Shown piece after piece: positions 1 through 64,000 of a stretch of DNA of 64,000 bases. Origin of the DNA: Azospirillum fermentarium (GTDB lineage Bacteria; Pseudomonadota; Alphaproteobacteria; Azospirillales; Azospirillaceae); NCBI RefSeq assembly GCF_025961205.1, contig NZ_JAOQNH010000001.1, forward strand, positions 768,001-832,000, in the 5' to 3' direction. How positions within the stretch are numbered: the stretch's first letter is position 1; each line of letters opens with the position of its first letter. Below the pieces are notes generated by a model. That model saw only the letters and a program-made list of their open reading frames with translations. It searched no databases and had not been told where the DNA came from. The translations under genes and the position numbers were made by a program.

Positions 1-9
1 ACCTGCTGA

Positions 10-242
10 ATTGTAGCCGCTGGGGGATCGGGGTCCAGCCGCAACAGCATAGGGGGACAGCTACCCCCGCTTGTCATTGTAGCCGCTGGGGGATCGGGGT
101 CCAGCCGCAACTGTCCGATATGACGCTCGTCCTGCGATTGATTGTAGCCGCTGGGGGATCGGGGTCCAGCCGCAACGTTGGCGGAGCACCAGTTGAGCAC
201 CGGGTTATTGTAGCCGCTGGGGGATCGGGGTCCAGCCGTACT
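10..242 (-). CRISPR. CRISPR array end, type II-C-like repeat, 4 repeats and 3 spacers visible
   Basis: Four 36-bp repeats lie at 10-45, 76-111, 141-176 and 207-242, separated by unique spacers of 30, 29 and 30 bp. Read on the minus strand the repeat starts GTTGCGGCTGG and ends GCGGCTACAAT, and a GCTGG/CCAGC pair can fold. GTTG...ACAAT ends with 36-bp repeats and about 30-bp spacers are known for type II-C (Cas9) arrays. In Neisseria such repeats carry a -10 box (here TACAAT), so each spacer may be transcribed leftwards. The first three repeats are identical. The last, at 207-242, has a degenerate outer end (GTACT in place of GCAAC on the plus strand), marking an array terminus. The nine bases before position 10 look like part of another spacer, so the array continues out of the window. 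No cas gene or tracrRNA anti-repeat is visible here; the type is inferred from the repeat only. Confidence 0.93.
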
Positions 243-308
243 GCAAGCAACAGGCTCATGTCTCGTGAGACATGGGTGAGACACCGGCTCTCAATCGCTC
301 ACAAAAAA

Positions 309-359
309 TCACGTCAGATGCTGCCGTTGCAGGTAGTCCTCGCTCTGCATCTCCATCAG
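309..359 (-). pseudogene. zapE: Displaced 3' end of zapE
   Basis: Read on the minus strand this encodes LMEMQSEDYLQRQHLT followed by TGA. It matches the last residues of the intact zapE at 12176 except for Q instead of P four residues from the end. This is the original tail of zapE, separated from its gene when the integrative element inserted and supplied a replacement tail. The CRISPR array lies about 70 bp beyond it on the same strand. Confidence 0.85.
325..359. repeat. attL, 35-bp direct repeat
   Basis: These 35 bp (starting CGTTGCAGGT, ending CTCCATCAG) are identical to 12192-12226 in direct orientation and fall inside the last codons of zapE. An integrase gene starts about 250 bp inside this copy. 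Outside the perfect block, the 68 bp at 257-324 still align without gaps to 12124-12191 at roughly 74 percent identity by hand count, so the homology extends past the crossover into the DNA downstream of zapE. Confidence 0.88.
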
Positions 360-546
360 TATTTCAGGCCCCTCGGCGAGGTGAACGCGAGGGCCGGAAA
401 ACGCTGGAAATGCCGGAATCCTATATGCCGGCAACAGGCTGAAGTTTCAAGGCAATTCCGAAAAGCGTGACATCATGCAGGCGACTGATTGGGCCACCGG
501 GACTACGCTTGGATTCGCTACTCTACCCCCTGGCATCCGCGATTTG

Positions 547-567
547 TGTGACACCGGCTGTGACACC
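547..567. repeat. Possible integrase arm-type sites, left end
   Basis: The 9-mer TGTGACACC occurs at 547-555 and 559-567, spaced 12 bp, in the 245-bp leader between attL and the integrase start. The same 9-mer is at 12144-12152 just inside attR, with a related TGAGACACA at 12133-12141. Related copies outside the element lie at 266-274 and 277-285. Short direct repeats on both sides of the core are what arm-binding domains of P4-type integrases recognise. The role is inferred from position and recurrence. The rest of 360-605 shows no gene. Confidence 0.5.
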
Positions 568-605
568 ATTTATCGGACTGTATTTCTGACAGTCTAAGAA
601 CGGCC

Positions 606-1245
606 ATGCCCAAACTGACCGACACGACGATCCGTCACACCCGCGCCAAGGACGGGATTCGGACCATTCTGAGGGACGGCGCCGGCCTCGAATTGCAGGT
701 CCATCCGAGCGGCACCAAGACGTGGTACCTGCGCTGCCGCGTCCGCGCGGAGGGCGGCGGCAAGGGCATCCAGCGCCGCGTCGCGCTGGGCGCCTATCCC
801 GCGGTGTCGCTGTCGGACGCGCGGCTGGCGGCCGGCCGGGTCGTCTCGGAGGCGCGCAGCGGCCAGGACCCGAAGGCGGCTGAAACACGGGCCGTACTCG
901 GCCTGGAGAAGCCGCGCACGGTGGCCGACGCTGCCGCGCTCTACATCGCGCACCTGAAAGCGGTCGGGCGGGCGGAACGCTACTGGAAGGAGCGGGAACG
1001 GCTGCTGAAGCTCCACCTCGTGCCGGCGCTGGGCAAGCTCGCGCCGGCCGACGTCGATCGCGCCATGCTGTCGGCCGTGGTGGACCGCGAGGCGAGGCGC
1101 CAAGCCAAGGCCAAGCAGAAAGGCGTGCAGACGCGCCGGCTGGGCAGCGTGATCACCGCGCTGTGGCGGCACCTGGAGGACAAGGGGTGGCTCCCCACAC
1201 GCGGCACGGCGGATCGGTTGCTGGTGTCCGCCGCCGCGGAGCGCT
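606..1245 (+). pseudogene. Tyrosine integrase, N-terminal fragment (split by IS66)
   Basis: N-terminal half of a P4-type site-specific tyrosine recombinase. The first ~90 residues (MPKLTDTTIRHTRAKDGIRT, then a GTKTWYLR strand and a LGAYPAVSLSDAR motif) match the DUF4102 arm-binding domain. Residues ~100-200 are the SAM-like core-binding domain. The frame runs into the IS66 end and stops at 1280 after foreign residues. Joining 606-1245 to 3853-4547, which drops the IS and one copy of the 8-bp duplication, gives one uninterrupted frame of 444 aa with the junction reading AAAERSRDRILSDGE. The fragment lacks the catalytic domain. It was the integrase of the surrounding island, transcribed away from attL. 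Confidence 0.9.
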
Positions 1246-1342
1246 GTACGCATCCGGTAAGCGCCGCCTTGGCAAAGTAGGGTCCGACGTCTGAGTTTTG
1301 CGTGGCGCGTCATCGCGCGGACGCAAACGAGTGGCAAACGTC

Positions 1343-1753
1343 ATGGCTTACCAGCGGGTCGAGGTTCTGACGGGGACGGAGCGGCGGCGGAACTACACGC
1401 CGGCGGAGAAGGTCCGGATGGTCGAGGAGGCGTTCCGCCCCGGCGTGGTGGTGACGGAGGTGGCCCGCCGGCTGGGCGTGCACGAAAGCCTGCTGTATCG
1501 CTGGCGGGGGCTGATGAAGGCCACGGGGATCGCCGTGGGCGAACCGCCCAGCTTCACTGCGGTGACCATCACGCCGGAGCCGACCGTCACGGAACTGCCG
1601 GTCGTGGAGCCCCGTGCGCCATTGCCGCCTCCGGCGACGTCGGCCACGAGCCCGGCGATCCTCGAGGTCATCCTGCCCAGCGGGGCACGCCTGCGTCTGG
1701 AAGGGCCGGTCGACCCGGCCCTGGCGGCGGCCGTCATCGGTGCCCTGGCATGA
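1343..1753 (+). CDS. tnpA: IS66 transposition protein TnpA (Orf1)
   Basis: A 136-aa DNA-binding accessory protein of IS66-type transposition. A helix-turn-helix of the IS3/IS911 OrfA-like kind covers residues ~15-65 (RRNYTPAEKVRMVEEAF, then VTEVARRLGVHESLLYRWR). The C-terminal half is proline-rich and ends with the ILEVILPSGARLRLEGP segment common in these proteins. ATG at 1343 (MAYQRVEVLTG) is preferred over an upstream in-frame codon at 1298 because family members begin close to this point. The stop overlaps the tnpB start (ATGA), indicating translational coupling. Confidence 0.9.
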   Translation: MAYQRVEVLTGTERRRNYTPAEKVRMVEEAFRPGVVVTEVARRLGVHESLLYRWRGLMKATGIAVGEPPSFTAVTITPEPTVTELPVVEPRAPLPPPATSATSPAILEVILPSGARLRLEGPVDPALAAAVIGALA

Positions 1754-2097
1754 TCCCGGTGCCGAGCGGGGTGCGGGTGTGGCTGGCCAGCGGGCACACC
1801 GACATGCGCAAGGGCTGGGCGAGCCTGGCGTTGCTGGTGCAGGAACGCTTCGCCCAAGACCCGCACAGCGGCCATCTCTTCATCTTCCGCGGGCGCCGCG
1901 GCGATCTGGTGAAGATCATCTGGTATGACGGCCAGGGCAGTTGCCTGTTCATGAAGAGGCTGGAGCGGGGCCGTTTCATCTGGCCCACGCCGGCGGACGG
2001 CGCGGTGTCGATCTCGGTTGGGCAGATGGGCTATCTGCTCGAAGGCATCGACTGGCGCAACCCGCAGAAGACTTGGCGTCCCGAGACCGCAGGGTGA
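1750..2097 (+). CDS. tnpB: IS66 accessory protein TnpB (Orf2)
   Basis: A 115-aa protein of the IS66 Orf2 family (TnpB of IS66, unrelated to the RNA-guided TnpB of IS200/IS605). Recognisable features are the start MIPVPSGVRVWLASGHTDMR, the core GHLFIFRGRRGDLVKIIWYD, and the block LERGRFIWP. Length is typical. It overlaps tnpA by 4 nt and precedes tnpC by about 80 nt. The family is required for IS66 transposition, but its biochemical role is poorly known. Confidence 0.93.
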   Translation: MIPVPSGVRVWLASGHTDMRKGWASLALLVQERFAQDPHSGHLFIFRGRRGDLVKIIWYDGQGSCLFMKRLERGRFIWPTPADGAVSISVGQMGYLLEGIDWRNPQKTWRPETAG

Positions 2098-2176
2098 CTG
2101 CGACACGGTGAATCGACGGGCCGGTTCAGGGGAGATTGCGACGGCTCGAAGGCGTGATCCCAGGTAAACTGGCGCC

Positions 2177-3820
2177 ATGACCGCCGCCCCGCCCCCTGCC
2201 GCCGTGGCCGACGACATCGCCAGCTTGCGCGCCGCCTTGGCGCAGGCCGAGGCGCGGGCGGACGCGGCGGAAGCCGAAGCGGCGCGGGCCAGGGCGATGG
2301 CTTCGAACACCGAGGCGCTGATCGCCAGCCTGAAGCTGGAAATCGAGAAGCTCCGGCGCGAGCTCTACGGCACGCGCTCCGAGCGCAAGGCACGCCTGCT
2401 GGACCAGTTGGAGTTCCAGCTTGAAGAGCTGGAAGCGACGGCCAGTGAGGACGAGTTGGCAGCCGAGCAGGCCGCTGCCCGAACCACCGGGGTGACGGCC
2501 TTCACCCGCAAGCGGCCCTCGCGCCAGCCCTTTCCCGGCCACCTGCCGCGCGAGCGCGTCGTTGTGCCGGCCCCCGCGACCTGCCCGTGCTGCGGCTCGG
2601 ACAAGCTGTGCAAGCTGGGCGAAACGATTACCGAGACGCTGGAGGTGATCCCGCGCCAGTGGAAGGTGATCCAGACGGTGCGCGAGCGGTTCTCCTGCCG
2701 GGCCTGCGAGACGATCAGCCAGCCGCCGGCACCGTTCCACACCACCCCGCGGGGCTGGGCCGGCCCCAACCTGCTGGCCACCATCCTGTTCGAGAAGTTC
2801 GGCCAGCATCAGCCGCTGAACCGGCAGGCCGAACGCTTCGCGCGGGAGGGCGTGCCGCTCAGCCTGTCCACCCTGGCCGACCAGGTGGGCACCGCCGCCG
2901 CGGTGCTGAAGCCGCTGCACGACCTGATCGCGGCGCATGTGATGGCGGCTGAGCGGTTGCATGGGGACGACACCCCGGTGCCCGTGCTGGCCAAGGGCAA
3001 GACCGATACCGGGCGCCTGTGGGTGTATGTGCGCGATGACCGGCCGTTCGCCGGCCAAGCCCCACCGGTGGCGCTGTTCCACTATTCCCGCGACCGCAAA
3101 GGCGAACATCCCGAACGGCACCTGGCCGGCTTCAAAGGCTGGCTGCAGGCCGATGCGTTCGCCGGCTACAACCGGCTGTACGAACCCGAGCGACAGCCGG
3201 GGCCGATCAGCGACGTGCTGTGCTGGGCGCATGCCCGGCGCGGCTTCTTCAAGCTGGCCGACATCGCTACGAACACCAGGCGCGGCAAGGATGCCCCGCC
3301 GATCTCGCCGCTGGCGCTGGAGGCCGTGACGCGCATCGACGCCCTCTTCGATCTCGAGCGTGCCTTGAACGGCAAGCCGGCGGCCGAGCGGCTGGCGGCA
3401 CGCCAGGAGCATGGCGTCACCCTGGTAGCCGCGCTGGAGGGCTGGATGCGGACGGAGCGGGCCCGGCTCTCCCGCCATGCCCCCGTGGCCAAGGCGATGG
3501 ACTACATGCTGACGCGCTGGGACGGCTTCACCCGCTTCCTCGGCGATGGCCGGCTGTGCCTGACGAGCAACGCCGCCGAACGCGGCCTGCGCGGGATCGC
3601 CCTCGGGAGGAAGGCGTGGCTGTTCTGCGGCTCCGATCGCGGCGGCCAGCGGGCGGCGATCATGTATGGCCTGATCACCACCGCCAAGCTGAACAACGTT
3701 GACCCGCAGGCCTGGCTCGCCGACGTGCTGGCGCGCATCAACGACATGCCACAAAACCGCCTGCACGAACTCCTGCCCTGGGAGTGGAAGGCGATGCGCG
3801 AGCAGGCAAAAGCTGCCTGA
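2177..3820 (+). CDS. tnpC: IS66 transposase TnpC
   Basis: The 547-aa DDE transposase of the IS66 element. The N-terminus is a coiled coil (residues ~10-75, ending IEKLRRELYGTRSERK). A zinc-finger-like segment follows (CPCCGSDKL ... SCRACE, residues ~136-178). The catalytic core has plausible acidic residues in RLHGDDTPVPV, LQADAFAGYN and LTSNAAERGLRGIALGRKAW. The C-terminal IS66 segment contains NNVDPQAWLADVLARIN and ends close to the right inverted repeat. No frameshift or stop is seen and length is normal. The protein should bind the terminal repeats and move the element. Confidence 0.96.
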   Translation: MTAAPPPAAVADDIASLRAALAQAEARADAAEAEAARARAMASNTEALIASLKLEIEKLRRELYGTRSERKARLLDQLEFQLEELEATASEDELAAEQAAARTTGVTAFTRKRPSRQPFPGHLPRERVVVPAPATCPCCGSDKLCKLGETITETLEVIPRQWKVIQTVRERFSCRACETISQPPAPFHTTPRGWAGPNLLATILFEKFGQHQPLNRQAERFAREGVPLSLSTLADQVGTAAAVLKPLHDLIAAHVMAAERLHGDDTPVPVLAKGKTDTGRLWVYVRDDRPFAGQAPPVALFHYSRDRKGEHPERHLAGFKGWLQADAFAGYNRLYEPERQPGPISDVLCWAHARRGFFKLADIATNTRRGKDAPPISPLALEAVTRIDALFDLERALNGKPAAERLAARQEHGVTLVAALEGWMRTERARLSRHAPVAKAMDYMLTRWDGFTRFLGDGRLCLTSNAAERGLRGIALGRKAWLFCGSDRGGQRAAIMYGLITTAKLNNVDPQAWLADVLARINDMPQNRLHELLPWEWKAMREQAKAA

Positions 3821-3844
3821 CCGCGGTACTCAGCGGATGCTTAC

Positions 3845-4547
3845 GGAGCGCTCGCGCGACCGCATTCTGAGCGACGGCGAACTCGGCGAACTCGCCCTGG
3901 CGCTCGGCCTGCTGGACGGCCGCACGATCTACCAGCGGGAGGCGGACGGCACCCGCCCGATCAGTCGGCAGACACTCGACGCCATGGCCCTGGCGCTGCT
4001 GCTCGGCCTGCGCGCCGGGGAGGTGCTGCGCATCCAGGCCGGCAACATCCAGGAGGACAGCGAGACGGGCTTTGTCCTACTGCGCGTGGCCGCACACGGC
4101 GGCAAGACGGCGGCGGCGCGCCGTGATCTGCCGCTTCCCCCCTTGGCGCTCAGCGTCCTACGCCGCCGCCAGCAGGCATGCGGGGATGGCCTCCTGTTTC
4201 CCAGCCCAAGCGGCAAGACCGCTGGCGCGCTCACCGTGGACGGGCTCGCGTGCGCCGCCCGGTTGCTGACTAACAAGCTGGGCCACAGCGACCTGGAAGG
4301 CCGGCGCTGGACGCCCCACGATCTGCGCCGCACTTGCGCCTCGATCCTCGGCGAATACGATACGCCCGACGCGGTGCAGAAGCGCATCTTGGGTCACGCG
4401 AGCGACGGGGTGACCGCGCGCGTTTACGACCGGTCGCGCCGGCTGCGGCAGATGCGGGAGGCGCTAATGTCGGTTGAGAAGCACACGATCATGCAGGCGC
4501 GCAAAGCCGCTGGGCTGGATACGGAGCCGGTGCGGATCGGCGGGTAG
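3845..4547 (+). pseudogene. Tyrosine integrase, C-terminal catalytic fragment
   Basis: Catalytic half of the island integrase. The tyrosine recombinase signature is complete: Arg in GLRAGEVLRI, the HDLRRTCAS box (His and Arg), LGHAS (His), and the nucleophilic Tyr in ARVYDRS near the C-terminus. The lysine of the beta-hairpin is probably in AHGGKTAAARRDLPL. An ATG at 3840 gives an open frame of its own, but its first residues belong to the IS end. The fragment lacks the arm- and core-binding domains, so activity is unlikely. Together with 606-1245 it rebuilds a 444-aa integrase, normal for the P4 class. Confidence 0.9.
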
Positions 4548-4577
4548 GCGTCACGCGCACTTCGGCCCACCATCGTC

Positions 4578-5411
4578 TCAGTCTCCGTTCCGCCACGGGC
4601 TGACCACAGCGGCGGTTTCGTTTGCTATAGGTTGACAGCCCAGCATGGGAAGCAGATCCGCCAATGACCGCATACCGGTCACCAAGTCCTCAATCTCCTG
4701 CTCGGTCAAACGCTCCCGCAAGATCTCGCCGACGGGTACCGCCCCGGAGAAGCGGGCCCCGAACGCAGCCTGGACGATCCGGCGGATTTCCCGTTCCCGC
4801 TCGATACGCTGACGGGCTTCCTTCCGTTCGTTGTCCACCCGACTCCGACCAGCAGGCAGAGCGCCGTCATGTTCAACAGGTCTTGTTGAATCCGGTCTTG
4901 TTCTGGGTGACAGCCGTGTCACGGGCCGAGGTGACGCCTCTGGCATCCCTCCGGCGACAGCGCTGTCACCCCCAGCAGCCTTTTCCACAGCCTGACCGGT
5001 GACAGCCGCGTCACCGGTTCTGTGGCGGGACGACACACCGCGACGACCACATTCACCGTATCGGGCGCGCCGCTTGTCCGTCTGAGCGACACCAATGGCC
5101 CGGCTCGACGCGAGATCTGCCGGATTGCGGATCACCCGAAACTGTCCTGCCTTTCCTTTAGCATCCACACGCACAACCCGGCCGTGCTCCTCCAGTTCGC
5201 AGAGCCAGCGCTGGAGACTACGGCGAGACACGCCTTGCTCATCGGCCAAGCGCCGCAACGAGCGCCGGCAAAGGCCCGAGCGGTCGGCATGGCCGCAAAG
5301 GAGGGCATAGAGCCACCGAGCGTCGCGTGAGAGTGCGCGGTCGCTCAGTGCGTCCACCGGGACGATGGCAAATGCACTGCCGCCGGTGATGTCGCTCATG
5401 ATACCAGGCAT
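4578..5411 (-). CDS. Helix-turn-helix (HTH_36-like) protein of unknown role
   Basis: The N-terminal ~100 residues form a winged-helix/HTH of the kind in HTH_36 and plasmid replication-initiator-like proteins (LSRDARWLYALLCGHADRSG, then RRLADEQGVSRRSLQRWL and LEEHGRVVRV). The middle is rich in Ala, Arg and Pro and looks disordered. The C-terminus has a charged helix (RKEARQRIEREREIRRIVQA) and a short conserved-looking tail. Start codons are possible at 5447 (GTG), 5420, 5411 and 5399; 5411 is preferred because a GGAG lies nine bases before it. It sits convergent with the integrase fragment. Known relatives occur on plasmids and islands and may control replication or regulate the element. No replication origin is evident. 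Confidence 0.7.
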   Translation of the reverse strand: MPGIMSDITGGSAFAIVPVDALSDRALSRDARWLYALLCGHADRSGLCRRSLRRLADEQGVSRRSLQRWLCELEEHGRVVRVDAKGKAGQFRVIRNPADLASSRAIGVAQTDKRRARYGECGRRGVSSRHRTGDAAVTGQAVEKAAGGDSAVAGGMPEASPRPVTRLSPRTRPDSTRPVEHDGALPAGRSRVDNERKEARQRIEREREIRRIVQAAFGARFSGAVPVGEILRERLTEQEIEDLVTGMRSLADLLPMLGCQPIANETAAVVSPWRNGD

Positions 5412-5488
5412 GCAGGGCATCTCCAACGCGCCACCGGCATGCCGCACCTAGAAGACATAAGGCTACCCTGTAATTCTCAAACGGCATC

Positions 5489-5700
5489 TCAGTCGATACA
5501 CAAGCTCTCGAAAAATTCATCATCCCCAAAGGGTACCGCAGCATAGCGTACAACTGAATACTGCGTCGTAGAGAATGCAAGATCCCGACGCCTTCCATCA
5601 GCATCGAGACGTTCATTCTTCGCACCGAATCAGCGACTCGGACGAATGTCTGCACGTCCGCTGGACGCTCCAGCCTGACAAGCGGCACACTAATCTTCAC
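5489..5700 (-). pseudogene. Possible frameshifted small gene
   Basis: Two minus-strand frames give protein-like sequence end to end. A GTG at 5700 starts KISVPLVRLERPADVQTFVR in one frame, and another frame then reads VVRYAAVPFGDDEFFESLC to a stop at 5489. The second frame lacks a start of its own. A single frameshift near 5600-5620 would join them into a ~70-residue protein. No family was recognised. It could also be chance, because the sequence is short and the upstream ribosome site is weak. Confidence 0.35.
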
Positions 5701-5764
5701 GCTTGCCTGAGCGCTGCGGTATTCGGTGCAAACACACCCACAGCCAGATAGCCGCCAAGATGGG

Positions 5765-5796
5765 TTGACGCGAATCCGATATAAAGATATCTTTAT
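5765..5796 (+). promoter_or_regulatory. Promoter and 16-bp palindromic operator of the sce7726-like gene
   Basis: TTGACG at 5765-5770 and TATCTT at 5788-5793 with a 17-bp spacer form a plausible sigma-70 promoter. The perfect palindrome ATAAAGATATCTTTAT (5781-5796) covers the -10 region, so a dimeric repressor bound there would block RNA polymerase. The predicted transcript start (~5800) lies next to the ATG at 5803, which supports the later GTG start at 5830. Confidence 0.5.
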
Positions 5797-5829
5797 GTTT
5801 ACATGGTTTTAAGGTGCGAAGGAACGGTG

Positions 5830-6429
5830 GTGACAGCTTCGCCCCTGCGAGATGGCGATATCCGGCGCCCCCTCCACCTGTGGCTGGAGAGGCAGCATGA
5901 AGGCTGCCCGGAAACCGGCATTATCCACGAGTTGAGGATACCACGCCCATCGGCGCGAGCTGATATCGCTGTCGTCAACGGAGAAATGGTCGGATACGAG
6001 ATCAAGAGCGATGTGGATAGCCTCGCGCGGCTTCCAAGGCAGGCCCGCGCGTTCAACAGAGTTTTTGATCGGGCCTATATAATAACGACTGAGAAACACC
6101 TACACCAAGTCGAGGCGTCCGTGCCGTTTTGGTGGGGAATTGCCGTGCCATCATCAGGCGAAGGAACTAGCCTATTCAGCCTTATTCGCTCGGCAGGACA
6201 AAACCCATCGCCGAGTTTGGAGGCTGCCCTATTCATTCTGCGCAAGCCCGAACTGATCTCCATACTCGTCGCACATAACCTAGCAAAGGGTATGCGCGAT
6301 AAGCGACATGCAGAACTAGTTAGATATGCAACTTCAAACATTGAGCAGGATACTTTGAAGGCAACCCTTCGCAAGACCTTGCGTGGACGCTTGGCGACGG
6401 CGCCCGCGCAGATGCCTTATTCGTCGTAA
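5830..6429 (+). CDS. sce7726-family-like protein (PD-(D/E)XK-like)
   Basis: About 199 aa. The core RADIAVVNGEMVGYEIKSDVD resembles the acidic/EXK motif of restriction-endonuclease-like folds and is characteristic of the sce7726 family. LPRQARAFNRVFDRAYII and PFWWGI are further family-like segments. The GTG at 5830 has GAAGGA six bases upstream and gives the family-like start TASPLRDGDIRRPL. An ATG at 5803 would need a near-leaderless mRNA. It converges on, and overlaps by 13 bp, the Beta/sce7725-like gene. The two names come from neighbouring genes in Sorangium, so the pairing is probably functional. The molecular role is unknown; nuclease activity is inferred from the motif. Confidence 0.75.
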   Translation: MTASPLRDGDIRRPLHLWLERQHEGCPETGIIHELRIPRPSARADIAVVNGEMVGYEIKSDVDSLARLPRQARAFNRVFDRAYIITTEKHLHQVEASVPFWWGIAVPSSGEGTSLFSLIRSAGQNPSPSLEAALFILRKPELISILVAHNLAKGMRDKRHAELVRYATSNIEQDTLKATLRKTLRGRLATAPAQMPYSS

Positions 6430-7583
6430 CCCTCATCTTCGCCATCGAGACCTGCAACGTTCACGGCCGCAGCACCTATCTGCCGGTGGATATGAATGTT
6501 GACCTTCACCGCATGCCAGAAACGGGATGCGAGCACGTCGGCCGTATCTCCGTTGGCGGCCCGGCCAATCACCTCGGCGCCCCATACCTCTGGGACGGGC
6601 TGATAGCGTTCATGCGCCACCACTTCCTCCGCGCCAGCGCCCCAACCAGCTTCATCGTTGGCGTCCGGGTGGCGATAGACTAGCCACGCATCATTGAGGG
6701 GGTACACTACTGTAGCCCGGTAATCAGATGGCGTAAATGTAGTCATTCTGCGGATACGGTTCATTGCCGCATAGTCTCCGAATAGAAAAGGGAACGATTC
6801 CCTCGCAGCGCGCCAGATCCCCCAATCGTCGTTACGATAATAAATCAAACCATCATGATTTGGCTTCATGAATGTGTTGCTCATGCACACGGCGCGAATT
6901 AATGCGATTTGCGCAGGATCAAGCCCTTCCGTGATGCGCCCGATAGCATTCCGTGCGAAATTCGCGCGGTCACGGAGGCGCTGCCGCCCCTGCCCGCAAT
7001 CTATAATGATGAGAAGATGGTCTGGCGAGTCGATAACCGAGATGATTTGGGAGATAATTTCAAAGATACGGGCGTTGTCCTCTTGTCGGATACGAATAGC
7101 TATTGATCCAGTCCTCGAAAAAAATGCCGCTTGCCGCAAGATTTGCCGGGCCTGCGCATCAGCGTCAGTGTATTGGATTACCGGTATTGCGTTAGGGAAG
7201 GTCGTCACCAGCCGTCGCCATGCGGAGAAACCGTCAGACGGGTCGAGCAATCGCGCAAGCCCCCTGTTGTAGGCTTCCTGCGCCTCACGCTCTTGCTCGA
7301 CACGCTGCCGTTCGGCAGCCGGGTCCCGAGGATTTGCGGAGATATGGGGGTCAGGCGCGGGTTCATGGCACAAATCAAGAATGAATGCCCTCGCCCCGAT
7401 GGTCTGCCTGATGTTGGCAATGGATGGGTCGAGGCTAGGGGAGTTTCCGCGCTGGCTTAGCTCAAGGACAGGGATTATCCAGTCCTTATCCGAATTTCCA
7501 AGGGATCGATAGCCCAGATGCTCTCCTGTCGAGCAACGCAACGCAGGATAGTATGGATATTGGGAGAAATCGACTATCGGCAT
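6417..7583 (-). CDS. Beta/sce7725-family-like protein
   Basis: About 388 aa, resembling the Beta protein (sce7725) family of mobile elements. It starts MPIVDFSQYPYYPALRCSTG and contains IIPVLELSQRG, AFILDLCHEP, HLLIIIDCGQG and a C-terminal half with DWGIWRAARESFPFLFGDYA and RFWHAVKVNIHIHRQIG. The pattern of alternating strands and helices suggests a TIM-barrel-like or similar alpha/beta fold. ATG at 7583 has AAGGAG eight bases upstream; the longer frame to 7673 has no such site. No signal peptide or membrane helix. It is tail-to-tail with the sce7726-like gene. Biochemical role not known; family members sit beside regulators and in variable islands. Confidence 0.7.
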   Translation of the reverse strand: MPIVDFSQYPYYPALRCSTGEHLGYRSLGNSDKDWIIPVLELSQRGNSPSLDPSIANIRQTIGARAFILDLCHEPAPDPHISANPRDPAAERQRVEQEREAQEAYNRGLARLLDPSDGFSAWRRLVTTFPNAIPVIQYTDADAQARQILRQAAFFSRTGSIAIRIRQEDNARIFEIISQIISVIDSPDHLLIIIDCGQGRQRLRDRANFARNAIGRITEGLDPAQIALIRAVCMSNTFMKPNHDGLIYYRNDDWGIWRAARESFPFLFGDYAAMNRIRRMTTFTPSDYRATVVYPLNDAWLVYRHPDANDEAGWGAGAEEVVAHERYQPVPEVWGAEVIGRAANGDTADVLASRFWHAVKVNIHIHRQIGAAAVNVAGLDGEDEGYDE

Positions 7584-8164
7584 GACGATCAGCTCCTTTG
7601 CCGCAGGAGAGGGCGCCCCCTCCTCCACCGCTAAAGAGCATACACCTTGAGACGAGCTTCTGTCGAATCCCACCTATCAGCGCGCATTCGCCACCAGCCC
7701 AATTCCACATACAATGGTATGCAACAACGGCGTCTGCGGCATAGCTTTCGACCATGGAAATTGCCTTACGCCCGGCCGTGCTGCCAGCGCGCACCATTCC
7801 ACGCGCAGCGCTGCGTCGTGAAGACCGTTGCGGCTCTTCATCAGTGCGCGCCTCTGGCAATCAGCTTGGTTTCCTTGCTGCGCCTATGGCGGAACAGCTT
7901 GTAACTCATTCCATTAGGCACAGCATGTCTGAGGATAATTTACACTATTTTTAGCGTATAATTTGCAGCGCGCAGCCATCCAATTTTGAACGGGAAGTTC
8001 CCGAAATGTTCATGTATGATGCTCCTTCAGCGTTGGACTGTATGGGTAACACACAGCCAGAAAGAGAGGTGTTGTCGGGAGCTATAGCTTGGCACTAGCA
8101 TCGGATGCGTCATGGACCGCCGTGGCCGCTGCGAGCCGCTAGGTTGCTAGAAGAGAGTAATAGG
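7584..8164. other. 581-bp intergenic region with promoter and nested palindrome for the downstream pair
   Basis: No convincing gene is seen; the short frames here have poor codon use. A perfect TATAAT lies at 7957-7962 (weak -35) reading rightwards. About 30 bp downstream, CGGGAAGTTCCCG (7991-8003) is a 6-bp-arm palindrome with one central base, enclosed by TGAAC (7987-7991) and GTTCA (8008-8012). This looks like an operator or structured leader for the 8165-9740 unit. The leader from the promoter to the first start codon would be ~195 nt. Confidence 0.45.
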
Positions 8165-9139
8165 ATGCGGAACGACCACAGAGAATTTTATGTATATGAT
8201 TTAGAAATTGGAGTGCGAAAGGCGGGAGCAAAAGTACCAGACATGGAAACTGTAGTTTCCGTTTGGGACAAGCTGTCAAGGGCAAATAGGTGCCACCCCA
8301 TCCAGAGTGGAAATATGACCTTATTAATCGGACAGGTGGAGATTAACCGGGAAAATAACGTGGCGACCATATTAGTTCGCCTGTCGAACAAGCTTGCCCC
8401 AAATAGTGTTTATTCCGATCCAACTACAGGAGATTTCAACGAGCACATCAAAACAGAAAATCAAGGCTCTGATTTCGCGTGCCACGTTTTGGTTTCCACA
8501 ATTCAGGAAGAGAACAAGCCGAACGTATATACATGTATTATCGAAAGAGTTGCCGGACTGACTCCAAATCTTGCTCAGCGTGTCTTATCCAAGTTTCTCA
8601 ACTTTGAATTCCACGAAGACACTACATCGTTCCAATACCGCTCCCCCGGAGGTGGGTTAGATCGGGCTGGTCAACCACGTATGGAAAGGTGCTGCCCACA
8701 CATTGAATTGCGGGGCCGCCCTTCTGATTCGTTGGTTCGGGATATTAATAATGGCCGTATTCACGGGATATCATTAGTAAAAGTCGAACAAAATACCCCA
8801 ATTGCTGGAGCTGCCTTCCTTACAAAAGAATCATCTGAGCTTAAGCTTGGGATTGATCGTGGGAATTTACCAGCAAATCTGTGGGATAATCTTCGCACAG
8901 CATTTCAAAGGAATGCTGGCAGTTATCAGCAGGCTAAAATTAGACTTGAGATGGATGGAACGAAAAGAAGCGTTACCGTAGATATCGATGCGCAAACCGG
9001 AGCCCCACTAAGAGATCTTTACATAAAATCTTTTGAAATCACCGACATCAGGCCACTACTAGCTCAATCAGCTCGCCAGATTGTACCGCATTTGCGGGAT
9101 CATGCAATCCCAAGGCTACTGGAACACAGGACGGTATAG
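8165..9139 (+). CDS. Unknown soluble protein, first gene of a two-gene unit
   Basis: 324 aa, no recognised family. ATG at 8165 follows an AAGAGAG-type ribosome site; the longer frame from 8105 adds residues unlike the rest. Predicted by eye as beta-rich in the first half (REFYVYDLEIGVRK, MTLLIGQVEIN, VATILVRLSN, VYTCIIERVAGL) and mixed alpha/beta in the second (SLVRDINNGRIHGISLVKVE, then SVTVDIDAQTG and a basic C-terminal helix). No signal peptide, membrane helix or obvious catalytic motif; two adjacent cysteines in ERCCPHIEL are notable. G+C is far below the chromosome and codons use A/T at third positions, so it is recently acquired. The stop is four bases before the next ATG, so the pair is one operon. 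The second gene is a membrane protein, so this may be its sensor or partner. Confidence 0.7.
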   Translation: MRNDHREFYVYDLEIGVRKAGAKVPDMETVVSVWDKLSRANRCHPIQSGNMTLLIGQVEINRENNVATILVRLSNKLAPNSVYSDPTTGDFNEHIKTENQGSDFACHVLVSTIQEENKPNVYTCIIERVAGLTPNLAQRVLSKFLNFEFHEDTTSFQYRSPGGGLDRAGQPRMERCCPHIELRGRPSDSLVRDINNGRIHGISLVKVEQNTPIAGAAFLTKESSELKLGIDRGNLPANLWDNLRTAFQRNAGSYQQAKIRLEMDGTKRSVTVDIDAQTGAPLRDLYIKSFEITDIRPLLAQSARQIVPHLRDHAIPRLLEHRTV

Positions 9140-9143
9140 AAAT

Positions 9144-9740
9144 ATGCTGCGCCAGACAAGATATGAGCTACTTCGCGGCTTTGCATATCTCAGGATTATT
9201 CATCCTGAAATTCGAACCTATACGACGTGGCTACCGGTATGCTTGACGGTAATCGCACTTTTTTGCTATTTGGCGTTACCAGTTCCCCCAGTTTTGTTCG
9301 GGAAGGACGGAACCCTTGCGTCTCTGTTGACGCTTTTGTCCACGCTCCCGGGGTTTTATTTTGCAGGCCTTGCAGCCGTCGCTACCTTTGGCGGGGAAGG
9401 CATGGACAGGGAGATGCCAGATCCAGCACCACAAATACGGATAGTAGAATCCGGGCGGGACGTTCTAATTAAGCTGACAAGACGGCAGTTTTTGTCATAT
9501 CTATTCTCTTATCTTGTTTTAATATCATTTATTATTTGCCTACTTATAATAGGATTGAATTCCAGTGTTGACTCCATCTCTTATGTGAAAACCTTAATAT
9601 CTAGCTATAATTATGGAAAAGAAATGATTGCAGTTGGGCGGTTTTTGATTGTTGCTCCTCTAGCGATTTTGCTTAGCTCAATGCTGGTAGTAACATTGCA
9701 CGGCGTGTTCTTTCTTGCCGAAAAAATTCATCTACCTTAA
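9144..9740 (+). CDS. Unknown four-helix membrane protein, second gene of the unit
   Basis: 198 aa with four hydrophobic segments, at residues ~30-48, ~58-82, ~117-140 (LVLISFIICLLIIGL) and ~166-190. The N-terminus is basic, and a polar loop sits between helices two and three (residues ~83-115). ATG at 9144 is four bases after the previous stop and has AGGACGG upstream. G+C is low, matching its partner. A soluble ~320-aa protein with a ~200-aa four-helix membrane protein recalls the layout of the Kiwa defence system (KwaA/KwaB) with the gene order reversed. I see no sequence match that would let me call it Kiwa. A membrane effector or anchor is the simplest inference. Confidence 0.7.
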   Translation: MLRQTRYELLRGFAYLRIIHPEIRTYTTWLPVCLTVIALFCYLALPVPPVLFGKDGTLASLLTLLSTLPGFYFAGLAAVATFGGEGMDREMPDPAPQIRIVESGRDVLIKLTRRQFLSYLFSYLVLISFIICLLIIGLNSSVDSISYVKTLISSYNYGKEMIAVGRFLIVAPLAILLSSMLVVTLHGVFFLAEKIHLP

Positions 9741-9901
9741 GCATAGAGAAACGTCCTTGCTGGAGATTTCGATTTAGTGTTCTACAGCCCACAACCGATT
9801 TTGTTGGCACTCTTAAAAAGATGAGACCGTTCACTGAGGTTTTAGAACTCCCCTGAATACGCAATCGCGCTACCTCCAAGCAGCACATATCGGCCAGTAT
9901 T

Positions 9902-10225
9902 TTAGATCCGTCTGCGGTGGTGGATAGCCCAAATCTCGTCCTTGATAGCGGTGACTTCGTCCGCGTTCAGCTCATGCACTGCGTTCTGGATGGCTAGAAG
10001 CGCCACTACCATGTCCTCAATGTGTGCGATGGGGCCGATGAGTCGGTTCGGCTCATCCACGCCGTTGGCAACAGCGTCCAGGCCGAGTTCCAGGGCATAG
10101 AACAGCGCTTCGCTGTAGCTCCGCAGACCTTTGCTGGTTTGCAACAGGTCGATGCGATCCGACAAAGCCGTCGGCAGACGGACCGTCACCTTGCGCGTAT
10201 CATTGGATAATGAGGTACGAGACAT
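9902..10225 (-). CDS. Ribbon-helix-helix DNA-binding protein
   Basis: 107 aa. Residues ~10-50 form a ribbon-helix-helix domain: the strand RKVTVRLPTALSDRIDLLQ followed by helices in RSYSEALFYALELGLDAVAN. The C-terminal half is helical (IAHIEDMVVALLAIQNAVHE) and probably oligomerises. MSRTSLSN at 10225 is preferred to the upstream in-frame start at 10279, whose residues are hydrophobic and unlike the family. Such proteins are antitoxins, plasmid copy or partition regulators, or relaxosome accessory factors. No toxin or relaxase lies next to it. The 240 bp upstream (10280-10520) hold no visible gene. Confidence 0.65.
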   Translation of the reverse strand: MSRTSLSNDTRKVTVRLPTALSDRIDLLQTSKGLRSYSEALFYALELGLDAVANGVDEPNRLIGPIAHIEDMVVALLAIQNAVHELNADEVTAIKDEIWAIHHRRRI

Positions 10226-10520
10226 GGGATATCCACTCAACAGGTCTAAGAACAGGGCGCACGGCTGAACAATAAACACTTAGAGTTGCCAGCCGTTCCA
10301 GATATTTTTGCTGTGTTACAATGTATACGAAGCCGACGTTTGTCGGGCAATTTTTCCGTTGATCATCAATAACTTACGCAAACGCGTCGGACATCCTTTT
10401 ATCTTGCTGAGCGATTTTGTCCGCCATCTCTACACCACGCTACGCCCCATTGCGCGGGCGTTATCCTTCGCCACCTCTTCTTCGATGCTGCACGTGATAA
10501 GCAGACGTTTTAGGCGTAGA

Positions 10521-11003
10521 TCAGGGATGCGGCCGATGCGTCTTCGCGATCCGTTCGGCATCGGCGAGGACGCTCCAGATCAGTCGCCGCTCGGGTGGAG
10601 CGTCGTCGGACGGTTCGGTGAAGAGCTGGCCGGGCTCGTCCTGGACCATCCGCCAGAGGACCCGGAGACGGGCAACCAGACTGGCGGGCGTGTGTGCCGG
10701 CAGGGCGGCGATGCGCGTCTCGATATCGTCAAGGCGGGTGCACAGGGCTTCGAGGCGGTCGTCCAGCACATCGAGTCCGGTGGCCTTCGTGGCGGCCTTG
10801 TAGCGGGTGTAGTCGTCGGGCGGCATAGCAGCGGGGTAAGGGTAGCGGCCGATCCACTGCGCCTCCTCGGGAGCCGTGGCGCTCTTCAGGCAGGCAGCGA
10901 TCAGCGTCTCGTGGTAGCGGCGCAGTAGCTTCCGGTGCTCCGCCCCGAGCCGAAGCAGCTCGGCATCCTTGCTCCACCGGATACGGGCTCTCCGGCGTGT
11001 CAT
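10521..11003 (-). CDS. Hypothetical protein, coupled to the Tat-signal protein
   Basis: 160 aa, largely helical, no family recognised. It starts MTRRRARIRWSKDAELLRLG and has a heptad-like helix VLDDRLEALCTRLDDIETRI (residues ~80-100), consistent with coiled-coil pairing, then a helical C-terminus. The ATG overlaps the stop of the upstream gene by 4 nt (11000-11003), so the two are probably translated together. No signal peptide or membrane helix. A conserved pair on mobile elements is likely but the function is unknown. Confidence 0.6.
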   Translation of the reverse strand: MTRRRARIRWSKDAELLRLGAEHRKLLRRYHETLIAACLKSATAPEEAQWIGRYPYPAAMPPDDYTRYKAATKATGLDVLDDRLEALCTRLDDIETRIAALPAHTPASLVARLRVLWRMVQDEPGQLFTEPSDDAPPERRLIWSVLADAERIAKTHRPHP

Positions 11004-11533
11004 GGTGGGCCTGTCGTGATCGCGGGTAGGTCGGGATGGTCCAGGGCGCTCAGCTCATTCAGGGCGCCTTGTACGAGCCGCCAGGAGGGGTCTGCGCGCT
11101 CGACCGGGTCGGCGAGTTCGAGGGCCAGGGCCAGCTTGGCGGCGATACCGGCGCGGGTCTGCGACGACTGGTCGATGATCGTTCTGACCAGGGTGTCGAG
11201 GCGGCGGTCCAGCTCCAGTTGGCGCGTCTCAATGTTCAGGAGGTCGCCGGCTTCAGGGGCGCCCGCCTTCATCGTCTCTTCGAAACGGTTGGCGCCGACC
11301 AGTTGGAGGAGCGCCTGCTCCAGGCGGCTCCACTCGCTGCGCAGAACCTCGGCTTGCACCATGTCGGCCTGCCATTCCCGCCAGAGCGGGAGGACGGGAT
11401 CGGGTCCCGATGCCATGATTGAAGGAGCGAGCGTTGAGGAAGCAGCGACGCCGGCCAGCAGCTTGCGGCGGGAGAGCGGAGGAACGCTGGCGGGCGCTCC
11501 CGGATACAGGCATGCGCCATGGGCGTCGGCCAT
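11000..11533 (-). CDS. Hypothetical protein with twin-arginine-like signal
   Basis: 177 aa. The N-terminus has SRRKLLAGVAASSTLAPSI (residues ~21-39), a twin-arginine export signal pattern. The mature part is helical with DLLNIETRQLELDRRLDTLV suggesting a coiled coil. ATG at 11533 has GGAAGGGA five bases upstream, better than the frame start at 11578. It overlaps the next gene by 4 nt and diverges from the XRE regulator across a region with an inverted repeat. Function unknown; export is inferred from the signal only. Confidence 0.6.
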   Translation of the reverse strand: MADAHGACLYPGAPASVPPLSRRKLLAGVAASSTLAPSIMASGPDPVLPLWREWQADMVQAEVLRSEWSRLEQALLQLVGANRFEETMKAGAPEAGDLLNIETRQLELDRRLDTLVRTIIDQSSQTRAGIAAKLALALELADPVERADPSWRLVQGALNELSALDHPDLPAITTGPP

Positions 11534-11569
11534 GAGATTCCCTTCCACCTCATCCGTGACCGTTTTACT

Positions 11570-11615
11570 ATCACGCATGACCGGAATTCGTCAACACAAA
11601 ACGATCTTGCGTGAT
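11570..11615. promoter_or_regulatory. Inverted repeat between divergent genes, candidate XRE operator
   Basis: ATCACGCA (11570-11577) and TGCGTGAT (11608-11615) are perfect inverted copies 30 bp apart, between the Tat-signal gene and the XRE gene. Spacing and position fit two operator half-sites for an autoregulator controlling both directions. The XRE ribosome site AAGGAAA follows at about 11620. Confidence 0.5.
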
Positions 11616-11632
11616 CAAAAAAGGAAAACGGC

Positions 11633-11887
11633 ATGCTGACGGGGGCACAGATCAGGGCGGCGCGCGCTTTGCTCGACTGGAGGCAGAACCGCTTGGCGGA
11701 GGAGTCCGGCGTGTCGGGGCCAACGATCCGGCGCATGGAAGGGGCGAAAGGGACGAGCAAAAGCTTGGTCGAGAACGTTGAGGCTGTCCGCCGTGCGTTG
11801 GAGGCAGCGGGGGTCGTGTTCCTGGCCGACGGGGAACAGCGTGCCGGCGGCCCCGGCGTGCGCCTGCGCGAACCGGAAGAGACCTGA
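11633..11887 (+). CDS. XRE-family transcriptional regulator
   Basis: 84 aa, essentially one Cro/C1-type helix-turn-helix (residues ~5-60): TGAQIRAARALLDWRQNRLA, then GVSGPTIRRMEGAKG. The short tail VRRALEAAGVVFLADGEQR is typical of small stand-alone XRE regulators in alphaproteobacteria. ATG at 11633 has AAGGAAA nearby. It is the last gene before attR and is divergent from the two coupled unknowns. It probably represses the island promoters, with 11570-11615 as its likely site. Confidence 0.85.
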   Translation: MLTGAQIRAARALLDWRQNRLAEESGVSGPTIRRMEGAKGTSKSLVENVEAVRRALEAAGVVFLADGEQRAGGPGVRLREPEET

Positions 11888-11973
11888 CCGCCCTTCCCCA
11901 TCCTCCTGTTCGACCGGGAAACGACCATCCTCCCGTCCCGACCTGCGGTCCGGAGAACCCCGCCCGCAGCGGC

Positions 11974-12021
11974 GCGCAAGGCTGGCCGCAGGCCACCGCC
12001 GGAGGCGGCTTGGCCTTGCGC
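11974..12021. repeat. Three-way-junction palindrome near the right end of the island
   Basis: The outer arms GCGCAAGGC (11974-11982) and GCCTTGCGC (12013-12021) are perfect complements. Between them lie two further perfect hairpins, TGGCC-GCA-GGCCA (11983-11995) and CCGCC-GGA-GGCGG (11996-12008). Together they fold as a cloverleaf with two trinucleotide loops. It lies between the XRE gene and attR, about 170 bp from the core repeat. No gene covers it. A protein-binding, origin-like or recombination role is possible; the fold is seen and the function is not known. Confidence 0.6.
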
Positions 12022-12132
12022 GGCGCGAGGACGGGGTTAGCCTCGGGAGCAGCGGACGGGGCGGCAGAGCGGCCCCTTCAGGCCGACGGATGCGAAGTTT
12101 TCATGGCTGCCCAGCCGTGCGGGCATGCCTCG

Positions 12133-12152
12133 TGAGACACAGGTGTGACACC
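12133..12152. repeat. Possible integrase arm-type sites, right end
   Basis: TGAGACACA (12133-12141) and TGTGACACC (12144-12152) repeat the motif seen at 547-567, 40-60 bp inside attR. They also align with 266-285 outside the left end. The function is inferred. Confidence 0.45.
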
Positions 12153-12175
12153 GGCCGGAAAGCACTCGGAAAATA

Positions 12176-13372
12176 TCAAGTAAGATGAGGGCGTTGCAGG
12201 TAGTCCTCGCTCTGCATCTCCATCAGGCGGGAGACGGTGCGTTCGAATTCGAAGGCGTGGGTGCCGTCGGGGTACAGGCGTTCGGGGGGGCCGTCGGCGG
12301 CGATGACCACGTTGACCTTGTGCTCGTACAGCGCGTCGATCAGGGTCATGAAGCGCTTGGCCTCGTTGCGCAGCTCGTCCCGCATGGTGGGAACGTTGTC
12401 GAGCAGCAGCGTGTGGAAATGGGTGGCGATGCCCAGGTAATCCGCCGCCCCCAGCGGCTTTCCGCACAGATCCCAGAAATCGGCGCGGGCCACCGATTTG
12501 GCGGCACAGGGGATCTCCACCCGGCGGCCCTGCACCAGAAGGTGGGTGGGCTCGCCCGCGGCACCGCCGGTCAGGGCGGCAAAGGCGCGGTCCAGGGCGG
12601 CGGACGCCGCAGGCCCGAGGGGATGGTGATAGATGGGCACGCCCTTTAGCCGGTCCAGCCGGTAATCGGTGGGGCCGTCCAGCGACAGAACGTCCAGCTT
12701 TTCCTTCAGCAAGGCGATGAAGGGCAGGAACAGTTCGCGCTGAAGCCCGTCCTTGTACAGCATGTCGGGCGGCCAGTTGGATGTGGCCACCACCACCACG
12801 CCCAGATCGAACAGATGGGTGAACAGCCGGCCCAGGATCATGGCATCGACGATGTTGGTCACGTGGAATTCGTCGAAGCACAGCAGCCACGCCTCGTCCG
12901 CGAGCGCGCGGGCCAGGTCGGGCAGCGCCTCGTCGGGGCCGTCGCCCTTGCCCTTGCCGGAGCGGCGGTGGTCGTGGATGCGCTGGTGGACCTCCAGCAT
13001 GAATTCGTGGAAATGGACGCGGCGCTTGCGGTCCGCCGGGGCGGTTTCGAAGAACAGGTCCATCAGCATGGATTTGCCGCGCCCGACGCTGCCGTACAGG
13101 TAGAGCCCCTGGGGAGCGGTGGCGGCGATGTCGGGCGGCGGCGGGGCGGGGCGGCGGCGGCCCAGCCCGAAGCGTTCCAGCCAGCCGCCGGCCGAGGTCT
13201 TGCCGCCGTCGCCGGTGGGCTGGGGCCGGTAGCCCTTCAGCGCGTGATAGAGGCTTTCGAACTTTTCCGCCGCCAGTTCCTGATCGGGATCGGGGCGCAG
13301 CGTGCCGGTGCCCCGGCGGGCGCGGTACAGCGAAAGCGGTCCATTGAGGGGCATGGCGGCCAGCCCTGGCAT
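12176..13372 (-). CDS. zapE: Cell division protein ZapE (AFG1-like ATPase)
   Basis: 398 aa, AFG1/ZapE family P-loop ATPase, known in E. coli to act at the FtsZ ring and in other systems in quality control of membrane proteins. Walker A is GSVGRGKS (~residue 94), Walker B LLCFDEFHV (~166), sensor-like ATSNWPPDMLYKDGLQR (~196). The C-terminus EFERTVSRLMEMQSEDYLQR is family-typical. ATG at 13372 is taken; a second ATG 18 bp in gives MPLNGPLSLYRARRG. The final ~5 codons and stop come from the inserted island, changing one residue from the displaced tail at 309-359. Otherwise the protein is intact, so the insertion is probably neutral for the gene. Confidence 0.93.
   Translation of the reverse strand: MPGLAAMPLNGPLSLYRARRGTGTLRPDPDQELAAEKFESLYHALKGYRPQPTGDGGKTSAGGWLERFGLGRRRPAPPPPDIAATAPQGLYLYGSVGRGKSMLMDLFFETAPADRKRRVHFHEFMLEVHQRIHDHRRSGKGKGDGPDEALPDLARALADEAWLLCFDEFHVTNIVDAMILGRLFTHLFDLGVVVVATSNWPPDMLYKDGLQRELFLPFIALLKEKLDVLSLDGPTDYRLDRLKGVPIYHHPLGPAASAALDRAFAALTGGAAGEPTHLLVQGRRVEIPCAAKSVARADFWDLCGKPLGAADYLGIATHFHTLLLDNVPTMRDELRNEAKRFMTLIDALYEHKVNVVIAADGPPERLYPDGTHAFEFERTVSRLMEMQSEDYLQRPHLT
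12192..12226. repeat. attR, 35-bp direct repeat within zapE
   Basis: Identical to 325-359. It lies in the coding end of intact zapE, whose last residues and stop are provided by island DNA at 12176-12191. This arrangement, insertion in a gene end with restoration of the frame, is usual for tyrosine-integrase elements. Confidence 0.88.
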
Positions 13373-13439
13373 CTGTCAAGCAAGACCCCCTTCCTAACGA
13401 ATCGCAGCCGATGCCGCAACGCACATATCTCGACGGGTT

Positions 13440-13490
13440 CCAAGGGCCGCCGGCCCTTGGCGGGGGAAGCCCGAGGGGGGCGGCGCCCCC
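13440..13490. repeat. Intergenic hairpin pair
   Basis: CCAAGGGCC-GCC-GGCCCTTGG (13440-13460) and GGGGGC-GGC-GCCCCC (13476-13490) are perfect stems with three-base loops, between divergent zapE and the FAH gene. The same hairpin style recurs at 21100-21219 and 25456-25572. It may act as a terminator-like or dispersed palindromic element. Confidence 0.55.
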
Positions 13491-13585
13491 TTCGTATCCC
13501 TTCTCTGCCGAAACGGACTCTTGGCAAGACCGCGCCTTGCGGTTAACCCTGTGATGTCATCGACCAGCCCCGGAGCGTGTCCGCC

Positions 13586-14269
13586 ATGGCCTACGCCTTT
13601 CCCCTGTGGCCCCATCCCGCCGTGCCGGTGGCGGGCAGCGATCCCTTTCCCGTGCGCCGGATCTATTGCGTCGGGCGCAATTACGCCGCCCATGCCCGCG
13701 AGATGGGGGCGGACCCGGACAAGGAGCCGCCGTTCTTCTTCATGAAGCCGGCGGACGCCATCGTCACCGACGGCGGCGTGGTGCCCTATCCCCCCGCGAC
13801 GGCCAACCTGCACCACGAGGTGGAGCTGGTGGTCGCCATCGGGCGCGGCGGCAGCAACATCCCGGTGGAACGCGCGCTGGACGCGGTGTTCGGCTATGCG
13901 GTGGGGCTGGACATGACCCGCCGCGACCTGCAGAACGCCGCCAAGAAGGACGGCAAGCCCTGGGACATGGGCAAGGGCTTCGACCGCTCCGCGCCGTGCG
14001 GCTGCATCCAGCGGGCCGCGGCCATCGGCCACCCGTCCAAGGGTGCCATCCGTTTGACCGTCAACGGGGACGAGCGCCAGCACGGCGACCTGTCGGACAT
14101 GATCTGGCCGGTGGCCGACACCATCGCGTACCTGTCGGGTCTGGTGGAGCTTCAGCCCGGCGACCTCATCTACACCGGCACGCCCGAGGGCGTGGGGCCG
14201 GTGAAGGCCGGCGACGTGCTGGAAGCGTCGGTGGAGGGTGTCGGCACCCTGTCCGTCACCATCGGGTAA
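13586..14269 (+). CDS. Fumarylacetoacetate hydrolase family protein
   Basis: 227 aa, a single FAH C-terminal-type domain. These enzymes hydrolyse or decarboxylate acylpyruvates and related oxo-acids with a divalent metal. The metal ligands are visible as the two glutamates in HHEVELVVAIG and the aspartate in GLDMTRRDLQ; VGRNYAAHAREMG and YTGTPEGVGPV are family signatures. ATG at 13586 (MAYAFPLWPH) has CGGAG ten bases upstream; a GTG at 13577 is possible. xth follows 17 bp downstream on the same strand. Exact substrate not determinable here. Confidence 0.9.
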   Translation: MAYAFPLWPHPAVPVAGSDPFPVRRIYCVGRNYAAHAREMGADPDKEPPFFFMKPADAIVTDGGVVPYPPATANLHHEVELVVAIGRGGSNIPVERALDAVFGYAVGLDMTRRDLQNAAKKDGKPWDMGKGFDRSAPCGCIQRAAAIGHPSKGAIRLTVNGDERQHGDLSDMIWPVADTIAYLSGLVELQPGDLIYTGTPEGVGPVKAGDVLEASVEGVGTLSVTIG

Positions 14270-14286
14270 GGGAAGACGCCGGCCCC

Positions 14287-15081
14287 ATGCGCATCGTCAC
14301 CTGGAACATCAATTCCGTCCGCCTGCGGATGCCGCTGCTGCTGCGCCTGATCGAACAGGAACAGCCCGACGTCATCTGTCTCCAGGAAACCAAGTGCGTG
14401 GACGCCGACTTTCCCTTCGCGCCGCTGGTGGCGCAGGGGTACGTGCACAACCATGTCCACGGCATGAAGTCCTACAACGGCGTGGCGATCCTGTCGCGGC
14501 TGCCGCTGGAGGGGCGGGACGTGCAGCACTGGTGCGACAAGCGGGATTGCCGCCACGCTTTGGGTGTGCTGCCCGGCGGGGTCGAGGTGCATTGCCTCTA
14601 CATCCCGGCGGGTGGAGACATTCCGGACCCGGAACAAAATGACAAGTTCGCTCACAAGCTCCGCTTCCTCGACGACATGACCGCGTGGTGGGCGGAGCGG
14701 CGCGATCCGTCCCGCCCCATGGTGCTGGTGGGGGATCTCAACATCGCACCGCTGGAACAGGATGTGTGGAATCACAAGGCGTTGCTGGACGTCGTGTCCC
14801 ACACCCCGGTCGAGGTGGAAAAGCTGGGCGCCATGCAGCGGTCGCTGGGTTGGGTCGATGCGATGCGCCGTTACGTTCCCGAAACGGAAAAGCTGTACAC
14901 GTGGTGGAGCTACCGGGCCAAGGATTGGGCGGCGGCCGACCGCGGACGGCGCCTGGACCACATCTGGGTCACCCCGCCCCTGGCGGCGAGTCTGAAGGGA
15001 ATCAAGGTCTTGCGCGAAGCCCGCGGGTGGGAGCCGAAGCCGTCGGACCATGTGCCGGTGCTGGTGGATCTCGATCCGTAA
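14287..15081 (+). CDS. xth: Exodeoxyribonuclease III
   Basis: 264 aa, exonuclease III / AP endonuclease of the EEP superfamily, acting in base-excision repair of abasic sites. Motifs in order: RIVTWNINSVR, ICLQETKC (metal-binding Glu), SYNGVAILSR, VLVGDLNIAPLEQDVWN (Asp and Asn), RRLDHIWVTPPL, and SDHVPVLVDL (catalytic Asp-His). ATG at 14287 begins directly with the conserved first strand. Length is normal. Likely cotranscribed with the FAH gene; the region after it holds no gene until rimP. Confidence 0.96.
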   Translation: MRIVTWNINSVRLRMPLLLRLIEQEQPDVICLQETKCVDADFPFAPLVAQGYVHNHVHGMKSYNGVAILSRLPLEGRDVQHWCDKRDCRHALGVLPGGVEVHCLYIPAGGDIPDPEQNDKFAHKLRFLDDMTAWWAERRDPSRPMVLVGDLNIAPLEQDVWNHKALLDVVSHTPVEVEKLGAMQRSLGWVDAMRRYVPETEKLYTWWSYRAKDWAAADRGRRLDHIWVTPPLAASLKGIKVLREARGWEPKPSDHVPVLVDLDP

Positions 15082-15118
15082 CCGTAATTATTAGCAATCC
15101 GAAACAAAATTGATTTTT

Positions 15119-15134
15119 ATTCCGCTAGCGGAAT
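15119..15134. repeat. 16-bp perfect palindrome after xth
   Basis: ATTCCGCTAGCGGAAT is fully self-complementary and follows a T-rich stretch 38 bp after the xth stop. It may be an operator or part of a weak terminator. Confidence 0.35.
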
Positions 15135-15211
15135 GTCTTGAATGCTGCGGCCGGCCGGCAGCCGGGGAGTGGCCGGGGGACGCCGGTCCATAAGGGATGG
15201 CGGAAAAGCGC

Positions 15212-15239
15212 TTGCAGTGCCCGGCGGAACGTCTATAGT
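15212..15239 (+). promoter_or_regulatory. Promoter of the rimP-nusA leader
   Basis: TTGCAG (15212-15217) and TATAGT (15234-15239) with a 16-bp spacer are a good sigma-70-type promoter pointing to rimP. No other promoter this strong is seen in the 343-bp gap after xth. Confidence 0.65.
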
Positions 15240-15245
15240 CATCGG

Positions 15246-15331
15246 ACGAACTCTCATACGTCGTGGCGGTCCGCTGATACGGTGGGCCGTCAGGATGCTT
15301 TGCGGGTGGGCCTTGGCCCACTCATTTTTTT
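15246..15331 (+). ncRNA. rimP leader with terminator-like hairpin (attenuator or small RNA)
   Basis: A transcript from the promoter at 15212-15239 would reach the hairpin GTGGGCC-TT-GGCCCAC (15306-15321), followed by seven T (15325-15331). That is an intrinsic terminator about 90 bp before rimP. The product would be an ~85-nt RNA unless the polymerase reads through. Because NusA, encoded by the second gene of the operon, affects termination, autoregulatory attenuation is the attractive reading. A separate small RNA is the alternative. Not tRNA-like by folding. Confidence 0.55.
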
Positions 15332-15424
15332 ATCGGCATAGGGACTATCCGGCGCCGCGCGGTTCCTTGGGCTTCACCGTCAAAGGGGAAGCGGTGGGGC
15401 CGGCACGCTGACAGGCTAGGTGGA

Positions 15425-15913
15425 ATGGACGCAGCAGGTCGGATCGAACAGATCGTCACCCCTTCGATTGAAGCCATGGGCTATGAGGTCGTGCGGGTTC
15501 AGATCTCGGGGGGTCAACGGCCCGGAGTTCAGATCATGGCGGAACGCGCCGATGGTGCGGCCATGACCGTGGACGATTGCGCGGACATCAGCCACGCCGT
15601 GTCGGCGCTGCTGGACGTGGAGGATCCCATTTCCGGGCCCTACACGCTGGAGGTCAGCTCCCCCGGCATCGACCGTCCGCTGACCCGGCTGAAGGATTTC
15701 GAGCGGTTCGCCGGCTTCGAGGCGAAGCTGGAATCGCGCATCGCCGTCGATGGCCGCAAGCGCTTCAAGGGGCTGCTGCGCGGGGTGGAGGAGGGCGAGA
15801 TCCTGCTCGACACCGAACAGGGGCCGGCGCGGGTGCCGTTCGACAACGTGCTGCGGGCCAAGCTGGTGCTGACGGACGAGCTGATCCGGGCCAGCGCCGA
15901 CGCCCAGGGCTGA
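15425..15913 (+). CDS. rimP: Ribosome maturation factor RimP
   Basis: 162 aa. RimP helps mature the 30S subunit. The N-terminal alpha/beta domain (IEQIVTPSIEAMGYEVVRVQ ... YTLEVSSPGIDRPL) and C-terminal SH3-like domain (RFAGFEAKLES ... VPFDNVLRAKLVLTDE) are both present, with usual length. ATG at 15425 follows AGGTGG closely. First gene of the rimP-nusA-ylxR-infB-rbfA-truB-rpsO-pnp block, with the leader above as likely control point. Confidence 0.96.
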   Translation: MDAAGRIEQIVTPSIEAMGYEVVRVQISGGQRPGVQIMAERADGAAMTVDDCADISHAVSALLDVEDPISGPYTLEVSSPGIDRPLTRLKDFERFAGFEAKLESRIAVDGRKRFKGLLRGVEEGEILLDTEQGPARVPFDNVLRAKLVLTDELIRASADAQG

Positions 15914-15980
15914 CCCGTCCGGCGTGGCATCGGGCCCGTGTGGACGAAACGAAGAACCAAGTTTCAGAAGAGTGTGACGG

Positions 15981-17516
15981 ATGGAACTGCTGCAAGTCGC
16001 TGATGCGGTCGCCCGCGAAAAGAACATCGACCGGGATGAAGTCCTGGAAGCGATGGAGCAGGCGATTCAAAAGGCCGGGCGGTCCAAGTATGGCCACGAG
16101 CACGACATCCGCGCCCGCATCGACCGCAAGTCGGGCGAAATCCAGCTCGCCCGCTTCATGGAAGTGGTCGAAGACGCGGTGGAGAACGAAGCGACCCAGG
16201 TCACGCTGGCCTATGCGCAGCGCCGCCGCCCCAACGTGAAGGTCGGCGATTTCCTGGTCGATCCGCTGCCGCCCATCGATTTCGGCCGCATCGCCGCCCA
16301 GACCGCCAAGCAGGTGATCGTGCAGAAGGTGCGCGACGCCGAGCGCAAGCGCCAGTTCAACGAGTACAAGGACCGCCAGGGCGAGATCGTCAACGGGCTG
16401 GTCAAGCGGGTGGAATACGGCAACGTCACGGTCGATCTGGGCCGGGCCGAGGCCATCCTGCGCCGCGACGAGCTGCTGCCGCGCGAGCACTTCAAGAACG
16501 GCGACCGCGTGCGCGCCTATATCTATGACGTGCGCGAGGAAAGCCGCGGGCCGCAGATCTTCCTGTCGCGCACCCATCCCCTGTTCATGGCCAAGCTGTT
16601 CGAACAGGAAGTGCCGGAAATCTACGACGGCATCATCGAGATCAAGGCGGTGGCCCGCGACCCCGGCAGCCGCGCCAAGATCGCCGTCCATTCCAAGGAC
16701 AGCTCCATCGACCCCGTGGGGGCCTGCGTCGGCATGCGCGGCAGCCGCGTGCAGGCGGTGGTCGGCGAACTGCAGGGCGAGAAGATCGACATCATTCCGT
16801 GGAACGGCGACAACGCCACCTTCGTGGTGAACGCGCTGGCCCCGGCGGAAGTCGCCAAGGTGGTGATGGACGAGGAAGGCCGCCGCATCGAGGTGGTGGT
16901 GCCCGACGACCAGCTCTCGCTGGCCATCGGCCGCCGCGGCCAGAACGTGCGCCTTGCCACCCAGCTCACCGGCTGGGACATCGACATCCTGACCGAACAG
17001 GAAGAATCCGAACGCCGGTCGGAAGAGATCCGCTCGCGCTCGCAGCTCTTCATCGACGCGCTTGACGTTGACGACGTGATCGCCCACCTGCTTGTGGCCG
17101 AGGGCTTCTCGTCGGTGGAGGAGATCGCCTACGCCGAGATCGAGGAGCTGTCGGAGATCGAAGGCTTCGACGAGGACGTGGCGGCGGAGCTGCGCGAGCG
17201 CGCGCTGCACTTCCTGGATCAGCTCGACACCCAGATGGCGGAACGCCGCCGTCAGTTGGGCGTGACCGACGACGTGGCGGGCCTGACCGGCTTCAGCCCG
17301 GCCATTCTGGTCAAGCTGGGCGAGAACGGCGTCAAGACCATGGACGATCTGGCCGACCTGGCCGCCGACGAGCTCCTGGAAATTCTGGGCAAGGACGCGC
17401 CGACCGAGGACGAGGCCAACGAGATCATCATGGCCGCCCGTGCCCATTGGTATGAAAGCGAAAACGGCGGTGCGGCAGCGGCCGGCGCCGAAGACGGAGA
17501 GGCTGCCGCATCCTGA
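15981..17516 (+). CDS. nusA: Transcription termination/antitermination factor NusA
   Basis: 511 aa. NusA binds RNA polymerase and nascent RNA, affecting pausing, termination and antitermination. Domains in order: N-terminal polymerase-binding domain (1-~130), S1 (~135-200, [20 protein letters not shown]), KH1 (~230-295) and KH2 (~300-370, [15 protein letters not shown]), then two helix-hairpin AR repeats (~385-435 and ~445-500, each with a region like [20 protein letters not shown]). The two C-terminal repeats are typical of proteobacterial NusA. Start ATG at 15981 lies 67 bp after rimP. Confidence 0.97.
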
Positions 17517-17579
17517 ACGGGTACGTGCCATTACAGTTTGCGCATTGACGCGGACCCGTGGAAGGCGGCATAGGAACGT

Positions 17580-18314
17580 ATGGCTGAGTCGAACGAGGCT
17601 GAGAACGGCGGCGGCAGCGGCGAGGGAGAGGATTTCGACCCCGCGCCCGCGCTGCCCGACGAGCCGGAAGAGACGGGACCGAACCGGCGGTGCATCATCA
17701 CCGGCACGGTCCAGCCGAAAGACGGCATGATCCGCTTTGTGGTCGGGCCGGATGGTGAGATAGTGCCGGATCTCGACGAACGCCTGCCGGGCCGTGGCCT
17801 GTGGGTGTCGGCGGATCGGGCAGCCCTGGCGAAGGCCGGGGGCAAGGGGCTGTTTGCCCGTGCGGCACGCCGTGCCGTACGGGTGCCACCCGATTTGACC
17901 GAGCGGCTGGAGCGCCTGTTGGAGCGCCGCTGCCTCGACCGGATCGGGCTGGCACGCCGTGCCGGACAGGCATTGGCGGGCTATGAGAAGGTGCGCGAGG
18001 CTTTGCGTTCCGGCCGGATCGGCCGCGAGGGTGGGGTTCCGGGCCTTCTTGTGGAGGCGGCGGACGGATCGGAGGACCAGCGGGCCAAGGTGGCGGCGCT
18101 GGGGCCTGATCTGCCCGTGATCTGCCTTTTCGACTCGGGCGCGCTTGCCGCTGCTCTGGGCCGGGACCACGCCGTGCACACCGTCGTGGCCCGTGGAAAG
18201 CTGGCGAGCCAGCTTCTGCGGGACGCGGCCCGGCTCACGGGCATCAGGGGCTTTGACGTCGGCGCCGCCGGCGGGCCAGGGAAACCAACGACTGAGATCA
18301 ACCGGAACCGATGA
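17580..18314 (+). CDS. ylxR: RNA-binding protein YlxR with C-terminal L7Ae-like domain
   Basis: 244 aa. After an acidic N-terminal extension (~1-35) comes the YlxR/DUF448 domain ([20 protein letters not shown] ... [12 protein letters not shown]), then an L7Ae/L30e-like region ([20 protein letters not shown] ... [20 protein letters not shown]). This fused form is common between nusA and infB in alphaproteobacteria, whereas other bacteria often have two small genes. The stop overlaps the infB start by 4 nt. Role: RNA or nucleoid binding linked to translation; detail unknown. Confidence 0.93.
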
Positions 18315-21088
18315 CCGACAGCAACGACCAGGACCAAAAGAAAGTCTTGCATCTCTCCGGCTCTGGCAAAGGCAAGCTGGAGTTGAAGAAGCCGGTCGAC
18401 AAGCCGGTTGACAACACGGTCCGGCAGAGCTTTTCCCATGGCCGCTCCAAGACCGTGACGGTCGAGGTGAAGCGCAAGCGCGCGGTGGAAAAGGGCGCCG
18501 TGCCCGGCGTGGCCGACGGCGGTGCCGCCGCCCGTCAGGCGGCCCAGGGCATCCCCGTCCGCGGCGGCCAGGGCGGACGCCCCGCCCGTGGCGGCGGCGG
18601 CGGAGCCGTGCGCCAGCTGACCAAGGAAGAACGCGAGGCCCGGCTGCGCGCGCTGCGCGGTGCGGTGGAGGAGGAGGCTCAGCGCCGCGAGGCGGAGGCT
18701 GAAGCCGCCGAGGCCGCCGTCGTCGCCGCCGAAATCGCCGCCCTGGAGGCCGAGCAGGCCCCCGCCGCCGCCGAGCCGGCGGAGCCGGAAATCCTGGACG
18801 CGGAAACCCTGCGCAAGCGCGAGCTGGAAGAGATGCGTCTCATCCAGGAGGAGGAGGGCCGCGTCAAGGCCGCCGCCGAGGAGCGCCGCCGCCAGGACGA
18901 AGAAGCCAAGCGCAAGGACGAAGAGGCCCGCAAGGCCGAGGAGACCCGCAAGAAGGCCGACGAGCAGCCGCGCGCCCGTTCGGGTGGCGGTGCCGCGCCG
19001 GCGCGGACCCCCGCCGCCGACACCGCGGTGTCTCAGGTTTCGCCCGCCCCGCGTGCGGCGGACGACGAGGAAGACGCCGGTGCCCGTGGCGGTGCCGGCC
19101 GCGGCAAGGCAGCACCCAAGGGCAAGGCCGCGCCCGCGGCGGCCCCGCGCAAGGCCCCCGGTGCCGGCGCTCCCGCCGGCGACCGCCGCCGCGGTTCGGG
19201 CAAGCTGACCGTCTCGCAGGCGCTGTCGAGCGACGGGTCGGAGCGGACGCGCAGCCTTGCCGCCGTGCGCCGGGCGCGTGAGCGCGAACGGCTGCGCATG
19301 ATGGGCCGCCAGGAAACCCAGAAGATCACCCGTGACGTCATCCTGCCGGAAGTCATCACGGTGCAGGAACTGGCCAACCGCATGGCGGAGCGCGGTGCGG
19401 ACGTGATCAAGTCGCTGATGCGCATGGGCGTGATGGCGACCATCAACCAGACCATCGACGCCGACACCGCCGAGCTGGTGGTGGCGGAGTTCGGCCACCG
19501 CATCCGCCGCGTGTCCGAAGCCGACGTGGAGCTGGGCCTGCGCGGCGATGCCGACGCGCCGGAAGCGCTGGTGGCGCGTCCGCCGGTGGTGACCGTGATG
19601 GGTCACGTGGACCACGGCAAGACCTCGCTGCTGGACGCCCTGCGCAAGACCGACGTGGTGTCGGGCGAAGCCGGCGGCATCACCCAGCACATCGGTGCGT
19701 ATCAGGTGAACCTGGCCTCGGGTGCGAAGATCACCTTCATCGACACCCCCGGTCACGCGGCCTTCACCGAAATGCGTGCCCGCGGCGCCAACGTCACCGA
19801 CGTGGTGGTGCTGGTGGTGGCGGCCAACGACGGCGTGATGCCGCAGACCATCGAAGCCATCCATCACGCGAAGGCGGCGAAGGTTCCGATCATCGTCGCC
19901 ATCAACAAGATCGACCTGCCCGACGCCAAGCCTGAGCGCGTGCGTCAGGAACTGCTCCAGCACAGCCTGGTGGTGGAAGGCATGGGCGGCGACGTGCTGG
20001 ACGTGGAAGTGTCGGCCAAGGGCCGCCTCAACCTCGCCAAGCTGGAAGAGGCGATCCTGCTCCAGGCCGAAATCCTGGAACTGCGGTCCAACCCCAACCG
20101 CACCGCCGAGGGCGTGGTCATCGAAGCCAAGCTGGAACGGGGCCGCGGTTCGGTGGCCACCGTCCTGGTGCAGCGCGGCACGCTGAACGTCGGCGACGTG
20201 TTCGTCACCGGGTCCGAATGGGGCCGTGTGCGCGCGCTGGTCAACGACCGTGGCCAGACCGTGCAGTCCGCCGCCCCCGCCACCCCGGTGGAGGTGCTGG
20301 GCCTGAACGGCACGCCCATGGCCGGCGACGATTTCACGGTGGTGGAATCGGAAGCCCGTGCCCGCGAAATCGCCGAGTTCCGCCAGCGCAAGAAGCGCGA
20401 AGCGGCGGTGGCGGCCAGCGCGCGCGGCTCGCTGCAGGACATGTTCAACCGCATCCAGGCCGGCGAGGCCAAGGAACTGCCGGTCGTCATCAAGGGCGAC
20501 GTGCAGGGCTCGATCGAGGCGATCTCCGGTGCGCTGGAAAAGCTCACCGCCGAGAACACCGAGGTCAAGGTCCGCGTGCTGCACGCGTCGGTGGGTGCGA
20601 TCAACGAATCCGACGTGACGTTGGCGAACGCGTCCAACGCCATGATCATCGGCTTCAACGTCCGCGCCAACCCGCAGGCCCGCGATCTGGCCAAGCGCGA
20701 CAGCGTGAACATCAGCTACTACTCGATCATCTACAACGTGATCGACGACGTGAAGGCGGCGCTGACGGGCATGCTGGCCCCGACGCTGCGCGAACGCTTC
20801 ATCGGCTACGCCGAAATCCGCGAGGTGTTCAACATCACCCGCGTCGGCAAGGTCGCCGGGTGTATGGTCACCCAGGGCACTGTCAAGCGCGGCGCCGGCG
20901 TCCGTCTGCTGCGTGACAACGTGGTGATCCACGAGGGCACGCTGAAGACGCTGAAGCGGTTCAAGGACGAAGTGAAGGAAGTGCGCGAAGGCTACGAGTG
21001 CGGTATGGCTTTCGAGAACTACGACAACATTCAGACCGGCGACGTCATCGAAGCTTTCGAAATCGACGAAATCGCCCGCGCACTCTGA
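18311..21088 (+). CDS. infB: Translation initiation factor IF-2
   Basis: 925 aa. IF-2 is the GTPase placing initiator tRNA on the ribosome. The ~280-residue N-terminus is low-complexity Ala/Glu/Arg/Pro sequence, unusually biased but typical of high-GC alphaproteobacteria. An IF2_N domain follows (~330-395, [20 protein letters not shown]), then the G domain (GHVDHGKT ~434, DTPGHAAF ~480, NKID ~534), domain II and the C-terminal domains to IAR. ATG at 18311 overlaps ylxR. A hairpin cluster follows the stop. Confidence 0.98.
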
Positions 21089-21099
21089 GTGTAAGGGAT

Positions 21100-21219
21100 G
21101 GAAGGGCCCGCGGCCCTTCCTTCTTCAAGGGATGCAAGGGCTGTCGCCCTTATTTCCAAAGGATGCAAGGATCGGCGATCCTTGCCGGGGAGAGCGCGAG
21201 AGGGCCAGCGGCCCTCTCG
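21100..21219. repeat. Cluster of four intergenic hairpins (infB-rbfA)
   Basis: Four consecutive perfect stems: GGAAGGGCC-CGC-GGCCCTTCC (21100-21120), AAGGGC-TGTC-GCCCTT (21136-21151), CAAGGATC-GGC-GATCCTTG (21166-21184) and a 10-bp stem with AGC loop (21197-21219) followed by CTTCCTTTTT. The phrase GGATGCAAGG precedes two of them and recurs at 25456-25572. The last may terminate infB transcripts in part. Confidence 0.6.
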
Positions 21220-21246
21220 CTTCCTTTTTGGCGAAAGCACTGTTCC

Positions 21247-21741
21247 ATGTCGAACAAACACCACGGCGCCGACCGCGCCGGCAAAGCCCCGTCCCAGCGT
21301 CAGTTGCGCGTGGGCGAGGAAATCCGCCACGCCCTGGCCGCCGTGTTCCAGCGCGGCGACTTCCGCGACCCCGAGCTTCAGCATCTGACGGTCACGGTGA
21401 CCGAGGTGCGGATCAGCCCCGACCTGAAGAACGCCACCGCCTTCGTCACCACGCTGGGCGGGGAAAACATGGAGGAAGGGCTGGCGGCGCTGCGCCGGGC
21501 CCGCGCCTTCCTGCGGTCGCAGATCGCCCGCGCGGTCAACCTGCGCCACGCGCCGAACCTGTTCTTCGAAGCCGACACCTCGTTCGATTACGCCGGGCGC
21601 ATCGGCGCCATCCTGCACAGCCCCGAAGTGGCGCGCGACCTGCTGCCCCACGAACGGGATGCGCTGGACGAGGATGAGGATTTCGACGCCGAGGGTGACG
21701 CCGGCACCGATGACGGCGAGCCGCCCGCCCATGGCGCGTAA
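21247..21741 (+). CDS. rbfA: Ribosome-binding factor A
   Basis: 164 aa. RbfA assists late 30S assembly and binds near the 16S 5' helix. KH-like core VGEEIRHALAAVFQRGDFRD, LTVTVTEVRISPDLKNATAF, SQIARAVNLRHAPNLFFEAD. The C-terminal tail beyond ~135 is acidic and variable, as in many relatives. Start ATG at 21247. The end overlaps truB by 11 bp. Confidence 0.95.
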   Translation: MSNKHHGADRAGKAPSQRQLRVGEEIRHALAAVFQRGDFRDPELQHLTVTVTEVRISPDLKNATAFVTTLGGENMEEGLAALRRARAFLRSQIARAVNLRHAPNLFFEADTSFDYAGRIGAILHSPEVARDLLPHERDALDEDEDFDAEGDAGTDDGEPPAHGA

Positions 21742-22672
21742 GCGGAAGGGCCAGCCGATCCACGGCTGGCTGGTGGTGGACAAGCCCGAAGGCGTGACCT
21801 CCACCCAGGCCCTGGCGAAGGTGCGCTGGCTGCTGAACGCGGAAAAGGCCGGGCACGGCGGCACGCTGGACCCGCTGGCCACCGGCATTCTTCCCATCGC
21901 GCTGGGGGAAGCGACCAAGACCGTTTCCTATGTCATGGACGGAACCAAGGTGTACCGCTTCACCCTGAAATGGGGGGAACGCACCACCACCGACGACCGC
22001 GAAGGGCCGGTGATCGAACGCTCCGGCGTGCGGCCCGCGCGTGAACGGATCGACTCGGCGCTCGGGGCCTTTCTGGGCGACATCCAGCAGGTGCCGCCGC
22101 AATTCTCCGCCATCAAGATCGACGGCGAACGCGCGTACGACATGGCGCGCGAGGGGGAGACGGTGGAATTGGCGGCGCGCACCGTGCGCATCGACCGGTT
22201 CGAACTGGTGTCCCTGCCCGATGGCGACCACGCGGAATTCGAGGTTCAGTGCGGCAAGGGCACCTATATCCGCGCGCTGGCCCGTGATCTGGCGGTGGCG
22301 TTGGGCACGGTGGCCCATGTGACGCTGCTGCGCCGGGTGCGTGTGGGACGATTTGGTCTGGAGAACGCGATTTCTCTGGACGATCTGGCGGCGTTGGAGC
22401 AAGGTGCCGCCGTCGAAAGACTTCTGTTGCCGATCGAAACCGCGCTGGACGACATCCCGGCGCTGGCTCTGACGGACGCGGAAGCGCATCGGCTGAAACA
22501 CGGACAAACGGTGACTCTTCTCACCCGGATGGACCGCGAACGTCTGAAGGATGTTCGGGACCATGTGGGCGGGGACGGCACCGCTTTGGCGCTTTGTTCC
22601 GGGAAACCGGTGGGGCTGGTCCGTGTGGAGGGTGCGGAAATCCGTACGGTGCGCCTGTTCAACATTTCGTGA
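21731..22672 (+). CDS. truB: tRNA pseudouridine(55) synthase TruB
   Basis: 313 aa. Makes pseudouridine 55 in the T loop of tRNA. Conserved: GWLVVDKPEGVTSTQAL, GHGGTLDPLATGILPIALGE (catalytic Asp), KVYRFTLKWG, VPPQFSAIKIDGERAYDMAR, and CGKGTYIRALARDLA. The C-terminal PUA-like region follows from ~245. ATG at 21731 (MARKRKGQPIHGW) matches the family start and overlaps rbfA. Confidence 0.97.
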   Translation: MARKRKGQPIHGWLVVDKPEGVTSTQALAKVRWLLNAEKAGHGGTLDPLATGILPIALGEATKTVSYVMDGTKVYRFTLKWGERTTTDDREGPVIERSGVRPARERIDSALGAFLGDIQQVPPQFSAIKIDGERAYDMAREGETVELAARTVRIDRFELVSLPDGDHAEFEVQCGKGTYIRALARDLAVALGTVAHVTLLRRVRVGRFGLENAISLDDLAALEQGAAVERLLLPIETALDDIPALALTDAEAHRLKHGQTVTLLTRMDRERLKDVRDHVGGDGTALALCSGKPVGLVRVEGAEIRTVRLFNIS

Positions 22673-22687
22673 CTTTGGGAGACCCCG

Positions 22688-22957
22688 ATGTCGATCACTG
22701 CTGAACGCAAGCAGGAACTCATTAAGGAATACGCCCGTGGTGAAGCCGACACCGGCTCGCCCGAGGTGCAGGTTGCCATCCTGACGGAGCGCATCCGTAA
22801 CCTCACCGAACACCTCCAGACCCACAAGAAGGACTTCCACTCCCGCCGTGGCCTTCTGGTGATGGTCGGTCAGCGCCGCAGCCTGCTGGACTATCTGAAG
22901 AAGAAGAGCCAGGAGCGCTACGCCACCCTGATCGAACGTCTGGGTCTGCGCCGCTAA
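22688..22957 (+). CDS. rpsO: 30S ribosomal protein S15
   Basis: 89 aa, full-length S15, which binds 16S rRNA at the central domain. Typical residues [39 protein letters not shown] and [19 protein letters not shown]. It is 15 bp after truB. A strong terminator follows, separating it from pnp. Confidence 0.98.
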
Positions 22958-22971
22958 GGCTGTCTGGAAAA

Positions 22972-23000
22972 CCCCGCCGGTGCTTGCCGGCGGGGTTTTT
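22972..23000 (+). terminator. Intrinsic terminator after rpsO
   Basis: CCCCGCCGG (22972-22980), six-base loop, CCGGCGGGG (22987-22995), then TTTTT. Stem nine base pairs, perfect. Confidence 0.9.
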
Positions 23001-23337
23001 CATCACCGGATCCTCCGGCAGTGGCGGTGAGGCGTGGGGGTGTGGGCCGTGTCCCCCCTGCGTTCGGATATAAGCCTGACGATGTGTGGCGATATCCTCT
23101 TCTGCACACGTATTGCAGCAATTCTTCAAAATGTTTCATATTCAGCGGCGCGCCTGATCTTTAACAAAGGGCGCGTAGCGCTTGGCGTTTGTTTGATGTA
23201 TTGAAGAACGCATCAATCGGCGAAAGACGAGACCAAGCGGCGTCATCGCCATATACGCGGGGTCTGAACGACTGGTGGCCCCGGCCCTGGACAGACAATC
23301 CGGTCTGACGGGGTGTCGGATGGAAGGAAGAAAACGC
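23001..23337. other. pnp leader region, no gene
   Basis: No coding frame is supported. TTGCAG at 23113-23118, with only a weak -10 candidate about 17 bp on, may be the pnp promoter. Small inverted repeats occur: TTGATG...CATCAA near 23193, and CAGAC...GTCTG about 25-45 bp before the coding start. pnp leaders are processed by RNase III and controlled by PNPase itself in enterobacteria; whether that applies here is unknown. The ribosome site GGAAGGAAG precedes the ATG. Confidence 0.35.
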
Positions 23338-25452
<2,115 letters not shown>

Positions 25453-25455
25453 GGC

Positions 25456-25572
25456 AAAGGGGGCATTGCCCCCTTTGATCCCCCACCAGGGGCCGCCGGC
25501 CCCTGGACCCCATTGATGGGATGCAAGGGCCGTCGGCCCTTGGCATGGGGTGCCGGGGGCAAAGCCCCTGGC
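25456..25572. repeat. Cluster of four intergenic hairpins (pnp-kamA)
   Basis: AAAGGGGGC-ATT-GCCCCCTTT (25456-25476), CCAGGGGCC-GCC-GGCCCCTGG (25486-25506), CAAGGGCC-GTC-GGCCCTTG (25524-25542) and an imperfect GCCGGGGGC-AAA-GCCCCTGGC (25552-25572). All have three-base loops. The third follows GGATGCAAGG-type sequence as in 21100-21219. It lies between convergent genes and may also end both transcripts. Confidence 0.65.
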
Positions 25573-25575
25573 AAA

Positions 25576-26652
25576 CTAATCCTTATAAATGTGCTTTTGA
25601 TTGCGGAAATCCGCCGCCTCCCACCCCTCGGCGGTGGGCGACACCCATTCCCCCGCCGCCGGCGCCTTGCCGTGGCCGCCGGGGATATCCAGCACATAGG
25701 TCGGCTGACACAGCCCGGAGACCGTTCCGCGCAGGGAACGAACCAGCGCGCGCCCTTCGTCCAGCGTGGGGCGGAAATGGCTGGTGCCGGGGGCCAGATC
25801 GGGATGGTGCAGGTAATAGGGCTTGACCCGGTGGCGCACCAGCCCGCGGAACAGGTTCTCCAGCGCCGCGGCGCTGTCGTTGATCCCCTTCAGCAGCACG
25901 GTCTGGCTGACCAGCGGAATGCCGGCGTCGGCCAACCGGGCCAGGGCGCCCGTGGTCTCGGGCGTCAGCTCGTCGGCGTGGTTCACATGCACGGCCACCC
26001 AGGTGGCGAGGCCGGGCGCGCGCAGGGCCGCCACCAGTTCCGCCGTCACCCGCGCCGGATCGGCCATGGGCACGCGGCTGTGGAACCGCACCACCCCCAC
26101 ATGCCCCATGGCGGCCAGCCCCTGCACGATCTCCGCCAGACGGCGGGGGGCGAGCAGGAAGGGGTCGCCGCCGGTGACCACCACCTCCCACACCGCGGGA
26201 TGTTCACGCACGTACGCCAGGGCGGCGGCCAGCTCGTCGGCGGTCAGGGCATCGCCACCGGGGCCGACCATCTCGCGCCGGAAGCAGAATCGGCAATAAA
26301 CGGCGCAGGCGTGCAGGGGTTTCAGCAACACACGGTCGGGATAGCGGTGTACGATCCCTTTGACGGGGGAGTGTACGTCATCCCCGATGGGGTCGCCGTT
26401 CTCACCGGGGGCGGTGTACGCCTCTTCCGGGGTGGGAATGTACTGGGCGTACACCGGGCCGCCGGGGGATTGGGCCGCCTGTTCCACCACGTACGGGGTC
26501 AGGGACACGGCGTAGCGGCGGGTGACGCTTTCCACCGCCGCCGCCGCGTCCGGGGTCAGCAGTCCGGCGGCCACAAGATCGGCGGTGCGGCGGGCCGGCT
26601 TCACCGGAACGTCACTGGCGGAAACCGCGGCTTCGGGCAAAATGGTGCTCAT
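25576..26652 (-). CDS. KamA-family radical SAM protein (EpmB / lysine 2,3-aminomutase-like)
   Basis: 358 aa. A radical SAM cluster CAVYCRFCF (CxxxCxxC, ~residue 110) follows VLLKPLHA. The segments EVVVTGGDPFLL, VRFHSRVP and VSQTVLLKGIND are typical of lysine aminomutases. The C-terminal YVLDIPGGHGKAP has the PLP-binding-region context of the KamA family, with the lysine in GGHGK. At this length it is closer to EpmB, which makes beta-lysine for elongation factor P, than to larger catabolic KamA enzymes. No efp or epmA gene lies nearby. ATG at 26652 (MSTILPE); divergent from the phosphodiesterase. Confidence 0.82.
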   Translation of the reverse strand: MSTILPEAAVSASDVPVKPARRTADLVAAGLLTPDAAAAVESVTRRYAVSLTPYVVEQAAQSPGGPVYAQYIPTPEEAYTAPGENGDPIGDDVHSPVKGIVHRYPDRVLLKPLHACAVYCRFCFRREMVGPGGDALTADELAAALAYVREHPAVWEVVVTGGDPFLLAPRRLAEIVQGLAAMGHVGVVRFHSRVPMADPARVTAELVAALRAPGLATWVAVHVNHADELTPETTGALARLADAGIPLVSQTVLLKGINDSAAALENLFRGLVRHRVKPYYLHHPDLAPGTSHFRPTLDEGRALVRSLRGTVSGLCQPTYVLDIPGGHGKAPAAGEWVSPTAEGWEAADFRNQKHIYKD

Positions 26653-26712
26653 GGTCGTATGGTGGAGGGTGAACGGTGCCGTCTCTGGCCCGTTCATATA
26701 GAGGAAAAGCCG

Positions 26713-27453
26713 ATGCTGTCGATGATTCCCCGCTTGATCGGCCACCGGGGGGCCAAGGAATCCGCGCCGGAAAACACGCTGGCGTCCATCCGCGAAGCGG
26801 CGGCGCAGGGGGCGGCGTGGATCGAGTTCGACGTGATGCTGACCCGTGACGGCGTGCCGGTGGTCATCCATGACGACACGCTGGACCGCACCACCGACGG
26901 CCACGGCCCCATGAACGTGGTGGATCATGCCGCCCTGAAGCGGCTGGATGCCGGATCGTGGTTCGATTCGCGCTTTGCCGGCGAACGGGTGCCCGACCTC
27001 ACCGAGGTGCTGGATCTGGCCCGCAGCCTGACCCTGGGCATCAACGTGGAGGTCAAACCCTTTCCGGGGCAGGAGGAGGAGACGGCGGCCACCGTCATTT
27101 CGTTCTTGCAACGATATTGGCCGGACAATGGCCGGCTTCTGGTGTCCAGCTTCGAGGTGCCGAGCCTGGAGACGGTGCGCCGTCTGGCCCCGGCCCTGCC
27201 GCTGGGCTATCTGCTGTGGGATCCGCCCGCCGACTGGGCCGCCATCGCCGGCCGGCTGCGGGCGGACACCCTGAACGTGGACCAGGAACGGCAGACGGCG
27301 CGGAGCGTGGCGGAGTACCGGGCCACCGGGCGCCCGGTGCTGGCCTATACGGTCAACGACGCCGGGCGGGCGGCGGAGCTGTTTTCGTGGGGGGTGAGCG
27401 CGGTCTTTACCGACGCGCCGGGCCGGTTGCAGCGCGAAATGGGGGCGATGTGA
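26713..27453 (+). CDS. Glycerophosphodiester phosphodiesterase
   Basis: 246 aa GDPD TIM barrel; hydrolyses glycerophosphodiesters from phospholipid turnover to glycerol-3-phosphate and alcohol. Active site: IGHRGAKESAPENTLAS (catalytic His, Arg), EFDVMLTRDGVPVVIHDDTL (metal Glu and Asp, second His). LGINVEVKPFPG supplies another metal Glu, and VLAYTVNDAG sits near the end. No signal peptide, so a cytoplasmic enzyme. ATG at 26713 follows GAGGAAAAG. Promoters for it and the KamA-like gene share the 60-bp gap. Confidence 0.93.
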   Translation: MLSMIPRLIGHRGAKESAPENTLASIREAAAQGAAWIEFDVMLTRDGVPVVIHDDTLDRTTDGHGPMNVVDHAALKRLDAGSWFDSRFAGERVPDLTEVLDLARSLTLGINVEVKPFPGQEEETAATVISFLQRYWPDNGRLLVSSFEVPSLETVRRLAPALPLGYLLWDPPADWAAIAGRLRADTLNVDQERQTARSVAEYRATGRPVLAYTVNDAGRAAELFSWGVSAVFTDAPGRLQREMGAM

Positions 27454-27665
27454 CGGTTCTGTGTCGCCGATCGTGCAAATACACTCGAACCGTTGCGCGA
27501 ATGCACTTATATATGGCCCGTCAGGAGCGGAGCAACGGCGCTGGCGGGGATGACCCGGCGGCACCGTTCCTTGCATCCCGCTTTCCGGCACATGCTCATG
27601 GGACGCTTCCGTGATAGGGTGGCGCCCGTCGTTGAAACGCGGTCGATTTGGGGTTGGAGGGTTCG

Positions 27666-29063
27666 TTGAAGGCGCTGAAGCCACTGGTCATGTCGGGCCG
27701 GGAAGTGCTGCCCCTGGTGGAGGGCGGCAAGGGTGTCGCGGTGTCGAACGGCGAAAGCTCCGGCGCCTGGGCAGCCGCGGGCGGTATCGGCACGTTTTCG
27801 GGCGTCAACGCCGACAGCTACGATGAAAACGGTGTGATCGTCCCGCAGGTCTATCACGGCAAGACCCGCCGTGAACGGCACGATGAACTGATCGCCTACG
27901 GCATCCGTGGCGCGATTTCCCAGGCCCAGATCGCGCACGAGCGGTCGAACGGCCAGGGCCGCATCCACATGAACGTCCTGTGGGAAATGGGCGGGGCCGA
28001 GGAAATCCTGCACGGCGCGCTGGAAGGGGCCAAGGGCCTGATCCACGGCGTGACCTGCGGGGCCGGCATGCCCTACCGCATCGCCGAGATCACGGCCAGC
28101 TACGGCTGCTACTATTATCCCATCGTGTCGTCGGCCCGCGCCTTCCGCGCCCTGTGGCTGCGCGCGTACCAGAAGTTCCGCGCCAACCTGGGCGGCGTGG
28201 TCTATGAGGATCCGTGGCTGGCCGGCGGCCACAACGGCCTGTCCAATTCCGAAGACCCGCAGAAGCCGGAGGATCCGTTCCCCCGCGTCCTGGCACTGCG
28301 CCAGATGATGAACAGCTTCGGGCTGAACGATATTCCGATCGTCATGGCCGGCGGCGTGTGGTGGCTGTCGGAATGGGAAGACTGGATCGACAACCCCGAC
28401 CTCGGCCCCGTGGCGTTCCAGTACGGCACCCGTCCGCTGCTGACCCAGGAAAGCCCGATTTCCATGGCGTGGAAGCGCCGGCTGCTGACGCTGAAGGACG
28501 GCGACGTCCTGCTGAACCGCTTCTCCCCCACCGGTTTCTATTCCTCGGGCGTGAAGAACCCCTTCATGCTGGAGCTGATGGCCCGGTCGGCGCGTCAGGT
28601 GGCCTATATGTCCAAGCCGGTGGGTGAGCATTCGGCGGAGCTGCAGATCGGCCCCCGCGGGCGTCCGGTCTATCTGTCGGAAACCGACCGCCAGCGCGCC
28701 CAGGGCTGGCTCGCCGCCGGTTACACCACGGCGCTGAAGACCCCCGACAACACCCTGGTCTTCGTGGAGCCGGAACGGGCCGAACAGATCCTGACCGACC
28801 AGATCGACTGTATGGGCTGCCTGTCGGCGTGCCTGTTCTCCAACTGGTCGCAGAACGAGGAAGGCACCACCGGCAAGCGTGCCGACCCGCGGTCCTACTG
28901 CATCCAGAAGACCCTCCAGGCCGTCAGCCATTCCGACGACTGCGAGAACCAGCTGATGTTCGCCGGGCACAACGCCTATCGTTTCGGCAGCGATCCGTTC
29001 TACGCCGACGGGTTCATCCCGACGGTGAAGGAACTGGTGGACCGGATCGCCACCGGGTACTGA
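27666..29063 (+). CDS. Nitronate monooxygenase-like FMN protein with Cys-rich C-terminus
   Basis: 465 aa. The barrel resembles nitronate monooxygenase / 2-nitropropane dioxygenase: GLIHGVTCGAGMPY (~120), YYYPIVSSARAFR, NDIPIVMAGGVWWLSEWEDW (phosphate-binding Gly) and FQYGTRPLLTQESPI. Compared with the ~350-aa standard enzymes it has ~110 extra C-terminal residues with DCMGCLSACLFSN and spaced cysteines further on, which may hold an iron-sulfur cluster or zinc. The TTG start at 27666 has GGAGG six bases upstream; ATG at 27690 is the alternative. A GC-rich hairpin follows. Substrate unknown. Confidence 0.82.
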   Translation: MKALKPLVMSGREVLPLVEGGKGVAVSNGESSGAWAAAGGIGTFSGVNADSYDENGVIVPQVYHGKTRRERHDELIAYGIRGAISQAQIAHERSNGQGRIHMNVLWEMGGAEEILHGALEGAKGLIHGVTCGAGMPYRIAEITASYGCYYYPIVSSARAFRALWLRAYQKFRANLGGVVYEDPWLAGGHNGLSNSEDPQKPEDPFPRVLALRQMMNSFGLNDIPIVMAGGVWWLSEWEDWIDNPDLGPVAFQYGTRPLLTQESPISMAWKRRLLTLKDGDVLLNRFSPTGFYSSGVKNPFMLELMARSARQVAYMSKPVGEHSAELQIGPRGRPVYLSETDRQRAQGWLAAGYTTALKTPDNTLVFVEPERAEQILTDQIDCMGCLSACLFSNWSQNEEGTTGKRADPRSYCIQKTLQAVSHSDDCENQLMFAGHNAYRFGSDPFYADGFIPTVKELVDRIATGY

Positions 29064-29074
29064 CCGGGACGGTT

Positions 29075-29099
29075 GGGGGGCGGCGGCGTGCCGCCCCCC
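29075..29099 (+). terminator. Terminator-like hairpin after the monooxygenase gene
   Basis: GGGGGGCGGC (29075-29084), five-base loop, GCCGCCCCCC (29090-29099): a perfect 10-bp stem, but only two T follow, so intrinsic termination is likely weak or Rho-aided. Confidence 0.6.
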
Positions 29100-29218
29100 T
29101 TGATCCTTTGCCCCGGTCCCTTGCCGGCTGTCTGGTTTCGTTCTAAATTGTCGTTTTGCGACCCGTTGTCGCAGGCTGTTCCGGTCTTTCCCTCTGGTGC
29201 AGCCGAACCCAGCAGCCG

Positions 29219-29683
29219 ATGATGGACGCCATGACCGGAAACCGACCCTACAAGCGCGCGCTTGACCGCCTGCATTCGGCCGGTCTTCGCCCCACCCGCC
29301 AGCGTCTGGGCCTGGCCCGCCTGCTGTTCGACGCCGGCGACCGCCACGTCACCGCCGAGCAGCTTCACGACGAGGCGATGCGTGCCAGCCTGCGGGTGTC
29401 GCTGGCCACCGTCTATAACACCTTGAACCAGTTCACCGACGCCGGCCTTCTGCGCGAAGTGGTGGTGGAGGCGGGGAAGTCGTATTTCGACACCAACACG
29501 TCGGACCATCATCATTTCTTCCTGGAAGAAACCGGGCATCTGGCCGACATCCCCGGCGATGCGCTGGTGGTCAGCCATCTGCCCGCCCCGCCGCCGGGCA
29601 CGGCGGTGGCGCGGGTCGATGTGATCGTCCGCCTGTCCCCGGCGCCGGATGCGCCCGGCAAGCCCGACTCCAGCCCGCTCTGA
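29219..29683 (+). CDS. irr: Fur-family regulator Irr
   Basis: 154 aa. A winged helix (RLHSAGLRPTRQRLGLARLL ... SLATVYNTLNQFTDAGLLRE) and a dimerisation domain with NTSDHHHFFLEETG. The three consecutive histidines are characteristic of Irr, which in alphaproteobacteria senses heme status and controls iron and heme genes. The zinc-binding CxxC pairs of classic Fur are absent, as in Irr. Three in-frame ATGs (29219, 29222, 29231) are possible. Upstream, TTCTAAA (29141-29147) is one good half of an Irr box. An almost complete ICE box lies just downstream, before rubrerythrin. Confidence 0.88.
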   Translation: MMDAMTGNRPYKRALDRLHSAGLRPTRQRLGLARLLFDAGDRHVTAEQLHDEAMRASLRVSLATVYNTLNQFTDAGLLREVVVEAGKSYFDTNTSDHHHFFLEETGHLADIPGDALVVSHLPAPPPGTAVARVDVIVRLSPAPDAPGKPDSSPL

Positions 29684-29688
29684 GTTAG

Positions 29689-29705
29689 TTTAGAAAAATT
29701 CCAAA
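29689..29705 (+). promoter_or_regulatory. ICE-like Irr box upstream of rubrerythrin
   Basis: TTTAGAA-AAA-TTCCAAA matches the iron-control-element consensus TTTAGAAnnnTTCTAAA with one mismatch. It lies 6 bp after the irr stop and ~110 bp before the rubrerythrin ATG. Irr binding here would tie rubrerythrin and its operon to iron and heme status. Confidence 0.75.
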
Positions 29706-29817
29706 AACTTGACCGCACCAGCAATTGGTGCGATAAAGCGTGTCCACGCCTGCCCGCGAAGGGAAGACTGGGATCCAAGACCGCCGGGCATGGGATCACC
29801 TCACGGAGGGAAGCACC

Positions 29818-30237
29818 ATGACTGCGCTGAAGGGGTCGAAGACCGAAGAGAACCTCAAGGCGGCCTTCGCCGGGGAAAGCCAGGCCAACCGCCGCTACCT
29901 CTATTTCGCCCAGAAGGCGGATGTGGAGGGGTACAACGACGTGGCGGCGGTGTTCCGTTCCACGGCGGAGGGGGAAACCGGCCACGCCCACGGCCATCTG
30001 GAATTCCTGGAGGAGGTGGGGGATCCCGCCACCGGCCTGCCCATCGGCGAAACCTCCCAGAATCTCAGGGCGGCGATCGCCGGGGAAACCCACGAATACA
30101 CCGACATGTACCCCGGCATGGCCCGTGTCGCCCGCGACGAGGGCTTCGACGAGATCGCCGACTGGTTCGAGACCCTGGCCAAGGCGGAACGATCCCACGC
30201 CGGGCGCTTTCAGAAGGCGCTGGACCAGCTTTCCTGA
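29818..30237 (+). CDS. Rubrerythrin-like diiron protein, lacking rubredoxin domain
   Basis: 139 aa. A four-helix erythrin domain whose diiron ligands are apparent as [36 protein letters not shown] (ExxH-like), [16 protein letters not shown] and [16 protein letters not shown]. Rubrerythrins reduce hydrogen peroxide. The usual C-terminal rubredoxin domain with CxxC pairs is absent, so electrons must come from another protein. The Fe-S protein of the next gene is a natural candidate. ATG at 29818 has GGAGGGAAG. Probably controlled by Irr through 29689-29705. Confidence 0.92.
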
Positions 30238-30370
30238 TCCCGCCGCCGGTGTCAGTCCGTACCGGCGGAGCGATCCCCCTCTCCCGCCCCGGGAGAGGGC
30301 TTATGAACCGGACGCCGTGACCCCGAAGCGGTCCCCCGTTTTGCGTTTGATCCCGGAGCCGGAAGGAACC

Positions 30371-31732
30371 ATGCGCGAAGGCAGCCTGGACGCGCCGACC
30401 CGCCATCTTCTCGACTGGCAGGATCCCGCCTTCACCGACGCCGCCGCTTTGGATGCGGAGATGCGGCGGGTCTTCGACATCTGTCACGGCTGCCGGCGGT
30501 GCTTCAACCTGTGCGCCAGCTTTCCCCGGCTGTTCGATCTGGTGGACAACGCCGGTCCGGGGGAACTGGATGCCGTGCCGTCGGCGGCGTTCAAGACGGT
30601 GGCGGACGGCTGCACCCTGTGCGGCCTGTGCTTCATGAGCAAATGCCCCTATGTGCCGCCGCACCCGTGGGCGGTGGATTTTCCCCATCTGATGGTCCGC
30701 GTCCGCGCCGCGGAACGGGCGCGCAGCGGCACCCCCTTCGCCGTGCGGCAGATGGCGGAGACCGACCGCAACGGCACCGTGGCCGGCATGGTGGCACCGC
30801 TGGCCAATTGGGCGGCGAAGACCGGCAACCGCCTGACCCGCCCGCTGCTGGAAAAGGCGGCCGGCATCCACCGCGATGCCGCGCTGCCGCGGTTTCACGG
30901 CCACACCTTCGTCCGCCGGGCCGCGGCGGAGCCGGTGGCGGTCAACACCGCGGCCCCGGCGTACGGCAGGCGCAGGGCGGTGCTTTACGCCACCTGTTCG
31001 GTCAATTACAGCACCCCGTCCATCGGTCTGGCCGCGCGTGCGGTGCTGGCGAGACTGGGTGTGGAAACGGCGGTGGCCTATCCCGGCTGCTGCGGCATGC
31101 CCAAGCTGGAACAGGGCGATCTGGCCGGCGTCAGCGCCGCCGCCGCCCGCGTCGCCCGTGGTCTGGAGCCATGGATCGACCAGGGCTATGACGTGGTGGC
31201 CCTGGTCCCGAGCTGCGCGCTGATGCTGAAGACGGAATGGCCGCTGATGGTGCCCGCCGACGCCCCGCACCGGGCGGCGGTGGACCGGCTGGCGCGGGCC
31301 ACCGCCGATCTCAGCGAGTATGTGGTGGACATCGCCCGCCGCGAGGGGCTGGCCGACGGGCTGGGGCCGCTGCCGGGCGGGGTGGCGCTCCACATCGCCT
31401 GCCACGCCCGCGCCCAGAACATCGGCCAGAAGGCGGCGGAGATGCTGCGCCTGATCCCCCAGCCGGACCTGACGGTGATCGAGCGCTGCTCCGGCCACGG
31501 CGGTGCATGGGGGGTGAGGCGGGAGAATTTTCCCGTCGCCCTGACGGTGGGCAAGCCGGTGGCAGCCAAGGCGGCCACGGCCGGCAAACGGTTCCTGGCA
31601 TCGGAATGCCCCCTGGCCGGTCCCCACATCGCCCAGGGGATGCGGACCGCGGGCGCCGATGCGGTGCCGGACCCGCTCCACCCCATCGAACTGTTCGCCC
31701 GCGCCTATGGCATCGACGTGAGAGAGGGATAA
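30371..31732 (+). CDS. Heterodisulfide reductase-like / GlpC-like Fe-S protein
   Basis: 453 aa. Two [4Fe-4S]-type clusters at the N-terminus (CHGCRRCFNLCASFP ~44 and CTLCGLCFMSKCPYVPP ~84). Two CCG-type domains follow: YPGCCGMPKLEQGD (~242) and a second Cys/His region with CHARAQNIGQKAAEM and ERCSGHGGAWG (~375). This resembles HdrD/GlpC oxidoreductase subunits. Placed between rubrerythrin and DUF3501, a known association in which it probably passes electrons to rubrerythrin. ATG at 30371 follows GGAAGGAACC; 134 bp after rubrerythrin. Confidence 0.88.
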   Translation: MREGSLDAPTRHLLDWQDPAFTDAAALDAEMRRVFDICHGCRRCFNLCASFPRLFDLVDNAGPGELDAVPSAAFKTVADGCTLCGLCFMSKCPYVPPHPWAVDFPHLMVRVRAAERARSGTPFAVRQMAETDRNGTVAGMVAPLANWAAKTGNRLTRPLLEKAAGIHRDAALPRFHGHTFVRRAAAEPVAVNTAAPAYGRRRAVLYATCSVNYSTPSIGLAARAVLARLGVETAVAYPGCCGMPKLEQGDLAGVSAAAARVARGLEPWIDQGYDVVALVPSCALMLKTEWPLMVPADAPHRAAVDRLARATADLSEYVVDIARREGLADGLGPLPGGVALHIACHARAQNIGQKAAEMLRLIPQPDLTVIERCSGHGGAWGVRRENFPVALTVGKPVAAKAATAGKRFLASECPLAGPHIAQGMRTAGADAVPDPLHPIELFARAYGIDVREG

Positions 31733-31737
31733 GCCCC

Positions 31738-32346
31738 ATGCCGCCCTGGAAGACCGCGATCACCCGCGCCGACATCCTGCCCATGGAGGTCTATGGCCGC
31801 GAACGGGCCGAGCGGCGCCGCGCCCTGGTGGCGGTCAAGCGGGACCGGCGGGTTCCGGTCGGCCCCCATGCCATGTTCCTGTTCGAGAACTACGCCACCA
31901 TGTGGCAGCAGGTTCACGAGATGCTGTTCATCGAGCGGGGCGGGGAGGCGCAGATCGAGGACGAGCTGCGCGCCTACAACCCCCTGATCCCCCAGGGGCG
32001 GGAGCTGGTGGCGACGGTGATGTTCGAAATCGACAGCCCCACCCTGCGCCACCGGCTGCTCGGCTGCCTGGGCGGTGTCGAGCACCATATGGAGCTTCAG
32101 ATCGGCCCTCACCGCATCCTGGGCCGCCCCGAGGGCGACGTGGACCGCACGACGGCGGCGGGCAAGACCTCCTCGGTCCATTTCCTCCACTTCGATTGCA
32201 CCGATGAGCAGATTGCCGCCTTCCGCGACCCCGCCGTCCCGGTGCTGGCGGCCGTGACCCATCCCGCTTACAGTCACATGGCCGTGCTGCCCCCCGCCAC
32301 CCGCGCCGCGCTGTGCGGGGATTTTCAGGAAGGATGCCCCCCATGA
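31738..32346 (+). CDS. DUF3501 family protein
   Basis: 202 aa. Family features include ADILPMEVYGRERAERRRAL, PHAMFLFENYATMWQQVHEM and GRELVATVMFEIDSP; SSVHFLHFDCTDEQIAAF is near the end. DUF3501 proteins accompany rubrerythrin and the Fe-S protein, suggesting a peroxide-defence complex, but the biochemistry is unknown. It starts five bases after the previous stop and its own stop lies in the first copy of a 22-bp tandem duplication. Confidence 0.9.
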   Translation: MPPWKTAITRADILPMEVYGRERAERRRALVAVKRDRRVPVGPHAMFLFENYATMWQQVHEMLFIERGGEAQIEDELRAYNPLIPQGRELVATVMFEIDSPTLRHRLLGCLGGVEHHMELQIGPHRILGRPEGDVDRTTAAGKTSSVHFLHFDCTDEQIAAFRDPAVPVLAAVTHPAYSHMAVLPPATRAALCGDFQEGCPP

Positions 32347-32371
32347 AACGGAAGGATGCCCCCCATGAAAC
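32328..32371. repeat. 22-bp tandem duplication at a gene junction
   Basis: The 22-mer GGAAGGATGCCCCCCATGAAAC is present at 32328-32349 and again at 32350-32371. It contains a ribosome site and ATG. The first copy holds the DUF3501 stop (ATGA), and its ATG is out of frame for the next gene because 22 is not a multiple of three. The second copy supplies the working start. Confidence 0.85.
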
Positions 32372-32895
32372 GGGCGGAACTGACCACCGTGCCGGCGCAC
32401 AGCGCGCTGCTGCCGCTTCTCGACGGCGCGGATTTCCACGACGCCTACCGCTTTCCCGTATCCGGCCCCGACGGCCTGCCGCCGCTGGGCGTCTTCATGG
32501 CCGCGATGGCGGCGACGCCGGCCTGGGTTGACCGTCTGATGTGGCTGCGCAACCGGATCGTGGAGCGGCTGGGGCTGAAGGATCTCGGCCTGCTGGGCGG
32601 CTTCCGCCCGTCCAAGCCGCTGTCCGACTATGGTCCGGGGGACCGGGTGGGAATCTTCACGATCCAGGAGATCCGGGACGGCGAGATCATCGTGGGCGAC
32701 AAGGACCGGCATCTCGACGTCTGGCTGTCGCTGTGCCTGATGCCGGCGGACGGCGATGGACGGTGCGCGGTTCTGACCACGGTGGTGAGGAACCGGAACG
32801 CGCTCGGCCGGCTCTATATGCTGGTGGTCAAGCCGCTGCACCGGATCATCGCCCCGGCGGTGCTGAACACCTATCTGGCCCGCTCCCCCGGCTGA
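32365..32895 (+). CDS. DUF2867 family protein
   Basis: 176 aa. Recognised by a DUF2867-like layout: DFHDAYRFPVSGPDGLPPLG, DRVGIFTIQEIRDGEIIVGD (glycine-rich strand), LDVWLSLCLMP, and LYMLVVKPLHRIIAPAVL near the C-terminus. Likely a lipid- or steroid-cavity-like fold with no known activity. ATG at 32365 has GGAAGG in the second duplication copy; 32356 is an alternative in-frame start. Last gene of the rubrerythrin operon; a bidirectional terminator follows. Confidence 0.8.
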   Translation: MKRAELTTVPAHSALLPLLDGADFHDAYRFPVSGPDGLPPLGVFMAAMAATPAWVDRLMWLRNRIVERLGLKDLGLLGGFRPSKPLSDYGPGDRVGIFTIQEIRDGEIIVGDKDRHLDVWLSLCLMPADGDGRCAVLTTVVRNRNALGRLYMLVVKPLHRIIAPAVLNTYLARSPG

Positions 32896-32916
32896 CGCGG
32901 GCGAGGCAGGAAACGC

Positions 32917-32944
32917 GAAAGGCGGCCCTTGCGGGCCGCCTTTC
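32917..32944. terminator. Bidirectional terminator between convergent operons
   Basis: GAAAGGCGGCCC (32917-32928), TTGC loop, GGGCCGCCTTTC (32933-32944): a perfect 12-bp stem with A- and T-tracts, serving the rubrerythrin operon and the heme operon. Confidence 0.85.
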
Positions 32945-32975
32945 ATCGTTTCGGCGTCTGGGATGACCGCCGGCG

Positions 32976-34328
32976 TCAGGCGCGGGCCGCTTCCACCGGA
33001 GCCGGCAGGGCGGCGGCGCCGTCGGCGACCGCGTGCACGGCCACCTGGGGCGTCTTCCATTCCAGCGTGTCGAAGGCGCCGCAGTTGCCGCACAGCCCGG
33101 CCCAGTCGTGGCTGACCGCACCGCAGGGGCGGCAGGTCCAGGCGGGATCGGCGGGGGCGTCGGCGGCCTTGGCCAGCCACGCCGACGCGGCTTCCTCGTT
33201 GCCGTGCTCGGCGCGTTCCAGTTCCGCCAGCAGGCGGTAGATCCGCGGCGCGGGCTGGAGTTCCAGGGCACGGGTCAGATGGGCGCGGGCCTCGCTCCAG
33301 GTCTGGGCGTCCATGGCGGCGCGGGCCAGCGCCACATGCCCCTCGACGTTGCCCTGGCTGAGCCGGGTCAGGTTCTCGAAGGTCTTCAGCCGGGTGGCGG
33401 CGTCGTACCGCTCCAGAAGCTGGCGGTAGGCGTCGGCCAGTTCCGGGTGCGGCTGGAGCTTCCACGCCTTTTCCACCACGCGGGTCGCCTTGCGGGTCTT
33501 GCCGGCCAGATGGAGCAGGCGGGCGTAGCGGGCGGCGGCGGGGGCGAAGGTGGGCACCAGCTCGAACGCGGTTTGCGCGTGGTAGAGCGCGGAATCGGCC
33601 CGGCCATGGCGTTCGGCGTCGAAGCTGCGTTCCAGCAGCAGGGCGGCGCGGTGCTGGCGGGCGTCTTCCGCCGGAACCGCACCGGCCCGCACGGCGGCCT
33701 GGAGCGTGCGTTCCGCGGCGGCCCATTCACCGGCCCGCGCTTCCAGATCGTACAGCGTGGTCAGCACCCACGGCGTGGCCGGCTGAAGCTTCTGGGCACG
33801 GCGGGCGAGGTTCAGCGCCTCCACCTTGTCGCCGTTCTTGATCGCCATCATCAGCAGGCCGCGGAGGCCGAGGAACGCGGTCTCCGGCTGGTCGAGCATG
33901 GCGGTGAAGTATTCCTTCGCCCCGCGCTCGTCGCCGGTCAACTGTGCGGCCTGGGCCGACAGCAGCATGGTCAGGGGCGGATCGTGCAGCAGCTCATCGG
34001 CCTTGCGGGCCATGCGGCGCGCCGTCTGGGGATCGCCGGCGGCCACGGCCACCAGCCCCTGGGTCAGGGCGTGATAGCCCTTTTCCCGGCGGCGGGCGCG
34101 GCTGTAGCCGGCCAGGTTCGACGGGGCATAGCGGATGATCCGGTACAGCCGGTACAGGATGGCCGCGGCCCCCAGCGCCACCACCGTCACCAGGACGGCC
34201 ATGGCGAAGGAGGTGTTCACCACGAACCCCTGCCATTCGACGGTCAGGGTGCCGGGGCGCTCGGCGAGCCAGATGGCGATGGCGATGACCACCGCCACCT
34301 TGGCCATGAACCACAGGGCGCGGATCAT
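32976..34328 (-). CDS. hemY: HemY-like membrane protein with TPR repeats
   Basis: 450 aa, HemY N-terminal domain family. Two transmembrane helices at ~5-22 and ~40-62 (AMAVLVTVVALGAAAILYRL), then TPR-like helices through ~390, including ALTQGLVAVAAGDPQTARRM. The C-terminus has a rubredoxin-like zinc site WTCRPCGAVSHDWAGLCGNC (~395). It is unrelated to protoporphyrinogen oxidase of the same name in Bacillus. Located downstream of hemC, hemD and the mitofilin-like gene, with ATGA overlap to the latter. A role in heme synthesis or cell-envelope homeostasis is inferred from context. Confidence 0.87.
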   Translation of the reverse strand: MIRALWFMAKVAVVIAIAIWLAERPGTLTVEWQGFVVNTSFAMAVLVTVVALGAAAILYRLYRIIRYAPSNLAGYSRARRREKGYHALTQGLVAVAAGDPQTARRMARKADELLHDPPLTMLLSAQAAQLTGDERGAKEYFTAMLDQPETAFLGLRGLLMMAIKNGDKVEALNLARRAQKLQPATPWVLTTLYDLEARAGEWAAAERTLQAAVRAGAVPAEDARQHRAALLLERSFDAERHGRADSALYHAQTAFELVPTFAPAAARYARLLHLAGKTRKATRVVEKAWKLQPHPELADAYRQLLERYDAATRLKTFENLTRLSQGNVEGHVALARAAMDAQTWSEARAHLTRALELQPAPRIYRLLAELERAEHGNEEAASAWLAKAADAPADPAWTCRPCGAVSHDWAGLCGNCGAFDTLEWKTPQVAVHAVADGAAALPAPVEAARA

Positions 34329-36349
34329 TGGGCCACCGCCTGGCCCTTGGCGGCCGCGTTCAGAAGCGCGATGGAACGGTCGGTCAGGGTCGTGCCGGCG
34401 GCCTCGGCCGCCAGCCGGGCCCGGGCGTCGGCCAGCCAGCCGGCGGCGGCCTGGGCGGCGGGGCCGGTCAGGGCCGACAGCTCGGTGACCGCACCGGCCA
34501 GATTGCCCTGATGCACGGCGGCTTCGGCGCGGGCGGTGATGGCCTCCGCCGTGTCGCCGACGATGCCGCCGCCCTGGCGGCGGACGGTGACCAGGGTGGA
34601 CAGGGTGCCGGTGACCTGATCGACCCAGGTGGCGCCGTTGCCCTTCAGGTCGGCCTTGACGATCTCGTCGGCCAGCGGGCCGAAGCGGTCGGCAAGCTGG
34701 GCGCGGGTGGCCACGCCCCTGCCCGCCAGCGGGGCCAGGGTGTCGAGGGCCGAGACCACGGCACCGTCGGAGCCGGCGACGGCGCGGGCGGTCTTCAGCT
34801 CCGCCTCGAACGGCTGGCCGGTGGCGATGGCGCCGGCAAGCTGGCCGGCGGCGAGCACCAGCGACTGGGCCTGGGCCTGGGCGTTGGCGATCTTCTGCAC
34901 CGTGTCGGCCAGGGCGGAAACCTCGCCCTTCACGCCGGTGATGTCCTGCTGGGCCTGATCGGCGGCCTTGGCGGCGTCACCGGCGGCCTTGGCGGCCTGA
35001 CCGGCGGTCTGGGCCGCGGCGGCGACCTGGGCCGGGTCAACGGCGGGGCGTTGCTCCAGGGCCGCCAGACGGCTGCCGAGCGCGGCCGTCTGGGCTGTGT
35101 CGAACGAGGCACCGGGCGCCGACGGGGCGGCGGCCACGGGGGCGGGAGCCGCCGGCTGGGCGGCCAGCTTCTTTTCCACCGCGTCCAGACGGGCGGTCAG
35201 CGCCGTGGCGTCACCCGCGGGAGCGGCGGCGGGGCGCTGCTCCAGCTTGGCCACCCGGTCGGTCAACTGCTGGATCTGGGCGCGCAGGGCCGGATCGGCG
35301 GGCGGCGGCGGGGCGACGGGGCCGGCGTGGGGCCAGCCCGGCACCTTCGGACCCCAGAAGGGTTCGGACAGGGCGGCGGCGCCGACAATCAGCGCCAGCA
35401 GGGACACGACGGTGGCGAAGCCGGCACCGCCGGTCCGCTGCTCCACCACCACCGGGGCGGGGGTGTAGGTGGACTGGGAACCACCCGCCGGCCTATCGGT
35501 CTTGGGCGGCTCGGCCTTGGGCGTTTCAGTCTTGGAGGGGGCCGCGGCTGCGGTGGCGGGCTTGGTGCCTGCGGGGGGCGCGCTCGGCTTTACGTCCGCC
35601 GGCTTGCCGGCGGTAGCGGGACCGGCGGCGGGCTTGGGCGTGTCGGCGACCGAAGTGGGGGCCGCCGGCTTTACTTCGGCAGGAGTGGGCTTGGCCGGTT
35701 CGCCGGGCTTGGGCGTCTCGGCGACGCTGACCGGCTTCACCTCCGCCGGCTTCGCGTCGGCGGGCTTGGCGCCGGCGGCGGCGGGCGGCGGGGTGACCAC
35801 GGTCTTGGGCGTGTCGGCGACCGAGGTGGGGGCCGCGGGCTTCACCTCGGCGGGAACGGGCTTGGGCGCTTCACCGGGCTTGGGCGTCTCGGCGACGCTG
35901 ACCGGCTTCACCTCCGCCGGTTTCGTCTCGGCGGGTTTGGGCGCGTCGGTCTTCGCGGGTTCGGTCTTGCTGGTGGAATCCGGGGCCTTGGCGGCGGCCG
36001 GCTTTTCCTCGGGCGTCTTCATCGGTGCGGCCTTCCCATCGGCGGCTTTGGCCTCGGTTGCGGAACGGTCTTCGGCGGGGGTGGCGGCTTCCAGGTCCGC
36101 CTCGTCCAGTTTGATGCGGAGTTTCAAAGCGGTGGCGCGGAGGTCCGCATGGCGGGACAGCGGGATGGCACCGCGCTTCTTCCAGCCCTGCACCGTCGTG
36201 ACCGGGGTTTTCAGCTTGTTGGCCATGGGCCGGATGCCGCCGAAGCGCTGGATGATGCGTTCGGTGGCATTCATGGAGGAGGGGGACCCCGCCGAGTCGT
36301 CGGCGTCGGGTTCCGCTCCGGGTGTGTCGGAGCCTGGACGAAAGGTCAT
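34325..36349 (-). CDS. Mitofilin-like inner-membrane protein with N-terminal HTH-like domain
   Basis: 674 aa. Residues ~26-75 resemble a Cro/YdaS-type helix-turn-helix (GGIRPMANKLKTPVTTVQGW). A long Pro/Ala/Lys-rich region (~90-285) holds two copies of a ~50-residue unit spaced 57 residues. One transmembrane helix (~303-325, FATVVSLLALIVGAAALSEP) is followed by coiled coil (~345-500) and a mitofilin/HemX-like C-terminal domain. Alphaproteobacterial mitofilin homologues lie between hemD and hemY and shape intracytoplasmic membranes. The N-terminal DNA-binding-like domain is the unusual part. Start 36349 is taken; ATG at 36274 would begin at the HTH. Confidence 0.85.
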   Translation of the reverse strand: MTFRPGSDTPGAEPDADDSAGSPSSMNATERIIQRFGGIRPMANKLKTPVTTVQGWKKRGAIPLSRHADLRATALKLRIKLDEADLEAATPAEDRSATEAKAADGKAAPMKTPEEKPAAAKAPDSTSKTEPAKTDAPKPAETKPAEVKPVSVAETPKPGEAPKPVPAEVKPAAPTSVADTPKTVVTPPPAAAGAKPADAKPAEVKPVSVAETPKPGEPAKPTPAEVKPAAPTSVADTPKPAAGPATAGKPADVKPSAPPAGTKPATAAAAPSKTETPKAEPPKTDRPAGGSQSTYTPAPVVVEQRTGGAGFATVVSLLALIVGAAALSEPFWGPKVPGWPHAGPVAPPPPADPALRAQIQQLTDRVAKLEQRPAAAPAGDATALTARLDAVEKKLAAQPAAPAPVAAAPSAPGASFDTAQTAALGSRLAALEQRPAVDPAQVAAAAQTAGQAAKAAGDAAKAADQAQQDITGVKGEVSALADTVQKIANAQAQAQSLVLAAGQLAGAIATGQPFEAELKTARAVAGSDGAVVSALDTLAPLAGRGVATRAQLADRFGPLADEIVKADLKGNGATWVDQVTGTLSTLVTVRRQGGGIVGDTAEAITARAEAAVHQGNLAGAVTELSALTGPAAQAAAGWLADARARLAAEAAGTTLTDRSIALLNAAAKGQAVAQ
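35633..35941 (-). repeat. Internal direct repeat in the mitofilin-like gene
   Basis: About 140 bp beginning CTTGGGCGTGTCGGCGACCG at 35633 recur nearly unchanged at 35804, a 171-bp (57-codon) spacing. The translated unit includes KPVSVAETPKPGE and PAEVKPAAPTSVADTPK. It is probably a recent in-frame duplication in a flexible linker. Confidence 0.75.
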
Positions 36350-36490
36350 GGAAAGCCTTCTTGGTCGCTTTTCTCGGGTCTGGAAGCCGGTGCTGCGGTC
36401 GTGACCTTCTTTTCTTTGGGTGGCTTCTCGCGGATTGGCGTGTGTGGAACGGTGATGGGCAACAACAGCCCCGCCCCCCGCTCCCGGTCC

Positions 36491-37273
36491 TTACGGGGCA
36501 CCGAGAAGGGCGAGCAGAGCATCCTGATCGGGCCGCGCCGCCACCTGTACGCGCCGCCAGGACACCGGCCCCGACGGACACGTACACACGGCCTCCGCGA
36601 CCGCGGGGCTGAGGCAGTACACGTCCACCGTACGGCAACGGGAGATGTGTCCCGCCTCGGCCACCAAACTAACAAACGAACGGGCGGTACGGGGAGAGAA
36701 AATCAACACGCCGTCCAGCCGATCATCGCTGGAATCACCGGTCAGCGCGGCGATGGTGGCCGGGGTCAGGCGGCGCGACGGGCGGGCGTCGTACAGGGAC
36801 AGCCGGCGGACGGCGAACCCATGCTGCGCCAGCATTCCCGCCAGGTCGCCGGCCACCGTCGTTCCTGCGACATGAAGCAGCACGCCGCCCGTGGGCGTGC
36901 AGCGTTCCCGGACCAGACCGGCCAGCGCATGCACGTCGCCGGCCGCACTCTCCACCCGCACGAACCCGGCGTCCCGCGCCGCGCGCGCCGTGGCGTCGCC
37001 CACCGCCAGGACCGGGCGGTCCCGCCGGCCCGTACGTCTGGTGAAGGCGCGTACACCGTTGGCGCTGGTGAACAGCAGCGCCTGTACGTCCTCCACCTCC
37101 GGTTCCGGGCCGTCCAGCCACACCATCTCCAGCATGGGCTCCACCAGCGTGATGAAGCCCGCGGCGGCCAGCCGGGCGGCCAGGGGTGCCGCATCCTCCG
37201 CCGGGCGGGTGATCAGCAGCCGGCGGCCCGATGCGTCTCCCGGCACGGTGGCGGTGGTGCGGGCCATGGTCAC
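36491..37273 (-). CDS. hemD: Uroporphyrinogen-III synthase
   Basis: 260 aa. Closes hydroxymethylbilane to uroporphyrinogen III with inversion of ring D. Two-domain HemD fold: GRRLLITRPAEDAAPLAARL at the start, ALLFTSANGVRAFTRR, VGDATARAARDAGF, and DGVLIFSPRTARSFVSLVAE near the end. Sequence conservation in HemD is low, so position after hemC (4-nt overlap) is part of the evidence. 141 bp follow before the mitofilin-like gene. Confidence 0.92.
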   Translation of the reverse strand: MTMARTTATVPGDASGRRLLITRPAEDAAPLAARLAAAGFITLVEPMLEMVWLDGPEPEVEDVQALLFTSANGVRAFTRRTGRRDRPVLAVGDATARAARDAGFVRVESAAGDVHALAGLVRERCTPTGGVLLHVAGTTVAGDLAGMLAQHGFAVRRLSLYDARPSRRLTPATIAALTGDSSDDRLDGVLIFSPRTARSFVSLVAEAGHISRCRTVDVYCLSPAVAEAVCTCPSGPVSWRRVQVAARPDQDALLALLGAP

Positions 37274-38196
37274 GGCAGGAAGAAGCCGGGGGGAAGCTGC
37301 GCCTTGATCTCGGCGCCGGCATCGGCCCCCATGGCAACCCCCTCATCCGCCGGTCCGGTGCGGCGGGCGCGGAACACCTGCCGCCCGTCGGTGGACAGAA
37401 CCTTGGCGTCCAGGGTCAGGGTGTCGCCGTCCAGGCGGGCCAAGGCCGCGATGGGCGTGCGGCACGATCCGTCGAGTGCGGCCAGCAGCGCGCGTTCCGC
37501 CGTCACGCGGGCCGCGGTGGCGGGGCAGTGCAGCGCCTGGACATAGCCGCGGGTGCGGCCGTCGCCGCTGCGGATCTCGATCCCGATGGCGCCCTGGGCC
37601 ACGGCGGGCAGCATCTCTTCCGGTTCGAACACCGCGGTCAGCAGGTGGGACATGCCCAGACGGCGCAGGCCGGCCAGCGCCAGCAGGGTGGCGTCCACCT
37701 CCCCCGCCTCCAGCTTGGACAGGCGGGTCTGCACGTTGCCGCGCAAGGGGACCACGGTCAGGTCGGGGCGGCGTTCCAGGATCTGGGCCTGACGGCGCAG
37801 GCCGGCGGTGCCGATCACCGACCCGGCGGGCAGGGCGTCCAGCCCCGCCCCGGTGCGGGAGAAGAAGGCGTCACGCGGATCTTCCCGTGGCAGCAGGCAG
37901 GCGATCTCCAGCCCGTCGGGGAGCCAAGTGGGAACGTCCTTCATGGAATGGACGGCCAGATCGGCGCGTCCGTCCATCAGGGCTTCCTCCAATTCCTTGG
38001 TGAACAGCCCCTTGCCGCCGGCCTCGGCCAGCGTGCGGTCGAGGATGCGGTCGCCCGTGGTCTTGAAGACCACGATCTCGATCATGCCGGGGGCGGCCAG
38101 TTCGGGGTGGGCCGCGGCCAGACGGTCGCGGGTTTCGTGGGCCTGCGCCAGCGCCAGCGGGCTGCCGCGCGTGCCGATGCGGAGCGGTGTTGTCAT
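37270..38196 (-). CDS. hemC: Hydroxymethylbilane synthase (porphobilinogen deaminase)
   Basis: 308 aa. Polymerises four porphobilinogens. Motifs: RIGTRGSPLALAQAHETRDR, GKGLFTKELEEALMDGRADL, AVHSMKDVPTWLPDG, RRQAQILERRPDLTVVPLRG (substrate Arg residues), and DGSCRTPI with the Cys that binds the dipyrromethane cofactor. ATG at 38196. The usual divergent partner in many alphaproteobacteria (tsaD) is not seen; instead a secreted protein gene precedes it on the same strand by 71 bp. Confidence 0.97.
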   Translation of the reverse strand: MTTPLRIGTRGSPLALAQAHETRDRLAAAHPELAAPGMIEIVVFKTTGDRILDRTLAEAGGKGLFTKELEEALMDGRADLAVHSMKDVPTWLPDGLEIACLLPREDPRDAFFSRTGAGLDALPAGSVIGTAGLRRQAQILERRPDLTVVPLRGNVQTRLSKLEAGEVDATLLALAGLRRLGMSHLLTAVFEPEEMLPAVAQGAIGIEIRSGDGRTRGYVQALHCPATAARVTAERALLAALDGSCRTPIAALARLDGDTLTLDAKVLSTDGRQVFRARRTGPADEGVAMGADAGAEIKAQLPPGFFLP

Positions 38197-38267
38197 AAGA
38201 TCTGTTTGTACGGCTTCCGCCGCCGCTTTTCAAACGGCGGGGGAAGCCGGGACGTCATCAAAAGGAA

Positions 38268-39854
38268 TCAGAGCTTGCGCTTGGCGGGGGCGGGGGCCTC
38301 TTCCTCCTCCTCGTCCTCGCCGCCGTCGGTGCCCTGATCGGCGCCCAGACCCAGCAGCGCGCTCATATCCGTGCCGTTCAGCAGGATCTGGCCCTGGGGC
38401 GTGATGTCGATCTTGTAGACACGGGCGTCCTTGCCCTGGGCATCCTTGCCCGGCTGGCCCAGCGCCTGGACCATGGTCAGCCCGGCCAGCGTGTCCTGAT
38501 CCTCCTTGGTGGGCTTCTTGCCGGGGGCGGGCTGCAGCGCCTTGATGGTGTTGTCCAGCCCGGTCAGGGTGACGGTGAACGCCCCGGTGGTGGCCAGGGC
38601 GGCCCCGGGGGCGAAGGTGGCGGCCCCGGCGGCGTGGCCGCTGGTGGCGGGGGTGTTGACCGCCAGCTTTTCCAGGCGGATTTCGCTGGCCGCCTGACCC
38701 AGGGCGCCCATCAGCACCCCGGCGACCAGCGCGCCGGTGGTGTCGTCGGTCTTGCCCGCGGCGATGGTCAGCACCTGCGACAGCGCATCGGTGGGCAGCT
38801 TCAGCGCGGCGATGGAGAAGCCGGCGCTGCCCGGCATGAAGTCCGCCGGACCCGGCGGCGGGACGATGGCCAGCCCGTCGTGGTCATAGCCGAACCGCAC
38901 CGAGGTGCTGGGGGTGTCCAGCCCGTCGATGCCCATGGACAGGGCGAAAGCCTTCAGCCCCACGCGCGTCTTGTCCTTGGGATCGAAGAAGGTGGAATCG
39001 CCCAGCGACACCTTAAACCCCATGCCGCCGAACAGCCCGCGGAAATCGGCGGGGGTCAGGGACGGGGGGGCGGGGTTGGGGTCCGCCCCCGCGGTCTCGG
39101 CATAGGTCCGGGCCGTCTCGGTCAGCTTGCGGCTCTTTTCCAGATCGACGCGGGTGTAGGTGAAATCGGTGCCGAACGAGCCGATGGTGGCCAGCGGGGT
39201 GCCCGTCTCGTCCTGGACCGCCAGATTGGCGATGGTGAAGGCGCCGGGGCCGCTGTACAGCGCGCCGCCGCCGTCGGGGCGCAGGTCCATGCGCCCGGCC
39301 ATCGACCCGATCTTCAGCAGCGTCTGGTTCTTGGCGTTGGTGGCGGCCAGGGCGCCGAGGGAGACGTCCAGCGCGGTCAGCGTCTCATAGGCGGGAACCC
39401 ACACGCCGCTGATGGCCTGGGTGCCGATGGTGACGGTCCCGTCCGCCGCCCCCTTGGCGTCGAAGATGGGCAGGCTGGCGGGAAGCTGGGCGGTGAACGC
39501 CTGGGTGCCGTCGGTCTGCGGCTTCAGGCGGAAGGTGATGATGCCCACGTCCATCCGCGCCCCGTCGTCGCCGGCAAAGGACAGCGCCGGCAGCGTCACC
39601 TTGTACGCATCGCCGTCGGGGGTGGCGGTGACGGCACCGATCCAGCGCGCCCCGCCGCCCTGGGGGGTGTGGGGCAGAAAGCGCTTCAGCGCCGTGTCGA
39701 TGCTGGCGGCCAGCGTCTTGGCACCGGTCTCGTCCACCGTGGTGGCGGCAACAGGCGCCGGGGCCGGAGCGGTCTGGGCCAGAAGGGGGGATGCCGAAAG
39801 CGCCGAGGCAAGCAGGGCGGCGGCAAAGGCGGTGCGGGGGAATGAACGGCCCAT
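38268..39854 (-). CDS. Uncharacterised exported protein
   Basis: 528 aa. ATG at 39854 (MGRSFPRTAFAAALLASALS) begins a Sec signal peptide with likely cleavage after SPLLAQ. The mature part is largely beta-strand, with repeated amphipathic strands like KVTLPALSFAGDDGARMDVG and FTIANLAVQDETG, and an acidic low-complexity tail (GGEDEEEEEAPAP). The pattern recalls large periplasmic DUF2125/DUF945-type proteins, but I do not recognise the family with confidence. It is upstream of hemC on the same strand and divergent from the helicase. No catalytic motif seen. Confidence 0.7.
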   Translation of the reverse strand: MGRSFPRTAFAAALLASALSASPLLAQTAPAPAPVAATTVDETGAKTLAASIDTALKRFLPHTPQGGGARWIGAVTATPDGDAYKVTLPALSFAGDDGARMDVGIITFRLKPQTDGTQAFTAQLPASLPIFDAKGAADGTVTIGTQAISGVWVPAYETLTALDVSLGALAATNAKNQTLLKIGSMAGRMDLRPDGGGALYSGPGAFTIANLAVQDETGTPLATIGSFGTDFTYTRVDLEKSRKLTETARTYAETAGADPNPAPPSLTPADFRGLFGGMGFKVSLGDSTFFDPKDKTRVGLKAFALSMGIDGLDTPSTSVRFGYDHDGLAIVPPPGPADFMPGSAGFSIAALKLPTDALSQVLTIAAGKTDDTTGALVAGVLMGALGQAASEIRLEKLAVNTPATSGHAAGAATFAPGAALATTGAFTVTLTGLDNTIKALQPAPGKKPTKEDQDTLAGLTMVQALGQPGKDAQGKDARVYKIDITPQGQILLNGTDMSALLGLGADQGTDGGEDEEEEEAPAPAKRKL

Positions 39855-40024
39855 GGTCTTACGCGAAGGCTCCGGTTGTTCGGGCGTCGGGTTGTTGTTT
39901 TCCGGTCGGAAAGACACCGGGCATGATTTTCCCATGTTCGGGCCCGTGCGTCTATTGGCCCAAACGATACACATGGCATAGGCCGTGCTTGCAAAACGGT
40001 GTTGCCCCGCCGATTCTCCTGTCC

Positions 40025-42535
40025 ATGCCCGACGCGCGCCCCCTTTCCGTTCCGTATAATCCCCAGGGTGTGGAGGGCCGTCTGGTCGCCGTCCTGGGGC
40101 CGACCAACACCGGCAAGACCCATCTGGCCATCGAACGCATGCTGGGCCACCGCACCGGCATGATCGGCTTTCCGCTGCGCCTGCTGGCCCGCGAAAACTA
40201 CGACCGCATCGTGGCGCAGAAGGGGCGGGAGGCCGTGGCCCTGGTGACGGGGGAGGAAAAGATCCTGCCCCGCCACCCGCGCTATTGGGTGTGCACGGTG
40301 GAATCCATGCCGCTGGACCGCCCGGTGGATTTCCTGGCGGTGGACGAGATCCAGCTTTGCGCCGATCCCGAACGCGGCCATATCTTCACCGACCGCCTCT
40401 TGAACGCCCGCGGCCTGGTGGAAACCATGGTGCTGGGGTCCGACAGCATCCAGCCGCTGATCCGCAAACTCGTTCCGCGGGCGGAATTCATCAGCCGTCC
40501 CCGCTTTTCCCAACTGACCTACGCCGGGTTCCGCAAGCTGACGCGGCTGCCGCCGCGCTCGGCGGTGGTGGCGTTCTCGGCCACCGACGTCTATGCCATG
40601 GCGGAGTTGCTGCGCCGCCAGCGCGGCGGCACGGCGGTGGTGCTGGGCGCGCTCAGCCCCCGCACCCGCAACGCCCAGGTCGGGCTGTATCAGGCGGGGG
40701 AGGTGGACTACCTCGTCGCCACCGACGCCATCGGCATGGGGCTGAACATGGACGTGGACCATGTGGCCTTTGCCCGCATGACCAAGTTCGACGGCCAGCA
40801 GCCCCGCCGCCTGCGCGCCGCCGAGGTGGCGCAGATCGCCGGGCGCGCCGGGCGCCACATGCGTGACGGCACCTTCGGCATCACGGACGAGGTGGAGGCG
40901 CTGGAGGCGGACCTTGTGGACCGGGTGGAAAACCACCGGTTCGAGGCGCTGAAGACCCTGACGTGGCGCAACAGCGCGCTGCGCTTCGACACGCCGGGCT
41001 ATCTGCTGCAATCGCTGGAGGCCCGCCCGCCGATCCCCGAGCTGGTGCGGGTGCGCGACGCCGACGACCATCTGGCGCTGCAGGCCCTGGTCCGCGATGG
41101 GGACGTGATGGAGCGCGCCCGCGGCCGCGCCGCCGTCGGCCTGTTGTGGGAGGTGTGCCAGGTTCCTGACTTCCGCAAGGTGCTGTCGGACGCCCACACC
41201 CGCCTGCTGGCCCAGATGTTCCTGCACCTGCGCGCGCCCGCCGGGCGGCTGCCCACCGACTGGGTGGCGCAGCAGGTCGCCCGCCTGGACCGCATCGAGG
41301 GCGACATCGACGCGCTGGTGGCCCGCATCGCCCACGTGCGCACCTGGACCTATATTTCCAACCGCCCGGCGTGGCTGGCCGACCCGCTGGAATGGCAGGA
41401 GCGCACCCGCGCCATCGAGGACACGCTGTCCGATGCCCTGCACCAGCGGCTGACCGAGCGTTTCATCGACCGCCGCTCCGCCGTGCTGGCCCGCACCCTG
41501 AAGGAAGGCCGGGCGCTGTCCGCCGGGGTGCGCACGGACGGCGAGGTGGTGGTGGAAGGGCACGCCGTGGGCCGGCTGGAGGGCTTCCGCTTCTCCCCCG
41601 ACGCGGTGGACCGGCCGGAGGAGGCGCGCGCCCTGCTGACCGCCGCCCGCCGGGCGCTGGGGCCGGAACTGAACAAACGCCTTGTTCGTTTCGAGAAAGA
41701 AACGGATGGGGCGTTCACCCTGCGCCCCGATGGGGTGCTGGCGTGGGGGGATTTGCCGGTGGCGCGGCTGGCCCCCGGCCCGTCGGTGCTGATGCCGGCG
41801 GTGGTGCCCGATCCCGACACGCTGCTGGATCAGGCGCAGCAGGACCGGCTGCGGGCGCGGCTGGTCCGTTTCCTCCAGGACCGGGTGGCCCGGCTGCTGA
41901 GGCCGCTGCTGGATCTCCGCGACGCCGACGGCCTGAGCGGCAGCGCCCGCGGGCTGGCGTTCCAGATCGTGGAGGGGCTGGGGGTGCTGGACCGCCCGTC
42001 CGCCGCCGGGCTGATCGAGGGGCTGGAGCGCGACGGGCGGCGGGCGCTGTCCCGCCACGGGGTGCGGCTGGGGGTGCGGCACCTGTACCTGACGGCCCTG
42101 ACCAAGCCGGGGGCGGTGGAGCTGCGGGCGCTGCTGTGGGCGGTGCGCCACGGCATGGCGCTGCCCGCCCCGGTGCCGCCGCCGGGCCGGGTGTCGGTGG
42201 ACCGCGCCGAGGGACCGCCGCCCGGCTTCTGGCAGGCCATCGGCTATCCCGCCGCCGGCACGCGGGCGGTGCGCGTCGATATGCTCGACCGGCTGGAGGT
42301 GGAGGTGATGACGCCCCCGCCCGACGGCGCCCCGCCGCGCAGCGACGCCGACCTCGCCCGCATCATCGGCTTGCCCCCCGCCGCCCTGGCGCCGGTGCTG
42401 GAAGCGCTGGGCTACAGCCGCAAGGACGAGGGCGGCCCCTGGCGCCGCCGCCCGCCCCGCAAGCCCAAGGCGCGGGACGCGCGCCCGGTGGCGGAAGATC
42501 ATCCGTTTGCGAAACTCGCTCACCTGAGGCGCTGA
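40025..42535 (+). CDS. Suv3-like DExH-box RNA helicase
   Basis: 836 aa. An SF2 helicase of the Ski2/Suv3 group. Walker A VLGPTNTGKTHLAIERML (~22), DExH-like VDEIQLC (~115), helicase C region with SATDVYAMAELL, DYLVATDAIGMGLNMDVDHV (~238) and QIAGRAGRHMRDG (~280). Suv3 is the mitochondrial degradosome helicase, and alphaproteobacterial homologues are its closest bacterial relatives. The long C-terminal half (~450-836) is specific to these proteins, ending in a basic tail. ATG at 40025. It may work with PNPase, whose gene is in this window but not linked. Confidence 0.9.
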   Translation: MPDARPLSVPYNPQGVEGRLVAVLGPTNTGKTHLAIERMLGHRTGMIGFPLRLLARENYDRIVAQKGREAVALVTGEEKILPRHPRYWVCTVESMPLDRPVDFLAVDEIQLCADPERGHIFTDRLLNARGLVETMVLGSDSIQPLIRKLVPRAEFISRPRFSQLTYAGFRKLTRLPPRSAVVAFSATDVYAMAELLRRQRGGTAVVLGALSPRTRNAQVGLYQAGEVDYLVATDAIGMGLNMDVDHVAFARMTKFDGQQPRRLRAAEVAQIAGRAGRHMRDGTFGITDEVEALEADLVDRVENHRFEALKTLTWRNSALRFDTPGYLLQSLEARPPIPELVRVRDADDHLALQALVRDGDVMERARGRAAVGLLWEVCQVPDFRKVLSDAHTRLLAQMFLHLRAPAGRLPTDWVAQQVARLDRIEGDIDALVARIAHVRTWTYISNRPAWLADPLEWQERTRAIEDTLSDALHQRLTERFIDRRSAVLARTLKEGRALSAGVRTDGEVVVEGHAVGRLEGFRFSPDAVDRPEEARALLTAARRALGPELNKRLVRFEKETDGAFTLRPDGVLAWGDLPVARLAPGPSVLMPAVVPDPDTLLDQAQQDRLRARLVRFLQDRVARLLRPLLDLRDADGLSGSARGLAFQIVEGLGVLDRPSAAGLIEGLERDGRRALSRHGVRLGVRHLYLTALTKPGAVELRALLWAVRHGMALPAPVPPPGRVSVDRAEGPPPGFWQAIGYPAAGTRAVRVDMLDRLEVEVMTPPPDGAPPRSDADLARIIGLPPAALAPVLEALGYSRKDEGGPWRRRPPRKPKARDARPVAEDHPFAKLAHLRR

Positions 42536-42649
42536 CGCGGCGGGCTGCCGCCCGCACCCGCGTGGGGGCAGGCAGCCCCACACCCTCCCGGAACCCGACC
42601 CTCCCCCCAAGCGTTCCCCAGGCACCGTTTCCGCCTGCGAGGTCCGCCG

Positions 42650-44842
42650 ATGACCGCTGTGCCGATGCCGCATTTTCCCTGTTCCGATCCGCCGCCGCTG
42701 TTCGTGCCGGGAGAGACCTGCTGGCGGGTGGAGCGGGCGGAGCGGGTGGGGGTCATCATCGACGCCGAGGATTATTTCGCCGTCGCCAAGGCCGCCATGC
42801 AGCGCGCCCGCCGGTCGATCCTGCTGACCGCGTGGGATTACGACAGCCGTGTGCGCCTGACCCCGCAGAAGCGCCACCCCAGCCGGCCCGACCGGCTGGG
42901 GCTGTTCCTGAACTGGCTGGCGGCGCGGCGGCCCGGCCTGCACATCTATGTGCTGAAGTGGGATTACGCCGAGCTGTTCGACATCAAGCGCTACCAGCAG
43001 CCGCTGTTCATCCGCCGGCTGTTCAGCCATCCGCACCTGCATTACCGGCTGGACGACGATCATCCCACGGGTGCCTGCCATCACCAGAAGCTGCTGATCA
43101 TCGACGACGCGCTGGCGTTCTGCGGCGGGCTGGACCTGACCGCCAACCGTTGGGACACCCGCGCCCACCGGGCCGACGAACCGGCCCGCCGCCAGCCCGA
43201 CGGCTCGTGCTACGAGCCGTTCCACGACCTGATGATGGCGGTGGACGGGGATGCGGCCCGCGCGCTGGGCGACCTGTTCCGCGAACGCTGGCGCCGCGCC
43301 ACGGGGGAGGTGCTGGACCCGGCCCCGCCCGGTCCCGGCATCGATCCCTGGCCCGCCACCCTGAAACCGCTGCTGACCCGCCAGGACATCGCCATCGCCC
43401 GCACCGAACCCGCCGTCAACGGGCGGGAGGAGGTGCGGGAGGTGGAGGCGCTCTACCGCGCCGCCATCGCGTCGGCCCGCCGCACCATCTATCTGGAAAG
43501 CCAGTATTTCGCCTGTGACGCCGTGGCCCAGGCGCTGAAGGCCCGGCTGGAGGAGCCGGACGGGCCGGAGGTGGTGGTGGTCAACCCCATCCGCACGTCG
43601 AGCTGGCTGGAAAACCAGGTGATGATCGGCGCCCGCAACCGGCTGACGACCATGCTGCGCAACGCCGACCGCTCTGGGCGTTTCCGCATCCTGGCCGCGG
43701 TGACCGACGGCGGGCGCTGCATCACCGTCCACGCCAAGGTGATGATCGTTGACGACCGGGTGCTGCGCATCGGCTCGGCCAATCTCAACAACCGTTCCAT
43801 GGGGCTGGACAGCGAATGCGATCTGGCGCTGGAGGCGGCCCCCGGCGACCATGCCACCGCCGCCGCCATCCGTGCCGTGCGCGACGATCTGGTGGCCGAG
43901 CATCTGGGGGTGGCGCCCGATGTGGTGACCCGTGCCATGGCGGACAACGGCGGCTCGCTGATCCGGGCCATCGACGCCCTGCGTTCCACCGGCACCGAAG
44001 GCCGGACTCTGGTGGATCTGGAATCGCCCGAACCCACGCCGTTCGCTGCCGCCCTGCTGGACGCCCGGTTCCTCGACCCCGAACGGCCGGTCACGGCGGC
44101 GGAACTGGTGGACCGGGTGCTGCCCTCGCTGATCCCCGGACGGCTGCACCACTGGCTGGGCGGGCTGGCGCTGGCGGCGGCGGCGGTGGGCTTGTACCTG
44201 CTGTGGAACACCACGGCGCTGAAGGAGTGGGCCACGCTCGACACCGCGCTGGGGCTGATCGAGCAGGTGCGGGCCATGCCGCTGGGGCCGCTGGCGCTGG
44301 TGGGGGTTTATGTGGCGGCGGGCTTCGTCGCCTTTCCCCTGCTGCTGCTGGTGGCGGCCACGGCCATGGCGCTGGGGCCGGTGGAGGGGTTCGCGGTCGC
44401 CATGGGCGGGGCGGTGGCGTCGGCGGCCGCCCTGTTCCTGGCCGGGCGGCTGGCGGGGCGCCGGCTGCTGGAACGGCTGGCCGGGCCCGGCCTGCACAAA
44501 CTCTCCCGCCGGCTGGCGGACAGCGGTATCGTCGCCGTGGCCACCATCCGGGTGGTGCCGGTGGCCCCCTTCACCGTGGTCAATCTTGTGGCGGGGGCCT
44601 CCCCCATCCGGTTCTGGGACTATGTGATCGGAACGGTGTTGGGATTGGCGCCGGGCACCCTGGCATTCAGCCTGCTGGGACACCAGTTGGAGAGCACCAT
44701 CACCAACCCCACGCCGTCCGGCATCGCCCTGTCGGCGGGGCTGGCGGTGGTGGCCGTCGGGCTGGGCTGGGGGGCGGGCCGGTTGGTGAACCGGCTGCGG
44801 AACAAAGGGCCGTCTGCGGAACAGGAGGAACAAGCGCCGTGA
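42650..44842 (+). CDS. Phospholipase D-like protein fused to VTT (DedA/SNARE-associated) membrane domain
   Basis: 730 aa. Two HKD motifs: HHQKLLIIDD (~145) and VHAKVMIVDD (~364), so a complete PLD active site that should transfer phosphatidyl groups (cardiolipin-synthase-like). The C-terminal third has about six hydrophobic segments with the VTT signature region VAATAMALGPVEGFAVAMGG and RVVPVAPFTVVNLVAGASPI. Its stop overlaps the next start (GTGA), and an EEP-family protein follows, a recurrent pair. The combined function in phospholipid remodelling is inferred. Confidence 0.9.
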   Translation: MTAVPMPHFPCSDPPPLFVPGETCWRVERAERVGVIIDAEDYFAVAKAAMQRARRSILLTAWDYDSRVRLTPQKRHPSRPDRLGLFLNWLAARRPGLHIYVLKWDYAELFDIKRYQQPLFIRRLFSHPHLHYRLDDDHPTGACHHQKLLIIDDALAFCGGLDLTANRWDTRAHRADEPARRQPDGSCYEPFHDLMMAVDGDAARALGDLFRERWRRATGEVLDPAPPGPGIDPWPATLKPLLTRQDIAIARTEPAVNGREEVREVEALYRAAIASARRTIYLESQYFACDAVAQALKARLEEPDGPEVVVVNPIRTSSWLENQVMIGARNRLTTMLRNADRSGRFRILAAVTDGGRCITVHAKVMIVDDRVLRIGSANLNNRSMGLDSECDLALEAAPGDHATAAAIRAVRDDLVAEHLGVAPDVVTRAMADNGGSLIRAIDALRSTGTEGRTLVDLESPEPTPFAAALLDARFLDPERPVTAAELVDRVLPSLIPGRLHHWLGGLALAAAAVGLYLLWNTTALKEWATLDTALGLIEQVRAMPLGPLALVGVYVAAGFVAFPLLLLVAATAMALGPVEGFAVAMGGAVASAAALFLAGRLAGRRLLERLAGPGLHKLSRRLADSGIVAVATIRVVPVAPFTVVNLVAGASPIRFWDYVIGTVLGLAPGTLAFSLLGHQLESTITNPTPSGIALSAGLAVVAVGLGWGAGRLVNRLRNKGPSAEQEEQAP

Positions 44843-45699
44843 TTCGATTGAGCCGTGAGCGGATGGTCCGTCTGGCCGGTTTGTTCCGGGAAGCGCGCGA
44901 CCGCCGCAAGGCCCGGCGTCAGGAGCGCCGCCAGCGCGACCGCCGCGACGGGGCGTGCCCCGAGGGGATGGCGCCCTTGCGCATCGCCACCTGGAACATC
45001 CATTCCAGCGTCGGCACCGACGCCCGCTTCGACCCGGCCCGCATCGCCGAGGTCATCCGCGGCCTGGACGTGGACCTGATCGCGCTGCAGGAGGTGGGGT
45101 GGCACCACCGCGGCGAAATCGGGCTGGACCAGTTCGCCTTCCTGGCCGAGGCCACGGGCATGAGCGCCTATGCCGGCCCGACCAAGCACAACCCGCGCGC
45201 CCATTACGGCAATTGCGTCCTGTGCCGGCTGCCGGTGATCGCCTTCCGTCCCTTCGACATCAGCGCCGGCGCCCACCGCGAACCCCGCGGTGCGGTGGAG
45301 GTGGTGGTGGAGACCGGCGGCCACCCCGTGCGGGTCATCGCCGCCCATCTGGGGCTCGACCCGTGGGAACGTGCCCAGCAGGTGGACCGCATCCTGTCGG
45401 TGGTGGACGAGAAGCCCGGCCTGCCGACGGTGTTCATGGGCGACCTGAACGAGTGGACCCGCAATTCCCCCCGTCTGCGCCGGCTGGCCGCGGCGTTCGG
45501 GGATGTGGCGAGCCCCCGCAGCTTTCACGCCCGTCTGCCGACGCTGCGGCTGGACCGCATCTATGTGCGCCACGCCCGGCTTGCCGCCTTCGAGGTCGTC
45601 CGCACCAAGGCCACCCGCCACGCCAGCGACCATCTGCCGGTGCGCGCGGTGATCGGGGTGGGGGATGTCGCTCACCCCAGCAGCGACCGCAGCCGGTAA
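44839..45699 (+). CDS. Endonuclease/exonuclease/phosphatase (EEP) family protein
   Basis: 286 aa. After a basic N-terminus (residues 1-~45), EEP motifs: [26 protein letters not shown] (metal Glu), VFMGDLNEW (Asp, Asn) and [12 protein letters not shown] (Asp, His). GTG at 44839 has AGGAGGAA upstream and overlaps the PLD stop. The tail overlaps the end of mutS by 28 bp on the opposite strand. Relatives paired with PLD-VTT proteins are likely phosphodiesterases acting on lipids or nucleic acid; substrate unknown. Confidence 0.88.
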
Positions 45700-48350
45700 A
45701 GCTCCTCCAGCGCCTGCCGCGGGGTCAGGTCGTCGGGGTTGACGGCGCGCAGGGCGTCTTCGACCGGCGACGGTTCCGCCGGGGCCGCTGCCGCCACGGG
45801 GGCGGGGGCGGGGGGCCGTTTCAGCGCGGCGCTGAACAGCGGCAGATCCTCGGCCAAGCGGTGGATGGCGGCGTTCTGGTCGCCGGATTCCAGGATCTTC
45901 AGCACCTCCTCCGCCCGCGACACCACCGGTGCCGGCAGCCCGGCCAGCTTGGCCACATGGATGCCGTAGCTGCGGTCCGCCGCCCCCGCCGCCACCTCGT
46001 GCAGGAACACCACGTCGCCCTGCCATTCCTTGATGCGCATGGTGTGGCAGGACAGCGCCGGCAGCTTGGACGCCAGCATGGTCAGTTCGTGGTAATGGGT
46101 GGCGAACAGCGCGCGGCAGCGGTTGACGTCGTGCAGGTTCTCCACGCAGGCCCAGGCGATGGACAGCCCGTCGAAGGTGGCCGTTCCGCGTCCGATCTCG
46201 TCCAGGATCACCAGGGCGCGCGGCCCCGCCTGATTGAGGATCGCCGCCGTCTCCACCATCTCCACCATGAAGGTGGAGCGCCCGCGGGCCAGATCGTCGG
46301 CAGCGCCGACGCGGCTGAACAGCCGGTCCACCGCCCCGATGTGGGCGGCCCGCGCCGGCACGAACGATCCCATCTGGGCCATCACCGCGATCAGCGCGTT
46401 CTGGCGCAGAAAGGTCGATTTACCCGCCATGTTGGGGCCGGTCAGCAGCCACAGCCGGTTGTCGGCGGCCAGATCGCAGTCGTTGGCGACGAACGGCCCG
46501 CCGTGGGCGGCGTCCAGCATCGCCTCCACCACCGGGTGCCGCCCGCCCTGGATCAGAAAGGCGGTGCCGCCGTCCACGCGGGGGCGGCAATAGCCGCGCT
46601 CCGCCGCCAGCTCGGCCAGTCCCAGCGCCACGTCGGCGGCGGCCAGGGCGCGGGCGGCCACGGCGATGGGCTCGGCGGCGCCCACCACCTCCGCCACCAG
46701 CGTCTCGAACAGGCCCAGTTCGATGGCGAGCGCCTTGTCGCCGGCCTCGGAGATGCGGCGCTCCAGATCCGACAGCTCCACGGTGCCGAAACGAACCGCG
46801 TTGGCCATGGTCTGGCGGTGCATGAACAGCTCGCGGTTCCTGCCCGACAGCAGCTTGTCGGCGTGGGTTGCCGTCACCTCGATGTGATAGCCCAGCACGT
46901 TGTTGTGCTTGATCTTGAGTGCCGGCACCCCGGCGGCCTCGGCGTATTTCGCCTGAAGCCCGGCGATCAGCCGGCGGCTTTCGTCGCGCAGCGTGCGCAG
47001 CTCGTCCAGGGCCGGGGAGAAGCCGGGGGCGATGAAGCCGCCGTCGCGGGCCAGCAGCGGCAAATCGGCGGCCAGCGCCTCGCCCAGCCGCATCACCAGG
47101 GCCGAATGCTCGCCCAGGTCGCGGGCGATGGCGGCCAGCCCCTCGGGCAGCGGGTCGGCGACGGTGTTCAGGCGCGTCCGCACCTCCCCCGCCCGTTCCA
47201 GCCCGTCGCGCACCGCCGCCAGATCCCGCGGGCCGCCGCGGCCCAGCGTCAGCCGGGTCAGCGCCCGTTCCAGATCGGGGCAGCGGGCCAGCATCGCCCG
47301 CACATCCCCCCGCAGCCGCTCGTCGCCCAGCGCGAATTCCACCATGTCCAGCCGCCGGGCGATCAGGCCGGGGTCGGTCAGGGGGGCGGACAGGTGCACC
47401 GACAGCAGCCGGGCGCCGGCCCCCGTCACCGTGCGGTCGATGGTGGCGAGCAGGCTGCCGCGCCGCTCGCCGGTCATGGTGCGGGTCAGTTCCAGGTTGC
47501 GGCGGGTGGCGGCGTCGATTTCCATCACCGCACCCGGCCCCACCCGGCGCGGCGTGCCCAGCCGGGGCACCCGCCCCTTCTGCGTCAGCTCCACATAGCC
47601 GACCAGGGCGCCCGCCGCCGCCACCTCGGCGCGGGTGAAGGCGCCGAAGGCGTCCAGCGTGCCGACGCCGTAGAGCGTCAGCAGCCGCTGCCGCCCGTTC
47701 TCGCTGTCGAAGCGCGGGTTGGGCTGGATGGTCAGGCGGGATTTCCAATCCCCCCACACCTCGAACAGGTCGGGGTGCTGGGCCAGCCGTTCCGGGATCA
47801 GAACCTCCTGCGGGTCGAGCCGGCCCAGCGCCGCCCCCAGCCCGGCGCGGTCGATGGGGGCCACCGCCACTTCGCCGGTGGACAGCTCCAGCCACGCCAG
47901 CCCCATGCCGCCCGCCGTCTCCGCCACCGCCGCCAGCCAGTTGGAGGCGCGGGCGTCGAGCAGGCTGTCCTCGGTCAGGGTGCCGGGGGTGACGATGCGG
48001 ATCACGTCGCGCCGCACCACCGATTTCGCCCCGCGCTTCTTCGCCTCCGCCGGGTCTTCCATCTGTTCGCAGATGGCGACGCGGAAACCCTGGCGGATCA
48101 GCCGCAGCAGGTAGGATTCGTGGGAGTGGGCCGGCACGCCGCACATGGGGATGTCGTCGCCCAGATGCTGGCCGCGCTTGGTCAGCGCGATGTCCAGCGC
48201 CTGCGCCGCCGCCACCGCGTCGTCGAAGAACATCTCGTAGAAGTCGCCCATGCGGTAGAACAGCAGGCAGTCGGGGTGCGCCTGCTTGATCTCCAGATAC
48301 TGGGCCATCATCGGGGTGGGGGCGGCGGCGGCGGAAGGGGCGTCGGACAC
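45672..48350 (-). CDS. mutS: DNA mismatch repair protein MutS
   Basis: 892 aa. Recognises mismatches and starts repair. The mismatch motif [16 protein letters not shown] (~35) holds the Phe and Glu that insert at mismatches. Connector, core and clamp domains follow. The ATPase has GPNMAGKST (~640), [14 protein letters not shown] and [15 protein letters not shown] (Walker B), and a C-terminal tail from ~815. GTG at 48350 gives [20 protein letters not shown], the usual start. The extra upstream frame lies in the divergent intergenic region. Overlaps the EEP gene end. Confidence 0.96.
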
Positions 48351-48497
48351 GGCGGCAACCAAAAGGTTCAAGAGGTAGGGTGACGGAACGGGGCAGACCC
48401 TAGCACGGGCGAGGCTCTGGCGCACCGCCCCCGCCGGGGCGTAAGCTGGATCAACACCATAAAGCCAATCGACCGCATCAATCCGGGGAGACACACC

Positions 48498-49001
48498 ATG
48501 ACCGACCGCGTGACCGACACCGAAACGACCGTGCGCGAGGTGGTGGCCCTGTTCGACACCCGCGCCGCCTTCGACCGCGCCGTGGCGGGGCTGCTGGACG
48601 CCGGCTTCGCCCGCGACGACATCAGCGTGCTGGCCAGCCACACCACGCTCGACGCCGCCGACACCGCCGCCCCGCCGTCGGACGAGGCCCTGACCGGGCT
48701 GGTGGGCGAACTGAAATACGCCTTCCCCCTGGCCACCGCCGGGCTGATCGCCATCGTCGGCGGCCCGGTCACCGCCGTGGTGGCCGCCGCCGTGGCCGCC
48801 GGGGTCGGCGGGCTGGCGATCAAGGACTATCTGGACGAGGTGACGGCCCACCCCGACCCCGGCGCCTTCGCCCGCGCGCTGGAAGAGGGGGGCGTGGTCC
48901 TGTGGGTCCGCGCCGCCACCCCCGCGGAGGAGGAGCGCGCCGCCGCCATCCTGGCCACCACCGGGGGCCGCAACGTCCACACTGCCGAACGGGAGGCATG
49001 A
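48498..49001 (+). CDS. Hypothetical small protein with hydrophobic centre
   Basis: 167 aa. An N-terminal ferredoxin-like part ([20 protein letters not shown]) resembles general stress protein 17M / DUF1269-type domains. A Gly/Ala hydrophobic hairpin follows (~75-105, [20 protein letters not shown]), then an acidic C-terminal region ending near NVHTAEREA. It is divergent from mutS and 69 bp before the EAL gene. Function unknown; a stress-related membrane-associated role is only a guess. Confidence 0.65.
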
Positions 49002-49070
49002 TCCAAGGCTTGTTCCGAACTCGTCATAAAAAGAGCCGCCGGAAAAATGACCAAAGGGGGATGACGGATC

Positions 49071-49823
49071 ATGGCCGGACCATGCGAAGCGTGCCGAAAC
49101 GGGGAATCTTTCACCATTCCATTCAGCATGGCGTTCCAGCCGGTCATCGATCTGGAGACCCGCCGCATCGTCAGCTACGAAGCACTGGTCCGCGGCCCCG
49201 AGGGGCAGGGTGCCTTATGGGTGCTGTCGCAGGTGACGCCGGAAAACCGCTATGCCTTCGATCAGGCGTGCCGGGTGCGGGCGCTGGAACTGGCCGCGTC
49301 CGCCGGGCTGGACCGGCGGCTGAACATCAACTTCCTGCCCAACGCGGTCTATGAACCGAAAGCCTGCATCCGCCTGACCCTGGAAACGGCGGCGCGGGTG
49401 GGCATTCCGCTCGACCGCATCACCTTCGAGATCGTGGAGGACGAACGCATCGGCGACCTGACCCATCTGGCCGGCATCGTCGGCGAATACCGGCGCCAGG
49501 GATTCAAGGTGGCGCTGGATGATTTCGGTGCCGGTTTTTCCGGCCCGAACGTGCTGCACGGCCTGCACCCCGATCTGGTCAAGCTGGACATGGCGATGGT
49601 CCGCGACATCGACACCGACCGGCGCCGCCGCATCATCGCCCAGGGCATGATCCAGGTCTGCCACGCCCTGGAGATCGACGTGGTGGCCGAAGGGGTGGAG
49701 CGGGCCGGGGAGGCCGCGGTCCTGCGCGACTGCGGCGTGCGCCTGTTCCAGGGTTATCTCTTCGCCAAGCCGGCGTTCGAACGGCTGGTGGGGGACGACG
49801 CCATCACCTATCCCGCCCTGTGA
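49071..49823 (+). CDS. EAL-domain cyclic-di-GMP phosphodiesterase
   Basis: 250 aa, a stand-alone EAL domain without sensor or GGDEF part. Catalytic set appears complete: [10 protein letters not shown] (EAL), [10 protein letters not shown] (Asn), [13 protein letters not shown] (Glu), [11 protein letters not shown] (Asp-Asp), LVKLDMAMV (Lys), [12 protein letters not shown] and FQGYLFAKP. It should cleave c-di-GMP to pGpG. The N-terminus has two cysteines (GPCEACRNG) that could bind metal or regulate redox response. Its stop overlaps the next start. Confidence 0.92.
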
Positions 49824-51331
49824 CCGGGACGCCCGCCATGATACCGCCCGCCCGCCCGCTGCCGACCCTGGGTGCCGCCGCCTTTGCCGGGGGCTGGGCG
49901 CTGATGATGCTGGAGATCCTGGGCGGGCGGCTGATGGCCCCCCACTTCGGCTATTCCGTCTATCAATGGGGGGCGGTCATCGGCGTGGTGATGGCCTTCA
50001 TGGCCGCCGGCTATTGGGCGGGGGGACGCATCGGCGACGGGCCGGACGCCCCCCGGCGGCTGGTGCAGGCGCTGCTGGCCGGGGCGGCGTGGGCCGCTCT
50101 CAGCCCGTGGATCGGTCCGCCCATGCTGGCCCGCATCGCCGCCGGCAGCCCGCCCGACGAGGGGTCGATCATCGCCGCCACCGCCCTGTTGGGCGTGCCG
50201 TCGTTCGCGCTGGCCATGGTGTCGCCGCTGTGCGCCGGCATCCTGAACGCCGGGCAGACCGGCGGCACGGCGGCATCCGCCGGGCGGGTGTCGGCGCTCA
50301 GCACCATGGGCAGCATCGGCGGCACCTTCTTCGCCGCCTTCGCCGCCATTCCCCACATGGGAGTGTCCGCCGGATACGGGGCGGCGGCGGCGGTTCTGGC
50401 CCTGGGGCTGGCGGTGCTGGCCGGCGGGCGGCTGTTCGCCGTTGCCGCCGCGCTGCTGGCCGTGGCGGCGGGGCCGGCGGCGCTGAAGGCGGGGGAGGGG
50501 TTCGCCCTCTACCGCGAAAGCGCCCACAACACCCTCTATGTGCGCGACGACGGGGTGGAGGTGCGGCTGCACCTGAACCTGCTGAACGCCACCCAGACCC
50601 GCATCCGCCGCGACGGGCGGCCCACCGGGCTTTATTACGACCTGTTTCCGGTCACCCCGGCGCTGGCCGCCGGCCTGGCGCCCGGTGCCGCCCCGCGGGT
50701 GCTGATCCTGGGGCTGGCCGGCGGAGCGGCGGCCACCGGCATTGCCGCCCGGTGGCCCGGAGCATCCATCACCGGGGTGGAACTGGACCCGGCGGTGGTC
50801 GATGTCGCCTACAGCCATTTCGGGCTGGGGCAGGCGGCGGGGGTGCGGCCCGTGGTGGCCGACGCCCGCGGCTTCACCGAACGGGACGAAAATCATTACG
50901 ATCTCGTTATCATCGATCTTTACAGCGGGGCCAGCATCCCGTTCTACACCGCGACCCAGGAGTTCTTCACCGCGGTGCTGCGCCGCCTGGCCCCCGGCGG
51001 GGCGGTGGTGATGAACATCGCCGCCCCCGCCGACCGCGATGCCCTGACCGGTCCGCTGGGCGCCACCCTGGCCGCGGCGGCGGCGGACGGGCTGGCGGGC
51101 GGCGGGCCGCTGGGGGTGTTCGTGGCCGACGCCGGGCGGGGCAACCATTTCCTGATCGCCACCGCCGGGACCGCGGATGTGGAGGCCGTGCGCGCCCGGC
51201 TGCCGATGGACAGCCCGCTGTCCCGCACCCTGGAGCCGTCGGTCACCGCCGGCCAGCCGGTGCTGACCGACGACCGCAGCGACATCGACCTGCGCACCAT
51301 CGCCGCCCTGTTCGGGGGGCGGCGGGGATGA
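49820..51331 (+). CDS. Fused membrane / spermidine-synthase-like protein
   Basis: 503 aa. The N-terminal ~210 residues hold about six hydrophobic helices (LGAAAFAGGWALMMLEILGG, then VVMAFMAAGYWAGG). The C-terminal half is a Rossmann methyltransferase-like domain of the spermidine synthase type: RVLILGLAGGAAATGIAARW, ITGVELDPAVVDVAY, and YDLVIIDLYSGASIPFYT. GTG at 49820 overlaps the EAL stop; ATG at 49838 is also possible. Such fusions are widespread and often not true spermidine synthases; the acidic aminopropyl-transfer motif is not clear here. Confidence 0.85.
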   Translation: MTGTPAMIPPARPLPTLGAAAFAGGWALMMLEILGGRLMAPHFGYSVYQWGAVIGVVMAFMAAGYWAGGRIGDGPDAPRRLVQALLAGAAWAALSPWIGPPMLARIAAGSPPDEGSIIAATALLGVPSFALAMVSPLCAGILNAGQTGGTAASAGRVSALSTMGSIGGTFFAAFAAIPHMGVSAGYGAAAAVLALGLAVLAGGRLFAVAAALLAVAAGPAALKAGEGFALYRESAHNTLYVRDDGVEVRLHLNLLNATQTRIRRDGRPTGLYYDLFPVTPALAAGLAPGAAPRVLILGLAGGAAATGIAARWPGASITGVELDPAVVDVAYSHFGLGQAAGVRPVVADARGFTERDENHYDLVIIDLYSGASIPFYTATQEFFTAVLRRLAPGGAVVMNIAAPADRDALTGPLGATLAAAAADGLAGGGPLGVFVADAGRGNHFLIATAGTADVEAVRARLPMDSPLSRTLEPSVTAGQPVLTDDRSDIDLRTIAALFGGRRG

Positions 51332-51419
51332 GCATAAGGAAAGCCTCATCCCCCTCGCCGCCGTTTGGCCGATAGGGTACTCTGGCGCGGACTTTCCCCT
51401 TTCCCGTGCGGAGTTCTGC

Positions 51420-52601
51420 GTGCCGCCTCTTCCACCCCGCACCATTCTGGACGGCTTGCCGCTGTTCGAGGGCTTCGACGACGCCCAGCGCGATGCCATT
51501 GCCGGGCGGGGCCGGGTGATCGAGGTGCCCGCCGGCCATGTGGTGCTGCACGAGGGGGAAAAGGGCGACACCCTCTATGCCCTGATCCAGGGCAGCGTGC
51601 GCATCCAGCGCCAGGATCCGGTGGGCAACCCGGTGGAACTGGCCCGCCGCCACGCCGGCGAATGCTTCGGGGAGATGGAGCTGATCGACGGCGGCCCGCG
51701 GTCGGCCACCGTGATCACCGCCACCCCGGCGCGGCTGTTCGTGCTGGAGCGGGGGGCGTTCCTGGACCTGACGGTGCAGGTGCCGGCGCTGCTGTCCCGG
51801 CTGCTGCGGGATCTGTCGGGCAAGGTGTCCGACACCTCCGCCCGGCTGGTGCAGCAGGACATGAACGCCCGCCTGCGCACGGCGGAAGCGGAACTGGCCC
51901 GCCACCGCGCCATCGTCCAGGCGGTGACCGGGCTGGCGCACGAGATGAACACGCCGCTCGGCATCTGCGTCACCACCGCCAGCCACATGGAGATGCTGGC
52001 CGAGGCGGGGGACACGGCGCTGCGCGAGCCGGCGGCGCTCCTGCGCGCCAACCTGGGCCGGGCGGTGGCCCTGGTGGAAGCCTTCACCGCCATCGCCGCC
52101 CTCTGCCCCGACGAAAAGCCCCAGCGGCTGGATCTGGCCGACGTGTGCGAGCACGCCGCCGCCCTCTACGCCATGGAGAACAGCACCCGTCCCCTGGACG
52201 TGACCATCGCCGGGCGGGACCGCGCCTATCCCTGGTGGGGGCTGCGCGGGCCGCTGGAACGGGCGCTGACCGCCCTGTTCGACAATTGCGCCAGCCACGC
52301 CTATCCCGGCCGGCCCGGCGGTCCGGTCACCGTCGCCATCGCGCCGGAGCCGGCGCTGCCCGGCCGCAGCGGCCGGGCGTGGGCCGTGCAGGTGATCGAC
52401 CGGGGCGCCGGCCTCCCCGCGGATGCGGTGCCGAAGCTGTTCGACGCCTTCTTCACCACCGCCCGCGGCCGGGGGCACAAGGGGTTGGGGCTGACCATCG
52501 TCTACAACGCCGTGTGCGGTCCGCTGGGCGGGCGGGTGTCGGCGGCGCCCACCCCCGGCGGCGGTGCCACCATCACCCTGACCCTGCCCGGCGCCTCTTG
52601 A
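51420..52601 (+). CDS. Cyclic-nucleotide-binding sensor histidine kinase
   Basis: 393 aa. Residues ~10-125 form a cNMP-binding (CRP-like) beta-roll: HEGEKGDTLYALIQGSVRIQ and ECFGEMELIDGGPRSATVI (phosphate-binding cassette-like). The kinase part has LAHEMNTPLG as H-box (~174), ALFDNCASHAYP as N-box, VIDRGAGLP and GHKGLGLTIVYNAV for ATP binding. It is soluble and has no receiver neighbour. A GTG start at 51420 is assumed. The combination would couple a nucleotide signal or redox state to phosphorelay; partner unknown. Confidence 0.85.
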   Translation: MPPLPPRTILDGLPLFEGFDDAQRDAIAGRGRVIEVPAGHVVLHEGEKGDTLYALIQGSVRIQRQDPVGNPVELARRHAGECFGEMELIDGGPRSATVITATPARLFVLERGAFLDLTVQVPALLSRLLRDLSGKVSDTSARLVQQDMNARLRTAEAELARHRAIVQAVTGLAHEMNTPLGICVTTASHMEMLAEAGDTALREPAALLRANLGRAVALVEAFTAIAALCPDEKPQRLDLADVCEHAAALYAMENSTRPLDVTIAGRDRAYPWWGLRGPLERALTALFDNCASHAYPGRPGGPVTVAIAPEPALPGRSGRAWAVQVIDRGAGLPADAVPKLFDAFFTTARGRGHKGLGLTIVYNAVCGPLGGRVSAAPTPGGGATITLTLPGAS

Positions 52602-52640
52602 GAAGAGCACCGGAAACGCGCCGTCAACCAAGGACCATCC

Positions 52641-53591
52641 ATGCCCCGCAGCGAGATCTTCCCACCCCTGGAACCCTATGAGACCGGCATTCTGCCGGTG
52701 GACGAGATCCATACGCTCTATTGGGAACAGTGCGGCAATCCCGGCGGCGCGCCGGTGGTGTTCCTGCACGGGGGGCCGGGGGCCGGCGCCTCGCCCACGC
52801 ACCGCCGTTTCTTCGACCCCCGCCATTACCGCATCATCATCTTCGACCAGCGCGGATCGGGCCGGTCCCGCCCGCTGGGCGAGGTGCGGCGCAACACCAC
52901 CGAGCTTCTGATCGAGGATATGGAGCGGCTGCGCCGGCACCTGTCGGTGGACCGCTGGCACCTGTTCGGCGGGTCGTGGGGATCGACGCTGGCGCTGGCC
53001 TATGCCCAGGCCCACCCCGACCGCTGCCTGGGCATGATCCTGCGGGGGATCTTCCTGCTGCGGCGGTCGGAAATCGACTGGTTCCTCTATCACATGCGCA
53101 TGGTGTTCCCCGAAGCCTGGGCCAGCTTCACCGCCCACATCCCGGCGGAGGAACGGGGGGATCTGCTGGAAGCCTATTGGCGCCGGCTCGATTCGTCCGA
53201 CCCGCGGGTGCGCATGGCCGCGGCGCGGGCGTGGAGCATGTACGAGGGGGCGTGCTCGTCCCTGCTGCCCGCCCCCGATCTGGTGGCCGCCTCGGGCGAG
53301 GACCGCCATGCGCTGGGGCTGGCGCGGATCGAGGCGCATTACTTCCGCACCGGCATCCTGACACCCGAGGACAAGCTGCTGCGCGGCGTGGACCGCATCC
53401 GCCACATCCCGGCGGTGATCGTCCAGGGCCGCTACGACATCGTGTGCCCGATCGTCACCGCCGACGAGCTGCACCGCGCGTGGCCGGAGGCCGATTACCG
53501 CATCGTCCACGACGCCGGCCATTCGGCCATGGAGCCGGGCATCCGCGCCGCCCTGGTCCAGGCCACCGAACGGTTCAAGACGCTGCGCTGA
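52641..53591 (+). CDS. pip: Proline iminopeptidase
   Basis: 316 aa, S33 alpha/beta hydrolase releasing N-terminal proline. Oxyanion motif FLHGGPGAGASPTH (~42), FDQRGSGRS, nucleophile elbow FGGSWGSTLAL (Ser ~113), acid Asp in GRYDIVCP and His in DAGHSAME. Helical cap around ~135-230. Length matches the family. ATG at 52641 (MPRSEIFPPLEPYETG). Convergent with a histidine kinase across a strong hairpin. Confidence 0.95.
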   Translation: MPRSEIFPPLEPYETGILPVDEIHTLYWEQCGNPGGAPVVFLHGGPGAGASPTHRRFFDPRHYRIIIFDQRGSGRSRPLGEVRRNTTELLIEDMERLRRHLSVDRWHLFGGSWGSTLALAYAQAHPDRCLGMILRGIFLLRRSEIDWFLYHMRMVFPEAWASFTAHIPAEERGDLLEAYWRRLDSSDPRVRMAAARAWSMYEGACSSLLPAPDLVAASGEDRHALGLARIEAHYFRTGILTPEDKLLRGVDRIRHIPAVIVQGRYDIVCPIVTADELHRAWPEADYRIVHDAGHSAMEPGIRAALVQATERFKTLR

Positions 53592-53605
53592 TGTCCTTTT
53601 CTTCC

Positions 53606-53640
53606 GATCTCCCCTCGGCCCGGCGGGGCGAGGGGAGATC
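53606..53640. terminator. Hairpin between convergent genes
   Basis: GATCTCCCCTCG (53606-53617) and CGAGGGGAGATC (53629-53640) form a perfect 12-bp stem with an 11-base loop. It starts about 15 bp after the pip stop and runs up to the kinase stop; probably a bidirectional terminator. Confidence 0.65.
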
Positions 53641-55393
53641 ATGGGGACGATCGGCTTTCCTTGTCGTCCGGGGCGGCAGGGCCGGCGGGGGGAAGGACGC
53701 GGGCCGGCGGGAACAGCAGGGTGACGGCGGTCCCGTGGCCGGGGCTGCTGTCCACGTGCAGCGATCCGCCCATCAGCCGCGTCAGTTCGCGGGCCAGCGG
53801 CAGGCCCAGCCCGGTGCCGCCGTGGCGGCGGTGCAGCGGATCGCCGCCCTGGGAAAAGGGTTCCATCACATGGGCGATGTCGTCGGCGGCGATGCCGCTG
53901 CCGGTGTCCTGCACCGTCACCGCCAGTCCCGACAGGCCGGCGGCGGCGTGCACCGTCACCCGCCCGCCCGGTGGCGTGAACTTCACCGCGTTGGACAGCA
54001 GGTGCATCATCACCTGTGCCAGCCGGGTGCGGTCGGCGCGCAGGTCCGGCAGATCCCGCGGCACCGAGGCCGTGAGCGTCAGCCCATGGCCGTCGGGCAG
54101 CCCGCGCGCCTGTTCCAGGCAGGCGTCGAGAAGGGGGGGAAGGGATACCCGCTCCTCCGTCACCACCACGCTGCCGTCCTCCAGCCGGGCGAAGTCCAGC
54201 ACGCCGGAAATCATGTCCAGCAGATGGGCGCCGCTGTGGTGGATCAGACCGGCGTAGCCGCGGTAGCGCTCGTCCAGCGGGCCGAACATCTGGTGGACCA
54301 TCACCTCCGAATAGCCCAGGATCGCGTTCAGCGGCGTGCGCAGCTCGTGGCTCATGGCGGCGAGAAAGGCGGATTTGGCGGCGCTGGCCGATTCGGCGGC
54401 GCGGGACGTGCGCTCCAGTTCCGCCGACGCGGCGGCGTGGATGCGGATGCGGCGGACCAGCAGCCCGCTCAGCACCAGCAGCACCGCGGTCAGCATCACC
54501 CCCACCAGCACCGTCCGCCACGTCTTTTCACGGAAGCCGGCCAGCACCTCGTCGCGGTTCAGCCCCAGCATCACCCCCACCGGCAGGTCGTCCAGCAGGT
54601 GGGAGCTGATGAGCAGCGGCCCGGCGCCGGGGGCGGCCCCCTCGAACACCTCCCCGCCGGCATAACGGCTGACCAGATCGAACAGCGGCCCGTCGCGCAG
54701 CGTGCCGCCGAAGGTGACGGCGGCGCCGGTGCGCCGGACGTATTCCTCGCCCTCGCGGCTGAACAGGCTGATGATGCCGGCCTTCCCCACATCCATCCCC
54801 TGGTAGAGCCGGACGAAATAGGCGGGGTCGAGCAGGATCGCCATCACCCCGGCGAAATTGCCCTGGGCGTCCCGGATGCTGCGGGAAAATCGCATGCGGA
54901 TTTCGCCGCTGCGGCGGGTCAGCACCGGCTCGCCGATGAACAGGCCGCTGTCCGGCGTGCTGCGGTGAAAGCGGAAATGCTGGCGGTCGGCGTAGTTGAG
55001 CCGCCCCCCGATCGGCTCGCTGCTGAGCACCAGCCACCCGTCGCGGTCCAGCAGCGAGATGGAGATGGGAAGCCCCGTGGGTTGAAGCTCATGCCGCAGC
55101 AGCGCCACCGGATCGAACCCGGCGGGATCCTGGGCATAGCGGTGCAGCAGGAAGACGAGCGCCTGATCGACCGACTGCACCGTGCGGCGCGCGTGCTCCT
55201 CCAGCGCCAGGGACAGGTTGTGGACCAGCGCACGGCTGTCGCGGGTGTCGCCGCTGTAATCGTCGATGATCGCCCTGGTCAGCCCAACCCAGAGAACGAC
55301 AATGGCCAACCCTGTTAAAAGGATGACGTTAAGCTGAAGCGTAAAGAAAGGATTAAATTTAGAACGCCGCGGCGCCAGCATTTCAGCAATCAT
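53639..55393 (-). CDS. Membrane sensor histidine kinase (Cache-like sensor)
   Basis: 584 aa. Transmembrane helices at ~18-40 and ~296-318 flank a ~250-residue periplasmic domain of dCACHE type (SVDQALVFLLHRYAQDPAGF; RQHFRFHRSTPDSGLFIGEP). The cytoplasmic kinase follows a coiled coil: SHELRTPLNAILGYSEVM (His), LLSNAVKFTPPGGRV (N-box), DTGSGIAADD and HGGTGLGLPLARELTR. No receiver domain. Orphan gene: no regulator beside it. The AT-rich upstream part suggests its own promoter. Confidence 0.92.
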   Translation of the reverse strand: MIAEMLAPRRSKFNPFFTLQLNVILLTGLAIVVLWVGLTRAIIDDYSGDTRDSRALVHNLSLALEEHARRTVQSVDQALVFLLHRYAQDPAGFDPVALLRHELQPTGLPISISLLDRDGWLVLSSEPIGGRLNYADRQHFRFHRSTPDSGLFIGEPVLTRRSGEIRMRFSRSIRDAQGNFAGVMAILLDPAYFVRLYQGMDVGKAGIISLFSREGEEYVRRTGAAVTFGGTLRDGPLFDLVSRYAGGEVFEGAAPGAGPLLISSHLLDDLPVGVMLGLNRDEVLAGFREKTWRTVLVGVMLTAVLLVLSGLLVRRIRIHAAASAELERTSRAAESASAAKSAFLAAMSHELRTPLNAILGYSEVMVHQMFGPLDERYRGYAGLIHHSGAHLLDMISGVLDFARLEDGSVVVTEERVSLPPLLDACLEQARGLPDGHGLTLTASVPRDLPDLRADRTRLAQVMMHLLSNAVKFTPPGGRVTVHAAAGLSGLAVTVQDTGSGIAADDIAHVMEPFSQGGDPLHRRHGGTGLGLPLARELTRLMGGSLHVDSSPGHGTAVTLLFPPARVLPPAGPAAPDDKESRSSP

Positions 55394-55488
55394 CGCGTCA
55401 GGATGGGCTGAGGAATTCTACCGAAAAACAGCATGAAAACGCAAGGAGCACCCCTGCGGCAGGGGGGTAACCTTTCGGTCAGAATGTC

Positions 55489-56106
55489 TTACCCTTCGGC
55501 GAGAATCTGGCGCAACGCGGTGACCAGTGCCATGGCGCCCGCCTCCAGCCGGTCCAGGGACAGGCCGCGGCGGTTCGGTTCGTCCGCCACCTGCTCGGGC
55601 AGCGGGGGGGTGTGGAGGAAGGCCATGGGAAGGTCCAGCCCCTCGGTCTCGATCCAGTGACGGGCCTGATAGAACAGGTGGTTGCACACGAAGCCGCCTG
55701 CGTGGTCGCTGATGGCCACCGGCATTCCCGCCGCCGCCAGCGTGCGCATCAGGAACGGCGCCGGCATGCCGGCGCCATAGGCGGTGGGGCCGTCCTCGTC
55801 GATGGCGCTGCCGGTCCGCACCGTGCCGGCGTTGTCGGGCCGGTCGCTTTCGTCGCGGTTCCAGGCGAGCTGTTCGACCAGGATGAAATCGCTGTGCCGG
55901 GCCATGCCGAAACAGACCGCCGCCATGGGCTGATGCTGCGCCACCGCCGCACGGAAGGCGGTGGCGCAGGCGCCGTATTCGACGGGCAGCACCGCCGTGA
56001 CCACCCCCTCCGCCGCCGCCATGCGGTCCATCAGCAGGGCGGTGGGGTTGACGGTCCCCCCGTCGAACGGCTCGAAACCCGTCAGCAGAACGGGGGGTGC
56101 GGTCAT
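55489..56106 (-). CDS. pcp: Pyroglutamyl-peptidase I
   Basis: 205 aa, C15 cysteine peptidase removing N-terminal pyroglutamate. Visible: VLLTGFEPFDGGTVNPT (start), FGMARHSDFILVEQLAWN (catalytic Glu region), HAGGFVCNHLFYQARHW (nucleophile Cys) and MAFLHTPPLPEQV (His). ATG at 56106. 16 bp downstream of trpS on the same strand, so likely cotranscribed. Confidence 0.95.
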   Translation of the reverse strand: MTAPPVLLTGFEPFDGGTVNPTALLMDRMAAAEGVVTAVLPVEYGACATAFRAAVAQHQPMAAVCFGMARHSDFILVEQLAWNRDESDRPDNAGTVRTGSAIDEDGPTAYGAGMPAPFLMRTLAAAGMPVAISDHAGGFVCNHLFYQARHWIETEGLDLPMAFLHTPPLPEQVADEPNRRGLSLDRLEAGAMALVTALRQILAEG

Positions 56107-56122
56107 GGTGTCCTCTTCGCGG

Positions 56123-57121
56123 TCAGGGACGCAGCAGGCCGATGATGTCCTTGATTTCCACAAGATGACGTTCGGCCAGGGCGGTGGCCCGCTCTCCGCC
56201 GCGGCGCAGCAGCCGGTCGATCTCGCCCTTGTCGGCCAGCAGTTCGTTCATGCGCCGGGTGATCGGGGCCAGCTTGGCGACCGACAGGTCCACCAGCGAC
56301 GTCTTGAACGACGAGAACTGGGCACCGGCAAAGCTCGCCAGCACCTTTTCCCGCGTTTCCCCGGCCAGGGCCGCGTAGATGGTGACCAGATTGTCGGCTT
56401 CGGGCCGGGCTTCCAGCGCTTCCACGGTGTCGGGCAGGGGTTCCGGGTCGGTCTTGGCCTTGCGGATCTTCTGCGCGATGGTGTCGGCGTCGTCGGTCAT
56501 GTTGATGCGCGAATATTCCGACTCGTCGGACTTGCTCATCTTCTTCCGGCCGTCGCGCAGCGACATGACGCGGGTCGCCTCGCCCAGGATCTGGGGTTCG
56601 GGCAGGGGGAAATAGTCCTGGCCGTAATGGCGGTTGAAGGCGCCGGCGATGTCGCGGGCCAGTTCCAGGTGCTGCTTCTGGTCCTCGCCCACCGGCACGT
56701 GGGTGGCCTTGTACAGCAGGATGTCGGCGGCCATCAGCACGGGGTAGGAGTAGAGGCCCAGGTTGGCCTGGTCCTTCTGCTTGCCGGCCTTTTCCTTGAA
56801 CTGGGTCATGCGGTTCAGCCAGCCCAGCGGCGTGTAGCACGACAGGATCCACGCCAGTTCCGAATGCGCCGGCACGAAGGACTGGTTGAACAGGATGTTC
56901 TTTTCCGGGTCGATCCCGGCGGCGATGTAGGCCGCGGTCACCTCGCGGATGTTGTTGCGCAGGACCTCGGGTTCCTGGCTGATGGTCAGCGCGTGGAGAT
57001 CGACCACGCAGAAGACGCATTCATACTGATCCTGAAGCGCCACCCAATTGCGCAGCGCCCCGAGATAATTGCCGAGATGAAGCTGCCGGGTCGGCTGCAT
57101 GCCGGAAAAGATGCGGTTCAC
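56123..57121 (-). CDS. trpS: Tryptophanyl-tRNA synthetase
   Basis: 332 aa, class I synthetase charging tRNA-Trp. The GTG start at 57121 gives [20 protein letters not shown] with the HIGH-like HLGN, matching family starts; the frame upstream to 57202 is not conserved-looking. KMSKS appears as [17 protein letters not shown] (~204). [19 protein letters not shown] and [20 protein letters not shown] are conserved. Full length. Confidence 0.96.
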
Positions 57122-57355
57122 GGGGACGCCTCGCAAGTCACGGTTCAGGACGAAACACACGCGGAAGTCCCCCGTGTTATCCCCCCCGCTCCCGCCGGTC
57201 AAGCCGCGAAGGCGCGCATGCCGGGGCGCGCGTGCCGCAGGGGGACGGGTGAAATCCTTGCCCTGCGGGCGGCAACCCGCTTACCGTCACGGAACGTTCC
57301 CCTTCATAGGACAAGGGGGGTGCCGCCCCGCCCCGTTTCCCGCCGTCCCGGAGCC

Positions 57356-58102
57356 ATGCTGCGTTTCGCCCTCAGCCGCTGCGCCGGCCTGATCCTGCCG
57401 CTGTTGCTGCTGGCGGTGATGGTGCTGGCCCTTGCCCCCGACCCCGGTGCCGCCGCCGCCCGCGCGCTGGGCGCGCTGCCGCGCACCGCCGGGCTGGTGG
57501 CGCTGGTGCTGGCGCTGGGCTACGGCGTCGGCGTGCCGCTGGGGCTGGCCGCGGCCATGCCCGCCGGGGGGCCGGTGCCGTCCCGTCTGCTGGGCGGGGC
57601 CGGGCGGGCGCTGGCGGCGGTGTCGGGCGGGGTGCCGGGGTTCCTGGCGGTGGCCGCGGCGGTGGCGCTGGCCGGTGGGGCCGGTGCCGCACCGCACGTG
57701 CCGGCGGCGGCCCTGGCGCTGGCGCTGGCCCCGTTGACCGAGGCGGCGCGGCTGGCGCGCAACGCCCTGGCGGCCCAGGCCGGTGCCGGCTTCGTGCTGG
57801 CCGCCCGCAGCCGCGGGATGGATGAGCGCACGGTCCTGGCCCTTTATGCCCGTCCGCCGGCGGCGGCGGCGGCGCTGGCATCGCTGGGGCCGGTGGGGGC
57901 CGCCGTCCTGTGCGGTGCGGTGGCGGCGGAGGTTCTGTTCGGCCTGCCGGGCTGCGGGGCGGTGCTGGTGGGGGCGCTGCACGGGGGTGACGGGGGCACG
58001 GCGGTGGCGGCGTTTGCCGCCCTGGCGGCGCTGGCCCTGCTGCTGCATGTGGGGGGGGCCGTGGCCGCGGCCCGGTTCGATCCCCGGCGGCTCGTGCCAT
58101 AG
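57356..58102 (+). CDS. Peptide-type ABC transporter permease (DppB-like), Ala/Gly-rich
   Basis: 248 aa with about six hydrophobic helices. The cytoplasmic coupling loop is recognisable as VLAARSRGMDERTVLALYAR (EAA-like region, Gly in place). The family usually has ~310-340 aa, and the large periplasmic N-terminal part is missing or reduced. Sequence is extremely rich in Ala, Gly and Leu. First of three genes with the second permease and fused ATPase; no substrate-binding protein is beside it. Confidence 0.75.
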   Translation: MLRFALSRCAGLILPLLLLAVMVLALAPDPGAAAARALGALPRTAGLVALVLALGYGVGVPLGLAAAMPAGGPVPSRLLGGAGRALAAVSGGVPGFLAVAAAVALAGGAGAAPHVPAAALALALAPLTEAARLARNALAAQAGAGFVLAARSRGMDERTVLALYARPPAAAAALASLGPVGAAVLCGAVAAEVLFGLPGCGAVLVGALHGGDGGTAVAAFAALAALALLLHVGGAVAAARFDPRRLVP

Positions 58103-58153
58103 GCGCGGCGGGTCAGGGGTGTGTCAGGGACAGCGGGGGTTTCGGGAAAATTG

Positions 58154-59002
58154 ATGGACGGTCTTGCCGGTGACGGATTCGGGGTGCCCCCCTGGCGGGC
58201 GGCGTGGCGGGGGTTCCGCGCCAGCCGGGCCGGGGTGCATGGGCTGGGGGCGCTGGCGGCGGTGTGCTGCGGCGGCCTGCTGGAGCCGGTGCTGAGCGCC
58301 GGTGCCCCGACGGCCGGCGGCGTGGGCGATGCGGTGGTGACGGCGCTGGACGCGGTGGCCGCCTCCCTTCTTCTCGGGCTGGCGGCGGCGGTGCTGGCGG
58401 CGGTGGCGGCGCTGCTGTGGGGCGGCGGGGCCGCGCTGGCCGGCGGGCGGGGGATGCGGCTGGTCACCCTGGCCGGCTTTCTGGGGGCGCTGCCCCTGCC
58501 GTTGCTGCCGCTGATGGCCGGCGGGCTTCTGGATGCCGATCTTCTGCTGTTCACCGTGGTTCTCGGGCTGGCGGCGGCCCCGGTGCCGGCGCTGGCGGTC
58601 CATGGGGTGACGGCCGCCGCCCTGCGGTCGGACATGGCGGCGGCGGCCCAGGCCGCGGGGCTGTCCCGCGGGGCGCTGCTGGGGCGCCGGGTGCTGCCGG
58701 CGGTGGCGGTGCCGCTGCTGGCGGCGTGCTGGGGGGCGTGGCCCCGCGCGCTGGCCATGGAGGGCTTCGCCGGGCTGGTCCACCTCGGCCCCGTCCGCGG
58801 CGCGGGCGAGGCGGCGACATGGGGGTCGCTGCTGGGGGACGCGGTGGCCGGCGGCGGGCCGCTGGACCTGCTGGGGCCGGGGCTGCTGCTGGCGGTGACC
58901 CTGTGGGCGCTGGGCGCCATCGGCGAGGGGCTGGCCCACGCCGCCGCCGCGGCGGTGCCCGGCGTCTCCCTGTCCGCGGCGGGCCGGCGGGAGGGGCCAT
59001 GA
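58154..59002 (+). CDS. Peptide-type ABC transporter permease (DppC-like), Ala/Gly-rich
   Basis: 282 aa. Hydrophobic helices with a coupling loop AAQAAGLSRGALLGRRVLPA (~175). GLLEPVLSAGAPTAGGVGDA near the start parallels the DppC N-terminus. Composition is Ala/Gly/Leu-rich as in its partner. The stop overlaps the ATPase start (ATGA). It probably pairs with the previous permease. Confidence 0.75.
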   Translation: MDGLAGDGFGVPPWRAAWRGFRASRAGVHGLGALAAVCCGGLLEPVLSAGAPTAGGVGDAVVTALDAVAASLLLGLAAAVLAAVAALLWGGGAALAGGRGMRLVTLAGFLGALPLPLLPLMAGGLLDADLLLFTVVLGLAAAPVPALAVHGVTAAALRSDMAAAAQAAGLSRGALLGRRVLPAVAVPLLAACWGAWPRALAMEGFAGLVHLGPVRGAGEAATWGSLLGDAVAGGGPLDLLGPGLLLAVTLWALGAIGEGLAHAAAAAVPGVSLSAAGRREGP

Positions 59003-60702
59003 CCGACGTGATGACCGCCCTTTCCTCTCCCTATCACCGGATCTTGACCGCCGAGGGGCTGGGGCTGCACCGCCGCCGGGGCGGGGGCCGGGGGGATGAG
59101 ACCCTGCTGTCCGCCGCACACCTGACCCTGGACGCGGCGGAGGTGGTGGCCGTGACCGGCGACGAGGGCGCGGGCAAGACCCTTCTGCTCCGCGCCCTGT
59201 GCGGCCTGCTGCCGCCGGGGGTGGAGCGCACGGGCACGGTCGCCCTGACCGAACGGGTGGTGCTGGTGCCGGCGGGCGGCGGCCTGCTGCCGGGAGAGAC
59301 GGTGGGGGAGCAGTTCGCCGCCGCGCTGTCCGCCGTCGGCCTTGGCCGCGGGGCGGCGCTGCGGCGGGCCGAACGGCTGCTGGCCCGGATGCATGCGGCC
59401 GACCCCGCCCGCCTTCTGTCCCTCCATCCCCACCAGATGGGGGAGGGGAACCGCTGGCGCGTGGCGCTGGCGCTGGGCATGGCGGCGCTCAACGGCGGCA
59501 CGGGCACCGAACGGACGGGCGGGCTGTTCCTGGCCGACGCGCCGGGGGCCGGGCTTGACCCCACGGTGCGGGCGCGGCTGCTGCATCTGCTGGCCGATTG
59601 GGTGCGGGAAACCGGGGCGGCGGCGCTGCTGGCGGGCCGGGCCGGCGACGGGCTGGACGGTCCCGCCGACCGGCTGCTGGCGCTGTCCGCCGCCACCCTC
59701 GGCCCGGCACCGGAGCGGGAGGAGGCCACCGCCGCTCCCGCCCCGTCCGCCGGGGCGCCGGTGCTGTCGGTGCGCGGCCTGCGGGTGGCGGTTCCCCTGA
59801 CCCGCGGCGGCGGCGGCCCGCTGGTGGTGACCGACGCCGGCTTCGACGTGGGGCGGGGGGAGACGCTGGCCCTGGTGGGCGAAAGCGGCAGCGGCAAGGC
59901 CGTGCTGCTGCGCGCCCTGGCCCGGCTGATGCCGGCGGCGGCGGGGCGGGCGTTGTGGATGGGCCACGATCTGCTGACCCTGGACGACGGTGCGCTGCGG
60001 GCGGTGCGCGGCGACGTGCAGATGCTGTTTCCCGATCCGCGCACCGCGCTTGCGCCGGCGCTTGCGCTGGGGGCACAGATGGTGGAGGCGCTGGCGGCGC
60101 TCCAGCCCGGCTTCACCCCGGCGGAACAGGCATCGCGGGTGGCGGCGGCGCTGGAGCTGGCGGGGCTGCCGCTGGCCGCCACCGGCTATTACCCCGGACG
60201 CCTGCCCGCGGAACTGGCGGCGGCGGCCGGGCTGGCCCGCGCGCTGGTCACCGGGCCGCGGCTGCTGCTGGCCGACGAGCCCTTCGCCGGCCTCGACGGC
60301 GGCGGGCGGGAACGGTTCCTGGAACGGCTGCTGCGGGTGCAGCAGGCGCGGTCCCTGACGCTGGTGGTGGCGACGGCGGACGCGGACGCCGCCTGCCGGC
60401 TGGCGCACCGGGTGCTGGTGATGCTGAACGGCCGGGTGGTGGAGGAGGCGGACACCGCCGATCTGGTGCGCGACCCGCGCCATCCCTATACCCGCGCCCT
60501 GCTGGCGGCGGCGGAGGGGCACCGGCCCGCGCTGGACGGGGATCCGCCCGGCCTGTTCGCCGTGCCGTCGGGCTGCCCGTTGCGGCGGCGCTGTCCGCGG
60601 GTGCGCGATTTCTGCGCCCAGGCGGTGCCCGAGCCGGAGCCGGTGCGCCCCGGCCACCGCGTCGCCTGCCATTATTGGGACGTGGGGGGGGAGGGGGCCT
60701 GA
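58999..60702 (+). CDS. Fused double ABC ATPase with degenerate motifs
   Basis: 567 aa, two ABC ATPase domains in one chain, as in DppD-DppF fusions, plus a Cys-rich C-terminus (CPLRRRCPRVRDFC). NBD1 (~25-245): Walker A GDEGAGKT is normal, but signature LSGGQ is replaced (HQMGEGNRWRV), Walker B lacks the catalytic Glu (FLADAPGAGLD) and no H-loop His is seen. NBD2 (~255-515): Walker A ends GKA instead of GKS/T, the Q-loop is LFPDP rather than FQDP, signature is YPGRLPAELAAAAG, Walker B LLLADEPFAGLD is intact, and the H-loop has ATAD for SHD. ATP turnover is doubtful. ATG at 58999 overlaps the permease stop. Confidence 0.85.
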   Translation: MTDVMTALSSPYHRILTAEGLGLHRRRGGGRGDETLLSAAHLTLDAAEVVAVTGDEGAGKTLLLRALCGLLPPGVERTGTVALTERVVLVPAGGGLLPGETVGEQFAAALSAVGLGRGAALRRAERLLARMHAADPARLLSLHPHQMGEGNRWRVALALGMAALNGGTGTERTGGLFLADAPGAGLDPTVRARLLHLLADWVRETGAAALLAGRAGDGLDGPADRLLALSAATLGPAPEREEATAAPAPSAGAPVLSVRGLRVAVPLTRGGGGPLVVTDAGFDVGRGETLALVGESGSGKAVLLRALARLMPAAAGRALWMGHDLLTLDDGALRAVRGDVQMLFPDPRTALAPALALGAQMVEALAALQPGFTPAEQASRVAAALELAGLPLAATGYYPGRLPAELAAAAGLARALVTGPRLLLADEPFAGLDGGGRERFLERLLRVQQARSLTLVVATADADAACRLAHRVLVMLNGRVVEEADTADLVRDPRHPYTRALLAAAEGHRPALDGDPPGLFAVPSGCPLRRRCPRVRDFCAQAVPEPEPVRPGHRVACHYWDVGGEGA

Positions 60703-60866
60703 TAAAGCCCCAGCGCAATGGTGCGTTGAAAAAAGGCGTCAGTCTTTTTACTGGGACCAAATGCCGCACAGACGTGGTGCGGCTGGCACCGTTCCCGGCC
60801 TCTGCTACAAACGAACCTCCCTTGTGCTAAACTCTTCCTCCTCCTTGATCCGTGAGCCATCGTGCC

Positions 60867-62735
<1,869 letters not shown>

Positions 62736-62778
62736 GGTGCGGGCGTACCCCTTTTCCCGATCACGCCGGTTTCCCCCC

Positions 62779-64000
62779 ATGAGCATCGACGACCTGCGCG
62801 CCCAGTACGAAGCCTATCCCTATCCCGCGCGCGACCCGAAGGACGAGGCCAGGCGGCTGGTCACCGGCTCCCCCAGCCATCTGGACGAGGTGAGCCATTA
62901 CGTCTTCGGTGGCCGGCTGACGGGGCGGGACCGCCCGCTGTCGGTGCTGGTGGCCGGCGGCGGCACCGGCGACGGCACCATCATGATCGCCCAGCAGATG
63001 GCCGACGCCGGCATCGCGGGCACCGTCACCTATCTGGATCTCTCCACCGCCTCGCGGGCGGTGGCCGAGGCGCGGGCGGCGGCGCGGGGGCTGACCAACC
63101 TGCGCTTCGTCACCGGCTCCCTGCTCGACGCGGCGGGGCTGGGGACGTTCGACTACATCGACTGTTGCGGCGTGCTGCACCATCTGGACGACCCGGCGGC
63201 GGGGCTGCGGGCGCTGGTGGCGGCGCTGGCCCCCGGCGGCGGCATGGGCATCATGGTCTATGCCCCCTATGGCCGCGAAGGGGTCTACCCGCTTCAGCAG
63301 GCGCTGCGCACGCTGGGCGGGGATCTGCCGCTGGCCGAACAGGTGGCGCTGGCCCGCCGGCTGGTGACCCATCTGCCGCCCACCAACGGCCTGCGCCGCA
63401 ACCCGTTCATGAGCGATCACCGGGGGCCGGACGCAGCGCTCTACGACCTGCTGCTGCATTCCTGCGACCGGCCCTACACGGTGGGCGAGCTGGCGGAGCT
63501 GGCCGCCGCCGGGGGCATGAGCATGACCGCCCTGGTGGAGCCCATGCGCTACGACCCCGCCCTGTGGGTGACGGATGCCCGCATCCTGAAGCGGCTGGAA
63601 AACCTGCCGTGGCTGGAGCGCGCCGCCTGGGCCGAGCGGGTGGGGGGGAGCCTGTCCAAGCACATCGCCTATCTGACCCGCCCCGAGGATGCCGCCGCCG
63701 CGGTGGCCGCGCCGGACGGGCCGGGGGTGGTCCCGGTGCTGCGCGACCTGGACGGCAAGGCCATGGCCCGCGGCCTGCCGCCGGGTGCGGTGATGGAGGC
63801 CGATCTGGCGGGGATCACGGTGTCCCTGCCGCTGCCGCGTCTGGCCGGGCCGATCCTGGCGCGCATCGACGGGCGCGCCGACCTCGCCACCCTGCACGCC
63901 CAGGTGCAGGAGGCGGCGGGGGTGGTGCCGTGGGACACCTTCAAGAGCCAGTTCGACCAGCTTTTCAAGGCGCTGAACGGAATCGGGAAGATGTACCTGC
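62779..64000 (+). CDS. Class I SAM-dependent methyltransferase, cut by window end
   Basis: At least 407 aa; the frame is open at the window end. SAM-binding motif I VLVAGGGTGDGTIMIAQQMA (~57), motif II TVTYLDLSTASRAVAEARAA, motif III/IV DYIDCCGVLHHLDDPAAGL (~130). C-terminal extension beyond ~300 (IGKMYL at the edge) probably belongs to a second domain. It starts MSIDDLRAQYEAYPYPARDP, a sequence typical of this group of fused methyltransferases. Substrate unknown. Confidence 0.85.
   Translation, partial: MSIDDLRAQYEAYPYPARDPKDEARRLVTGSPSHLDEVSHYVFGGRLTGRDRPLSVLVAGGGTGDGTIMIAQQMADAGIAGTVTYLDLSTASRAVAEARAAARGLTNLRFVTGSLLDAAGLGTFDYIDCCGVLHHLDDPAAGLRALVAALAPGGGMGIMVYAPYGREGVYPLQQALRTLGGDLPLAEQVALARRLVTHLPPTNGLRRNPFMSDHRGPDAALYDLLLHSCDRPYTVGELAELAAAGGMSMTALVEPMRYDPALWVTDARILKRLENLPWLERAAWAERVGGSLSKHIAYLTRPEDAAAAVAAPDGPGVVPVLRDLDGKAMARGLPPGAVMEADLAGITVSLPLPRLAGPILARIDGRADLATLHAQVQEAAGVVPWDTFKSQFDQLFKALNGIGKMYL

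Follow-up and report, generated by a model that had tools for sequence, protein, structure and literature searches.

An apparently intact type II-C CRISPR-Cas9 locus in Azospirillum fermentarium, with the oldest end of its array next to an integrated island

The CRISPR repeats at positions 10-242 of the window (the whole 64,000-nucleotide stretch analysed here, C1:768001-832000 of the 5.89-Mb genome of Azospirillum fermentarium, which its relatives place in or next to Azospirillum) are the last four of the 13 repeats of an array and form its leader-distal, oldest end. This array very probably belongs to a complete and apparently intact type II-C CRISPR-Cas9 locus in which transcription would start at promoters inside the repeats and stop at a terminator in the leader. 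The array is an ordinary new addition to subtype II-C; the single feature that may be new is the leader, in which a terminator-like hairpin is combined with a motif at a fixed distance from the first repeat.

Most of the locus lies to the left of the window and is given in the coordinates of L007 (C1:752001-770000; the window position equals the L007 position minus 16000). The part within the window, with repeats counted from the cas2 side, is as follows:

1..9, minus strand: end of spacer 9, the remainder of which lies left of the window; 30/30 match to the strain's own LysR-type gene, without PAM
10..45, minus strand (the crRNA-sense strand): CRISPR repeat 10 of 13, identical to the consensus
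46..75, minus strand: spacer 10, 30 nt, placed by the array layout, without database match
76..111, minus strand: CRISPR repeat 11, identical to the consensus
112..140, minus strand: spacer 11, 29 nt, placed by the array layout, without credible match
141..176, minus strand: CRISPR repeat 12, identical to the consensus
177..206, minus strand: spacer 12, 30 nt, the oldest, placed by the array layout, without credible match
207..242, minus strand: CRISPR repeat 13, the degenerate "extra" repeat and the oldest, with the promoter-like part kept
207..234, also 168-141, 103-76 and 37-10, minus strand: promoter-like TGGACC-16 nt-TACAAT, from a motif scan

The first-pass annotation, made from the letters of the window, had described four 36-nt repeats with a degenerate outermost copy, and this description holds: the repeats at 10-45, 76-111 and 141-176 are identical, that at 207-242 is 92% identical to them, the spacing is 65-66 nt, the three enclosed spacers are 30, 29 and 30 nt long, and the minus-strand repeat ends are GTTG and CTACAAT. 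In the outermost repeat, GTTG is replaced by AGTA in the first 4 nt (crRNA sense) and the rest is unchanged, which amounts to 3 mismatches in nt 1-18 and none in nt 19-36. Since the array continues leftward as 13 regularly spaced units (L007:15416-16242, with 12 spacers and 65-67-nt spacing), 11 of them identical, it is far beyond chance; a whole-genome scan found no second CRISPR array elsewhere in the genome. Degenerate units occupy the cas2-distal end here and in several relatives, with the decay falling mainly in the first 18 nt (crRNA sense), so that the annotation had in view the oldest third of the array. Mutated extra repeats are described for II-C arrays in a survey in which the mutations of the oldest, 5′ repeat were concentrated in its first 15 nt and its promoter part was kept (PMC12080349), a pattern that the present array fits.

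All the components proposed to lie left of position 1 are present, from cas9, cas1 and cas2 to further repeats and a tracrRNA that carries an anti-repeat, so that the array reading, against which their absence would have counted, stands:

about L007:10600-10712, minus strand: tracrRNA, upstream of cas9 and divergent from it
L007:10867-14055: cas9, 1062 aa (TIGR01865, 552 bits; HNH_4 and RuvC_III domains)
L007:14075-15058: cas1 (TIGR03639, type II Cas1 of the NMENI group, 235.7 bits, cut-off 120)
L007:15012-15341: cas2 (TIGR01573)
L007:15342-15415 (C1:767342-767415): leader, 74 nt, between cas2 and the newest repeat

The assignment to type II-C, originally made from the repeat ends, is borne out by the complete locus, in which only cas9, cas1 and cas2 stand beside tracrRNA and array. 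There is no csn2 or cas4: tracrRNA, cas9, cas1, cas2, leader and array are contiguous (L007:10600-16242), with no other gene between them, and the gene upstream of the locus is alpha/beta-hydrolase-like. The repeats of 36 nt and spacers of 29-31 nt are of II-C size. All three cas reading frames are open, the Cas9 motifs of RuvC-I (LDLGTSS), RuvC-II (VVELARD), HNH (DIDHILPFSRT) and RuvC-III (HHAIDA) are intact, and Cas9 residues 6-767 align to the solved Nme-type Cas9. In the tracrRNA, the anti-repeat is perfect over 23 nt and is accompanied by a stem-loop and by a terminator hairpin that is GC-rich and ends in a U-rich tail; folding predicts a tracrRNA:repeat duplex of -63 kcal/mol with the internal loop expected for type II. 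A search of Rfam, solely at the default gathering threshold, returned no family match.

The same repeat, gene order and anti-repeat are found in A. tabaci, A. brasilense HAMBI_3172, A. cavernae, A. griseum, A. oryzae and Skermanella aerolata, with the anti-repeat at the same place in the loci of all six, and the repeat and gene order recur in further Azospirillum genomes. The loci of A. tabaci W712 and A. brasilense HAMBI_3172 (L009 and L010) have an identical repeat, Cas9 proteins 90-91% identical to the present one, and the same gene order and leader hairpin, whereas their spacers are entirely different, the arrays vary from 6 to about 49 units, and the chromosomal neighbours are other ones. 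A comparison across Azospirillum revealed no conserved synteny of the CRISPR locus, apart from one relative (G004) whose divergent II-C array also lies beside zapE. The array of A. tabaci W712 contains an insertion of ~2.4 kb (L009:13747-16171), on both sides of which the repeats continue, and single repeat copies are present in two other Azospirillum genomes (L058 in G068 and L059 in G026).

The TACAAT at each repeat end had been suggested as a possible -10 box of the kind known from Neisseria, where the box has the extended form TGnTACAAT. What stands of this suggestion is the box itself, now accompanied by a -35-like element: TGGACC-16-TACAAT occurs in 12 of the 13 repeats, including the degenerate one, and is missing from one variant repeat. 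The TG that marks an extended -10 is absent from the box, and TGGACC matches the -35 at 4/6 positions. The 12 sites in L007:15300-16700 compare with 0.5 expected in shuffles and count as one observation because they are copies of a single repeat; those in the repeats are confined to the minus strand and point toward cas2. A promoter role is plausible by analogy with Campylobacter jejuni, in which promoters inside repeats have been shown (PMC3656092). The II-C systems of Neisseria meningitidis and C. jejuni likewise consist of cas9-cas1-cas2, a tracrRNA, ~30-nt spacers and 36-nt repeats ending in a -10-like box; the present locus differs from them in that its -10 box (GGCTACAAT) is not extended, its repeat is GC-rich, its predicted PAM is NGGNR-like and its promoter is putative.

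By analogy with the II-C systems that have been studied, crRNAs would be transcribed from the in-repeat promoters, on the strand running toward cas2 and with a start inside each spacer; the tracrRNA would pair with the repeat, and RNase III would generate the 3′ end. The transcripts would terminate at the leader hairpin just ahead of cas2, and Cas9 with crRNA:tracrRNA would cut protospacer DNA beside a PAM close to NGGNR. The cas2 end is where new spacers would be expected to enter, as in Riemerella, where insertion takes place between cas2 and the first repeat (PMC6008519).

The leader contains an inverted repeat within the 50 nt adjoining the first repeat on the cas2 side. In an alignment of 12 Azospirillum and Skermanella loci, 86% of the cells of this hairpin are paired, compared with 25-50% after one arm has been shifted 1-3 columns out of register; two-sided changes affect 8 of the 15 pairs, and the covariation score is 0.318 vs 0.138 in shuffles. 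The hairpin of A. fermentarium itself folds with -24.7 kcal/mol (z -4.1), and a T-run follows the hairpin on the crRNA (minus) strand in most of the 12 loci. Judging from these features, it resembles an intrinsic terminator that would act on transcripts running out of the array in the direction of cas2. A simple terminator scan that allowed no mismatch did not list the hairpin of A. fermentarium, probably because of its single C-A stem mismatch.

Loci with a type II Cas1 were collected from 385 alphaproteobacterial and 398 Pseudomonadota genomes and scored by one fixed rule. Of 66 II-C-like loci in Pseudomonadota, 37 have a terminator-like site on the crRNA strand no more than 80 nt away from the first repeat, compared with 12/66 on the opposite strand, 3/33 in the far-end flank and 17% of shuffled leaders. 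The Fisher P of ~1e-5 for each comparison needs caution, given the relatedness of the loci and the possibility that a few of the 66 arrays belong outside II-C. The count of 37 wrongly scores L014 as lacking a terminator, its leader having been anchored inside the array; this is corrected in the count for the motif. The leader columns are conserved as well: T at -13 is found in 45/57 leaders and C at -21 in 37/57, together with A at -19 and -20, all exceeding the maximum of 500 shuffles and yielding a motif of approximately TCAA-N4-CTT from -22 to -13 relative to the first repeat. In many loci one arm of the terminator is this very motif (e.g., AAGGCCCTGATTTCAGGGCCTTTTTTC in L119).

A tentative reading, to which we give real weight while stopping short of favouring it, is that the Pseudomonadota II-C leader is a composite, in which a motif that marks the insertion site is built into an arm of the terminator that ends all crRNA transcripts, so that the array grows at its own transcription stop. 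Each new spacer would then enter with the last promoter-bearing repeat on one side and the terminator on the other, and would be expressed from the repeat, with transcripts never reading into cas2-cas1-cas9. The hairpin could instead be a palindrome that acts at the DNA level, recognised by Cas1-Cas2 or by a host factor, rather than a terminator. In keeping with that alternative, the fixed-distance motif is overlapped by one hairpin arm and is conserved even in some arrays without a terminator-like site (e.g., L083, L087 and L110); the T-run on the crRNA strand, along with the excess of sites on that strand (37/66 leaders vs 12/66 on the other), argues against it, and on balance we consider it unlikely. 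The two roles, terminator and DNA palindrome, are not mutually exclusive.

Growth at the 3′ end of the transcript and promoters within the repeats are already known for II-C arrays. The terminators reported for II-C arrays are located upstream, on the extra-repeat side (PMC12080349), whereas the hairpin described here is at the opposite, acquisition end beside cas2; a literature search, incomplete in coverage, recovered no paper describing a terminator on the acquisition side, and the literature searched does not address the termination of the transcript next to the convergent cas genes. A conserved terminator at the insertion end, if that is what the hairpin is, accompanied by the fixed-distance motif, would explain this termination and would provide a sequence handle for studies of II-C adaptation. 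The array itself adds an ordinary II-C Cas9 system of a plant-associated genus, for which an NGGNR-like PAM is predicted and the tracrRNA has been worked out.

The expectation that the three spacers within the window would reveal the phage history of the strain was disappointed, no match being found to phages, plasmids or viral contigs. The array stretch yielded only chance-level matches to phage and plasmid records, and none of the 20-nt PAM-side seeds of spacers 3, 10, 11 and 12 matched any of 2.9 million viral contigs exactly; thus no foreign target was found for the 12 spacers in phage and plasmid records or, for those four, in viral contigs. In A. tabaci, 12 spacers have matches in Azospirillum genomes at 0-4 mismatches, as does a single spacer of A. 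oryzae at 5 mismatches. The 3′ flanks of these 13 protospacers (12 from A. tabaci; perfect self-matches excluded) have G at position 2 in 12/13, G at position 3 in 11/13 and a purine at position 5 in 12/13, which suggests for the relatives a PAM close to NGGNR. The Cas9 of A. tabaci is 90.5% identical to the present Cas9, and 93% identical over the C-terminal 262 residues; given this similarity, a PAM of the same kind is predicted for A. fermentarium. EHCas9, a metagenomic II-C enzyme, is likewise a small II-C Cas9 with an NGG-type PAM (PMC10281378), and differs in preferring NGGDT, whereas all but one of the 13 protospacers here have a purine at position 5.

Spacer 9 matches the strain's own chromosome at C1:2378940-2378969 (L028:8940-8969) over 30/30 positions, within a gene for a LysR-type regulator, for which similar sites occur in many genomes of Azospirillum. 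The PAM side of this self-target is CCCCCGAC, outside the predicted PAM. A. tabaci spacer 13 also perfectly matches its own genome, beside GAACTCCT, and PAM loss at self-targets has likewise been noted for the II-C system of Flavobacterium columnare (PMC8092290). Read in reverse complement, the opposite flank of this spacer 9 target starts with TGG; insertion of the spacer in flipped orientation is possible, a single case proving nothing.

A perfect match to the host chromosome, together with the lack of a foreign target for any of the strain's own spacers, is what might be seen if the locus were a decayed relic in which genes and array persist after acquisition and interference have been lost. 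We regard this as improbable: the three cas frames are open and the catalytic motifs of Cas9 intact, 11 of the 13 repeats are identical and the outermost is the decayed unit to be expected, the tracrRNA and the leader hairpin are retained, and the self-target lies outside the predicted PAM, so that it could be tolerated without inactivation. By analogy with the systems studied, the apparently intact II-C locus would be active in the strain. It is scarcely credible that, in the manner of type II-A, a single leader promoter beside cas2 drives the array in the direction leading away from the cas genes, with the hairpin serving otherwise: although other types usually have their promoter in the cas2-side leader, the tracrRNA anti-repeat pairs with the minus-strand repeat, the protospacer flank motif is on the side expected for a minus-strand guide, and the in-repeat promoter-like sites are on the minus strand only.

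The integrated island that the first-pass annotation placed next to the array is real, and both of its ends could be located:

257..359: array-side copy of the attachment site (displaced zapE 3′ end and flank), 83% identical to 12124-12226, the last 34 nt identical
606..1280, plus strand: tyrosine integrase, N-terminal part (Arm-DNA-bind_3)
1298..3820, plus strand: IS66-type element, tnpA, tnpB and tnpC
3699..4547, plus strand: integrase, C-terminal part (Phage_integrase), in a frame that overlaps the end of the tnpC frame
5803-6429, plus strand: sce7726/"cll", candidate defence gene (PADLOC)
6417-7673, minus strand: Beta protein, candidate defence gene (PADLOC)
8105-9139, plus strand: PDC-M53A, candidate defence gene (PADLOC)
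9081-9740, plus strand: PDC-M53B, candidate defence gene (PADLOC)
12124..12226: zapE-side copy of the attachment site (zapE 3′ end and flank)
12176..13372, minus strand: zapE, the target of integration at its 3′ end

In G004 the array abuts zapE directly and the island is absent; this empty site and the direct repeats indicate that ~11.9 kb was inserted between the array and zapE, at the 3′ end of that gene, leaving the CRISPR array outside the island. The integrase is split by the IS66-type element, and the island is therefore probably no longer self-mobile. Two other candidates for the attachment site were rejected: the end of the last CRISPR repeat (GGTCCAGCCGCAAC) is confined to the array, the real direct repeat being the zapE 3′ end, and there is no tRNA attachment site within the 64,000-nt window. 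A palindrome (CATGTCTCGTGAGACATG, 257-274) just outside the degenerate repeat is perhaps an old zapE terminator upstream of the array. Further, unassigned frames of the island are found at 10308-11639. Beyond zapE, a short element (about 35-75 bp) at about 13431-13509 recurs many times genome-wide, and the core genes nusA, infB, truB and pnp follow from 15981 onward.

What the first reader, a model, noticed from the sequence alone, without database searches (positions are those of the whole stretch)
58999..60702. Double ABC ATPase that has lost most catalytic residues yet keeps an intact frame
NBD1 lacks the catalytic Glu, LSGGQ and H-loop. NBD2 lacks the Walker A Ser/Thr, the Q-loop Gln, LSGGQ and the H-loop. 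The operon with two permeases is otherwise tight (ATGA overlap) and has no binding protein. Either it is decaying without stops yet, or it has a non-transport, ATP-binding role.
Basis: partly seen in the sequence, partly recalled or inferred. Interest (0 to 1): 0.6.

Follow-up and report, generated by a model that had tools for sequence, protein, structure and literature searches.

The report
Conserved catalytically dead peptide-transporter-like ABC complex
Soil bacteria of the genus Azospirillum keep a membrane complex descended from a peptide importer whose two ATP-burning engine parts have both lost their catalytic residues, and the same losses are fixed across the genus, which suggests a retained job other than pumping.

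Summary
In detail: 58999-60702 encodes a fused double ABC ATPase missing catalytic Glu, signature and H-loop in NBD1, and Walker A Ser, Q-loop Gln, signature and H-loop in NBD2. It is not a one-genome accident. 41 of 45 Azospirillum genomes carry it full length, 3 more carry pieces at contig ends, and the last genome's contig breaks at the expected site. The replacements are fixed across 41 sequences: Glu to Ala/Ser 41/41, NBD1 His to Arg 41/41, NBD2 Gln to Pro 41/41, NBD2 His absent 41/41. P-loop lysines, Walker B Asp and four [4Fe-4S]-type cysteines are kept. NBD1 descends from a DppD-type and NBD2 from a DppF-type ATPase; permease B has lost the SBP-contacting periplasmic segment. Frames are intact and within-clade dN/dS is 0.23-0.30, so it is not an ordinary pseudogene. 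Against this, it evolves much faster than canonical Dpp in the same genomes and has drifted strongly towards Gly/Ala/Arg/Pro. Best reading: a Dpp/Opp-derived, assembled, non-hydrolytic membrane complex used as scaffold or regulator rather than pump. Slow genus-wide relict decay is the main rival. Function is inferred, not shown.

The parts
57356..58102 (+). Permease B (248 aa), OppB/NikB-like, lacking the periplasmic segment between TM1 and TM2
   Evidence: Pfam BPD_transp_1 48 bits; profile vs solved E. coli OppB aligns 1-26 and 91-304 only; model with TM1 2-26 running straight into helix 30-67
58154..59002 (+). Permease C (282 aa), OppC-like
   Evidence: profile of 16 genus members vs solved E. 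coli OppC E=7.2e-41; NCBIfam OppC 40.7 bits, below its cut-off 433
58999..60702 (+). Fused double ABC ATPase, both NBDs catalytically degenerate (567 aa)
59158..59181 (+). NBD1 Walker A GDEGAGKT (aa 54-61), kept
   Evidence: K60 in 40/41
59437..59451 (+). NBD1 signature position, MGEGN in place of LSGGM/Q (aa 147-151)
59527..59544 (+). NBD1 Walker B FLADAP (aa 177-182), catalytic Glu replaced by Ala181
   Evidence: A39 S2 of 41; canonical E24/24
59638..59640 (+). NBD1 H-loop position, Arg214
   Evidence: R41/41; canonical H24/24
59878..59901 (+). NBD2 Walker A GESGSGKA (aa 294-301), Ser/Thr replaced by Ala301
   Evidence: K300 41/41; position 301 A25 S16; position 299 G25 A16
60031..60033 (+). 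NBD2 Q-loop position, Pro345
   Evidence: P41/41; canonical Q24/24
60202..60216 (+). NBD2 signature position, LPAEL (aa 402-406)
   Evidence: SGGQ lost throughout; canonical SGGQ 24/24
60265..60282 (+). NBD2 Walker B LLADEP (aa 423-428), catalytic Glu427 kept
   Evidence: E40 D1 of 41
60376..60378 (+). NBD2 H-loop position, Ala460
   Evidence: Q17 E15 D7 A2 of 41, no His; canonical H24/24
60574..60669 (+). C-terminal oligo_HPY region with Cys526, 532, 539, 557, spacing 6-7-18
   Evidence: 41/41 Cys; E. coli DppD [4Fe-4S] ligands C284/290/297/315 have the same spacing (PMC12136057)

Best explanation
The three genes encode a membrane complex descended from a Dpp/Opp-type peptide importer. In or before the ancestor of Azospirillum a DppD-type and a DppF-type ATPase were fused, the binding-protein gene and the DppB-type scoop segment were lost, and the ATP-hydrolysis machinery of both NBDs was replaced by fixed non-catalytic residues. 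What was kept is what a translocon needs to fold and assemble: NBD folds, P-loop Lys and Walker B Asp, the C-terminal cysteine set that in E. coli Dpp holds an assembly-critical [4Fe-4S] cluster, and coupling-helix motifs in most members. It therefore most likely works as an assembled but non-hydrolytic, Fe-S-stabilised pseudo-ABC complex, a scaffold or regulatory/sensing platform (or passive conduit) in the inner membrane, not an ATP-driven importer. Shown here: descent, fixed motif loss, gene arrangement, retained cysteines, intact frames. Inferred: absence of ATPase activity, assembly, cluster binding, and the scaffold/regulatory role.
For: Orthologue in 44 of 45 genus genomes (41 full length, 3 pieces at contig ends, gene pieces). 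Fixed replacements in 41 sequences against 24 canonical D and 24 canonical F proteins: E181 to A39/S2, H214 to R41, Q345 to P41, no His at 460. 14 'switched' positions conserved at 95% or more in both groups but different, including W153, A181, R214, P345. Four Cys 41/41, same spacing as E. coli DppD cluster ligands whose mutation disassembles DppBCDF (PMC12136057 passages). OppB residues 27-90 have only about 15 counterparts in permease B. dN/dS 0.298, 0.233, 0.264 in three clades (29 of 41 sequences). Confident two-NBD model, pLDDT 89.5, pTM 0.90, best solved match M. tuberculosis OppD.
Against: Much faster evolution than canonical Dpp: 48-66% against 83-96% identity in the same six genome pairs. 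Uncorrected between-clade dN/dS 0.42-0.95 against 0.04-0.27 (dS probably near saturation, third positions being about 92% GC, so probably inflated). GARP content 0.46-0.52 (medians) against 0.25-0.42 in canonical relatives, a mark of GC-driven drift. NBD1 lacks the A-loop aromatic, and NBD2 Walker A is damaged in more than half of members, so even nucleotide binding is uncertain. One member (L036) has lost the NBD1 P-loop Lys. Partner genes are not constant.
Confidence: 0.6

Rival explanations
1. Relict: a fused Dpp operon that lost its function early in the genus and is drifting slowly, with frames still open because GC-rich sequence has few stop codons and time has been short within each clade.
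For: Strong GARP drift, between-clade uncorrected dN/dS up to 0.95 for permease C in pairs with this genome, 48-66% identity against 83-96% for canonical Dpp, several signature positions among the fast sites.
Against: Intact frames in all 41 full-length copies over roughly 50% protein divergence; 44 of 45 genomes; within-clade dN/dS 0.23-0.30; 54 NBD positions conserved identically with canonical proteins, including four Cys; newly fixed residues R214, P345, W153; confident fold.
Confidence: 0.22
2. Still an active but unusual ATP-driven transporter: NBD2 keeps the catalytic Glu and P-loop Lys, and hydrolysis runs without signature and H-loop residues, perhaps as an SBP-independent transporter.
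For: E427 40/41, K300 41/41, D426 41/41; 16 of 41 keep Walker A Ser.
Against: Q-loop Gln absent 41/41 and H-loop His absent 41/41 in the NBD that keeps Glu; the facing signature in NBD1 is lost. E. [quoted passage not shown]
Confidence: 0.08
3. An ATP-independent channel or lipid/envelope-related conduit, functionally tied to the divergent PLD-VTT and Exo_endo_phos genes next door.
For: PLD-VTT and EEP homologues lie divergently upstream in 32 of 40 fetched loci; a MscS-type gene follows in 12 of 40; in the window the PLD-VTT gene lies 12.5 kb upstream.
Against: Neighbours may be plain synteny; in 8 of 40 loci they were not found and in the window they are not adjacent; no direct evidence for a pore.
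Confidence: 0.1

Closest known systems
M. tuberculosis OppABCD (OppD, Rv1281c; PDB 8j5q/8j5r/8j5s)
   Same: Two permeases plus a single fused double-NBD ATPase with one Cys-rich Fe-S-type domain; best solved match by profile (E 1.1e-107) and by fold (Foldseek E 6.2e-38).
   Different: OppD keeps a Q-loop Gln, signature, DEP and H-loop His in the stretches aligned and has the SBP OppA; its Cys-rich domain follows its first NBD, here it follows the second.
E. coli DppBCDF/DppA (PMC12136057; PDB 8z1v-8z1z)
   Same: NBD1 groups with D-type, NBD2 with F-type ATPases (tree); same cysteine spacing; related permeases.
   Different: Dpp has separate D and F, a scoop motif in DppB, an SBP, and SBP-activated ATPase (passages); all absent or replaced here.
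Canonical Dpp-type operons of Azospirillum and sister genera (L159-L168, L186-L200)
   Same: Same gene order permease B, permease C, D, F in sister genera; identity to the L033 orthologue 32-37% for D to NBD1 and 40-46% for F to NBD2.
   Different: Canonical residues in 24/24 D and 24/24 F for P-loop Lys, catalytic Glu, signature Gly-Gly and H-loop His.
ABC exporters with one degenerate site (e.g. TM287/288, ABCB11; listings and abstracts seen)
   Same: Loss of catalytic Glu and other site residues fixed by evolution.
   Different: Those keep one consensus site (in part recalled); here neither composite site has a signature, a His switch or a full set of catalytic residues.

Membership tests
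Functional Dpp/Opp-type peptide ABC importer | Two BPD-type permeases | tested here: met
   Permease B BPD_transp_1 above cut-off; permease C by profile to OppC E 7.2e-41, though below Pfam/NCBIfam cut-offs singly
Functional Dpp/Opp-type peptide ABC importer | Two NBDs with Walker A, Q-loop, LSGGQ, catalytic Glu and H-loop | tested here: not met
   41 of 41 sequences fail in both NBDs (H-loop His absent in both)
Functional Dpp/Opp-type peptide ABC importer | C-terminal oligo_HPY/Fe-S cysteine set | tested here: met
   oligo_HPY 46 bits; four Cys 41/41; the cluster itself is not testable
Functional Dpp/Opp-type peptide ABC importer | Linked SBP (SBP_bac_5) | tested here: not met
   none of 10 genome hits in the window; upstream ORFs of six relatives read by eye hold none; divergent PLD-VTT in 32 of 40. 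An unlinked SBP is not excluded
Functional Dpp/Opp-type peptide ABC importer | Periplasmic scoop segment of DppB/OppB | tested here: not met
   profile alignment skips OppB 27-90; model
Functional Dpp/Opp-type peptide ABC importer | SBP-stimulated ATPase and peptide uptake | not testable with these tools
   needs bench work
NCBIfam DppD/OppF/GsiA equivalogs | Score above curated cut-off | tested here: not met
   best 183.6 bits against 541; GsiA 169 against 1077
ABC transporters with one degenerate site | One consensus composite ATP site | tested here: not met
   both signatures and both H-loop His absent

The most novel reading that the evidence does not exclude
A genus-wide 'pseudo-ABC importer': a peptide-importer translocon with both ATP sites disabled by fixed substitutions, held together by an Fe-S domain and used as a redox- or nucleotide-responsive membrane scaffold or signalling platform rather than a pump.
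Probability: 0.4. Interest if true: 0.75.

Novelty: new variant of a known kind. Interest (0 to 1): 0.55.

Why it matters
ABC importers are treated as ATP-driven by definition. A whole genus of plant-associated bacteria keeping an importer-derived complex with both catalytic sites removed gives a natural test of what the ABC architecture can do without hydrolysis, and warns that its automatic annotation ('oligopeptide/dipeptide ABC transporter ATP-binding protein') is probably functionally wrong.

Tried and rejected
Ordinary single-genome pseudogene: rejected by presence and intact frames across the genus. Sequencing or frame artefact: rejected, same replacements in 40 other genomes. Orthologues outside the genus: family/order search (82 genomes) and a class sample (385 genomes) gave none; the only two hits outside the genus in the class sample (G318, G085) have canonical motifs when read. 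Partner by conserved neighbourhood: histidine kinase homologue downstream in 19 of 40, MscS in 12 of 40, PLD-VTT and EEP upstream in 32 of 40, trpS in 0 of 40, so no constant partner. Some of the 19 kinase hits cover only part of the protein and may be other kinases. Of the 40 loci, L062 ends before the permeases, L065 is a short contig end, and the L070 ATPase start was corrected. Permease B of L035 is doubtful (29.6 bits).

Literature: searches in the open-access library listed no report of this system or of a bacterial importer with both sites degenerate; most subscription papers are not held, so this is weak. One paper, PMC12136057, was read, as passages only. The tree was built with one 19-residue fragment (L190_D_5762) that fell inside the NBD2 group, so no support is claimed for NBD2 monophyly; that fragment and two fused proteins (L199, L200) were dropped.

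Full report
Observation. Pfam finds two ABC_tran stretches and an oligo_HPY tail.

Who carries it. Plasmid records give the genus: three Azospirillum plasmids match, and one, A. ramasamyi NZ_CP029833.1, has the same length and match position as handle G027 contig 5. Of 45 genomes of the genus (the window's own included), 41 have a full-length orthologue, G011, G006 and G030 have it in pieces at contig ends, and G019 shows neither ATPase nor permease. In G019 the contig ends 12 bases beyond the neighbouring PLD-VTT match, just where the operon is expected, so a gap is as likely as a loss. In the other 12 genera of the family only ordinary Dpp/Opp-type matches of much lower score appear (at most 344.5 bits against 708-907 for the 42 best in the genus). 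A sample of 385 genomes of the class gave two hits outside the genus above the limit, both canonical when read.

Fixed degeneration. I aligned the window protein and 40 relatives. NBD1: P-loop Lys 40/41, Walker B Asp 41/41, catalytic Glu to Ala 39 or Ser 2, H-loop His to Arg 41/41, signature lost and variable, Q-loop Gln kept in 36/41 (lost in the window). NBD2: P-loop Lys 41/41, the Gly before it Ala in 16, Ser/Thr after it Ala in 25, Q-loop Gln to Pro 41/41, Glu kept 40/41, H-loop His absent 41/41, signature lost. So neither composite site has a signature or a His switch. 14 positions are conserved at 95% or more in both canonical and degenerate groups with different residues (8 in NBD1, 6 in NBD2), while 54 are conserved and identical (19 + 35).

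Origin. In ten of eleven loci fetched from sister genera the best matches sit in operons ordered permease B, permease C, D, F (nine of the ten with a permease B hit); the eleventh, L169, holds a fused ATPase matching at 32%. A tree puts NBD1 inside the D group (its 14 sampled members form a clade, support 1.0) and NBD2 beside the F group, both on long branches. Fusion of D and F is therefore inferred. Canonical Dpp-type operons also exist in Azospirillum, including this genome.

What was kept and lost. Cys526, 532, 539 and 557 are present in 41/41, with the 6-7-18 spacing of the [4Fe-4S] ligands of E. coli DppD; in E. coli, Cys-to-Ser changes or oxidation break up DppBCDF (PMC12136057, passages read). 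Permease B aligns with OppB 1-26 and 91-304 only, and its model runs from TM1 straight into the next helix; the missing part is where the scoop motif contacts the binding protein in Dpp (passages). No SBP gene is linked. In 33 of the 39 relatives where permease C could be read, its stop overlaps the ATPase start by 4 bases as in the window (the start choice favoured such overlaps). Coupling-helix motifs of the permeases are conserved in most members but eroded in the window's own copies. The ATPase model is confident (pLDDT 89.5, pTM 0.90), closest to M. tuberculosis OppD and DppD.

Selection. Within three clades (29 of 41 sequences; pairs are not independent) median dN/dS is 0.298, 0.233 and 0.264 for the ATPase, close to some neighbours (PLD-VTT 0.20-0.31, kinase 0.25-0.29) and above others (EEP 0.02-0.22, MscS 0.15). 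Results against function: in six pairs among four genomes the ATPase is 48-66% identical where canonical D and F are 83-96%; uncorrected dN/dS is 0.42-0.76 for the ATPase and 0.45-0.95 for permease C against 0.04-0.27 for canonical D/F, though saturation probably inflates this. Median Gly+Ala+Arg+Pro content is 0.46 (ATPase), 0.52 and 0.51 (permeases) against 0.37 for canonical ATPases and 0.25-0.38 (range) for canonical permeases of the genus. I read this as weak but real constraint with strong GC-driven drift.

Mechanism. The parts kept are those of folding and assembly; those lost are for substrate delivery and hydrolysis. I commit to a non-hydrolytic, Fe-S-stabilised membrane scaffold or regulatory complex (about 0.6 for the whole statement; the absence of pumping is firmer than the scaffold role). 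Slow relict decay stands at about 0.22. No step of the function is shown here; a bench ATPase and pull-down test would decide.

Noticed in passing
window 42650-44842 (+), with an Exo_endo_phos-like reading frame after it (to about 45699): The PLD-VTT and endonuclease/exonuclease/phosphatase pair that in 32 of 40 relatives lies divergently next to the degenerate operon is here 12.5 kb upstream and on the same strand, pointing to a local rearrangement; trpS now lies next to the operon.
   Followed up: partly
window 60852-62735 (+): PAS/HisKA/HATPase histidine kinase directly downstream; homologues follow the operon in 19 of 40 relatives.
   Followed up: partly
L036:10110-11747: One relative has also lost the NBD1 P-loop lysine, so even nucleotide binding in NBD1 is not universal.
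   Followed up: no
L153 and L154 (A. lipoferum AZO_p4, A. ramasamyi plasmid unnamed3): The operon sits on large plasmids in some species and on the largest contig in others, so it or the replicons have been rearranged with its neighbours.
   Followed up: no
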